Below are positions 1-37,862 of a DNA stretch of 37,862 nucleotides, one piece after another. The stretch comes from an uncultured Flavobacteriales bacterium (lineage in GTDB: Bacteria; Bacteroidota; Bacteroidia; Flavobacteriales; Schleiferiaceae). The notes beneath the pieces are model-generated. The model did not search any database and had not been told where the DNA came from. It saw only the letters and a program-made list of their open reading frames with translations. The stretch covers positions 1 to 37,862 of the forward strand of contig CALDGA010000254.1 of NCBI GenBank assembly GCA_937942085.1, read 5' to 3'. Within the stretch, counting starts at the first letter, position 1. Each line of letters opens with the position of its first letter. Both the position numbers and the translations under genes were made by a program.

Positions 1-71
1 ACATCAACGGTTTGCAAGTGATACGGGCTGTTGATGTCAACGATGTGAGCGTTCTTGATAAGGAGCTGCAT
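1..71 (-). CDS. pyrC: Dihydroorotase, N-terminal fragment (cut by window edge)
   Basis: Only the first 23 codons lie in the window, beginning with ATG at 71 on the minus strand. They read MQLLIKNAHIVD followed by INSPYHLQTVD, the typical N-terminal beta strand of the amidohydrolase-type dihydroorotase of Bacteroidota. The enzyme closes carbamoyl-aspartate to dihydroorotate in pyrimidine synthesis. The start codon lies one base after the stop of the BatA-type gene, so this is probably the last visible member of a long minus-strand operon. pyrD lies elsewhere in the window, at 28698-29714. The metal ligands are outside the window, so the family call rests on the N-terminus and on the usual neighbourhood. 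Confidence 0.72.
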   Translation of the reverse strand, partial: MQLLIKNAHIVDINSPYHLQTVD

Positions 72-72
72 C

Positions 73-1512
73 TCAGAAAATTTTGACAAAAATAAGTGCT
101 ATTAATGCGAAAACCAATGCCAAAAGCAATCCAATTTGCATGGGATCTTGTAAAACTATCCCTTTAGCACCAGTAATGGCCTGGGTTTGAAAGCCAACAG
201 CACGTTTATTTTGAAGGTAATAATCTGGACCTATGAGGGCTGGAATGTCCCAATTCACATTCCTATCGCGCATGATCCATTGGTGCAACGCTTTATAATA
301 GGGGTGCTCAACCTCTTGTGGCACAAAGCCTTGCTGATACAGTATCGCTCCCGAGGTACCGGATACAAAGCCTGCTATGGTCCCTTCAGGACTTGCCAGT
401 AGCGCATCCCAGGTCCCTTTCAGAACTGTGGATTTCTTTGGGCTGGGCCAATCATTTCGCAGAGAGGGTGCAATGAACTGCTCTGAATATAACGGGTGTT
501 CGAGTTGCGGGAGCACAGAAGTAAGGGTGTTCTCTGAGGAGTTTGAAGGAAAAACTAGGGCGTTATGGGCCAATTCTTCTAGTACCTCTGGCAAAAAATC
601 AAATCCGACGAGCACCAAGTTTTTAGGTTCTCCAAGGTTGGACCAGAGGTCGTTGGTGGTGTAGGGCAGCATAGAATCGGGGGCGAATACACGAACAAAA
701 TCCTTGACATTGCCAGCACCACGACCACTGACCAGCCAAGTTTCCCTAGTAGTGCCCACAGAAAAACTCAAGGCATTATCGGCAACTACGCTATCCGCTT
801 CCATACGCAGGGTGTAGAGCGAATCAGGGAGCAGGCCTTCCAACGGAATGCTAATTTCGTCGAGGTCTTGCCATTCCATTAGGCGCTGCCCACGTTGTTC
901 CAAATACCAATTCGTGGAGGTAGCTCCGCCCAATAATTGGACCCTAGCCATTTTTCCTTCGATACTTCCCAACATCCAAGCATTGCTCAATGAATCGCGT
1001 TCTGGTGCGAGAACATCCTTAAAGCCTAAAGGAATAGGCCCATACGCAGCCGTCATCAAAACTGCGGCAGAATCCATCTTCAACGGCATAGAGCTCGAAG
1101 GCCATTGCTCCATCAGTGCGGCAATGTTCGACTGGGCGATGTTCTCAAAGTGGGCTCCGTCTCTAGTGGTAATGTTGTAATTACCCGCTGGTAGCTTCTC
1201 GAGCAGTTCCTCCAACCAAGCGCCCTGTTGCCATAAGCCGGGGTGGTTATCAATGACCAATTCCTGTACTTGAACTCCAAAATTTGGGCGTCCCAAGGCA
1301 AAGATGACCGAGAGTATGGCGAGCGTTCTCATGGCCAGTACGATGAGATCTCGGAGTTTTTGTCGACGGCGCTCACTGGTTTTAAATGTGTTAAGCCACA
1401 TTAAGGACGGAATGGGCTTAGGTTTTCGAGGCCGCTTACCCATTAAATGTATAAGGGTGGGGAGCAGGGCAAGGGGCAGGGCCCATAATATGGTGGGAGA
1501 TTCGAATATCAT
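73..1512 (-). CDS. BatA-type membrane protein with periplasmic/soluble middle region
   Basis: The 479-residue protein begins with the BatA N-terminal domain (aerotolerance regulator N-terminal family). There is a membrane segment at about residues 5-24 containing PTLIHLMGKR, a basic loop with SERRRQKLRD, and a second segment at about 57-74. The long middle part (about 80-455) shows no recognisable von Willebrand or transglutaminase motif. A last membrane helix occupies about 458-479. In Flavobacteriia similar proteins commonly sit directly upstream of dihydroorotase, as here. The start overlaps the stop of the upstream gene by 4 bases, which suggests translational coupling. Its function is not known. 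A scaffold role in the envelope is only a guess. Confidence 0.8.
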   Translation of the reverse strand: MIFESPTILWALPLALLPTLIHLMGKRPRKPKPIPSLMWLNTFKTSERRRQKLRDLIVLAMRTLAILSVIFALGRPNFGVQVQELVIDNHPGLWQQGAWLEELLEKLPAGNYNITTRDGAHFENIAQSNIAALMEQWPSSSMPLKMDSAAVLMTAAYGPIPLGFKDVLAPERDSLSNAWMLGSIEGKMARVQLLGGATSTNWYLEQRGQRLMEWQDLDEISIPLEGLLPDSLYTLRMEADSVVADNALSFSVGTTRETWLVSGRGAGNVKDFVRVFAPDSMLPYTTNDLWSNLGEPKNLVLVGFDFLPEVLEELAHNALVFPSNSSENTLTSVLPQLEHPLYSEQFIAPSLRNDWPSPKKSTVLKGTWDALLASPEGTIAGFVSGTSGAILYQQGFVPQEVEHPYYKALHQWIMRDRNVNWDIPALIGPDYYLQNKRAVGFQTQAITGAKGIVLQDPMQIGLLLALVFALIALIFVKIF

Positions 1513-1937
1513 TGTTTGAGTTTGGCCCCCACTAGGGTGATGGGCAAATGCTCCGGTGAAGTATTCAAATCCAAGGTTCCTATGACCGTAATGACTTGGT
1601 CCGTGATGAGGTCCACAGGGCGCTCAAACTCTAATTCCATCACACTCTCAGGTCCCGCAGCACCGCAGAAGAAACAGCTTGAAAAGGGAAAGGCGCTCAA
1701 CGCATAAATATGATCGACAGGATCTAGAACGATGGCGTATCCCGTGATTTTCATTTCTTTTCCGTCCCAATTCGCTCGTTGTTCTGTAGACCACTGAGGG
1801 ACTTGGACCCAGGAGGCCGTGCCTTCGTCATATACTTCGGTGAAATCGATTTGCTCGAGAGCACTCCAGGACAGTCGCTCTTGCGCTACACCGCAGAAAC
1901 TAACGAAGAATAGCGCTATGAATACACCTGTTCTCAT
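1509..1937 (-). CDS. Exported CxxC protein, DUF3299-like (copy 2)
   Basis: This small exported protein of 142 residues has a signal peptide at about 1-18, ending GVAQ. Its core reads GYAIVLDP, then FSSCFFCGAAGPE with cysteines at about 88 and 91, then a beta-rich end. The layout (GY..P, a conserved cysteine, a following P and hydrophobic strand) resembles DUF3299 proteins, which in proteobacteria are encoded next to an ABC ATPase and an FtsX-like permease. It is a tandem paralogue of the gene immediately upstream and shares the SSCFFCG core and the downstream strand with 'TDQ' and 'G.L..N'. Starts and stops overlap by 4 bases on both sides. A role in metal handling by the neighbouring transporter is inference. 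Confidence 0.75.
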   Translation of the reverse strand: MRTGVFIALFFVSFCGVAQERLSWSALEQIDFTEVYDEGTASWVQVPQWSTEQRANWDGKEMKITGYAIVLDPVDHIYALSAFPFSSCFFCGAAGPESVMELEFERPVDLITDQVITVIGTLDLNTSPEHLPITLVGAKLKQ

Positions 1938-2353
1938 CCGTGGAATTCAGCTTGTTGAATGATGAAAAACAATCGGTACGGGTCCGTATCGTTGAACACG
2001 AGGATGCCCTTAATCACGACGAATTGGTCCGTGACTAAATGATCCGGCTGATCTTTAAAGACCAATTCCACTACGGTATTCGGCGCCGCATTTCCGCAGA
2101 AAAAACAACTCGAAAAGGCGTAGCGGCTCAACGCATATTGCTTGGTCGCCACATCTACCGGTACTAAATACCCTTGCAGTACCACCTCTTGATTCTTGTA
2201 GCTGTCCAGCCAAGAAGGGAATTGAGGTGCATACAACCCTTCGGGAGTCGTGCTGTAGGGCACGGCCAATAAATCCCAGGATACCACCTTCTGTCCCCAA
2301 GCAGTGACTTGAAGACCGGCAACCATCACGATGACCCAAGCCAAATTTCTCAT
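1934..2353 (-). CDS. Exported CxxC protein, DUF3299-like (copy 1)
   Basis: This 139-residue protein has a signal peptide at about 1-20, ending TAWGQ. The core contains GYLVPVDV at about 61 and then SSCFFCGNAAPN with cysteines 83 and 86. The paired cysteines could bind a metal or form a redox pair. No thioredoxin fold motif or haem CxxCH is seen. It lies directly after the permease gene, with ATGA overlaps at both ends, so permease and both CxxC proteins are probably made in step. The arrangement parallels the DUF3299 partner of proteobacterial FtsX-like transporter operons linked to zinc. That link is from family context, not from the sequence itself. Confidence 0.76.
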   Translation of the reverse strand: MRNLAWVIVMVAGLQVTAWGQKVVSWDLLAVPYSTTPEGLYAPQFPSWLDSYKNQEVVLQGYLVPVDVATKQYALSRYAFSSCFFCGNAAPNTVVELVFKDQPDHLVTDQFVVIKGILVFNDTDPYRLFFIIQQAEFHG

Positions 2354-3417
2354 GACTTTCTCAGTTTAATCCACAATAAACCCACAGCTAAGGCCACGGT
2401 CAATAACATTGCCATCCATTCCTCAACGATTGGCACCACACCGATCATCCCTTGAATGATCAGTGCTGAGCCCAACAATCCCAAAATCATAAGGACCATC
2501 ACATTGCCAAAGACCTGCACAAATATTGATGCAGTATTTCTATGGTGGTTACGCAAAAAGGCAATGGTATTGCGTTCCGAATGGTACAGGTTTGAGATAT
2601 AGGCAATAAACAAGAGTATTACTCCAGCGGCGATGATCCAAGACCAACGAGTTGCCTGATCTATGGTGGGTTGCCATTGTTTCTGCAACTGACCAAAAAT
2701 GAATACCGGGAAAGCCCCTTGTTCGTCCGTACGCTGACCGATAATATTTGGCAGCATGAGCATGGCCGCTTTCGACTTCAGTTTCAACATCACAGAGGTG
2801 TAGGATGGTTCCGCACTATGGTGCAAGGTCCAATAGGTTTGAGTAACCGTAAATAAGGCACTTTTATCAGCACTGCGTTCGGCTTCCACAATCCCAACCA
2901 CTTGCAGTGGGTGTTCGTGCGATTCGCCACGCGAATCGCTGCCGTGTGCCGAAGTGAGACTTGAACCTATACTCACTTGAAGTTGATCTGCTAAGGCAGC
3001 GTCCAATACCACCTCGCCTGAGGCGGCTGGTAAATGTCCTTGCTTCAATGTTAGACCGAACCAGGGATAGTAGGAACTATCCGTTCCCACCAATGGATGG
3101 CCTTGCACATTGTCGCCTAAGGCAATAGGAGTGGCCGTTGCCACAAGGGGATGTGTCTTCCAAAACTCGTAGGTAGCCGCTGTAATATTTCCCGTTGGGT
3201 TTTCGAGTCTATACAAAGAGCTCGCAACAATTTGAATAGGACTTCCCTTGTAACCAACAATCAAATCTACCTGGGACGCACTCTCTTCCCATTGGTGGAA
3301 AATATAATGCTCCATCGCACGAGGAGCCTTGATGAACACTCCCGTGATAAAGGCCAGTACCCCGACAATGAGCAGAGCAGCCCATTTGCGTTTCCATTGC
3401 ATCAACCACAAACTCAT
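2350..3417 (-). CDS. ABC transporter permease, MacB/FtsX-like
   Basis: The permease is 355 residues long with the FtsX/MacB layout. It has one N-terminal membrane helix (about 13-30), a large periplasmic domain (about 33-255) and three helices near the C-terminus (about 257-277, 300-325, 330-350). The periplasmic part begins with DLIVGYKGSPIQIV and LENPTGNI. The KGSP and PTGNI elements recur in permeases found beside DUF3299 genes. This type does not move a substrate through a channel like importers do, but transmits force to periplasmic partners. The two CxxC proteins downstream are obvious candidate partners. Its start overlaps the ATPase stop by 4 bases. The substrate is unknown. Confidence 0.85.
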   Translation of the reverse strand: MSLWLMQWKRKWAALLIVGVLAFITGVFIKAPRAMEHYIFHQWEESASQVDLIVGYKGSPIQIVASSLYRLENPTGNITAATYEFWKTHPLVATATPIALGDNVQGHPLVGTDSSYYPWFGLTLKQGHLPAASGEVVLDAALADQLQVSIGSSLTSAHGSDSRGESHEHPLQVVGIVEAERSADKSALFTVTQTYWTLHHSAEPSYTSVMLKLKSKAAMLMLPNIIGQRTDEQGAFPVFIFGQLQKQWQPTIDQATRWSWIIAAGVILLFIAYISNLYHSERNTIAFLRNHHRNTASIFVQVFGNVMVLMILGLLGSALIIQGMIGVVPIVEEWMAMLLTVALAVGLLWIKLRKS

Positions 3418-3947
3418 AAGGCAAGGGTTTTTACATGGTTGAATCTATCTTTCATACGCTGGTCGTGCGTGACCGCATAAATCCTGCCCTGAGGATGATC
3501 ACTTAACCATTGGTCTAAGAGTTCACAAGCCATCTCGGCCCAATCATCATCTAGTGCGCTGGTAGGCTCGTCCAATAATAGGGTGGAAGCGCCTTGGTTC
3601 ATGGCGAGTACGAGGGCGAACCGTTGCAACTGACCTATGCTGAGTTGATGTGGAAATCTGTATAGTAAGGGTCCAATTCCCAAAGCAACCGCATCCCGCT
3701 CAAAACCTTCTCGCGCCATCATGGACAATTGCTCCTGCATCGTGGCGTACTCAATCCATTGCGGATGTTGCGGCATGTGCGCCGTCACACCTTCTAAATC
3801 TGGTGAATTCTGAGCTTCTTGAGCCCCGTGAAGCACCCGAAGTAAGGTGGTTTTTCCCGTTCCTGATGCCCCTGTAATCAAGTGTAGGCCTGCACTAAGG
3901 TCAAGTGAGGGGTAGGAGATACTATGTTCTTCGAATGTGACGATCAT
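3414..3947 (-). CDS. ABC transporter ATP-binding subunit, compact
   Basis: This is the ATPase partner of the permease that follows it. It has Walker A GASGTGKTT, the signature variant LSIGQLQR, and Walker B LLLDEPTSALDD followed by the switch histidine in AVTHD. At 177 residues it is short for the family (usually 210-240), mainly through a short helical domain. I chose ATG at 3947, because it overlaps the TGA of the upstream DUF456 gene as ATGA, like the other junctions in this operon. A TTG fifteen bases further upstream is in frame but less likely. The Q-loop and D-loop regions look present, so the protein is probably active. Confidence 0.86.
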   Translation of the reverse strand: MIVTFEEHSISYPSLDLSAGLHLITGASGTGKTTLLRVLHGAQEAQNSPDLEGVTAHMPQHPQWIEYATMQEQLSMMAREGFERDAVALGIGPLLYRFPHQLSIGQLQRFALVLAMNQGASTLLLDEPTSALDDDWAEMACELLDQWLSDHPQGRIYAVTHDQRMKDRFNHVKTLAL

Positions 3948-4399
3948 GACATTACATTCCAATAATAAAGGATGGGCATCGCAATGGTATAGACCAATTT
4001 TATAACCATCCCAGTGAACAAACCCAGGACGGCCATAAAGGCACTTTTCAAGCTCTGCCCAGCATCCTTTTGTTCCATATACTCACCGATAAAGGCTCCC
4101 AAGAGTGCCCCTACAATCATAAAGGGTCCCGTGATCAATCCAACCAACAAACCAATGCCTGCACCAATGGCAGCTCGCTTTGACCCACCCCCAAGTTTGG
4201 TGAGGATGGAAGGCAGAAAATAATCGGCCACAAAAACTGCAACTCCAACAATTACCCAAATCCAAGTGTTGATGGTAAAACTTTCAGCTTCGTACATGCC
4301 TGCTACAAGCGCTGCGGCGGTGATCAAGGAACCGGGTAAAACGGGCAATACTGCGCCTACGATACCTGTGAGAAATAAGATGATGATGAGCAGTTCCAT
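3944..4399 (-). CDS. DUF456 family membrane protein
   Basis: The protein has 151 residues and is almost wholly hydrophobic. Several glycine-rich membrane segments are visible, with GAVLPVLPGSLI near the N-terminus and a repeat-like GAGIGLLVGLITGPF / GALLGAFIGEY in the middle, both typical of DUF456. It is the first gene of the minus-strand operon that carries the ABC transporter. The start codon is only 29 bases from the divergent exonuclease gene. The family has no established function. Co-transcription with the ABC genes is likely from the 4-base overlap but does not prove a shared task. Confidence 0.85.
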   Translation of the reverse strand: MELLIIILFLTGIVGAVLPVLPGSLITAAALVAGMYEAESFTINTWIWVIVGVAVFVADYFLPSILTKLGGGSKRAAIGAGIGLLVGLITGPFMIVGALLGAFIGEYMEQKDAGQSLKSAFMAVLGLFTGMVIKLVYTIAMPILYYWNVMS

Positions 4400-4404
4400 G
4401 AGGC

Positions 4405-4412
4405 TAAATATA
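4405..4412 (-). promoter_or_regulatory. -7 box of DUF456/ABC operon
   Basis: TATATTTA matches the Bacteroidota -7 consensus TAnnTTTG at 7 of 8 positions. It ends 5 bases before the ATG, so the message would start at or next to the start codon. Confidence 0.35.
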
Positions 4413-4415
4413 CAA

Positions 4416-4423
4416 TAGATTTA
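4416..4423 (+). promoter_or_regulatory. -7 box of exonuclease gene
   Basis: TAGATTTA matches TAnnTTTG at 7 of 8 positions and ends 5 bases before the ATG at 4429. It lies back to back with the minus-strand box, inside a 29-base divergent gap. Confidence 0.33.
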
Positions 4424-4428
4424 CCCCT

Positions 4429-5682
4429 ATGAAGTATGTGGTCGTAGATATCGAAACAACCGGCGGAAAGCCCAATGGCAATGGGATTACGGAGATCGGT
4501 ATCGTACATGTCGAGCATAAAAAGATCACCCACCAATGGTCTACCTTAATCAACCCGTTACAATCCATTCCCTACAACATCCAAATGCTCACGGGCATCA
4601 ACGATGATATGGTCGCCGATGCGCCCACATTTGAGGAAGCCATACCGGAGCTTTTGAAACATTTGGAAGGAGATATTTTCGTGGCCCATTCGGTCAACTT
4701 TGACTACAGTTTTATCGATGCCGCCTTCCGTAAAGCGGACCAACCTTGGCGAATGCCGAAGCTGTGTACGGTGAAATACAGTAAAGCGGTGTTTCCTGAA
4801 TTTGGTCGCTATTCTTTGGCGCACTTATCTCGAGCCTTAGCAGTGGAGAACGACAATCCGCACCGGGCGTTGAGCGATGCCCTATGTGCCGCAGAGGTGC
4901 TGATCCATTGCTTGCACGGCGATTATGACGAGCAGCGGCTGAACGACCCGAAATTGGGCCTATTAAAGCGCATTCAAATGCCCGACAACATGCCGGCGCA
5001 TTACTACGACACCCTACCAAAATCACACGGGGTATACCAATTCCTCGATCAAATGGGACTTCCGCTTTATATCGGTAAGGCAAATAACATAAAATCCCGC
5101 ATCACCCAGCACTTCAGCACACAGCAGGGCAGTACCAAGTACCAGCGCCTCATGAAAGAGTGTTATTCCCTCAGCTACACGTCCCTGCCGAATGAAACGC
5201 TCGCGCTAGTGTACGAGGATCATTTAATACGTCAACATTGGCCAAAGCTGAATAAAGCGCAGAAAAAACAAGCTTTGAAATTTGGACTCTACACCTACAA
5301 AAATGGGAGAGGGGAGCTCAAATGTGTGGTACAGAAAGTCATTGGGGACGGGGCATTAGTAAGGTTTGGATCGTACCGCGCCGGCCAACAGTGGCTAGCC
5401 GCACTTCAGGACCAAGCCGCACGCGAAGAAATCAGCCTATCAGAGGCCCTTGAGCGTATTCAGGAGCAACAAGCCAAGAAGTTCCTCATTGATTTGAGCC
5501 CAGAACAAGGAGCGCTTTTCATTGAAAACGGGAGCATCACTGGCATCTACACAGACAACGATTTTTTGCACAACGAACAGTGGATACGGGAACACTTCAT
5601 CGCCGTTCAGCCGTCTCCCACAATCAATGCCATAGGAATGAAGCTGGTCGAGGACCGACCAGGCTCCATTATCCCAGTTTAA
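4429..5682 (+). CDS. DEDDh 3'-5' exonuclease fused to GIY-YIG nuclease domain
   Basis: This 417-residue fusion joins two nuclease domains. Residues 1-165 form a DnaQ-type exonuclease with DIET (D7, E9), FDYSF (D92) and the HRALSDA box (H145, D150), a full DEDDh set. Residues about 195-280 form a UvrC-like GIY-YIG domain with GVYQF, LYIGKA, R224 and E263 in VYEDHLI, so this active site is also complete. The last 140 residues are unassigned. The same fusion is widespread in Bacteroidota and is often labelled DNA polymerase III epsilon or exonuclease. A role in repair or proofreading is plausible. Its 3' end overlaps the convergent clpC stop by 4 bases. Confidence 0.88.
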   Translation: MKYVVVDIETTGGKPNGNGITEIGIVHVEHKKITHQWSTLINPLQSIPYNIQMLTGINDDMVADAPTFEEAIPELLKHLEGDIFVAHSVNFDYSFIDAAFRKADQPWRMPKLCTVKYSKAVFPEFGRYSLAHLSRALAVENDNPHRALSDALCAAEVLIHCLHGDYDEQRLNDPKLGLLKRIQMPDNMPAHYYDTLPKSHGVYQFLDQMGLPLYIGKANNIKSRITQHFSTQQGSTKYQRLMKECYSLSYTSLPNETLALVYEDHLIRQHWPKLNKAQKKQALKFGLYTYKNGRGELKCVVQKVIGDGALVRFGSYRAGQQWLAALQDQAAREEISLSEALERIQEQQAKKFLIDLSPEQGALFIENGSITGIYTDNDFLHNEQWIREHFIAVQPSPTINAIGMKLVEDRPGSIIPV

Positions 5683-8297
5683 TCTTTGGTTTCAGAAGGT
5701 TCTTCCGCAGGAGTCTCCTCTGAGCCTTCCTCAAGTTTCGGCGTTTCCTTCGGTGCTTTCACCTTTTTAGGCTTGGTCACCTTGAACTCTAATTCCTTCT
5801 CGTTCAACGTAATCTCAATGGCATCGCCCTCCGCGATCTCCTTACCAATGATTTTCTCTGCTAAAGGATCTTCGACCAATTTCTGCAAGGCGCGCGCCAA
5901 CGGACGGGCTCCGAAGGCTTCATCAAAGCCTTCATCAGCAATGTGATCTTTGGCTTCTTGGCTCATGGAAATGGCATATCCCAGATCTTCAATACGGTGG
6001 AAGAGGCCTTTGAGCTCGATATCAATGATTTTGTGGATGTCCTCACGAGTCAAACTGTTGAACAGCACAACATCGTCGATACGATTTAAGAATTCAGGGG
6101 CAAAAGCCTTCTTCAATGCGCTTTGAATGACGCTCTTCTCTATATCTCCTTTGTTTTGCTCGCGCGCATTGGTTCCAAAACCTACACCAGTTCCGAAATC
6201 TTTCAATTGGCGTGAGCCTAGATTAGAGGTCATAATGATGATGGTATTCTTGAAATCCACCTTACGGCCCAAACTATCGGTAATCTGACCGTCGTCTAGG
6301 GCTTGTAGCAGCAAATTGAATACATCAGGGTGTGCTTTTTCAATCTCATCAAGCAAGATGACAGAGTATGGTTTGCGGCGCACACGCTCAGTTAATTGGC
6401 CACCTTCTTCATATCCTACATATCCCGGAGGCGCACCTACAAGTCGACTGATCGCGAACTTCTCCATGTACTCGCTCATATCAATGCGAATCATGTTATC
6501 CTCGCTGTCGAACAGCAGTTTGGTCAATTCCTTGGCCAATTGCGTTTTTCCAACTCCAGTAGGGCCTAAGAAAATGAAGGAACCAATAGGCTTCTTTGGA
6601 TCTTTCAAACCAGCGCGGTTACGCTGAATGGCACGCACAATCTTTTTAACCGCCTCGTCCTGACCAATAACAGTGCCTTGCAAGGCTTCGTCCATCTTAG
6701 CCAGCTTATCCATTTCTTGGGCAGCTACCCGCTGAACAGGAACCCCGGTCATCATAGCAACAACCTCCGCAACTTCGGGCTCATCTACAATCTTCTTGTT
6801 AAGCTTGATCGAATCTTCCCATGCTTCTTTTGCATTGGCCAATTTTGCTTCGAGTTTCTTCTCATCATCACGCAGACGGGCCGCTTCTTCATAGCGCTGA
6901 CTCTTCACCACGCGAACCTTTTCCTCCTTGATATGCTGTAACTCTGCTTCAAGCTCAGTAATGGTTGCAGGTACTTCAATGTTCGTGATGTGAACACGCG
7001 AACCGGCCTCATCCAAGGCATCAATGGCCTTATCGGGGAGGTGTCTGTCGGTCATATAACGCTGAGTCAATCTCACGCAAGCCTGAATGGCTTCGGGCGT
7101 GTAACTCACATTATGGTGTTCTTCGTATTTATCCTTGATGTTGTTCAAGATCTGTACAGTTTCCTCCATACTGGTCGGATCCACCGTTACCTTCTGGAAC
7201 CTACGCTCTAGGGCACCGTCCTTCTCGATAAACTGGCGGTATTCGTCTAGGGTAGTAGCACCGATACATTGAATCTCACCACGAGCTAGCGCAGGTTTAA
7301 ACATGTTTGAAGCATCCAACGATCCCGTAGCGCCACCAGCCCCTACAATAGTATGTAGTTCGTCGATGAATAGGATAATATCGTCGTTCTTCTCGAGCTC
7401 ATTCATGAGCGCTTTCATACGCTCTTCAAATTGCCCGCGGTATTTAGTTCCCGCCACAAGGCTGGCCAAGTCCAAGCTGATCACTCTTTTGTTGAACAAC
7501 ACTCGGCTAACTTCCTTATTTACAATACGAAGGGCCAATCCCTCTGCAATGGCGCTTTTACCCACACCAGGCTCACCAATAAGCAATGGATTGTTCTTCT
7601 TTCTACGGCTGAGAATCTGACTAACGCGCTCTATTTCCTTGGAGCGACCAACCACAGGATCGAGTTTTCCTTGCTCGGCAGAACGGGTGAGGTCCTTACC
7701 AAAGTTATCCAGCACAGGTGTCTTAGACTTTTCCTTTCTACCTCCTACAGGGGAGCTTCTACGACCACTAGATGGTGCACTACCTTCCTCTGGATCGGGA
7801 TCGTCGTAACTCATCGAAGGAGAAATTAAATCGTCCTTAGGCTCTTCCGTCTCGGTCTCAATGTAATTGCTCTGGTATTCGCTTTTCACCGCATCGTATG
7901 ATGCACCGAACTGCGCCATAATTCCGCTGATGGGATCATTATCATTTCTAAGAATACACAACAATAGATGAGGCGTACGAATAATAGGGCTCTGGAACAA
8001 CTTAGCCTCGAGGAACGTAGTCTTCAAGGCCTTTTCCGCCTGGCGTGTCAAGGGTAGGTTTTTACCATTCGCCGGATTATTGGTCGCATAAGGCGTACTC
8101 AACCCTTCAATCTTGGAGCGTACCTGTTTGAGGTCCAATCCTAAGTCTTTTAAAATTTGAATGGCCGTTCCTTCACCTTCTCGGATAATACCGAGTAAGA
8201 GGTGCTCCGTACCAATATAGTCGTGACCTAAGCGTAAGGCTTCTTCCTTGCTGAAAGTAATCACATCGCGAACTCTGGGGCTAAAATTCTCTTCCAT
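5679..8297 (-). CDS. clpC: ATP-dependent Clp protease ATP-binding subunit ClpC
   Basis: ClpC is an unfoldase that feeds proteins to ClpP. The 872 residues show two Clp N-repeats (about 1-145), a linker rich in acidic and serine residues, a first AAA+ domain with GEPGVGKS and a Walker B with LFIDELH, a UVR-like coiled segment (QRYEEAARLRDDE), a second AAA+ domain with GPTGVGKT and LLDEIEKAHP, and a GVGFGTN stretch where the ClpP-binding loop is expected. The UVR segment points to ClpC rather than ClpB or ClpA. The C-terminal 30 residues form a loose Glu/Pro/Lys tail. It is divergent from gyrA, and both have TAnnTTTG boxes in the 234-base gap. Confidence 0.95.
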   Translation of the reverse strand: MEENFSPRVRDVITFSKEEALRLGHDYIGTEHLLLGIIREGEGTAIQILKDLGLDLKQVRSKIEGLSTPYATNNPANGKNLPLTRQAEKALKTTFLEAKLFQSPIIRTPHLLLCILRNDNDPISGIMAQFGASYDAVKSEYQSNYIETETEEPKDDLISPSMSYDDPDPEEGSAPSSGRRSSPVGGRKEKSKTPVLDNFGKDLTRSAEQGKLDPVVGRSKEIERVSQILSRRKKNNPLLIGEPGVGKSAIAEGLALRIVNKEVSRVLFNKRVISLDLASLVAGTKYRGQFEERMKALMNELEKNDDIILFIDELHTIVGAGGATGSLDASNMFKPALARGEIQCIGATTLDEYRQFIEKDGALERRFQKVTVDPTSMEETVQILNNIKDKYEEHHNVSYTPEAIQACVRLTQRYMTDRHLPDKAIDALDEAGSRVHITNIEVPATITELEAELQHIKEEKVRVVKSQRYEEAARLRDDEKKLEAKLANAKEAWEDSIKLNKKIVDEPEVAEVVAMMTGVPVQRVAAQEMDKLAKMDEALQGTVIGQDEAVKKIVRAIQRNRAGLKDPKKPIGSFIFLGPTGVGKTQLAKELTKLLFDSEDNMIRIDMSEYMEKFAISRLVGAPPGYVGYEEGGQLTERVRRKPYSVILLDEIEKAHPDVFNLLLQALDDGQITDSLGRKVDFKNTIIIMTSNLGSRQLKDFGTGVGFGTNAREQNKGDIEKSVIQSALKKAFAPEFLNRIDDVVLFNSLTREDIHKIIDIELKGLFHRIEDLGYAISMSQEAKDHIADEGFDEAFGARPLARALQKLVEDPLAEKIIGKEIAEGDAIEITLNEKELEFKVTKPKKVKAPKETPKLEEGSEETPAEEPSETKD

Positions 8298-8355
8298 ATT
8301 GTGCTGGTTCTTTTACCGTCTTAGTCATTGCACATAGCGTGCCAACCTTTCTTTT

Positions 8356-8363
8356 CAAATCTA
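8356..8363 (-). promoter_or_regulatory. -7 box of clpC
   Basis: TAGATTTG is an exact TAnnTTTG match. It lies 58 bases upstream of the clpC ATG, in the clpC-gyrA divergent gap. No clear -33 element is seen. Confidence 0.5.
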
Positions 8364-8477
8364 ATGGCAGATTCGACCCGATGTACCCCTGCTCACAGAA
8401 CGATTTGTTAACATTCGCATGTGGAAAAAAGGCGCAAGTTCACAGCGCTTACAAGGCATTAACGGGGGCTGAAAAGG

Positions 8478-8485
8478 TATATTTG
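8478..8485 (+). promoter_or_regulatory. -7 box of gyrA
   Basis: TATATTTG is an exact match to the Bacteroidota -7 consensus. It lies 46 bases before the gyrA ATG. No clear -33 TTG is visible at the usual spacing. Confidence 0.5.
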
Positions 8486-8531
8486 AAAATTACGAAAAAA
8501 CGCGGCACTCGCCGCCCTAAATACTGACAAT

Positions 8532-11081
8532 ATGGCGCAGGGAGAAAAAATTATCCCCATAAATATTGAGGAGCAGATGAAGAGCTCCTACATCGACTAC
8601 TCTATGTCGGTGATCGTTTCTCGTGCTTTACCAGATGTTCGCGATGGTTTGAAACCCGTTCACAGACGTGTGCTTTACGGCATGCACGACATGGGGGTGA
8701 CTAGTACCAAAGCGTATAAGAAATCTGCGAGGGTAGTAGGGGACGTATTGGGTAAGTACCACCCGCATGGCGATAGCTCCGTATATGATACCATGGTGCG
8801 TATGGCTCAAGATTGGTCATTGCGCTACATGTTGGTAGATGGCCAGGGGAACTTTGGATCTGTAGATGGTGATAGTCCGGCGGCAATGCGTTATACGGAG
8901 GTTCGTATGCGCAAGATTGCAGAGGACATGCTATCCGACATTGACAAGGATACCGTCGACTGGCAGCTAAACTTTGACGATTCCCTCAAAGAGCCTACTG
9001 TTCTTCCAACGCGTATTCCAGGATTGTTGGTCAATGGTGCTTCAGGTATCGCCGTAGGTATGGCGACAAACATGCCGCCTCACAACTTGACAGAGAGTAT
9101 TAATGCCATCAATGCCTACATCGACGACAATGAAATCGAAGTTGATGGGTTGATGCAGCACATCAGTGCACCAGATTTCCCGACAGGAGGTACCATCTAC
9201 GGTTATGAAGGTGTTCGCGATGCCTTCCATACAGGACGTGGACGTATCGTGTTGCGCGGTAAGGCTGTTATCGAAGAGGTCAAAGGCCGTGAATGTATTA
9301 TCGTTACTGAGATCCCGTATTTGGTAAACAAAGCGGATATGATCAAGAAGACAGCGGAATTGGTCAATGATAAAAAGCTTGAAGGCATTTCCGATATCCG
9401 TGACGAGAGTGACCGTAAGGGAATGCGTATCGTATACGTTTTGAAGCGCGATGCAGTGCCAAACGTAGTCCTCAACAAGCTGTACAAATACACTCAGCTT
9501 CAGAGCTCATTCTCTGTCAACAACATCGCACTAGTCAATGGCCGTCCAGAGTTATTGAACCTCAAGGACATGATTCGTCATTTCGTGGACCACAGACACG
9601 AAGTTGTTGTCCGTCGTACCGAATACGAATTGAAGCAAGCCGAAAAGCGTGCTCACGTTCTAGAAGGGTTGCTCATCGCCATTGATAACCTAGATGCTGT
9701 CATCAAGCTCATCCGCGCCTCATCTACACCTGAAGATGCGAAGACTGGATTAATGACTGAATTCAAACTCAGTGAGATTCAAGCCAAAGCCATCTTGGAC
9801 ATGCGTCTCCAAAAGCTTACTGGTCTTGAGCGTGATAAGATCAAAGCCGAGTACGAGGAGTTGATGAAAACTATCGAATACTTAAAGAGCATCTTAAACG
9901 ATAGAGCATTGCGTATGTCTATCATCAAAGAAGAACTCGAAGAAGTTAAAGATAAGTTTGGTGATGACCGTAGAACAGATATTGAATACTCAGGCGGTGA
10001 TGTAAGCATTGAGGATATGATTCCAGATTCAGAGGTAGTGATTACTATTTCTCATGCTGGCTACATCAAGCGTACTGCATTGACAGAGTATAAGAAGCAA
10101 AACCGTGGGGGAGTAGGCGCTAAAGCTGCTAGTACCAGAGACCAAGACTTCATTGAGCACGTCTTCGTCGCTACCAACCACCAATACATGTTATTCTTCA
10201 CCGAGCAAGGACGTTGTTTCTGGATGCGCGTATTTGAAATTCCAGAAGGCACGCGTCAAAGCAAGGGTAGGGCCATTCAAAATTTGATTAACCTACCACA
10301 AGATGATAAGGTATTGGCCTTCATTAATGTGTTAAACCTAAAAGACGAGGAGTATATTAATAATCACTACATCGTGATGTGCACGAAGCAAGGTATCATC
10401 AAGAAAACCAGCTTAGAAGCATATTCTCGTCCACGTGTTAATGGTATCAATGCCATCACCGTAAGAGAAGGAGATACGTTACTAGAGGCGAAGTTGACCA
10501 ATGGCGAGCAGGATATCATGCTTGCTGTAAAGAGTGGTAAAGCCATTCGCTTCCCAGAGAGCAAAGTGCGTAGCATGGGGCGAAACGCCTCCGGTGTTCG
10601 TGCCATCACTGTTAACAGTGAAACTGATGAAGTGGTAGGTATGATTGTCGTGAAAGAAGGCGACGGATTCGATGTAATGGTAGTGAGTGAGCAAGGTTAC
10701 GGTAAGCGATCTGCATTAGAGGATTACCGCATCACCAACCGTGGTGGTAAGGGTGTGAAAACCATTACCGTGACCGACAAGACTGGTGAACTGGTCAGCC
10801 TAAAAGCTGTTACAGATGAAGATGATTTGATGATCATTACTAAGAAAGGTACTATGATTCGCATGGGAGTTGATACCCTGCGCGTCATGGGTAGAGCGAC
10901 GCAAGGTGTTCGTTTGATCACCTTACGCAAAGGCGACGAGATTGCTTCCATAGCAAAGGTTCCTGCCTCTGAGGAGGAGGAAAATGAAGTATTGGATGTA
11001 GAAGGCGTAGAAAATATCGCTGATGGCGATGCTCCGGCTGCAGCAGCAGAAGGAGGGGAGGAAACTACTTCTGAAGAATAA
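8532..11081 (+). CDS. gyrA: DNA gyrase subunit A
   Basis: GyrA cuts and rejoins DNA during negative supercoiling, together with GyrB. The 849 residues include the catalytic tyrosine Y121 in [10 protein letters not shown]. The quinolone region [10 protein letters not shown] keeps Ser82 and Asp86 (Ser83 and Asp87 in E. coli), so no classical resistance change is present. The C-terminal wheel of six repeats carries the GyrA-box-like [10 protein letters not shown], with another NRGGKGVKT further on. The tail is acidic and alanine-rich. The gene stands alone under its own promoter and is followed by a separate promoter for a TPR gene. Length and motifs are typical. Confidence 0.97.
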
Positions 11082-11098
11082 GTAATCTTGGCGCAATG

Positions 11099-11126
11099 TT
11101 TGTTTTAACTATGAAAACTACATTTG
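11099..11126 (+). promoter_or_regulatory. Promoter of TPR gene
   Basis: TTTG at 11099-11102 and the exact -7 box TACATTTG at 11119-11126 are separated by 16 bases. The start codon follows 30 bases later. Confidence 0.55.
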
Positions 11127-11156
11127 TAGCCACTTAAAAACGAAGAGATTAGAATT

Positions 11157-12476
11157 ATGAAAAAGCTACTAGTCGCAGTCCTAATCGCTGCAACTTTTAT
11201 GGCAACGGCGCAAGAAGCTCCAAAAGTAACTAGCGCAATTATCGCATTGAGAGGTAATGAACTCGTTGAAGCTAAAGGCTTTATCGATGAAGCGACCACC
11301 ATTATCGACGGTAAGAACCAGGCGGATATTAAAGAGAAAATCATGTCTAAGTTTTACTACAATAAAGCATTGATTTACTCTAAAATCGCTGCTTCTCCTG
11401 ATGCAGCAACGAAAGCATTGGCAGCCGATGCAAACGTGATCGCAGCGCAGAGCTTGTTGGATTTGTTGCAATTTGAATCAACTGCGAAGAAGCAATTGTA
11501 CACCGAGGAAGCGCAACGTGAATCGATGAATATTGCATACAACTACCTAGTAGATGCAGGTGCAGCATACGAGGCGGGAGATTACCAAACGGCCTACCAA
11601 GGATACATGTCTGCGTTTGAGTTCAAGCAAAATGAATTACTCGGTATGTTCGCAAGTGTAGATACAGGTTTGTTGTTCAACGCTGGGATTATCGCAGGTT
11701 CTGCCGGTGATCTTGAGAAGAGCAGCGCAGCCTTCGCACAGTGTTTGGAAATGGGCTACAAGGGAATTACGTACAGTGCTACGGATGTTTTAGGGAATCC
11801 TAAGCAATACCCGAATAAAGCTGCCATGGAAAAAGATATTAAAGGTGGTTTAGCTACTGATCCTGTAGTTGGTGAAGATGTTCGTCCTAGTGTGTACATC
11901 AGCTTGATCAACAACGCCAAGAAAATGGACAACATGGACAATTACAACAAGTGGTTGACTGAGGCGCGTGAGGCGTATCCAGAAAACAAAGACTTGTTGG
12001 ACATCCAGTTGCAGGCATTCCTTGATGTAAAAGATTACGAGGGTGCTATGAACAACTTGAACGAGGCCATTGCTAAGAATCCTGAGAAAGGTATTTACCA
12101 TTTCGTAAAAGGAAACATCATGCAAACTGAAATGAAGGATTTGGATGGTGCTTTGGCAGAATACAAAGCCGCACTCGAAGTTGAGCCAGATATGAGCGAC
12201 GCTATGTACATGTGTGGTTTGGTATACATTGACCGTGCAAACGACATCACTGAGCAAATGAACAAGCTTGGTCTGAACGAAACTCGTAAGTACAATCAAT
12301 TAAAAGACAAGCAAAAAGAAGTATTCGGTGAATCACTAGGATACTTTGAGAGCGCTTACGAAATGAAGCCTGAGGACATGGACATCGTTCGTGCACTCAT
12401 GGAAGTATATCGTAAGGTTGGTGATTACCAGAAGTCAATGGATATGAAAGCGATCCTAGACGAAGCTGGCGAATAA
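11157..12476 (+). CDS. Exported tetratricopeptide-repeat protein
   Basis: The 439-residue protein has a clear signal peptide (about 1-18, ending MATAQE) and then helical repeats. TPR-like units are recognisable at about 130-215 (YLVDAGAAYEAGDYQTAY, then GIIAGSAGDLEKSSAAFAQ) and 265-350 (AFLDVKDYEGAMNNLNEAI, GNIMQTEMKDLDGALAEY), with a last one near the C-terminus. It is probably a periplasmic or outer-membrane-associated scaffold. A TPR protein directly after gyrA is a common order in Flavobacteriia. It has its own promoter and ends at a strong intrinsic terminator, so it is a one-gene unit. The binding partner is not known. Confidence 0.85.
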   Translation: MKKLLVAVLIAATFMATAQEAPKVTSAIIALRGNELVEAKGFIDEATTIIDGKNQADIKEKIMSKFYYNKALIYSKIAASPDAATKALAADANVIAAQSLLDLLQFESTAKKQLYTEEAQRESMNIAYNYLVDAGAAYEAGDYQTAYQGYMSAFEFKQNELLGMFASVDTGLLFNAGIIAGSAGDLEKSSAAFAQCLEMGYKGITYSATDVLGNPKQYPNKAAMEKDIKGGLATDPVVGEDVRPSVYISLINNAKKMDNMDNYNKWLTEAREAYPENKDLLDIQLQAFLDVKDYEGAMNNLNEAIAKNPEKGIYHFVKGNIMQTEMKDLDGALAEYKAALEVEPDMSDAMYMCGLVYIDRANDITEQMNKLGLNETRKYNQLKDKQKEVFGESLGYFESAYEMKPEDMDIVRALMEVYRKVGDYQKSMDMKAILDEAGE

Positions 12477-12497
12477 TCACAGTTCTTCAGAATTATA

Positions 12498-12535
12498 GAA
12501 AGCCCAAGTACTTCGGTATTTGGGCTTTTCTTTTG
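12498..12535 (+). terminator. Intrinsic terminator with UUCG loop after TPR gene
   Basis: The stem GAAAGCCCAAGTAC pairs with GTATTTGGGCTTTTC around a C(TTCG)G tetraloop. A T-rich tail follows. It lies 22 bases after the TPR stop. Confidence 0.85.
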
Positions 12536-12615
12536 GTTTTATATAGTTTTGCTATAATATATATTATGTTAAATAGTATTTTCATAGAACTACCCTCTCC
12601 AAGGAGTATGGCATT

Positions 12616-15600
12616 TTACGCTGATTCCGCAGATTTACGTCCACGCTTCATAGTATTGCTGGTTTTGCTGTAGTTGTCCTTTTCCCGAGCCATGGTATCC
12701 TCATAACGAGGATCTGGCACCATGGCCACCTTATACAATGCAGAAGCCTCTATGCTGTAAAAACCAAATTCTTCGACAACGCGACCTTGTACTCGATAAA
12801 TGCCTTTGCCGCGAAATGGAAACTGCGCAGCGATGTTTGGGAAATGAACGCTATCCAGGAATTCGCCGTCTTGGTCAATAAATGTGGCGAAATTCATGCG
12901 GTCGCCCTTGATCGTCTTCGTATCCTTCACGGTGACCAAATAACCGTAGGCCGCCACAAAATGTCCTAGTTTATCTGGCAGTTCACGTGCTCTTGTACCG
13001 TTTTCTAAGGGTTCATCGGCCAATTCGAAGGGATCACGCAACGGAAATCCCAGCAACTCTATTTGGTCAAAGGCCTCTTCCAGCCTGCTTTGGCGGAGTA
13101 CGGGAACCTTGTAATCATGGGCTTGTTGGTTGCCTTTGAACAGACTGGGCGGAGCCGCCAACACCTCTTTGGTATTACGTCCACGCAGCATATGATGGGC
13201 TTCCCACAACAAGGTTTGTTTTTCCTTTCCCGTAAATCGTAAGGCTCCTATGCGAATGAGTAACGAAACTTGCTCTATCCCAATAGGCACGCGGTTTAAT
13301 AAATCAGCCAAATCTTCATAAGGACCTCCCTCCTCACGCTCTTGGCCGATGCGCACCCCTATTTTCTCGTCCAAACTGCGCAGCAATACAAACCCCAAAT
13401 AAATGGTGGTCCCATCAATAACCGTAGGATAATCGCCATGCTGCACACAGGGGGCTTCTATTCGGCCCCCACTCCTACGCGCTTCATGCACGTAAAACTC
13501 GGTCCTGTAAAACCCGCCGAAATTATTGATCACCGCCACCATGTATTCCAACGGGAAATGTGCTTTTAGGAAGAGACTTTGATAGCTCTCCACCGCATAG
13601 GAGGCACTGTGTCCTTTGGCGAAGGCGTAGCCCGCAAAACTCTCTATTTGTCGCCAAATTTCACGGCTCAAATCCTCGCTATACCCACGCTCCTTACAAT
13701 TCTCAAAATATTGATTTTCAATATTTTGAAACTCTCTCCTTGAACGATATTTTCCCGACATCCCCCGCCTTAATACATCGGCCTCTCCTAGGGATAACCC
13801 CGCGAAGTGATGGGCTACCTTGATCACATCTTCCTGATAGACCATTACTCCGAAGGTATCGGGCATAATCTCTAACATCACAGGGTGTGCTTCTTTCCGA
13901 CGCTCCGGATCTGTAAATCGCAGAATATATTCGCGCATCATACCACTATTGCTCACGCCCGGCCGTATGATGGAGCTTGCCGCCACTAGTCCCAAATAGG
14001 TATCTACCTTCAACTTCTTCAGCAACATCCGCATTGCTGGGGATTCCACATAAAAGCAACCTATGGCTAATCCATTGCGCAACAAGTGTTTGATCTGCTC
14101 ATCGGCCTTAAAACGCTGCAGGTCTCGTATATCGATGTTCGGATGCTGGGGCCTATTCTTCGCAACAATGGCAAGGGTATCCTGAATCTTGGAGAGCCCG
14201 CGTTGGCTGAGGATATCAAACTTATGCAACCCAATATCTTCCGCGACAATCATATCAAACTGTACGGTGGGAAAGCCTTTGGGCGGCAGGAAGGTGGCGC
14301 TGTGGTAATGCAGGCTGCGCTCGGCAATCAATATCCCGCCTGCATGAATGCTCAAGTGGCTGGGAAACCCTTGTATGTAGGTGCTGTAGCGAAGGACTAA
14401 GTGCGAGAGTTGGTCCAGGTTTGAGGAGGAGATGGCGCCCTTGCTGAGTTTGTCTATTTCGTGTTTGGGCAGGCCGAAAACCTTCCCCAACTCTCGCACC
14501 ACAGAGCGGTATTGAAAGGTGTTGTAGGTCGCCAGGAGTGCGGTGTGGGGAAAGCGTTTGAAGATGTATTGGGTGATGTCCTCCCGATCGCGCCAGGAGA
14601 AATCGAGGTCGAAATCCGGTGGCGACGAGCGGTGCAAGTTGATGAACCGTTCGAAGTAGAGGTCCAGCTCGATGGGGTCTACGTCAGTGATTTTTAGCAG
14701 GTAGGCAACGATACTATTGGCACCGCTCCCCCGCCCTACATAGAAGTAGCCGCGTTTCTGTGCGTAGTTTACGATGTCCCAATTAATCAAGAAATAAGCT
14801 ACGAAGTGCTTCTTTTCGATGAGGTCGAGTTCCTTTTCAATGCGCTCGCGAACTCGGAAATCGGCGTGGGGGTATCGATATGGGAGGCCGTCGAAGCAGA
14901 GTTTGCGCAGGAGTTTAATGTCTTTCTCTGCGGAGCCTGAATAGGTCTGTAGGTTGAGTAGATCCGATTCCTCGGGCAGTGTGATGCGGCAATCCGCTAG
15001 GATTTGTGCTGCATTGCGCAGAAGCTGGGGCATGGCGGCATAGGCAGTGCGAAGGGCCTCATCGTTTAGGTAGAGGTCCTGTGGACTCCCCTGCTCTTCC
15101 TGCGGGAGTTTGCTGAGCAAGGTGTTCTCGTCGATGGCCCTAAGGAGGCGGTGTGCGTTGTGATCGCGCTTTCCTCGGAAGGTGGCCGTAGGAAGGGCGA
15201 CTAGTTTGTGTAGGTGGGTCTTCCACTTTCGAAAAGGAATGGAGGCAACTTCCTGTGGAGGAATGCCGACAAGCTCATTGTTTTGGAGTTGGTCAAGCGG
15301 GACTTTGGTGGTGGAAGGATAAATGACCCATACTTGGCTTAAGGCTTGTAGTGGCGGGCGATCGGGAAAACGTACTTTATGATGAAGGTGCCAAGAAAGG
15401 TGGTCATTGATTTGGCGCATGCCTTCCCAATTCTTCGCCAGGAGGATGTAGCATTGCTGGATGCCGTTGCGAAAGTCGACTCCCACGGCAGGGCGCTTGG
15501 TGGGATGTTTTCGCATGAGATAGAGCACCGTCATGCACGCCGAGGTATTATTGATGTCGGTCAGGGCCATGGTTGGCCAGGGCTGGTCCTCTAAGAAGGC

Positions 15601-15666
15601 CATCCATTCTTTAGGCGATAGAATACCATAGCGCAAGCTGTAGTAACTGTGCGTATTCAGTAGCAT
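12616..15666 (-). CDS. dnaE2: DnaE2-like error-prone DNA polymerase III alpha subunit
   Basis: This C-family polymerase of 1016 residues is much shorter than the replicative DnaE of Bacteroidota and close to DnaE2 length. The catalytic aspartates are present: PDFDLDF (D353, D355) and HKFDIL (D484). GRGSGANS and SIHAGGIL are also conserved. The N-terminal PHP domain is degraded: NTHS replaces an HxH motif and ALTDINN lacks the histidine of TDHGN, so it should have no PHP nuclease activity. An OB-fold lies at about 905-985. It is last in a minus-strand run after repressor, dinB-like and SRAP genes, 15 bases from the SRAP stop. Translesion synthesis is the likely role. Confidence 0.88.
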   Translation of the reverse strand: MLLNTHSYYSLRYGILSPKEWMAFLEDQPWPTMALTDINNTSACMTVLYLMRKHPTKRPAVGVDFRNGIQQCYILLAKNWEGMRQINDHLSWHLHHKVRFPDRPPLQALSQVWVIYPSTTKVPLDQLQNNELVGIPPQEVASIPFRKWKTHLHKLVALPTATFRGKRDHNAHRLLRAIDENTLLSKLPQEEQGSPQDLYLNDEALRTAYAAMPQLLRNAAQILADCRITLPEESDLLNLQTYSGSAEKDIKLLRKLCFDGLPYRYPHADFRVRERIEKELDLIEKKHFVAYFLINWDIVNYAQKRGYFYVGRGSGANSIVAYLLKITDVDPIELDLYFERFINLHRSSPPDFDLDFSWRDREDITQYIFKRFPHTALLATYNTFQYRSVVRELGKVFGLPKHEIDKLSKGAISSSNLDQLSHLVLRYSTYIQGFPSHLSIHAGGILIAERSLHYHSATFLPPKGFPTVQFDMIVAEDIGLHKFDILSQRGLSKIQDTLAIVAKNRPQHPNIDIRDLQRFKADEQIKHLLRNGLAIGCFYVESPAMRMLLKKLKVDTYLGLVAASSIIRPGVSNSGMMREYILRFTDPERRKEAHPVMLEIMPDTFGVMVYQEDVIKVAHHFAGLSLGEADVLRRGMSGKYRSRREFQNIENQYFENCKERGYSEDLSREIWRQIESFAGYAFAKGHSASYAVESYQSLFLKAHFPLEYMVAVINNFGGFYRTEFYVHEARRSGGRIEAPCVQHGDYPTVIDGTTIYLGFVLLRSLDEKIGVRIGQEREEGGPYEDLADLLNRVPIGIEQVSLLIRIGALRFTGKEKQTLLWEAHHMLRGRNTKEVLAAPPSLFKGNQQAHDYKVPVLRQSRLEEAFDQIELLGFPLRDPFELADEPLENGTRARELPDKLGHFVAAYGYLVTVKDTKTIKGDRMNFATFIDQDGEFLDSVHFPNIAAQFPFRGKGIYRVQGRVVEEFGFYSIEASALYKVAMVPDPRYEDTMAREKDNYSKTSNTMKRGRKSAESA

Positions 15667-15681
15667 GAGTGCAGCTGCGTT

Positions 15682-16491
15682 CTAAAATCCTAGGTCCAAT
15701 TTTCGTTGACGCGCTTGGGTCATGCCCATGCCCTGCAGAGATAGGTGCGAATAGATTTCATAATCGTATTCGGGCACCAGGCGCTGGCCGATGGGCTTGA
15801 GGAGCTCAGGACCATTGGCTTTAGGGCTCTTAATGGCCGCTGAGATGGGATAAGCATTGAGCTCTTCCGAGGGATAGGGGGCCAATAGACCAGTCACCTC
15901 CGCCAGCGGCATTTCACCATTCAACCACACCTGCTCGTCTTCCTCATGCAGGATGACGGGCGAACGGTGGTGATTTATGGCTGCGGTGATCTTGTTTTGT
16001 ACGGTGGTGATGATGGCGAAGCTATCGACCATCTCCCCTGTATCTGGATTGACCCAAGTATCATAGATTCCAGCAAAAGCAAAGGGCGCCCCGTCCCTCT
16101 TGTAGACTACATAGGGTTTGGACAAGCGCTCTTTTTGCGGACCTTCAATAAAGGCGTCGGCCAAGACTAGACAGCGTTTGGAGCGAATACTTTGACGGAA
16201 GGCAGGCTTGGTGGTAATGCCTTTGGCGCCACGGTAAGAAGGATCATTCTCCGAGTTGTGATCGCCTTCGGAGCGGGCATTGAACAAGTGGAACGGCTTC
16301 TTCGCCCAATACGGGGTAAAGCCGAAGCGGTAATGCTTAATTACGCCGGGATGTTCCTGAGTAATAACGGCGCCTAAGTCCCCTATGCTCGTGTTGGTAT
16401 TAGGGGCATAAAGGTCTGGGCGCTCGACAAGGGCGCTAAAGCGTTTCTCTACCGCTTTGATTTTACTGATGTTGACGTATCTACCGCACAT
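15682..16491 (-). CDS. SOS response-associated peptidase (SRAP/YedK/HMCES family)
   Basis: SRAP proteins form a stable covalent bond with abasic sites in single-stranded DNA. The 269-residue protein starts MCGRYV, so Cys2 becomes the catalytic N-terminal residue after Met removal. The substrate-pocket asparagine is in LFNARSE, and the histidine segment reads NHHRSPVIL. The family is strongly linked to SOS regions in bacteria. Here it sits between dinB and dnaE2, 30 and 15 bases from them, on the same strand. That supports a joint damage-tolerance unit: shielding of abasic sites together with two bypass polymerases. No defect is seen. Confidence 0.93.
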   Translation of the reverse strand: MCGRYVNISKIKAVEKRFSALVERPDLYAPNTNTSIGDLGAVITQEHPGVIKHYRFGFTPYWAKKPFHLFNARSEGDHNSENDPSYRGAKGITTKPAFRQSIRSKRCLVLADAFIEGPQKERLSKPYVVYKRDGAPFAFAGIYDTWVNPDTGEMVDSFAIITTVQNKITAAINHHRSPVILHEEDEQVWLNGEMPLAEVTGLLAPYPSEELNAYPISAAIKSPKANGPELLKPIGQRLVPEYDYEIYSHLSLQGMGMTQARQRKLDLGF

Positions 16492-16521
16492 GGTACTTCC
16501 TCTCTCTAAATTAAGTTCTTT

Positions 16522-17733
16522 TTACTGATGTCTATTGGCCAATAACGGCGGCGGTTCTCCATTGAAAGGATTCGTTCGTCCGATGGTTTTGGCCCCGAGT
16601 GAAACGGCCCGGAGTACGGATCGGTCGCCAAAACGCTGGCGAATATGGTCCATGGCGCTGTAGAGGTTGCTCAGCTCTTCGCTCTCCTCAAAAAGATTCA
16701 TCTGGTAGCCGCCGCCCACCAAATGTGAACAGCGCACTCCTATTAAACGCACCAATAAGCGGCGGTCATAGAGTCGCTTGAAGAGCTCCTTCACCTTGGG
16801 GATGAGGATATGGTCCGCCGCAGTGTAGGGAATTCGCGCTTGAAGGGTATGTGTGTTGAAGTCCGAATAACGAATCTTCACTGTGATGCAGGAAGTGAGT
16901 TTGTCCCCACGACGCAGCTGGTAGGCTAGGTTCTCCGTCATGGCGACGATGATGCCTTCTAGCTTGACCATATCGATGGTATCCTTAGCAAAGGTACGCT
17001 CGGTAGAAATGCTCTTGCGCTCTTGGTAAGGCAGTACAGGGCTTTGATCCACTCCCTGGGCCTTGTGCCAGATAATAGATCCGTGCTTGCCCATGACGCT
17101 TTGCATCATCTCTAACGGCATCTCTTGTAGGGTCTGTATCCTGCGTACCCCAAGGTTGCGAAGGGTTTGGTAGGTCTTCTCTCCCACCATTGGGATCTTG
17201 CGCACGGATAAGGGGGCAAGGAAGGGACGCTCTAATCCTTTTTGAACGTAGATTTTGTTGTTGGGCTTGGCTTCCCCGGTGGCCACCTTACTGACCGTTT
17301 TATTAATGGACAGGCCAAAGCTGATGGGAAGACCGGTCTCTCGTATGACCTTATCACGGAGTTCACTGGCAAATTTGAAGTTGCCAAAGAAGCGGTCCAT
17401 GCCCGTGAGATCAACATAAAACTCATCTACCGAGGTCTTCTCGTACACGGGCACATCTTCCTTAATGACGTCTGTCACGAGGTTGGAGTATTTGCTGTAA
17501 TTCGCGGAGTTGCCACGGATTACAATGGCTTCCGGACAGAGCTCACGCGCCATTCGCATGGGCATGGCCGAGTGTACCCCGAACTTTCGGGTTTCATAGC
17601 TGCAGGCCGCTACGACCCCACGGTCGCCTGTGCCGCCGATGATAATGGGCTTACCGCTCAAACGGCTGTCCATCAGGCGCTCAACAGAGACAAAAAAGGT
17701 GTCCAAATCCAGATGTAATATGGAGCGGTCCAT
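16522..17733 (-). CDS. dinB: Y-family DNA polymerase (Pol IV / DinB-like)
   Basis: The 403-residue lesion-bypass polymerase carries the three acidic active-site residues: D9 in HLDLD, and D103 and E104 in SVDEF. Phe14 sits at the steric-gate position. A helix-hairpin-helix region lies at about 175-200 (LSVRKIPMVGEKT). The motif QMNLF at 344-348 is a good sliding-clamp binding pentapeptide, but it lies about 55 residues before the end instead of at the tail. The gene follows the S24 repressor by 89 bases and precedes SRAP and dnaE2. It may do the job ImuB does in imuA-imuB-dnaE2 cassettes, but unlike ImuB it keeps its catalytic residues. Confidence 0.9.
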   Translation of the reverse strand: MDRSILHLDLDTFFVSVERLMDSRLSGKPIIIGGTGDRGVVAACSYETRKFGVHSAMPMRMARELCPEAIVIRGNSANYSKYSNLVTDVIKEDVPVYEKTSVDEFYVDLTGMDRFFGNFKFASELRDKVIRETGLPISFGLSINKTVSKVATGEAKPNNKIYVQKGLERPFLAPLSVRKIPMVGEKTYQTLRNLGVRRIQTLQEMPLEMMQSVMGKHGSIIWHKAQGVDQSPVLPYQERKSISTERTFAKDTIDMVKLEGIIVAMTENLAYQLRRGDKLTSCITVKIRYSDFNTHTLQARIPYTAADHILIPKVKELFKRLYDRRLLVRLIGVRCSHLVGGGYQMNLFEESEELSNLYSAMDHIRQRFGDRSVLRAVSLGAKTIGRTNPFNGEPPPLLANRHQ

Positions 17734-17773
17734 GTTCCTACAGGTTTGTTTTAGGGGTGTTTACAGCCTATTC

Positions 17774-17793
17774 GAGCGGCACTAAGGCCGCTC
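17774..17793. other. Stem-loop between repressor and dinB
   Basis: GAGCGGC and GCCGCTC form a perfect 7-bp stem with a 6-base loop. No T-tract follows on either strand, so it is not a standard terminator. It could stop or process the repressor transcript and give it a different level from dinB. Confidence 0.5.
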
Positions 17794-17822
17794 AAACAGA
17801 GGATCTATTATGTTACAAATGC

Positions 17823-18605
17823 TTAGTTGTCTTTCAACGTACTCATCTCCTTACGCAGGTCTGCCACCATGTGCATCAACTGTGACATCTCCTGGTTGGT
17901 TCCCGCTGCAGGAAGCTCAAAGCTGGTATATCCTACGGCTTTCCATGCCTCCACTAATCGGTCCACAGGGACGGTATAGGGTGCAAACTGTGGGTTATCA
18001 GATTTGAGCATCAGCTCGCCGACGTGCAAGTTGTTGATCACGCGCTTGTAGACCACGCCCTCGTCCTTGGTAATAAGCACATAACAATCGTCATTGCGGA
18101 TGGACTTCCAATCTTGTACATATTCTGTAATGACGTAAGCACCCGGTTTAATGGGCAGCATGCTTTCCCCACGGATTTGGAATACGCGGTACGTACGGTC
18201 TTGCGGCAATTCTGGGAAGGGCATTGAAAAACGCGGCAAGGCACCAATGTAATCTGCGTCGCCATACCCCGCGAGGTATCCCGCAGAGGCCTTTACCGGT
18301 ACCAATGTTCCCAACTCTCTTTCGTCCGTGCCATCCACCACTACCGGGAGAATGCGCAACTGCGCACCACTAACATCGGCCTTGGGAATGGATCCCCCAC
18401 CAGAGAGGTCCTTGTTCACGAAATCATCGAGTCGCACCTGAAAGTACGCCGCCAAATGCTGCAAAGTGTGCAACCTAGGCTCAGCCCTACCTTCTTCGTA
18501 AGCGCCTATCATGGCACGCTTTACACCAATCTTTACCGCCAACTGCTCTTGAGTCAGCGCCTCTTTCTTGCGAAGAAATTTCAAGTTGTTCTTTACGTAG
18601 TTCAT
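17823..18605 (-). CDS. XRE-family self-cleaving repressor (HTH + S24 peptidase), LexA-like
   Basis: This 260-residue repressor has an N-terminal XRE helix-turn-helix (about 5-63) and a C-terminal S24/LexA peptidase domain. The nucleophile is Ser148 in GESMLP and the general base is Lys187 in VVYKRV. The cleavage site is the Ala108-Gly109 bond in KASAGYLAG, about 40 residues before the serine, as in LexA and CI. A short coiled segment ends the protein (about 236-258). It heads a run of dinB-like, SRAP and dnaE2 genes, so it is probably their damage-responsive regulator, with self-cleavage helped by RecA. A 12-bp palindrome in its promoter suggests autorepression. These roles are inference from family and position. 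Confidence 0.9.
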   Translation of the reverse strand: MNYVKNNLKFLRKKEALTQEQLAVKIGVKRAMIGAYEEGRAEPRLHTLQHLAAYFQVRLDDFVNKDLSGGGSIPKADVSGAQLRILPVVVDGTDERELGTLVPVKASAGYLAGYGDADYIGALPRFSMPFPELPQDRTYRVFQIRGESMLPIKPGAYVITEYVQDWKSIRNDDCYVLITKDEGVVYKRVINNLHVGELMLKSDNPQFAPYTVPVDRLVEAWKAVGYTSFELPAAGTNQEMSQLMHMVADLRKEMSTLKDN

Positions 18606-18630
18606 ACAGCGTATCTTTAAAAGATGAATA

Positions 18631-18638
18631 CAATGCTA
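18631..18638 (-). promoter_or_regulatory. -7 box of S24 repressor
   Basis: TAGCATTG matches TAnnTTTG at 7 of 8 positions and lies 25 bases upstream of the repressor ATG. Confidence 0.4.
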
Positions 18639-18644
18639 ATTTAG

Positions 18645-18656
18645 TTAGAATTCTAA
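18645..18656. promoter_or_regulatory. Candidate repressor operator palindrome
   Basis: TTAGAATTCTAA is a perfect 12-bp palindrome just upstream of the repressor's -7 box, in the expected spacer. Further CTAA/TTAG half-sites adjoin it at 18636-18647. The position fits autoregulation. It also lies 33 bases before the divergent HEAT-like gene. Confidence 0.45.
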
Positions 18657-18676
18657 TATTTTCATCATTTGTGCAA

Positions 18677-18684
18677 TAATTTTT
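18677..18684 (+). promoter_or_regulatory. -7 box of HEAT-like gene
   Basis: TAATTTTT matches TAnnTTTG at 7 of 8 positions and ends 4 bases before the GTG start. Leaderless spacing. Confidence 0.3.
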
Positions 18685-18688
18685 TAAG

Positions 18689-19225
18689 GTGGTCCTGAAA
18701 GAACTTCTAAATACGTGCACTGTCGCTAAGGACGAGGCCTATGCCTACTGGATTCAGGAGGCTTTGGTGGAAGCCGATGTGCTCGAGGAAACGGTAAAGT
18801 TTGCCTTTGAAGGGACGGATAAGGAGCGTACCAGGGCGTGTTGGATTTTGCACCATGTGGGCGACCGTAAGCCCGAGCTTTTATTGGGGTATGTGGGGAG
18901 GATGATGGACCAATTAGACCATGCGAAAACAGATGCCGAAGTGCGGTTTATTCTTCGGTATTTCTCCAAATATGAGCTTCCACAAGGCGAAGAGGCGCAA
19001 GGCAAGCTGCTGGATTACAGCTGGAAATGCATGATGGACATGCAAGCCGCGGTGGCCCCGCGTGTGTACGGGATGACTATTGCCTATAGGATGGTTCGGG
19101 CGTATCCGGAATTGGCCCCAGAACTGGCACAGACCTTAGAAACAGTAATAGAATACGGCAGCGCCGGAATGAAAAATCGCGGGGATAAAATCTTGAAGTG
19201 GCTGCGTAAAGACGGCCTACTCTAG
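18689..19225 (+). CDS. Small helical (HEAT-repeat-like) cytoplasmic protein
   Basis: I do not recognise a named family. The 178-residue product is all-helical by appearance. It has HEAT-like pairs such as RACWILHHVGDRKPELL and VRFILRYFSKYEL, and a basic C-terminal stretch NRGDKILKWLRKDGLL. There is no signal peptide or membrane segment. The start is taken as GTG at 18689. No ATG lies nearby, and a -7 box ends 4 bases upstream. It is divergent from the S24 repressor and shares its 83-base control region, so the repressor might also affect it. Its end overlaps the convergent flavoprotein gene by 9 bases. A scaffold or DNA-repair role would be speculation. Confidence 0.7.
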   Translation: MVLKELLNTCTVAKDEAYAYWIQEALVEADVLEETVKFAFEGTDKERTRACWILHHVGDRKPELLLGYVGRMMDQLDHAKTDAEVRFILRYFSKYELPQGEEAQGKLLDYSWKCMMDMQAAVAPRVYGMTIAYRMVRAYPELAPELAQTLETVIEYGSAGMKNRGDKILKWLRKDGLL

Positions 19226-20443
19226 CGGATAACCGGCCATGGCATTGCCCGCCAAAAATCCACCGGTCCATGCGGCCTGGAAGTTGAATCCGCCGGTGAT
19301 TCCGTCAATATTCAGGATCTCTCCCGCCAAATATAGGTTCGAGCAAAGTCGGCTTTGGAAGGATTTAAAATCAATCTCCTTTAAATCTACCCCACCCGCG
19401 GTGACGAACTCTTCCTTAAAGGTACTCTTACCAGTGACTTGGAACACAGCGCCGGTGAGCTCGCTACACAAATCTTTCAGTTGCTTACCGGAAACATCGC
19501 CCCAAGTCGCAGTGCTCTTAATACCCGCAGCCTCCACCATAGATTTCCACAGGCGCAACGGAATGCCAAACATCGCGTGATTGCCTAATCGCTTTTTGCC
19601 GTTGGACTTTTTCTCATCTGATAAAAGGTCGAGTACCTCCTCTTCATCGCGCCCTAGCCAATTAATCAGGATGGGGAATCGGTAAAATCTATCGCTAAGT
19701 TCTCGGGCGCCCCATGCGCTCAAGCGAAGAATAGCGGGCCCTGAGAGCCCCCAGTGGGTAATGAGCAGCGGTCCCTCGGCTTCCAAATCTGAAGCCGCAA
19801 TTTGAACGCTTGCATTTGGCATACTAATGCCGCTCAACCCCTTGATTCTTGGGTCTTTAATATTAAACGTGAAGAGCGAAGGCACGGGTTCAATGATCTT
19901 ATGGCCCAATTTTTTTAGCCCGTCCCACATCGCTTTGGACGATCCTGGAGCGATCATCAAAGCATCGCAATCGTAGGTTTGACCTGCATTAGTCACCACT
20001 TCCCATCGGTCGCCGTCCAAAGGCTGGAAGGACTTGACCCCAGAAGAAGTGAGCACTTCAATGCCGTGGGTCACCGCCATTTCTTTCAGACAGTCGATGA
20101 TGGTTTGAGAAGAATCGGTCACCGGAAAAACGCGGTTATCGGATTCAATCTTGAGCTCTACACCCCGATCCGCAAACCATTCCATGGTATCGCCGGGCTG
20201 GAATTTGTGGAAGGGACCTAGGAGTTCACGGCTGCCGCGAGGATAGAATTGGACCAATTCCCTTGGATCAAAACACGCGTGAGTCACATTGCAGCGCCCG
20301 CCACCACTGATCAAAACCTTGCCCAATACATCTTTACCTTTTTCTAATAAGGTAATACTGGCGGCTGGATTAGCCTCGGCACATGCGATGGCTGCAAAAT
20401 AGCCTGCAGCCCCTCCTCCGACAATGATGACGCGTTCACTCAT
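19217..20443 (-). CDS. FAD-dependent oxidoreductase, YhiN/HI0933 family
   Basis: The protein has 408 residues, with the FAD-binding GGGAAGYFAA at about 8-17, the YhiN family signature GKVLISGGGRCNVTH at about 41-55, and a C-terminal FAD contact region with LAGEILNIDGITGG and NFQAAWTGG. These are hallmark motifs of the HI0933/YhiN (BaiN-like) flavoproteins, whose physiological substrate is generally unknown. It is a single-gene unit, convergent with the HEAT-like gene. The start is ATG at 20443, because an exact -7 box ends only 4 bases upstream. Confidence 0.93.
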   Translation of the reverse strand: MSERVIIVGGGAAGYFAAIACAEANPAASITLLEKGKDVLGKVLISGGGRCNVTHACFDPRELVQFYPRGSRELLGPFHKFQPGDTMEWFADRGVELKIESDNRVFPVTDSSQTIIDCLKEMAVTHGIEVLTSSGVKSFQPLDGDRWEVVTNAGQTYDCDALMIAPGSSKAMWDGLKKLGHKIIEPVPSLFTFNIKDPRIKGLSGISMPNASVQIAASDLEAEGPLLITHWGLSGPAILRLSAWGARELSDRFYRFPILINWLGRDEEEVLDLLSDEKKSNGKKRLGNHAMFGIPLRLWKSMVEAAGIKSTATWGDVSGKQLKDLCSELTGAVFQVTGKSTFKEEFVTAGGVDLKEIDFKSFQSRLCSNLYLAGEILNIDGITGGFNFQAAWTGGFLAGNAMAGYPLE

Positions 20444-20447
20444 AGCG

Positions 20448-20455
20448 CAAAATTA
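20448..20455 (-). promoter_or_regulatory. -7 box of YhiN-family gene
   Basis: TAATTTTG is an exact TAnnTTTG match that ends 4 bases before the ATG. The transcript would be leaderless. Confidence 0.45.
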
Positions 20456-20501
20456 AGGCAATTTTGGTCGTAACATGAGTGTTTAAAAACTAACAATGAT
20501 G

Positions 20502-20509
20502 TAATTTTG
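20502..20509 (+). promoter_or_regulatory. -7 box of ACT-like gene
   Basis: TAATTTTG is an exact consensus match, 20 bases before the ATG at 20530. Confidence 0.45.
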
Positions 20510-20529
20510 CAACGCAAAGCATAGAAAAA

Positions 20530-21189
20530 ATGAATTTACGTGAAGCTTTGGAGGAATGCCTCCGCAAACGTCCTTTCGTGGAGGAAGCCCTTCAAGAGGA
20601 CTTGATCAACCTCAGTTCCTTGGCCCGCGCCATCAAGCCGGACATTGAATACCTTATCGGCAAGGAAATCAAGGAAAGTGCGGTGGTCATGGCCATCCGT
20701 CGCCGCGAACCAAAGCTTCAACTCAAGATGCAGCACAAGCTTCAGCAGTTCATTTCTTCCTTAGGAGATATCATTGTGCGCTCCAACCTTGTGGCCTATA
20801 CCTATAAGAAGACCCCTGCCCTTACCGCAAAACAAGCCGTTTTCTTAGAAGCGATTAAATCAAAACCTTCGGGATTCCACAGTTTTACTGGGGGTATGGA
20901 GGAAACCACCGTCGTAATTAGTGAGGATTTCGGCACTGATCTCGAACATGCTATGGCCGGTGAAACACAGCTCGGCATTACCAAAGACCTCTCTTCCATC
21001 ACCTTACGCCTGCCCAACAGCAGCTCGGAAGTCATCGGACTCTATTACTTTTTCTTCAAGCACATCGCCTCGGCCGGTGTGCCTATCAAGGAAATCATCT
21101 CCACTACAAACGAGGCCACCTTCATCGTCCACAACGACGACGTCAATGCCGCTTTCGCCACCATAAACACCATCAAGCGCGCCCAGTAG
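20530..21189 (+). CDS. Hypothetical protein with C-terminal ACT-like (aspartokinase-type) domain
   Basis: The protein is 219 residues long and cytoplasmic. The N-terminal half (about 1-85) is helical and charged (IGKEIKESAVVMAIRRRE). The C-terminal half alternates strands and helices like paired ACT domains: TTVVISEDFG, SITLRLPN, then a helix FFFKHIASAGVPIKEI, and TNEATFIVHNDDVNAAFATI. The last segment closely resembles the regulatory ACT end of aspartate kinase, but no kinase domain is present. Bacteroidota genomes contain such stand-alone proteins, sometimes annotated as aspartate kinase. A small-ligand sensor is the best guess. It is followed by ssb after 88 bases. Confidence 0.72.
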   Translation: MNLREALEECLRKRPFVEEALQEDLINLSSLARAIKPDIEYLIGKEIKESAVVMAIRRREPKLQLKMQHKLQQFISSLGDIIVRSNLVAYTYKKTPALTAKQAVFLEAIKSKPSGFHSFTGGMEETTVVISEDFGTDLEHAMAGETQLGITKDLSSITLRLPNSSSEVIGLYYFFFKHIASAGVPIKEIISTTNEATFIVHNDDVNAAFATINTIKRAQ

Positions 21190-21277
21190 GGTGTTGATAA
21201 CGAGGAGTTTTCCACCTTTTTTGCATACGTCATTCTTTGGGTCCAATTTCTTGGGACTAACCTTTAATGTTATACGT

Positions 21278-21616
21278 ATGGAAAATCAAGTCCAACTCAT
21301 TGGCAACCTGGGCATGAACCCTGAAGCCAAAAACATCAATGACACGGTGAAGGCCACCTTCACCCTCGCCACCAATACTGTGTATAGAGACAGTGATGGC
21401 AACAAGAAAACTATGACCGACTGGCACAATATTGTCGCTTGGGGCGGATTGGCTCAAACCATCGAGCAGTACGTCAAAAAGGGCGATAAAATTGGAATCT
21501 CGGGCCGATTAGTCACTCGCTCCTACGAAGACGAGAAGGGCAACAAGAAGTATTTTACGGAAGTAATTGCTCGAGACATGCTCTTACTCGGCAACAAAAA
21601 GTCCGGCGAAAATTGA
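21278..21616 (+). CDS. ssb: Single-stranded DNA-binding protein, short, without acidic tail
   Basis: This is an OB-fold SSB of 112 residues. It begins MENQVQLIGNLGMNPE and continues with the usual elements TDWHNIVAWGGLAQ, YVKKGDKIGISGRL and the final strand FTEVIARDMLLLG. I chose ATG at 21278, because the N-terminus then aligns with bacterial SSB. A longer reading would add 29 residues without similarity. The protein stops at NKKSGEN and lacks the linker and the acidic DDIPF-type tip that recruits repair proteins. It could be the main SSB of a lineage with tail-less forms, or an accessory paralogue. It ends just before a GC-rich hairpin. Confidence 0.92.
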   Translation: MENQVQLIGNLGMNPEAKNINDTVKATFTLATNTVYRDSDGNKKTMTDWHNIVAWGGLAQTIEQYVKKGDKIGISGRLVTRSYEDEKGNKKYFTEVIARDMLLLGNKKSGEN

Positions 21617-21622
21617 TGCCTA

Positions 21623-21654
21623 GACCCACACCAGGCCTCCGGCCTGGTGTGGTC
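21623..21654. terminator. GC-rich hairpin between ssb and M14 peptidase
   Basis: CCACACCAGGCC and GGCCTGGTGTGG form a perfect 12-bp stem around a 3-base loop. It lies between convergent gene ends at 21616 and 21656. There is no T-tract on either side, so it probably acts as a bidirectional stop or as 3' end protection. Confidence 0.65.
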
Positions 21655-21655
21655 C

Positions 21656-22717
21656 TTACAAGCTCAAAATTTTTCCTTCCTCAAACAGATAGTCCCCAAA
21701 GTGGCCATTGACCGGCTTCTCAAGCTCCAGGGGCTGTGCCAAGGCAATGGCAGTACCATCGACCTCCTTCATACGTGGTTTGGCCTTTAAATCGCCTATT
21801 TCGTCCACGAGGTACACATAGTCCGCTGCGTGACCATTTACAAAGTGGAATCGCTTGATCGCCACATCCACGCGCATATGCGCATACAGCACATTGGTAA
21901 ATACCCATTCTAACTGGCCTTTCTCGTTCAAAGGCAACTGATCATAGACCTTCGAAGGACTATCATCCGCACTGATGGTGGCCAAAATGGTACGCAATCC
22001 GAACTTGCGCGCCGCACGCCGTTCGAGATCACCTTCTTTTACGCCACTTTCGATGAGGATATTGGCAATGCCATTGGCCATGAGGTAATCCCCGATGGCA
22101 GTGGGATAATATTCATCTGTATACCTTCCTACACCGGTTAAATCAACCTGCATGGAGGATAGCGCATTACCCAATCTATTCATCAGGGCACGCCGCATAG
22201 GCGTGATGGTACGAGTAATCTCGGCGCTTGGCACCAATAGAGAAGTATAGGCTGAATGTCCACCGACGTGGAAGATGGTTCGTTGATCGTGCAGGTTAAA
22301 GCACAATTCAGGTTCATGCATCTTGATCCAACCCACCAATTTTGCACTTTCGATGGTCTGAAAGCTACTAAAGTCTCTATTCAGATCTATACCTAATCCA
22401 TTGCGGCGACTATAACGTACATAGGCATCGGGATTCGCTACCGGCATGAGATGAAGGGTAAACCCCTCTAAATCAATTTGTTTCTTTTGAAACAGTTCAA
22501 TGAGCGACAAGATGATAAATACTCCTGTCGTTTCGTTGCCGTGCATGCCGGCCCAAATACAAATGGAACGCGAGCCATGGCCTAGGCTGGTATAGAGTAA
22601 AGGGCGTTCTTCACTGGAATACCCAATAATTTCCCAATTATGTGCTGATTGCAGCGCTGAATATGGGATATACCACTGTTTATCAGTTAAATATGTCGAA
22701 TCGAAATTCGTAGACAT
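21656..22717 (-). CDS. M14-family zinc carboxypeptidase-like protein
   Basis: The 353-residue protein carries the M14 metallocarboxypeptidase signature. The zinc ligands are H59 and E62 in MHGNET and H143 in FNLHDQ. NRDF at about 113 fits the substrate-binding Asn-Arg pair, and a glutamate in LIESGV fits the catalytic base. The domain occupies about 25-245. The remaining C-terminal part is a beta-rich extension. There is no signal peptide, so it probably acts in the cytoplasm on peptides, murein fragments or other amides, as in the AstE/DUF2817-like branch. It is convergent with ssb and divergent from the PhoD-like gene. Confidence 0.87.
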   Translation of the reverse strand: MSTNFDSTYLTDKQWYIPYSALQSAHNWEIIGYSSEERPLLYTSLGHGSRSICIWAGMHGNETTGVFIILSLIELFQKKQIDLEGFTLHLMPVANPDAYVRYSRRNGLGIDLNRDFSSFQTIESAKLVGWIKMHEPELCFNLHDQRTIFHVGGHSAYTSLLVPSAEITRTITPMRRALMNRLGNALSSMQVDLTGVGRYTDEYYPTAIGDYLMANGIANILIESGVKEGDLERRAARKFGLRTILATISADDSPSKVYDQLPLNEKGQLEWVFTNVLYAHMRVDVAIKRFHFVNGHAADYVYLVDEIGDLKAKPRMKEVDGTAIALAQPLELEKPVNGHFGDYLFEEGKILSL

Positions 22718-22778
22718 TCTCGTAGATTTATAGTGAAAGTTACATCACAACTGTGACATTCCCCCAAATACAAACATT

Positions 22779-23750
22779 ATGATCGCCAGAAACTTGATCT
22801 ACGCCTCGTTGTTCGCCATTGGAACATCATGTGTTACAGATGAAACAACTGTAACTATTGGCTTCGGCAGCTGTAACGAACCCTCACAAACACAGGACCT
22901 TCTACCCACCCTAAGTAAAGCATTAGATACACTCGACCAGTACATTTGGTTGGGAGATAACTTATATCTCGTAGATGGCCAATGGCAAACCTATGCCTCT
23001 ACCATGACACGATACAACGAGGTTTTTGGAGGTGATGTATTTCAGGAAATCCTTGGCAAGAGCCAACATCTGGCCATTTGGGACGATCACGATGCCGGTC
23101 CGAATGATTGCGACCTTTCTATGTTTGATGGCTTCGCGACCACCATGCAGGCTTTTAAAGACTTTTGGCAGCCAGCCTACCCTCAATCTGATTCTACGAG
23201 TTACTATGGCCGTACGTTTTTAGCGGAAGGCAAGATAGATATCTACCTGCTAGACAACAGAAGCTTTCGCACCCACAAGGACAGCGCAAATGCCACCGTC
23301 TTTGGGGAGGAACAACTGAATTGGTTCCATAAAACTCTTCAACAATCATCAGCTGAGGTGCATTTGATCTGTATGGGCGGTCAACTGCTCAATACGGCCC
23401 AAGTCTTCGAGAATATGAGTAACTACCCAGCAGAGCGTGAATTGCTGCTGCAATGGCTTTCCGAGGCCCCTGGCGCTCCTATCGTTCTCACTGGTGACCG
23501 TCACAGCGGTGAAATCAACCTATTAGAGCTCAATGGTAAAGCCATCGTAGAAGCTTGTGCTTCGCCCATTACAGCGAATGCTCACCCCCATCACGATGAG
23601 GAAAACACGACCAGAGTGCACGAGGGCACCACGGACACGCAACATTTTGGAACACTATGTTTAAATCACTCGAAAGACCAGTGGCACATTGTGGTTTCAT
23701 TGATTGATGCATCGGGCAAAGCACTGTTTCAATACGAATACGAGGCGTGA
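22779..23750 (+). CDS. PhoD-like alkaline phosphatase/phosphodiesterase, exported
   Basis: The 323-residue metallophosphatase follows a short N-terminal hydrophobic segment ending at a possible lipobox (FAIGTSC). Motifs of the PhoD-like family are in order: GFGSCNEP at about 28, WLGDNLY (metal-binding Asp and Asn), WDDHDAGPND and TGDRHSGE. These are the residues that hold Ca/Fe or two metals in PhoD. It is smaller than classical PhoD (about 500 residues) and lacks the N-terminal beta domain, as is common for Bacteroidota members. It is probably anchored in the envelope, where it would release phosphate from phosphodiesters. It is a single gene followed by 167 bases without another gene. Confidence 0.88.
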   Translation: MIARNLIYASLFAIGTSCVTDETTVTIGFGSCNEPSQTQDLLPTLSKALDTLDQYIWLGDNLYLVDGQWQTYASTMTRYNEVFGGDVFQEILGKSQHLAIWDDHDAGPNDCDLSMFDGFATTMQAFKDFWQPAYPQSDSTSYYGRTFLAEGKIDIYLLDNRSFRTHKDSANATVFGEEQLNWFHKTLQQSSAEVHLICMGGQLLNTAQVFENMSNYPAERELLLQWLSEAPGAPIVLTGDRHSGEINLLELNGKAIVEACASPITANAHPHHDEENTTRVHEGTTDTQHFGTLCLNHSKDQWHIVVSLIDASGKALFQYEYEA

Positions 23751-23881
23751 AACATAAACTATTTTATATTTAAATTGTTGTTTATCAATAAATTGAATGA
23801 GATGGCTTAAACTAACACTCCTTGTATTAAACCCCATTAAAACCGGCCCCCATTTTCATCGAAAATTTCATTTGGAATACG

Positions 23882-23912
23882 TTTGAGGGGTGTTTTAATT
23901 GTATTACATTTG
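23882..23912 (+). promoter_or_regulatory. Promoter of small XRE regulator
   Basis: TTTG at 23882-23885 and the exact -7 box TACATTTG at 23905-23912 are separated by 19 bases, the textbook Bacteroidota spacing. The box lies in the near-palindrome TTACATTTGTAA and ends 5 bases before the ATG, so the gene would be leaderless. Confidence 0.65.
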
Positions 23913-23917
23913 TAACT

Positions 23918-24259
23918 ATGGAGGATGTAGTACGTCGAATTCAGGAGTATATGGACCAAAGCGGCCACAATGCCACATCGTTGGCGAAGGCCATTGGCAT
24001 GAACCGTCCTACCCTCGTACATATTCTCAACGGCCGCAATAAGCCGAACCTTCAATTGCTCCAACAATTGGCCCTTTTTGATGCTTCATTAGATATTCGC
24101 TACCTCCTGACGGGAGACCAACGCACAGAAGAACTGACTCAAGAGGTTAAAACAGAGCAGCCTCCTACTCCATCAGAGCATCCCGCAACAAAATCCTCAG
24201 AGAAACTGTTGGTATTAAATCCAAACGGGACGTGGAATACCTATACCAAAGAAGCGTAA
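23918..24259 (+). CDS. Small XRE-family transcriptional regulator
   Basis: This 113-residue protein has a helix-turn-helix of the XRE type at about 3-63 (ATSLAKAIGMNRPTLVHILNGR). The low-complexity linker of about 70-98 is rich in Glu, Pro and Thr, and the short tail reads LLVLNPNGTWNTY. There is no peptidase or ligand domain. The best -33/-7 promoter in the window precedes it. A near-palindrome covers the -7 box, so self-repression is plausible. Its targets are unknown. The DUF6580 gene follows 32 bases later but has its own -7 box. Confidence 0.88.
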   Translation: MEDVVRRIQEYMDQSGHNATSLAKAIGMNRPTLVHILNGRNKPNLQLLQQLALFDASLDIRYLLTGDQRTEELTQEVKTEQPPTPSEHPATKSSEKLLVLNPNGTWNTYTKEA

Positions 24260-24265
24260 TCCGCG

Positions 24266-24273
24266 TATATTTG
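24266..24273 (+). promoter_or_regulatory. -7 box of DUF6580 gene
   Basis: TATATTTG is an exact TAnnTTTG match, 18 bases before ATG 24292. No riboswitch fits in the 32-base gap. Confidence 0.45.
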
Positions 24274-24291
24274 TAGGGAATTCACAGGACT

Positions 24292-24813
24292 ATGATGACA
24301 AAGAATAAAGTATTACTAGGATTGATTATTGTGGCGTTGGTATCACGCGTCGCCCCACATTACCCTAATTTCACTGCCATGGGAGCCCTAGCCTTCTTCG
24401 GCGCTTCCCGCATCAAGAGCTTATGGGGGTCTGTAGCGTTGGTTGTTGCTACGATGATGATCAGTGATTTGGTCATCAACAATCTTATCTACCCTTCTGG
24501 TGAATTCGTTCTAATGTATTCAGGATCGCTCTTTACGTACGCCGGATTCGCTGCCTATGCACTGCTCGGCCGCAACGCAACGAACATGAGAAATGGTTCA
24601 GCGCTGCTTGTGGGTGGTTCTGTAGCGTTCTTCTTGCTCAGTAATCTTGGTGTTTTCCTAAGCGCATACAGCTTGTTCCCAATGACTTGGGGAGGATTGA
24701 CGGCCACTTATGCCGCGGCCGTTCCTTTCTACGCACCTGAGTTGATCTCCACAGCATTGTTTAGCGCAATGGCGTATGCTGCAGAGACCAAATTCAGTAC
24801 GGTTAAAGCTTAA
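24292..24813 (+). CDS. DUF6580-type putative membrane transport protein
   Basis: The 173-residue integral membrane protein has about five or six hydrophobic segments. It opens with KVLLGLIIVALVSRV followed by PHYPNFTAMGALAFFGA, the signature region of DUF6580 proteins. The size and the pattern of short, glycine- and alanine-rich helices resemble the substrate-binding (S) components of ECF vitamin transporters. Its stop overlaps by 4 bases that of the convergent BtuG-like gene of the B12 locus. The neighbourhood suggests a part in cobalamin passage through the inner membrane, but it lacks the riboswitch and this remains a hypothesis. Either of two adjacent ATG codons (24292, 24295) may be used. 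Confidence 0.78.
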   Translation: MMTKNKVLLGLIIVALVSRVAPHYPNFTAMGALAFFGASRIKSLWGSVALVVATMMISDLVINNLIYPSGEFVLMYSGSLFTYAGFAAYALLGRNATNMRNGSALLVGGSVAFFLLSNLGVFLSAYSLFPMTWGGLTATYAAAVPFYAPELISTALFSAMAYAAETKFSTVKA

Positions 24814-25817
24814 TAGATGACCTGGCGGGGTATAACACCCGCAGGAACTGTTTCCAACAAATCTCCAGAAGTGGAATACACGCGCAATTCACCGTTGCTC
24901 GCATAGTCTTTAGCGTCCAAGAAATATAGGTTGCCCGCGTGTGCATTCAGTTTGTAGCCACCGGGCAAGGTCATGGTAGACGTTTGCCAGCTCTGGCCTG
25001 GAGTCCACTTTACAATGGCCCCGTCGTAGCTGTTGTTCAAGAAATAGCCGTTCGTGCCATCACTTGCCAAAGAAATTGCGTGCTTGTTGGTATTCGGTGC
25101 GACTGCTTGCTCTGAGAACCCTGAGCCTGTGTATTTCCAGATGCTAGATTTCGTATCAGGACTAACGCCCCAGTTCTGCTCTCCAGAATTCATTACAAAT
25201 AGTTCGTTGCCAATCACTGCAAAGGAGTTGGGCACATCACCGGTGTTGTGCAAGGTCACTTCGTAAGTATTCACGTTGATCTCTGCCAACTTGTAGGGAC
25301 CTTCGTAGGTTCCAACGCCTACAAACAGCTTGTTTTCAAAGACCATCATCTGCTCCGAGAAGTTTCCTACGTAGATGCTATCTACTTGGGCCCCTGTCTC
25401 CTTAGAAAGCACGTATACCGCGCTATCCTTCCAGTTAGACACAAAAATATTGCTGCCGTGAGCCGCCAAATAACGAGGTTGCTCTAGATCCACAGTCCAC
25501 TTGTGCTGCAATGTATTTCTGTTTATTGCGCGCACCTTATTGCTGTTGTTGATTGTGATAAATAGCAAAGAGTCGCTCTCCAGCATGTGCTGAGCAACGT
25601 TGCCCAATGGAAAGCCGTTCTCTACAGCGAAGGCAGATTCAATGACGGTGTCCGCATCATAAGCGGTAATAGTACCTGTACCTGTACCAAAAGGTCCTTC
25701 GTTGAGGATAAGGTGCAAATCTGTATAGAATCCTGAAGGACCTGAGGTGGGTGGCGTTTTGCCACAAGATGCCAAGGCTAATGCTGCAATGATGGCTAGG
25801 GATGATGAAATTCTCAT
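24810..25817 (-). CDS. YncE-like beta-propeller lipoprotein, BtuG-like
   Basis: The 335-residue protein is a predicted lipoprotein with lipobox ALASC (Cys18). After it come repeated beta-propeller blades, for example HMLESDSLLFITINNSNKV, PRYLAAHGSNIFVSNWKD and AVIGNELFVMNSGEQ. It is 3 bases downstream of the TonB receptor and under the same cobalamin riboswitch. In Bacteroides the surface lipoprotein BtuG has this fold, sits on BtuB and binds B12 very tightly. The gene here is probably the equivalent, though no binding residue can be verified by eye. No acidic surface-export signal follows the lipid cysteine (CGKTPP). Confidence 0.84.
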   Translation of the reverse strand: MRISSSLAIIAALALASCGKTPPTSGPSGFYTDLHLILNEGPFGTGTGTITAYDADTVIESAFAVENGFPLGNVAQHMLESDSLLFITINNSNKVRAINRNTLQHKWTVDLEQPRYLAAHGSNIFVSNWKDSAVYVLSKETGAQVDSIYVGNFSEQMMVFENKLFVGVGTYEGPYKLAEINVNTYEVTLHNTGDVPNSFAVIGNELFVMNSGEQNWGVSPDTKSSIWKYTGSGFSEQAVAPNTNKHAISLASDGTNGYFLNNSYDGAIVKWTPGQSWQTSTMTLPGGYKLNAHAGNLYFLDAKDYASNGELRVYSTSGDLLETVPAGVIPRQVIY

Positions 25818-25820
25818 GTG

Positions 25821-27590
25821 TTATGAATGTAGTTTAATGTTCAATAAATAGGTTCTGCCCGGCATAGGATAATATTGGTAGAATTGGCGCTGAGCTCCCG
25901 TAATGTTCTCAATGCGGAATACCCATTGCCAACGCTTGCGCTTACTGCTCAAAGAATATGCCAAATCCACCCAAGATTGAGCCGGCAACTCTCCTGTACG
26001 AGCGTTGTCTCGAAGCGTGTGTCGAAGTCCCGTGTAATAGCCGCGCAACATCAAGGTTCCTACAGGCAATTCTTGCTCTATGGTATATACTGCTTGTAAG
26101 GTCGGTCTATAGATCAACTGCTTCCCGATAATATTGGCGTTATTCGAGGCCACATCTAGGATACGGCTGTATTGATGGGTGGTATTGAAGGCATGTTGTT
26201 GATGCCATATTTTCCGCTGCACCCCTAAGTAAGTGGTACTGGTATAGACAGAATAATAGTTTTGCGGGGTCCAATTTCCATCGCTTCCCGGCGCCCATTG
26301 AATCATCTGGTCGTAATACAATTGGTCCGATGTGAAACGAATGGTCCAAGTACCCTCGTGTTCCAACGAGTATTTAGCCCCGTATGAACGTTCTGCCCTC
26401 ACCCCTACATTGCCTCCAGGGTTCCAATACATCTCGTTAAGCGTGGGCAATCGATAATAGCTCCCCACCGACCATTGTTGCAGCCATGGTTGTGTTGAAC
26501 GCGAATACAAGGCATAGGCACTCCAATACACTTGATCGTGGTACTGCGCGGCCTTTAACACCGCATTCCAGTCTTGGTTCGGCTTTAGATTCAGCTGCAC
26601 CTGCGGCATCCATGCCGTTGCTGTTCTGTTCGTCCCCCCTGCCGTGTATCGGTTCAACGACAGGTGTGCATGGTAATGCTTTTCGGTGCGGGTGTATAAC
26701 GCAGTGAATTGGCCAAAGGTATTGGTATCGCGCAGCGTCCAAGAGGACATGGTATCGGTATAGGCCTGCCATTCTTGCGAAGCAAACAGCTTAATCTCGC
26801 TGTGTCCCCTTTTTAATTTGTATTTGAACCGCACCACCTCGTCCTCAAGATGGTTGATGTATTCTGGGCTTAGGATAGATCCGCTGTTGTTTTTTTCGCT
26901 CTGCGTATACCAGAGGTCGGAACTCCAATACGTTTTACCCATTGCCCCGCTAAAGCGTTGTAAATACGTAAGATCGCCATAACCGTTGCCAACCATTCTC
27001 CCTTCTAATGCCCCTAGTCGATAATCATATTCATTATCACTGCTGGTAAATCGTACGATGCTTTGGTAGCGGATCTTGGAGAAACTTCCCCATGAATGGG
27101 CGTTTAACGCACGCTCACCTATGCTCGTTAGGCCAACGGTGGTCGTTGTTCCCCTACCAGTTTTCGGACTTAAATTCAGATCTAATGCGCCCATTGAGCC
27201 CATAGATGACGATGCGCCGCCATTAATACCATCCACGATGGAAGTGGTACTCAGCATCATGGCCGGAACCAAACTTAAATCCAACACCCCGGTGGCCATA
27301 CTGCTGATATCTATGCCGTCCCAGAGTACCCGACTTTGCTCACTTGAAGCACCGCCAAAACTTGAAGCCACCACACTGCCCGGAGTATATTGCTTGAGAT
27401 TGAAACGCGAATCCTTTTGTAGATAATCCGAGGCGCTTTCCACATCCGTGGCCAAGGAATCTGCTGAGGTACGGTATTCACTGCCTTTGGAAACCTGACC
27501 TATAATATCGGCGGTCCAGAGCGTATCTACTTGGCCCCACATCAACATAGGGCACACTACGGCTAGAAAAAGAAGCGTTTTGTTTTTCAT
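25821..27590 (-). CDS. btuB: TonB-dependent outer-membrane receptor, BtuB-like
   Basis: The 589-residue receptor has a signal peptide (MKNKTLLFLAVV to MLMWGQ). A plug domain runs to about residue 165, with RVLWDGIDISSM and a serine/glycine stretch GGASSSMGSMGALDL. A 22-strand-type barrel rich in aromatic residues follows. Size is close to E. coli BtuB. There is no carboxypeptidase-like N-terminal domain, unlike SusC proteins. I chose ATG at 27590, because a longer reading runs into the structured riboswitch. The B12 riboswitch upstream and the BtuG-like gene downstream indicate uptake of cobalamin or cobinamide across the outer membrane. Confidence 0.86.
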   Translation of the reverse strand: MKNKTLLFLAVVCPMLMWGQVDTLWTADIIGQVSKGSEYRTSADSLATDVESASDYLQKDSRFNLKQYTPGSVVASSFGGASSEQSRVLWDGIDISSMATGVLDLSLVPAMMLSTTSIVDGINGGASSSMGSMGALDLNLSPKTGRGTTTTVGLTSIGERALNAHSWGSFSKIRYQSIVRFTSSDNEYDYRLGALEGRMVGNGYGDLTYLQRFSGAMGKTYWSSDLWYTQSEKNNSGSILSPEYINHLEDEVVRFKYKLKRGHSEIKLFASQEWQAYTDTMSSWTLRDTNTFGQFTALYTRTEKHYHAHLSLNRYTAGGTNRTATAWMPQVQLNLKPNQDWNAVLKAAQYHDQVYWSAYALYSRSTQPWLQQWSVGSYYRLPTLNEMYWNPGGNVGVRAERSYGAKYSLEHEGTWTIRFTSDQLYYDQMIQWAPGSDGNWTPQNYYSVYTSTTYLGVQRKIWHQQHAFNTTHQYSRILDVASNNANIIGKQLIYRPTLQAVYTIEQELPVGTLMLRGYYTGLRHTLRDNARTGELPAQSWVDLAYSLSSKRKRWQWVFRIENITGAQRQFYQYYPMPGRTYLLNIKLHS

Positions 27591-27631
27591 CCTATTCCAG
27601 TGCTTGACCCAGAGCACCATTAAATATTCTT

Positions 27632-27786
27632 CATAGGCCAAGTCTTCTGGCTCTTCGCTCCCACACCTTCCTTCCCGCCTATGGCAGTGGCTATAGGTGC
27701 TTTCCACACGAATTACAGCTTCTGGCAAAGCCCCGGACTCCCACCGGGTTCCTTCTTCGGTTCAACTTCCGCTGAACAACCTATGG
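27632..27786 (-). promoter_or_regulatory. Cobalamin riboswitch
   Basis: Read on the minus strand, the element contains conserved B12 riboswitch pieces in order: GGAACCCGGTGGGAGTCCGG, then GCCAGAAGCTGTAA, CCACTGCCATAGGCGGGAAGG, and the B12-box AGCCAGAAGACTTGGCC. The ends close as P1: CATAGG near 27780-27785 with CCTATG at 27632-27637. It lies 41 bases before the btuB start. A short hairpin GTGCT/AGCAC lies between it and the start codon. No T-tract follows, so control is probably at translation. Confidence 0.9.
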
Positions 27787-27788
27787 TG

Positions 27789-27817
27789 TAAAGGTACGCT
27801 TATGAATAACGCCCAAA
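27789..27817 (-). promoter_or_regulatory. Promoter of btuB riboswitch transcript
   Basis: TTTG and TACCTTTA (7 of 8 to TAnnTTTG) are separated by 17 bases. The pair lies in and just after the final codons of the HMG-CoA lyase gene and would start RNA at the riboswitch edge. Confidence 0.5.
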
Positions 27818-28666
27818 GAGCTTGAGCGCACTATTATATGAACTTTCTAATTGTAAAGGATCCACGGTACAGTCGAAGCCACCAGCGGTAACGACGCTCA
27901 AGACCTTTTCTGTAGGCATGTTGCCGATCAAGGCATCACTGGCAAAAGGACAACCGCCAAAGCCACGCAGCGCTGTATCTATTCTTCTACAACCATGCTT
28001 TATGGCCTCTTGGACCTTCGCAGCTGCTTCCCCGTAAATACTGTGCATGTGCGCACCCCAGGGCACTGTCGACTCCGTATTCATCAATGCACTCAAGGTT
28101 CCTACCTTCTCCAAAGTGCCTTGCCCTGTGGTATCACTCAAAGACACAATATCAGCGCCACATTCCACGGCTTGATGCAATCTTTCCAAGACCATAGCTA
28201 CATCATAGGCTTCCCCATAGGGATTTCCAAAGGCCATGCTGAGGTATACGACGAGTTCCACATTGTGTGCAGAAGCCAAGTCTTTAACGCGCTTCAAATC
28301 TTCAATGGCTGCAGCTATGTCCTTTCTAGAATTGCGCTGTTGAAATTCCTCACTCACACTAAAGGGATAACCCCAAGCGTCAATGAAATCATATTGTGCG
28401 GCGCGTCTTGCTCCTCCTTCGTTGGCAACGATTGCCAGCAGCTTGGTCGGACTCTGTGATTTAGCTTCCTCTAGCGCACCAAAAAGCTCATAAGCATCTG
28501 CCATTTGAGGCATGGCACGCGGACTGACGAAACTACCTGCGTCCAGCGTGTCAAACCCACATTGCAACAATTGCTTGAGGTAGACAACTTTTTCCGAAGT
28601 AGGAATAAATTCATGTATGCCTTGCCAAGCATCACGAGGACACTCTACAATAGAGATTTGGTTCAT
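27800..28666 (-). CDS. Hydroxymethylglutaryl-CoA lyase
   Basis: The 288-residue HMGL-like TIM barrel would split HMG-CoA to acetoacetate and acetyl-CoA in leucine catabolism. Family motifs are IVECPRDAWQ (catalytic Arg and Asp), SFVSPRAMPQM, LSDTTGQG, the metal-binding HMH and GGCPFA with the active-site cysteine. Two departures from common enzymes: HMHSIYG has Ser where HCHDTYG has Asp, and the GNxATE segment reads GNMPTE. It may therefore be a divergent lyase. It is the last gene of the pcm-smpB-pyrD run, 31 bases after pyrD. Confidence 0.85.
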   Translation of the reverse strand: MNQISIVECPRDAWQGIHEFIPTSEKVVYLKQLLQCGFDTLDAGSFVSPRAMPQMADAYELFGALEEAKSQSPTKLLAIVANEGGARRAAQYDFIDAWGYPFSVSEEFQQRNSRKDIAAAIEDLKRVKDLASAHNVELVVYLSMAFGNPYGEAYDVAMVLERLHQAVECGADIVSLSDTTGQGTLEKVGTLSALMNTESTVPWGAHMHSIYGEAAAKVQEAIKHGCRRIDTALRGFGGCPFASDALIGNMPTEKVLSVVTAGGFDCTVDPLQLESSYNSALKLFGRYS

Positions 28667-28697
28667 TTCTGTGGGTTGGATAGGTTCTCCCCCGAAA

Positions 28698-29714
28698 TTA
28701 CAAATTGCGGAGCATTCTACGCACCATCGCAGGACCTTCGTATAAAAATCCTGTCCAAACTTGTACTAAATCTGCCCCGGCGTTCAACTTCTCCTTGGCA
28801 TCTGCTCCTGTGAAGATTCCACCTACTGCAATAATGGCAATAGAACTTTTTAGTCTTGAACGTAAATAAGCAATGACTTCCGTACTGCGTTCGCGCAATA
28901 CTTTTCCGCTCAATCCACCGGCACCTATGGCCTCAACCTTAGATGCAGGCGTACGCAGGCCATCGCGAGAGATGGTCGTATTTGTAGCGACAATACCGTC
29001 AAGCTCCAAGCTATTGATGATGTCGATAATATCGTCTAATTGGCCTTCGGTTAAATCTGGGGCGATTTTCAAAAGCAACGGCTTTTTACCCAGGGCATTA
29101 TTCTTTTCCTGCACTGCTTTAAGCAGTTTTGTCAAGGGTTCTTTTTCCTGTAACTCCCGTAAATTAGGCGTGTTAGGAGAACTTACGTTGACCACGAAAT
29201 AATCTACTACGGGGTGCAAGGCTTCCACGCCCAAGAGGTAATCATTCAACGCTTCCTCGTTAGGAGTCACCTTGTTTTTACCAATATTTCCGCCAATGAT
29301 CAGATCCGTTTTACGCTTCATCAGTCGCAATACCGCTTCATCTAGACCGCCATTATTGAAGCCCATACGGTTGATCACTGATTCATCTTCTACCAGGCGG
29401 AACAACCTCGGTTTTGGGTTTCCGGTTTGTGGTTTCGGCGTTAAGGTTCCTACTTCGATGAAACCAAAACCGAAACTGGCTAACTCATTGTAAAGCTTGG
29501 CATCCTTGTCGAATCCGGCGGCGAGTCCTACTGGATTTTTGAAATTCAATCCCATCACTTGTTTTTCATGGCCTTTGATGGAACCAAAAAACACATTGAC
29601 CAATGATGCTACTCCTGGAATTCGGAAGACCCATTTCAATGTCTTAAACGTGAAATGATGGGCCTGCTCGGCGTTCATGAGGAACAAAATGGGTCGGATG
29701 AGACTCTTGTACAT
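28698..29714 (-). CDS. pyrD: Dihydroorotate dehydrogenase (quinone), class 2
   Basis: This 338-residue FMN enzyme oxidises dihydroorotate with quinone, the step after dihydroorotase in pyrimidine synthesis. The N-terminal extension (about 1-45, [21 protein letters not shown]) that contacts the membrane and quinone marks class 2. [31 protein letters not shown], the catalytic serine in [10 protein letters not shown] and the phosphate-binding GGIFTGADA are all intact. Its ATG is one base after the smpB stop, so translation is probably coupled. Length is normal. Confidence 0.96.
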
Positions 29715-29715
29715 G

Positions 29716-30162
29716 TTAATAGGATTTCAATCGGGCCAAATCTCTCTTGGCATCCTTCTCTTTTAATGACTGACGCTTGTCGTAGTTCTTCTTCCCTTTG
29801 GCCACCGCAATGTTGAGCTTAATCCAGCCTTTTTCGCTGATAAAGAGCTTTGTGGGAACAACCGTAGTGCCCTGATCTTTGAGTGCTTTATCGATTTTTT
29901 CGAGCTCCCTCTTGCTCAAGAGTAGCTTGCGTTCGCGGATGGGATCGTGGTTGAAGATGTTTCCGTGGGACCATTCCGTCACGTTCATGCCCTTGATGTA
30001 TAGTTCGCCGCCGGTCATGTAGCAATACGCTTCCGCAATGGATGCCTTGCCCATGCGAATACTCTTCACTTCGGTGCCTACTAATTGTAGTCCCGCGGTG
30101 TAAGTGTCCAACCATTCATAGTCGAACTTGGCGCGTTTATTTTTGATCTCCACAGATTTCAT
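29716..30162 (-). CDS. smpB: SsrA-binding protein
   Basis: SmpB is the partner of tmRNA in rescue of stalled ribosomes. The 148 residues show an oligonucleotide-binding barrel with [42 protein letters not shown] and the helix region [13 protein letters not shown]. The basic C-terminal tail ([18 protein letters not shown]) enters the mRNA channel. All are canonical. The gene lies in the pcm-smpB-pyrD-lyase run, 14 bases after pcm. No tmRNA gene was recognised in the window. Confidence 0.97.
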
Positions 30163-30176
30163 ACCGCAAAGGTACG

Positions 30177-30821
30177 TTACTCGCGGTCTTTAAGCATCGG
30201 AACGAAGGCTGCATCTCCCAACACCTTTTGAACAAAGGTGCCATTTGCTTTTTTCTGAATTCGCACCATCTTTTGTGTGCCTTCACCTACGGGAATGATC
30301 ATAATTCCTTCGGGCTTCAGTTGCTTGAGTAGTTCTTTGGGCACATAGGGAGCGCCGCAGGTAACGATGATGCGATCAAATGGTGCAAAAACGGGCATGC
30401 CCTTGAACCCATCACCAAACTTTTGTTCCGCCCTATAGCCTAATAGTTGCAGCATGTGCTGAGAAAAGTCAAAGAGCTCCTTCTGACGTTCGATAGTGAA
30501 GAGTTTCACGCCTAATTCACACAAAACCGCGGCCTGATAACCACTTCCAGTGCCTATTTCGAGGATTTTTTGCCCCTGTTCCACTTCTAATAATTCGCTT
30601 TGCCAAGCCACCGTAGACGGGTGAGAAATGGTCTGATTTGCAGCGATGGGAAAGGCCTTATCTTGATAGGCATGCTGGTGAAAACCACTTTCTAAAAACC
30701 AGTGCCGTGGGATTCTATTCATCGCCTGCAATACGCTATCGCCAGCTATACCCTTCTCTTTTAAGGTATTGCATAAAATGGCGCGCTGGCCTTGATGAAT
30801 AGAGGAATCGATCATTTTCAC
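30177..30821 (-). CDS. pcm: Protein-L-isoaspartate O-methyltransferase
   Basis: The 214-residue enzyme methylates isoaspartyl residues to start repair of aged proteins. PCMT hallmarks include AIAANQTISHPSTVAWQ near residue 55, the SAM-binding LEIGTGSGYQAAVL at about 80, and the FDRIIVTCGAPYVP motif at about 150, followed by PEGIMIIPVGEG. There is no signal peptide, so it is cytoplasmic. It is the first gene of the four-gene minus-strand run and diverges from the lipoprotein gene, with 98 bases between. Confidence 0.95.
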   Translation of the reverse strand: MKMIDSSIHQGQRAILCNTLKEKGIAGDSVLQAMNRIPRHWFLESGFHQHAYQDKAFPIAANQTISHPSTVAWQSELLEVEQGQKILEIGTGSGYQAAVLCELGVKLFTIERQKELFDFSQHMLQLLGYRAEQKFGDGFKGMPVFAPFDRIIVTCGAPYVPKELLKQLKPEGIMIIPVGEGTQKMVRIQKKANGTFVQKVLGDAAFVPMLKDRE

Positions 30822-30905
30822 AAGGTTGAAATTACGCGCTCAGTAAGGGAATCTCCGAACTAAATAAGGGTTGTTTTTAACAAAATAGAATTGGACCCCA
30901 ATCAT

Positions 30906-30913
30906 TACCTTTG
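30906..30913 (+). promoter_or_regulatory. -7 box of lipoprotein gene
   Basis: TACCTTTG is an exact TAnnTTTG match ending 6 bases before ATG 30920. It contains the TTG that a longer reading would use as a start, which supports the ATG. Confidence 0.5.
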
Positions 30914-30919
30914 AATTCC

Positions 30920-31786
30920 ATGAGAAACAGCCTCGTCTTGGCCATCGCCGTCCTCGCATTGCACCTACACAGCTGCGACGTCCAACCTGCACCTGAAGTC
31001 GCCTACCTCACCGTAGATACCCTCATGGTCGCGCCCAAGGCAAACCAAGGCACCGCTTCTTCAAAATTGACGACACTTTGGATCGAACAAGATGGAGAGC
31101 AAATGGGCGCCTTCACTCCACCGTGCACCATTCCGGTCTTTGCCCGAGAGAACACCACCATCCGGTTCATCCCAGGCGTTAACCTCAATGGTTCGTACGC
31201 ACAGCGCAATCAATACGAGATGCTTTCTCCAAATAGCGTAACGTGGGACTTGGCACCGCAAAGCACAAAAAATGTGGCCACTACTAGGACCACCTTCGAG
31301 TACAATACAACATATACCTTAGAAGTATTGGAAGACTTCGACGACGTCGGGTTGAATTATGTGCACACCATCAAGAGCGATACGACGTTGCAATTGACCG
31401 CTGCGATCGACGAAGCGTTGAATATTGATGGTGAGTGGCCCAATAAGAGTGGGAAATATGTGCTACCTCCTATGACTCGTGGGGAGTTCAAGACCTTGCA
31501 GGCCTTTGATTTGCCGAAATACGGCGCAAATGTTTGGATGGAAATTGATTACAAAACCGATGTGGCGCTGACCTTCGGGATTTTCGCAAACGAACCGCTG
31601 CAAAGCGTTCAAGCCCCTGTGGTTACGTTATTTCCGAACGATGAATGGAATAAAGTATATATCAACCTCGTTACTGAGGTAAGTGCGTACCCCGCCGCCC
31701 AAGATTATCACCTGTTCTTCGGAAGCATCAACACTTCGCAGGACACGACTACAACGTATATTGATAACATTAAACTGTTGTATTGA
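30920..31786 (+). CDS. Predicted lipoprotein, unknown function
   Basis: I do not recognise the family. The 288-residue product starts with a signal peptide and the lipobox-like LHLHSC, placing the lipid cysteine near 20. The rest is beta-rich. An early part reads TLWIEQDGEQMG and PCTIPVFARENTTIRFIPGV, which looks like an immunoglobulin-type or PEGA-like repeat. The end (IYINLVTEV, YHLFFGSI, TTTYIDNIKLLY) looks like a jelly-roll carbohydrate-binding fold. The gene is coupled by a TTGA overlap to the sugar transferase gene, so a role in the envelope polysaccharide pathway is possible. Confidence 0.78.
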   Translation: MRNSLVLAIAVLALHLHSCDVQPAPEVAYLTVDTLMVAPKANQGTASSKLTTLWIEQDGEQMGAFTPPCTIPVFARENTTIRFIPGVNLNGSYAQRNQYEMLSPNSVTWDLAPQSTKNVATTRTTFEYNTTYTLEVLEDFDDVGLNYVHTIKSDTTLQLTAAIDEALNIDGEWPNKSGKYVLPPMTRGEFKTLQAFDLPKYGANVWMEIDYKTDVALTFGIFANEPLQSVQAPVVTLFPNDEWNKVYINLVTEVSAYPAAQDYHLFFGSINTSQDTTTTYIDNIKLLY

Positions 31787-33207
31787 GTTATTCTAAGCGC
31801 ATAGAAAGGGTCCAATTCTGGGCATACCTACTGACCGATTCCCTCAGCGGCGCCCTGGCATATACCGCCTTGCACATTGTGCGAAAGGTCTATGTTGAGC
31901 CTATTAAATTTGGGCAAGAGGTGGCCATCAAGTTTGACGGCAAGTTCTTCCTAGGCCTACTATTGACCACCTTGGTATTTCTTGGCATCAGTGGACTGAG
32001 CGGTATCTATAGAGATTTGGCACGTAAATCAAGACTCGCCCTCGTATTCAATACCGTTGGAGGCGTCATGATTACAGCGGTGTTGCTCTTCTTCGCCATT
32101 TTCCTCGATGATTTCGTCAAAAACTACAGCCAATATTACCTCACCTTAGGGACCTATGTGGGCGTGTTGCTATTCATCAGTATGAGTTTCCGATTAATTT
32201 GGAGCACCAGAGTCCGCATCCTCATCGACAAAAAGAAGCTCACCTTCCCCACCCTGATCATCGGTTCAGGCAAGGAAGCAGCGGATTTGTTGACCACCTT
32301 TACCAAGGACCGCAGTAAGGGCTACGACTTCAAAGGGTACTTGTCTCTAGACGGTAAAACCACTGACGAGCGTATGAAGGCCATACCTTATTTAGGTACC
32401 GCGACCCAATTAACCGACCTGCTCAACGACAACATCATCGACGACGTCATCATCGCCATCCCTTCCGGCAATAGCGATCTCATCGCGCGAATGATCAGCA
32501 CCATCGAAAACGTCAACGTGCGCATTCACGTCTTGCCGAACGTCTTCAGTATCATTTCTGGCCAAGTCCGCATGGAGAGTTTGGGCCGATCCCTCATCGA
32601 AGTCAAGCGCGAGCTGATCAAGCCGCACGTCGCGTTCATCAAGCGCATCTTCGATATCGTGGTTGCCGCCATTCTGCTCGTCCTTTCCTCCCCATTCGTA
32701 TTGTTTTCCATGGCGATGATTGCTGTGGGTTCTAAGGGTCCAATTTTCTTCACGCAAGAACGTCTCGGCAAGCACGGACGCACCTTTCGGATCATCAAGC
32801 TACGCTCCATGTATCAGGATGCCGAAGCCCAAGGCCCAAAACTCAGCAGTGAAGAAGATCCGCGCATCACACCATGGGGACGCACCATGCGCAAGTTCCG
32901 ACTCGATGAGATGCCTCAGTTTTACAATGTGCTTCGAGGCGACATGAGCATCGTGGGTCCACGTCCTGAGCGTAAATTTTATTTCGACCAGATCATAGAA
33001 TCGGCCCCGCAATACCGCTACCTGCTTAGAGTAAAGCCCGGCATAACTTCTTGGGGAATGGTGAAGTTTGGGTATGCAGAAAATGTGGATGAAATGCTTG
33101 AGCGCGCTCGATACGACTTGATCTACACCGAAAACATTACCCTTCTTAACGATATCAAAATCCTCTTCTATACCTTAGTCATAGTCTTACAAGGACGAGG
33201 CAAATAA
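31783..33207 (+). CDS. Polyprenyl glycosylphosphotransferase (WcaJ-like sugar transferase)
   Basis: This enzyme moves a sugar-1-phosphate from a nucleotide sugar to undecaprenyl phosphate, starting the assembly of exopolysaccharide or O-antigen. The 474 residues contain four N-terminal membrane helices (about 10-30, 50-70, 85-108, 115-135), a CoA-binding-like Rossmann domain (TLIIGSGKEAADLL) and the C-terminal bacterial sugar transferase domain: a helix at about 290-312, FRIIKLRSM, LDEMPQ and MSIVGPRPE. The start is TTG at 31783, overlapping the TGA of the lipoprotein gene, since the next in-frame ATG would remove two helices. No other glycosyltransferase is nearby. Confidence 0.91.
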   Translation: MSYSKRIERVQFWAYLLTDSLSGALAYTALHIVRKVYVEPIKFGQEVAIKFDGKFFLGLLLTTLVFLGISGLSGIYRDLARKSRLALVFNTVGGVMITAVLLFFAIFLDDFVKNYSQYYLTLGTYVGVLLFISMSFRLIWSTRVRILIDKKKLTFPTLIIGSGKEAADLLTTFTKDRSKGYDFKGYLSLDGKTTDERMKAIPYLGTATQLTDLLNDNIIDDVIIAIPSGNSDLIARMISTIENVNVRIHVLPNVFSIISGQVRMESLGRSLIEVKRELIKPHVAFIKRIFDIVVAAILLVLSSPFVLFSMAMIAVGSKGPIFFTQERLGKHGRTFRIIKLRSMYQDAEAQGPKLSSEEDPRITPWGRTMRKFRLDEMPQFYNVLRGDMSIVGPRPERKFYFDQIIESAPQYRYLLRVKPGITSWGMVKFGYAENVDEMLERARYDLIYTENITLLNDIKILFYTLVIVLQGRGK

Positions 33208-33228
33208 GAACCACACAAACCCAAATAC

Positions 33229-34116
33229 ATGAAGAACATCACAGTAATCGGAGCAGGAACCATGGGCAACGGTATCGCACATGTTTTCGCTCAAAGCGGA
33301 TTTAACGTTCAACTCTTTGATATTAGCGAAGATGCCTTGCAGCGCGCCCTTACCACTATTGGTAAGAATATGGACCGCCAAATCGCTAAAGAGCTGCTCA
33401 GCGAAGCTGATAAGGCAGCAGCGTTAGACAGATTAAAGACAGGCACTGACCTTGGTGCTGCCGTGGCAGCCGCTGATCTAGTAGTTGAAGCAGCCACTGA
33501 AAACACCGCTATTAAGTTCGAATTGTTCAAGGACTTGGACGAATTGGCCCCAGCGAATTGTATCCTTGCCTCCAATACCTCCTCCATTTCCATCACTAAG
33601 ATTGCGGCACAAACTTCGCGCCCGGATAAAGTCATTGGAATGCACTTCATGAATCCAGTTCCGGTGATGAAACTCGTCGAAATCATCAATGGATACAGTA
33701 CTTCAAAGGAAACCACAGATGCGGTTGTACAAATGAGCGCTTCTCTAGGCAAGATTCCTGTGAGCTGTAACGACTATCCCGGCTTCGTCGCCAACCGCAT
33801 CTTGATGCCAATGATCAATGAAGCCATCATCGCCCTGCACGAAGGTGTGGCCGGCGTGGAAGAGATTGATACCATCATGAAATTAGGTATGGCGCACCCT
33901 ATGGGGCCATTACAATTGGCCGATTTCATTGGCCTTGACGTGTGCTTGAGCATTTTGAACGTGCTCTACGACGGTCTAGGAAATACCAAATACGCCCCTT
34001 GCCCCTTGCTCGTCAATATGGTGACCGCAGGCAAGAAAGGGGTGAAATCCGGCGAAGGATTCTACGATTATTCAAAAGGCGTGAAAAACGCCAAAGTCAG
34101 TCAACAATTTATTTAA
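33229..34116 (+). CDS. hbd: 3-hydroxybutyryl-CoA dehydrogenase
   Basis: The 295-residue NAD-dependent dehydrogenase acts on 3-hydroxyacyl-CoA in fatty-acid or butyrate-type metabolism. The N-terminal Rossmann motif is GAGTMGNGIAHVFA. SNTSSISI and the catalytic histidine in GMHFMNPVPVM, together with a following glutamate (LVEII), are in place. The C-terminal helical domain has PGFVANRILMPMINEAI and GMAHPMGPLQLADFIG. It lies 21 bases after the sugar transferase gene and 10 bases before the peptidase gene, so these may share a transcript although the functions are unrelated. Confidence 0.95.
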   Translation: MKNITVIGAGTMGNGIAHVFAQSGFNVQLFDISEDALQRALTTIGKNMDRQIAKELLSEADKAAALDRLKTGTDLGAAVAAADLVVEAATENTAIKFELFKDLDELAPANCILASNTSSISITKIAAQTSRPDKVIGMHFMNPVPVMKLVEIINGYSTSKETTDAVVQMSASLGKIPVSCNDYPGFVANRILMPMINEAIIALHEGVAGVEEIDTIMKLGMAHPMGPLQLADFIGLDVCLSILNVLYDGLGNTKYAPCPLLVNMVTAGKKGVKSGEGFYDYSKGVKNAKVSQQFI

Positions 34117-34126
34117 TACCCTCACT

Positions 34127-35308
34127 ATGAAACTACACGCTATTGCCGCTGCCCTATTGTTCTCAACGGCAGCCTTTGCCCAAGTAGATTTGATCAATAA
34201 AGTCAAAGACAATGGTGCCGATGCACCCCTTGGCTACGAATGGGAAACCATCGTAGATATTGAAGCGACCCCAGTAAAAAACCAAGGTGCTTCAGGTACT
34301 TGTTGGTCGTACGCCACGACCTCTTTTGTGGAAAGTGAGATGATCCGCATGGGCAAAGAGCCTATCGATATCTCAGAAATGTATACCGTGCGTAAGGTAT
34401 ACGAAGACAAAGGAGAAAAGTACGTTCGTCTACATGGCTATTTGAACTTCGCACAAGGCGGTGCCTTGCCAGATGTACTTTATGTCATCAAACACTACGG
34501 CGCAGTACCGCAAGAAGTCTACAGCGGTTTGAACTACGGTACCGAAATCAACCGTCACGGCGAAATGGAAGCCTCACTGAAAGGGATTTTAGATGCTGTG
34601 ATTGAAAACAAGAACGGCAAGCTGAGCCCAAGCTGGCAAAAAGGCTTCAACGGCGTATTGGATGCCTACCTTGGAGACGATCCGGCGCAGTTCGGGTACA
34701 ATGGAAAAACCTACACCCCACGCACCTTTGCGGATGAGGTGATCGGCATCAACCCTGACGACTACGTACAACTTACCTCATGGACCCACCATGAGATGTA
34801 CGCACCATGTCAAATCCAAGTACCGGATAACTGGACTTGGGGAACTTCTTACAATCTCCCGCTCGACGAAATGATGGAAGCCATCAACACCTCTCTCGAG
34901 GCAGGCTACCCTGTGGCTTGGGCTTGTGATGTTAGCGACAAAGGCTTCTCTATTAAAAACGGTATCGCCGTAATGCCTAACCAGAGCTGGAGCGACATGT
35001 CTGCGGAAGAAGCGCAGGCGGTGTACAGTGCACCACACCAGGAGGCAGTGGTAGACCAAGAAATGCGTCAAGAGCAATACGACAACTACCTCACCCAAGA
35101 CGACCACGGTATGGTCATTCAAGGAATGGTAAAAGATCAAGAGGGCAACCTTTTCTACATCATCAAGAACTCTTGGGGTGATATCCCTAATGATTACCGT
35201 CCAGGATATTTGTATGCGTCAGAAAGCTACGTGCGTTTGAAAACCATCAGCGTGATGATGCACAAGGATTCTATTGTCAAGTCTATGAAAAAGAAATTGG
35301 AACTATAA
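34127..35308 (+). CDS. Exported C1-family cysteine peptidase (bleomycin hydrolase/PepC-like)
   Basis: The 393-residue peptidase has a signal peptide ending TAAFAQ (about 1-19). The papain-type active site is complete: oxyanion Gln53 and Cys59 in NQGASGTCWSYATT, a histidine in DDHGMVIQG and an asparagine in IIKNSWGD near the C-terminus. The layout, with insertions between Cys and His, fits the C1B bleomycin hydrolase branch. Unlike the cytoplasmic classical enzymes, this one is exported. It ends at a strong intrinsic terminator, so it is the last gene of the run. Its likely job is peptide degradation in the periplasm or outside the cell. Confidence 0.91.
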   Translation: MKLHAIAAALLFSTAAFAQVDLINKVKDNGADAPLGYEWETIVDIEATPVKNQGASGTCWSYATTSFVESEMIRMGKEPIDISEMYTVRKVYEDKGEKYVRLHGYLNFAQGGALPDVLYVIKHYGAVPQEVYSGLNYGTEINRHGEMEASLKGILDAVIENKNGKLSPSWQKGFNGVLDAYLGDDPAQFGYNGKTYTPRTFADEVIGINPDDYVQLTSWTHHEMYAPCQIQVPDNWTWGTSYNLPLDEMMEAINTSLEAGYPVAWACDVSDKGFSIKNGIAVMPNQSWSDMSAEEAQAVYSAPHQEAVVDQEMRQEQYDNYLTQDDHGMVIQGMVKDQEGNLFYIIKNSWGDIPNDYRPGYLYASESYVRLKTISVMMHKDSIVKSMKKKLEL

Positions 35309-35329
35309 ACCCGTTCCACTCTAGTATTG

Positions 35330-35361
35330 AGCCGCTTACCCTTGGGTGAGCGGCTTTTTTT
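35330..35361 (+). terminator. Intrinsic terminator after C1 peptidase
   Basis: AGCCGCTTACC pairs with GGTGAGCGGCT and is followed by seven T. It lies 21 bases after the stop and overlaps the end of the convergent PAP2 gene. Confidence 0.88.
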
Positions 35362-35956
35362 GTGCCCTATTGGAAACGGCACTCACCACCAAGGCAATGC
35401 TCATCCCCAGCACGGCCCCGGCCATCACATCGGTGATCCAATGCGCCATCAAATACACCCTGGAAACGGCCACGGCAATGGCACAAAAAGCGGCAAATAC
35501 TTGGATCGCAGGACGGCGCCAATGCAAGGCTATAAGAGTGAAAAACACAAAAGCCGTGGTTGTATGACCGCTCGGAAAAGCGAACTGTAGCGGGAGTTCT
35601 AGATCTGTGGCCAATTGTGTTTGTCTCCACTCAATAACCCCCATAGGCCGCGGTGACGGCGCAAAGACGAGCTTCTTTAAGATTTGGACCAACAAACTTA
35701 ATAAGAGACCAGCGGCCACAAACTCTCCAGCGCGCCACCACGCCTTTTGTAAGGCATAGACTATGATCACCAGTACAAACATGGGACCTTCGCCCCACCC
35801 TGTGATGAAGCCCATCCACGTGTAGCCTCGGGGGGAATACCAAGTGTTGTGCAAGGCTAATTGGGCCTCGATTTTATCTGGAAAAAAGGATAAAAAAATC
35901 CCGCAGGCCATAACAAACAGGACTGCGGGTATGCTGAAATATGGAATGTGCTTCAT
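35336..35956 (-). CDS. PAP2-family lipid phosphatase
   Basis: This 206-residue membrane phosphatase has about six hydrophobic segments and the complete three-part PAP2 signature: K...PSPRP (near 105), FPSGHTT (near 130) and SRVYLMAHWITD (near 175). Such enzymes remove phosphate from phosphatidic acid or undecaprenyl pyrophosphate. The start is ATG at 35956, because it overlaps the upstream START gene's stop as TAATG. A longer frame would begin inside that gene. The last codons form one arm of the terminator for the opposite strand. It might recycle undecaprenyl pyrophosphate for the nearby sugar transferase, but that is inference. Confidence 0.91.
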   Translation of the reverse strand: MKHIPYFSIPAVLFVMACGIFLSFFPDKIEAQLALHNTWYSPRGYTWMGFITGWGEGPMFVLVIIVYALQKAWWRAGEFVAAGLLLSLLVQILKKLVFAPSPRPMGVIEWRQTQLATDLELPLQFAFPSGHTTTAFVFFTLIALHWRRPAIQVFAAFCAIAVAVSRVYLMAHWITDVMAGAVLGMSIALVVSAVSNRAQKKPLTQG

Positions 35957-36342
35957 TATGCGCCGAGAATGTGCTGCAATTCGTGAATCTGGCTTTCCCA
36001 CAATTGTTTTGCCTCTTCCATTTCTTCTTGCTCTGCGAAATCTGTTACAATAACAGAGGTGTCGTGAGTGATAGCATCTACCTCAATGCGGAACTCGAAA
36101 TAGCAATCCAGACCGTCTTCTTCGTCGTTGAGCCATCTGAAGCGAACCATTTTATCCTGCTGCTTTTTCAACAGTTTAGCCTGCTCCTCAGAACCGTCCC
36201 AGAAGAACGTGAACATTTCCGTACGAGAATTTACATCATCGCAAAACCATTCGCTCAATCCCGAAGGAGTGCTCAAGAATGGAAAGAGCATTTTTGGGGA
36301 GGCGCGTAAGGGGAATTCTAGTTCAAATTTTTGTTTTTCCAT
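35956..36342 (-). CDS. START-like/AHSA1-type domain protein
   Basis: The 128-residue protein is a single START-like (SRPBCC) domain of the type common in Bacteroidota. It begins MEKQKFELEFPLRASP, then FPFLSTPSGLSEWFCDDV, WDGSEEQ, VRFRW, and ends with a long helix (EEMEEAKQLWESQIHELQHILG). The fold makes a hydrophobic cavity. The ligand is unknown. ATG at 36342 matches the family N-terminus. Upstream codons in frame do not look protein-like. The TAATG junction with the PAP2 gene suggests one transcript. Confidence 0.9.
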   Translation of the reverse strand: MEKQKFELEFPLRASPKMLFPFLSTPSGLSEWFCDDVNSRTEMFTFFWDGSEEQAKLLKKQQDKMVRFRWLNDEEDGLDCYFEFRIEVDAITHDTSVIVTDFAEQEEMEEAKQLWESQIHELQHILGA

Positions 36343-36437
36343 GGTAGTTGTATCGTGTTTGCAATATAACACGGTGGGGCAAAATTCCAAGAGTTTAGCG
36401 GATTTTGTTAATTTCAAACCGCTATTCACACACTCGC

Positions 36438-37649
36438 ATGAAACAAAACTCCTCCATCTTCACCCAAGCCATAATCTGGGTGGCCGCTCTTGGTTATTTC
36501 GTCGACATCTATGACTTGCTGTTATTCAGCATCATAAGAATTCCTTCCCTCCTATCCATCGGTGTGGACAACGTTTCAGATGTGGGGCTGTTGATCCTAA
36601 ACACACAGATGTTCGGATTATTACTCGGAGGAATCCTTTGGGGAGTTTTGGGGGATAAATTAGGTCGTACCAAGGTCCTCTTCCTTTCCATCGCATTGTA
36701 TTCCATTGGAAACATCCTGAATGGCTTCGTTCAAACGGGCACGCAATACGCTATTATCCGATTCATTGCGGGCATCGGCCTCGCCGGCGAACTAGGCGCT
36801 GGCATTACCCTGGTCTCCGAACTACTGCCAAAAGAAAAGCGCGGCATCGGGACCTCTGTAGTCGCAGGGGTTGGCCTATTAGGTGCCGTACTGGCGTTCT
36901 TCATCGCTCAATGGTTTGATTGGCGCACCTGTTACTTCATCGGCGGAGGATTGGGCCTCGCCCTACTCCTTTTACGTCTAAGTGTCTTTGAAAGCGGCTT
37001 GTTTGAGAAGATGGAAAAGAATGCGGCGGTGGTCCGCGGTAACTTCTTCATGCTCTTTAATAAACGTGAACGATTTATGCGCTACCTACGCAGCATTTTG
37101 ATCGGCCTTCCTACATGGTTCGTAGTCGGCATCTTGATCAGCTTCTCTCCAGAATTCGCACGCCAATTAGGCATCGAGGGCACTATAGATCCGGGAATCG
37201 GCATCATGATTTCCTACTCCGCCATCGCTGTTGGGGACGTAGTGATCGGGCTTCTCTCACAACGTCTGCAATCCCGCAAGCAAGCCATGCATGTATTCTA
37301 TGGCATTACCATCATAGGCATGGTCGTTTTCTTCACGGCCACCACCCCACTTCAATTGTACATTTCCACAGGTATAATGGGCTTTGGAACCGGATTCTGG
37401 GCAGTATTCGTCACTATTGGAGCCGAAAATTTTGGGACCAATTTGCGCGCCACCGCCGCCACCACCATCCCAAACATGGTCCGTGGATCTCTAAACGGTA
37501 TCTCAGCCCTCTTCATAGGCCTCGGCAGCTACATGAGTTACGTGGGAAGTGGTATTGCAACAGCCGTGATTGTCATGGCCATTACCTATTGGGCCATCTC
37601 CGGCCTCGATGAAACCTTCGGAAGGGACTTAGATTTTATTGAAGAGTAG
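36438..37649 (+). CDS. MFS transporter
   Basis: The 403-residue transporter has twelve predicted membrane helices. The family loop GDKLGRTKVL lies between helices 2 and 3. FVDIYDLLLFSIIR in helix 1 and AGIGLAGELGAG in helix 4 resemble the metabolite/H+ symporter (sialate, aromatic acid or sugar-type) branch. A charged central loop (FEKMEKNAAVVRG) separates the halves. ATG at 36438 places a short hydrophilic start before helix 1. The substrate cannot be told. It is a single gene divergent from the START gene and ends before a bidirectional terminator. Confidence 0.9.
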   Translation: MKQNSSIFTQAIIWVAALGYFVDIYDLLLFSIIRIPSLLSIGVDNVSDVGLLILNTQMFGLLLGGILWGVLGDKLGRTKVLFLSIALYSIGNILNGFVQTGTQYAIIRFIAGIGLAGELGAGITLVSELLPKEKRGIGTSVVAGVGLLGAVLAFFIAQWFDWRTCYFIGGGLGLALLLLRLSVFESGLFEKMEKNAAVVRGNFFMLFNKRERFMRYLRSILIGLPTWFVVGILISFSPEFARQLGIEGTIDPGIGIMISYSAIAVGDVVIGLLSQRLQSRKQAMHVFYGITIIGMVVFFTATTPLQLYISTGIMGFGTGFWAVFVTIGAENFGTNLRATAATTIPNMVRGSLNGISALFIGLGSYMSYVGSGIATAVIVMAITYWAISGLDETFGRDLDFIEE

Positions 37650-37721
37650 CACTCGTTCGAGATTGCGAGCTTTTGCTGCGCAAAAGACTTGCTGACTCCG
37701 GTGGGGATGCTTTACATCAAT

Positions 37722-37759
37722 AAGAAAGCCCTGATGCTGTGCATCAAGGCTTTCTTCTT
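37722..37759. terminator. Bidirectional terminator between MFS gene and tRNA
   Basis: AAGAAAGCC-TGATGC pairs with GCATCA-GGCTTTCTT around TGT, with small asymmetries. Pyrimidine-rich tails exist on both strands. It serves the MFS gene from the left and the tRNA from the right. A second small hairpin, CTTTTGC/GCAAAAG, lies at 37670-37686. Confidence 0.8.
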
Positions 37760-37760
37760 G

Positions 37761-37834
37761 TAGCGAGAGAGAGACTTGAACTCTCGGCCTCCGGGTTATG
37801 AATCCGACGCTCTAACCAGCTGAGCTACCTCGCC
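37761..37834 (-). tRNA. tRNA-Met (CAT)
   Basis: The minus strand folds into a complete cloverleaf: acceptor GGCGAGG/TCTCGCT with two G-T pairs, D arm GCTCAGCTGGTTAGAGC, anticodon loop TTCATAA with CAT, T arm GAGAGTTCAAGTCTCTC, discriminator A. CCA is not encoded. The anticodon stem has an A-C mismatch next to the loop. It looks like elongator Met. A CAT anticodon modified to read Ile (AUA) cannot be excluded. Confidence 0.93.
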
Positions 37835-37847
37835 ATTTCGTGGGGTG

Positions 37848-37855
37848 CAAATATA
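37848..37855 (-). promoter_or_regulatory. -7 box of tRNA-Met
   Basis: TATATTTG is an exact TAnnTTTG match, 13 bases upstream of the mature tRNA 5' end. Confidence 0.5.
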
Positions 37856-37862
37856 AACACCG

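Follow-up and report, generated by a model that had tools for sequence, protein, structure and literature searches.

The stretch of DNA analysed here (the window; 37,862 nt from an uncultured marine Flavobacteriales bacterium of the family Schleiferiaceae) carries a compact minus-strand run of six genes. The run opens, as elsewhere in the genus, with a DUF456 membrane protein (3944..4399; PF04306, E 7.4e-26), continues with a short ABC ATPase (3414..3947; ABC_tran, E 8.3e-14), a MacB-type (type VII) permease of 355 aa (2350..3417; PF12704 MacB_PCD, E 3.5e-10) and two small exported paralogues, CxxC1 (1934..2353; 139 aa, with SSCFFCGN) and CxxC2 (1509..1937; 142 aa, with SSCFFCGA), and ends with a membrane protein having a BatA N-terminal domain (73..1512; PF07584, E 1.1e-15). 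Since each gene from DUF456 through BatA overlaps the next by 4 bases, start upon stop, translation along the run is probably coupled. The first of these overlaps is an ATGA in which the ATPase ATG at 3947 (giving a product of ~177 aa) meets the DUF456 stop; the list of open reading frames starts the ATPase at TTG 3962. All the parts that a first-pass annotation had named, an ATPase, a MacB-like permease and tandem exported proteins with SSCFFCG, are present as minus-strand reading frames. That annotation took 73-4399 as one ABC operon, which holds for the four core genes and not for the two at its ends: the DUF456 and BatA proteins, found by neighbourhood comparison without constant association with the system in other lineages, are local neighbours in the run and lie outside the system proper. 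Divergent from the run, across a 29-base gap, lies a gene that joins an exonuclease to a GIY-YIG nuclease domain (4429-5682).

The ATPase has the Walker A motif GASGTGKTT, an LSIGQ signature, LLLDEPTSALD as Walker B and an H-loop. Its partner has four predicted transmembrane helices and a large periplasmic domain, and the best Foldseek matches of its model (pLDDT 91) are MacB, LolE, LolC, HrtB and YbbP. Permease fold and presumed mechanotransmission are shared with MacAB-TolC, LolCDE and HrtBA. What sets the present system apart from these is a short ATPase that is separate, not fused as in MacAB, and the lack of a MacA- or TolC-like partner within the operon on Pfam scanning. Three periplasmic histidines of the permease, His158, His167 and His199 (window numbering), are kept in 46/46, 44/46 and 46/46 homologues respectively and have equivalents in the Zrg permeases that adjoin DUF3299 genes in Pseudomonas and Phaeobacter, whereas LolC and LolF, in the parts that align, have none of them. 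Such conservation makes the three a candidate metal site.

The CxxC proteins and DUF3299

CxxC1 and CxxC2 align over 89 aa with 40% identity (E 3e-19), and both begin with what reads as a signal-peptide-like segment. Scans against Pfam and NCBIfam assign them to no family, PF11736 (DUF3299) giving no match to either at E<=1, nor to anything else encoded in the window's genome (~72% complete). Profiles tell more. A CxxC family profile built from 20 members aligns with DUF3299 at hhalign E 9.8e-13 (probability 97.8), and one from 81 members at E 1.6e-13 (98.0); 11 of the 20 members match PF11736 individually at E<=1, the best at 7.6e-5, and one CFFC-bearing relative (L090) reaches 27.3 bits, the gathering cut-off being 22. 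Because the profiles match while direct scans fail, the CxxC proteins are best placed as a sister branch of DUF3299 and not as members of the Pfam family. The DUF3299 resemblance put forward at the outset accordingly survives at profile level (E ~1e-12 to 1e-13) and falls for the window proteins set directly against the Pfam model. That these proteins are homologous to DUF3299, and paired with ABC genes, we regard as nearly certain.

A phylum-wide PF11736 search returned a graded series of motifs: CFFCGGAGPE, CFFCMPGGPE, GCFFHMPGGP, GCMHVPPP and GCCYSVPPE. With DUF3299 (PA4066, PDB 4hsp) the window proteins share a GY-x-x-P core, the first cysteine, an OB-type fold and a place after the permease; they differ in being shorter, in the added second cysteine and in having CFFCGxxGPE where DUF3299, at the first cysteine, has C-x-H-x-PPP. 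The CxxC1 model (pLDDT 89) is mainly beta and OB-like, and its top PDB match is 4hsp (Foldseek E 1e-3; Z 8.8, rmsd 3.6, 112 residues aligned), with a Z that barely exceeds the 8.2 of unrelated OB folds. At the level of sequence, PDB searches with CxxC1 or with alignment A1 gave nothing meaningful, while the DUF3299 set A2 found PA4066/4hsp at E 2e-14. An oxidoreductase of the thioredoxin type, which the CxxC spacing might bring to mind, finds no support in the predicted OB-like fold, its OB-fold PDB matches or the Pfam scan, which gave no thioredoxin-family match.

Conservation of the cysteines was judged on a profile-based sample, the loci of alignment A3 having been picked by CFFCG and that alignment being biased for this purpose. 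The first cysteine is kept in all 64 relatives and the +3 position is Cys in 42 of them; the others have His, Ser, Val or Glu there. In relatives of the C-x-H type the histidine sits at +2, not +3, and in the GC[FY]FHMPGG proteins it replaces the second cysteine itself, with the same permease alongside. As the annotation had supposed, then, the cysteines are conserved, members of the family keeping both CFFCG motifs, and the second is a gain relative to DUF3299: the first is common to both groups and the second defines the CxxC branch.

There are indeed two tandem copies, but they are not a peculiarity of this genome. In the tree, whose deeper forks are poorly resolved and which has long branches, the CxxC1 proteins of the Schleiferiaceae family form their own clade (17 rows, 100/98) apart from CxxC2, which makes the duplication an old one; to judge by this topology it predates the radiation of the family and is family-wide. 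Tandem DUF3299 genes are likewise known from Vibrio vulnificus L4, where, in a comparison by description only, two genes listed as DUF3299 by the paper accompany an ABC permease and ATPase (PMC12777771).

Neighbourhoods in Bacteroidota

A CxxC match was found in 34 of 60 relative genomes, most congeners having two tandem copies in the order gyrA-clpC-exonuclease-DUF456-ATPase-permease-CxxC1-CxxC2-(hydrolase)-BatA. Kept as it is across genus and family, the two-copy arrangement is not a matter of chance. Other families of the order have ATPase and permease with a single CxxC gene. Most congeners and family members have the bracketed gene, which is alpha/beta-hydrolase-like, after CxxC2 and before BatA (for instance L031:7465-8445 and L037:5644-6648); it is missing from the window, at 1509-1512, and from genome G006.

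The recurrence of the pairing elsewhere in Bacteroidota, anticipated by the annotation, is borne out. Of 80 loci selected by the CxxC motif, 62 have the permease within 5 kb, and in the profile-based phylum sample it is immediately upstream of 26 of the 45 CxxC or CFFH proteins. In that sample, some of whose loci end early, 19 of 42 CxxC relatives have no permease directly upstream. The partner can also be multiplied further: in a genome of the same class (G136), four CxxC paralogues come after the ATPase and permease (L083:2996-7093), the CxxC run enclosing a Fur-family gene (3456-3908).

Zinc-type genes are found within 5 kb in 16 of the 80 motif-found loci (CobW in 9, MerC in 8, Fur in 5, DUF1826 in 3), with only one CobW and one DUF1826 farther away. 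A gene-count Fisher test of near versus far gives p 4.5e-5, a value that is only indicative because the loci are related by descent and the choice of gene families followed inspection of the data; GTP cyclohydrolase I alone has no enrichment, with 1 near and 3 far. The fullest case is in Reichenbachiella (L119), where Fur, MerC, GTP cyclohydrolase I (FolE), ATPase, permease and CxxC are followed by a CobW-like gene, PhoX and DUF1826. Across several lineages such Fur, MerC, CobW, DUF1826 and GTP cyclohydrolase I neighbours are a zinc-starvation signature. A Phaeobacter locus is comparable, with Fur-ZrgA-ATPase-permease-DUF3299.

Beside the window copy there is no zinc-type gene, its neighbours being housekeeping genes. 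Elsewhere in the same genome is a Fur-family gene whose product is 43% identical to that of the Fur-family gene inside the four-copy run just described, and no link between it and the operon was found. A TonB-dependent receptor whose sequence includes a His-rich stretch is encoded immediately upstream of it (L213:6938-9631, contig C202), the two forming a candidate zinc uptake locus. A CobW-family gene (L214, contig C23) was considered as a further zinc link and dropped, as its contig looks foreign: the gene stands among D-aminoacylase-like and TRAP-type genes, and C23 may be bin contamination.

Metal handling and its alternatives

The closest known relatives are ZrgABCDE of Vibrio and PA4063-PA4066 of Pseudomonas aeruginosa, both zinc-regulated (PMC9817125, PMC11481552, PMC9820375), in agreement with the annotation, which called the related proteobacterial operons zinc-linked. 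For these the proposed direction differs, import for Vibrio Zrg and export of pyochelin-cobalt for PA4063-4066 (PMC11481552). PA4066 has no evident zinc binding (PMC11481552), individual zrgE knockouts leave growth under zinc chelation unaffected (PMC9820375), and published work leaves the function of ZrgE/PA4066 itself unknown, zinc-controlled as the operon is. Common to Zrg and the system here are a separate ATPase, a four-helix MacB-type permease with the same three histidines, an exported DUF3299-related protein after it and, in several Bacteroidota, Fur-family or other zinc-type neighbours. The differences are a set of two (up to four) CxxC partners where Zrg has a single DUF3299 protein, the motif exchange considered above, zinc control that is known from Zrg only (a search of the literature for Bacteroidota gave nothing specific) and ZrgA, which is undetected here. 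On this last point the annotation, which saw no separate metal-binding partner, is in agreement with a PF10986 search of the window's own genome (~72% complete) and 39 relatives that gave no match; the model does find proteobacterial ZrgA, and the absence is not firm, the control genomes having been blank too.

From homology, gene pairing, Cys/His conservation and the zinc-type neighbours of other lineages, the four core genes probably encode the Zrg/PA4063-4066 system in a Bacteroidota variant in which the CxxC partners handle a metal, with zinc the favoured candidate, at the permease. Metal handling as such we likewise hold to be somewhat better than an even bet. Two ATPase and two permease subunits would form a MacB-type machine in which ATP hydrolysis moves the permease's periplasmic domain, and with this domain the exported CxxC proteins may be in working contact. 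The CFFCG motif would supply a pair of ligands, most likely for zinc, the thiolate site being completed by both paralogues together or by oligomers. Metal could then pass between that site and the conserved histidines, the ATPase driving either its loading or its release, and expression of the window copy might be under zinc control. Counting against this are zinc-type neighbours at no more than 16 of the 80 loci, in related, non-independent lineages, and at none of the genes next to the window copy, together with the PA4066 and zrgE findings cited above, the many CxxC relatives encoded alone and the narrow margin of the 4hsp match over other OB folds.

Were the CFFC motif instead a periplasmic disulfide or thiol switch, the ABC machine would act on disulfide-bearing envelope proteins or export a thiol, free of metal. 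The spacing typical of redox pairs and the export of both proteins would suit this, and yet the CxxC1 model is OB-like and not thioredoxin-like, other lineages have metal-homeostasis genes as neighbours, and a redoxin-like gene was noted, in a non-systematic look, near one locus only (L043). Further, the intermediates have His at the position of the second cysteine, an exchange that fits metal ligation better than a disulfide. Because of the fold and this exchange the thiol-switch proposal is placed behind metal handling, and we consider it improbable.

Overlapping with the favoured metal-handling scheme, and differing from it in cargo and direction, is export of a metallophore or metal complex with the CxxC proteins as accepting periplasmic adaptors. 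It is an unlikely alternative, to which the MacB-type fold of the permease and the phenotype of a PA4065 deletion in Pseudomonas (PMC11481552) lend weight, and from which the want, within the operon, of a metallophore synthesis gene and of any MacA- or TolC-like partner detracts. It is also rather unlikely, marginally more so, that the metal role has been lost in the Schleiferiaceae family, with the system now serving general envelope maintenance. The genus-wide gyrA-clpC-exonuclease-DUF456-ABC-CxxC-BatA arrangement, kept as it is with no zinc genes, is what one would then expect; continued conservation of the CFFCG motifs of both CxxC proteins and of the permease histidines is not.

Returning to metal handling, one can envisage a more specific and distinctly speculative form of it, in which CxxC1 and CxxC2 would be an obligate hetero-oligomer whose CFFCG motifs, from different chains, make a tetrathiolate zinc site exchanging with the permease histidine site. 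That would amount to an ATP-driven machine for periplasmic metal transfer with no classical solute-binding protein. Should the metal reading be true more generally, it would tie a so far uncharted side of zinc physiology in Bacteroidota to a non-classical ABC system. The conserved Cys pair, the His-for-Cys intermediates and the three permease histidines are specific residues to mutate in pursuit of ZrgE/PA4066-type function, and the widespread CxxC sister branch gives a concrete place to seek the metal site of the DUF3299 family.

Many class-level CxxC relatives have no ABC genes beside them. At two loci (L076:1212-4731 and L080:4597-8020) such an ABC-less protein is beside the gene for the glycine cleavage P-protein. 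At four loci, L137:15698-16102 and L120:10322-10726 giving the coordinates for two, a stand-alone CxxC gene and CobW flank a small lipoprotein-like gene that belongs to no Pfam family.
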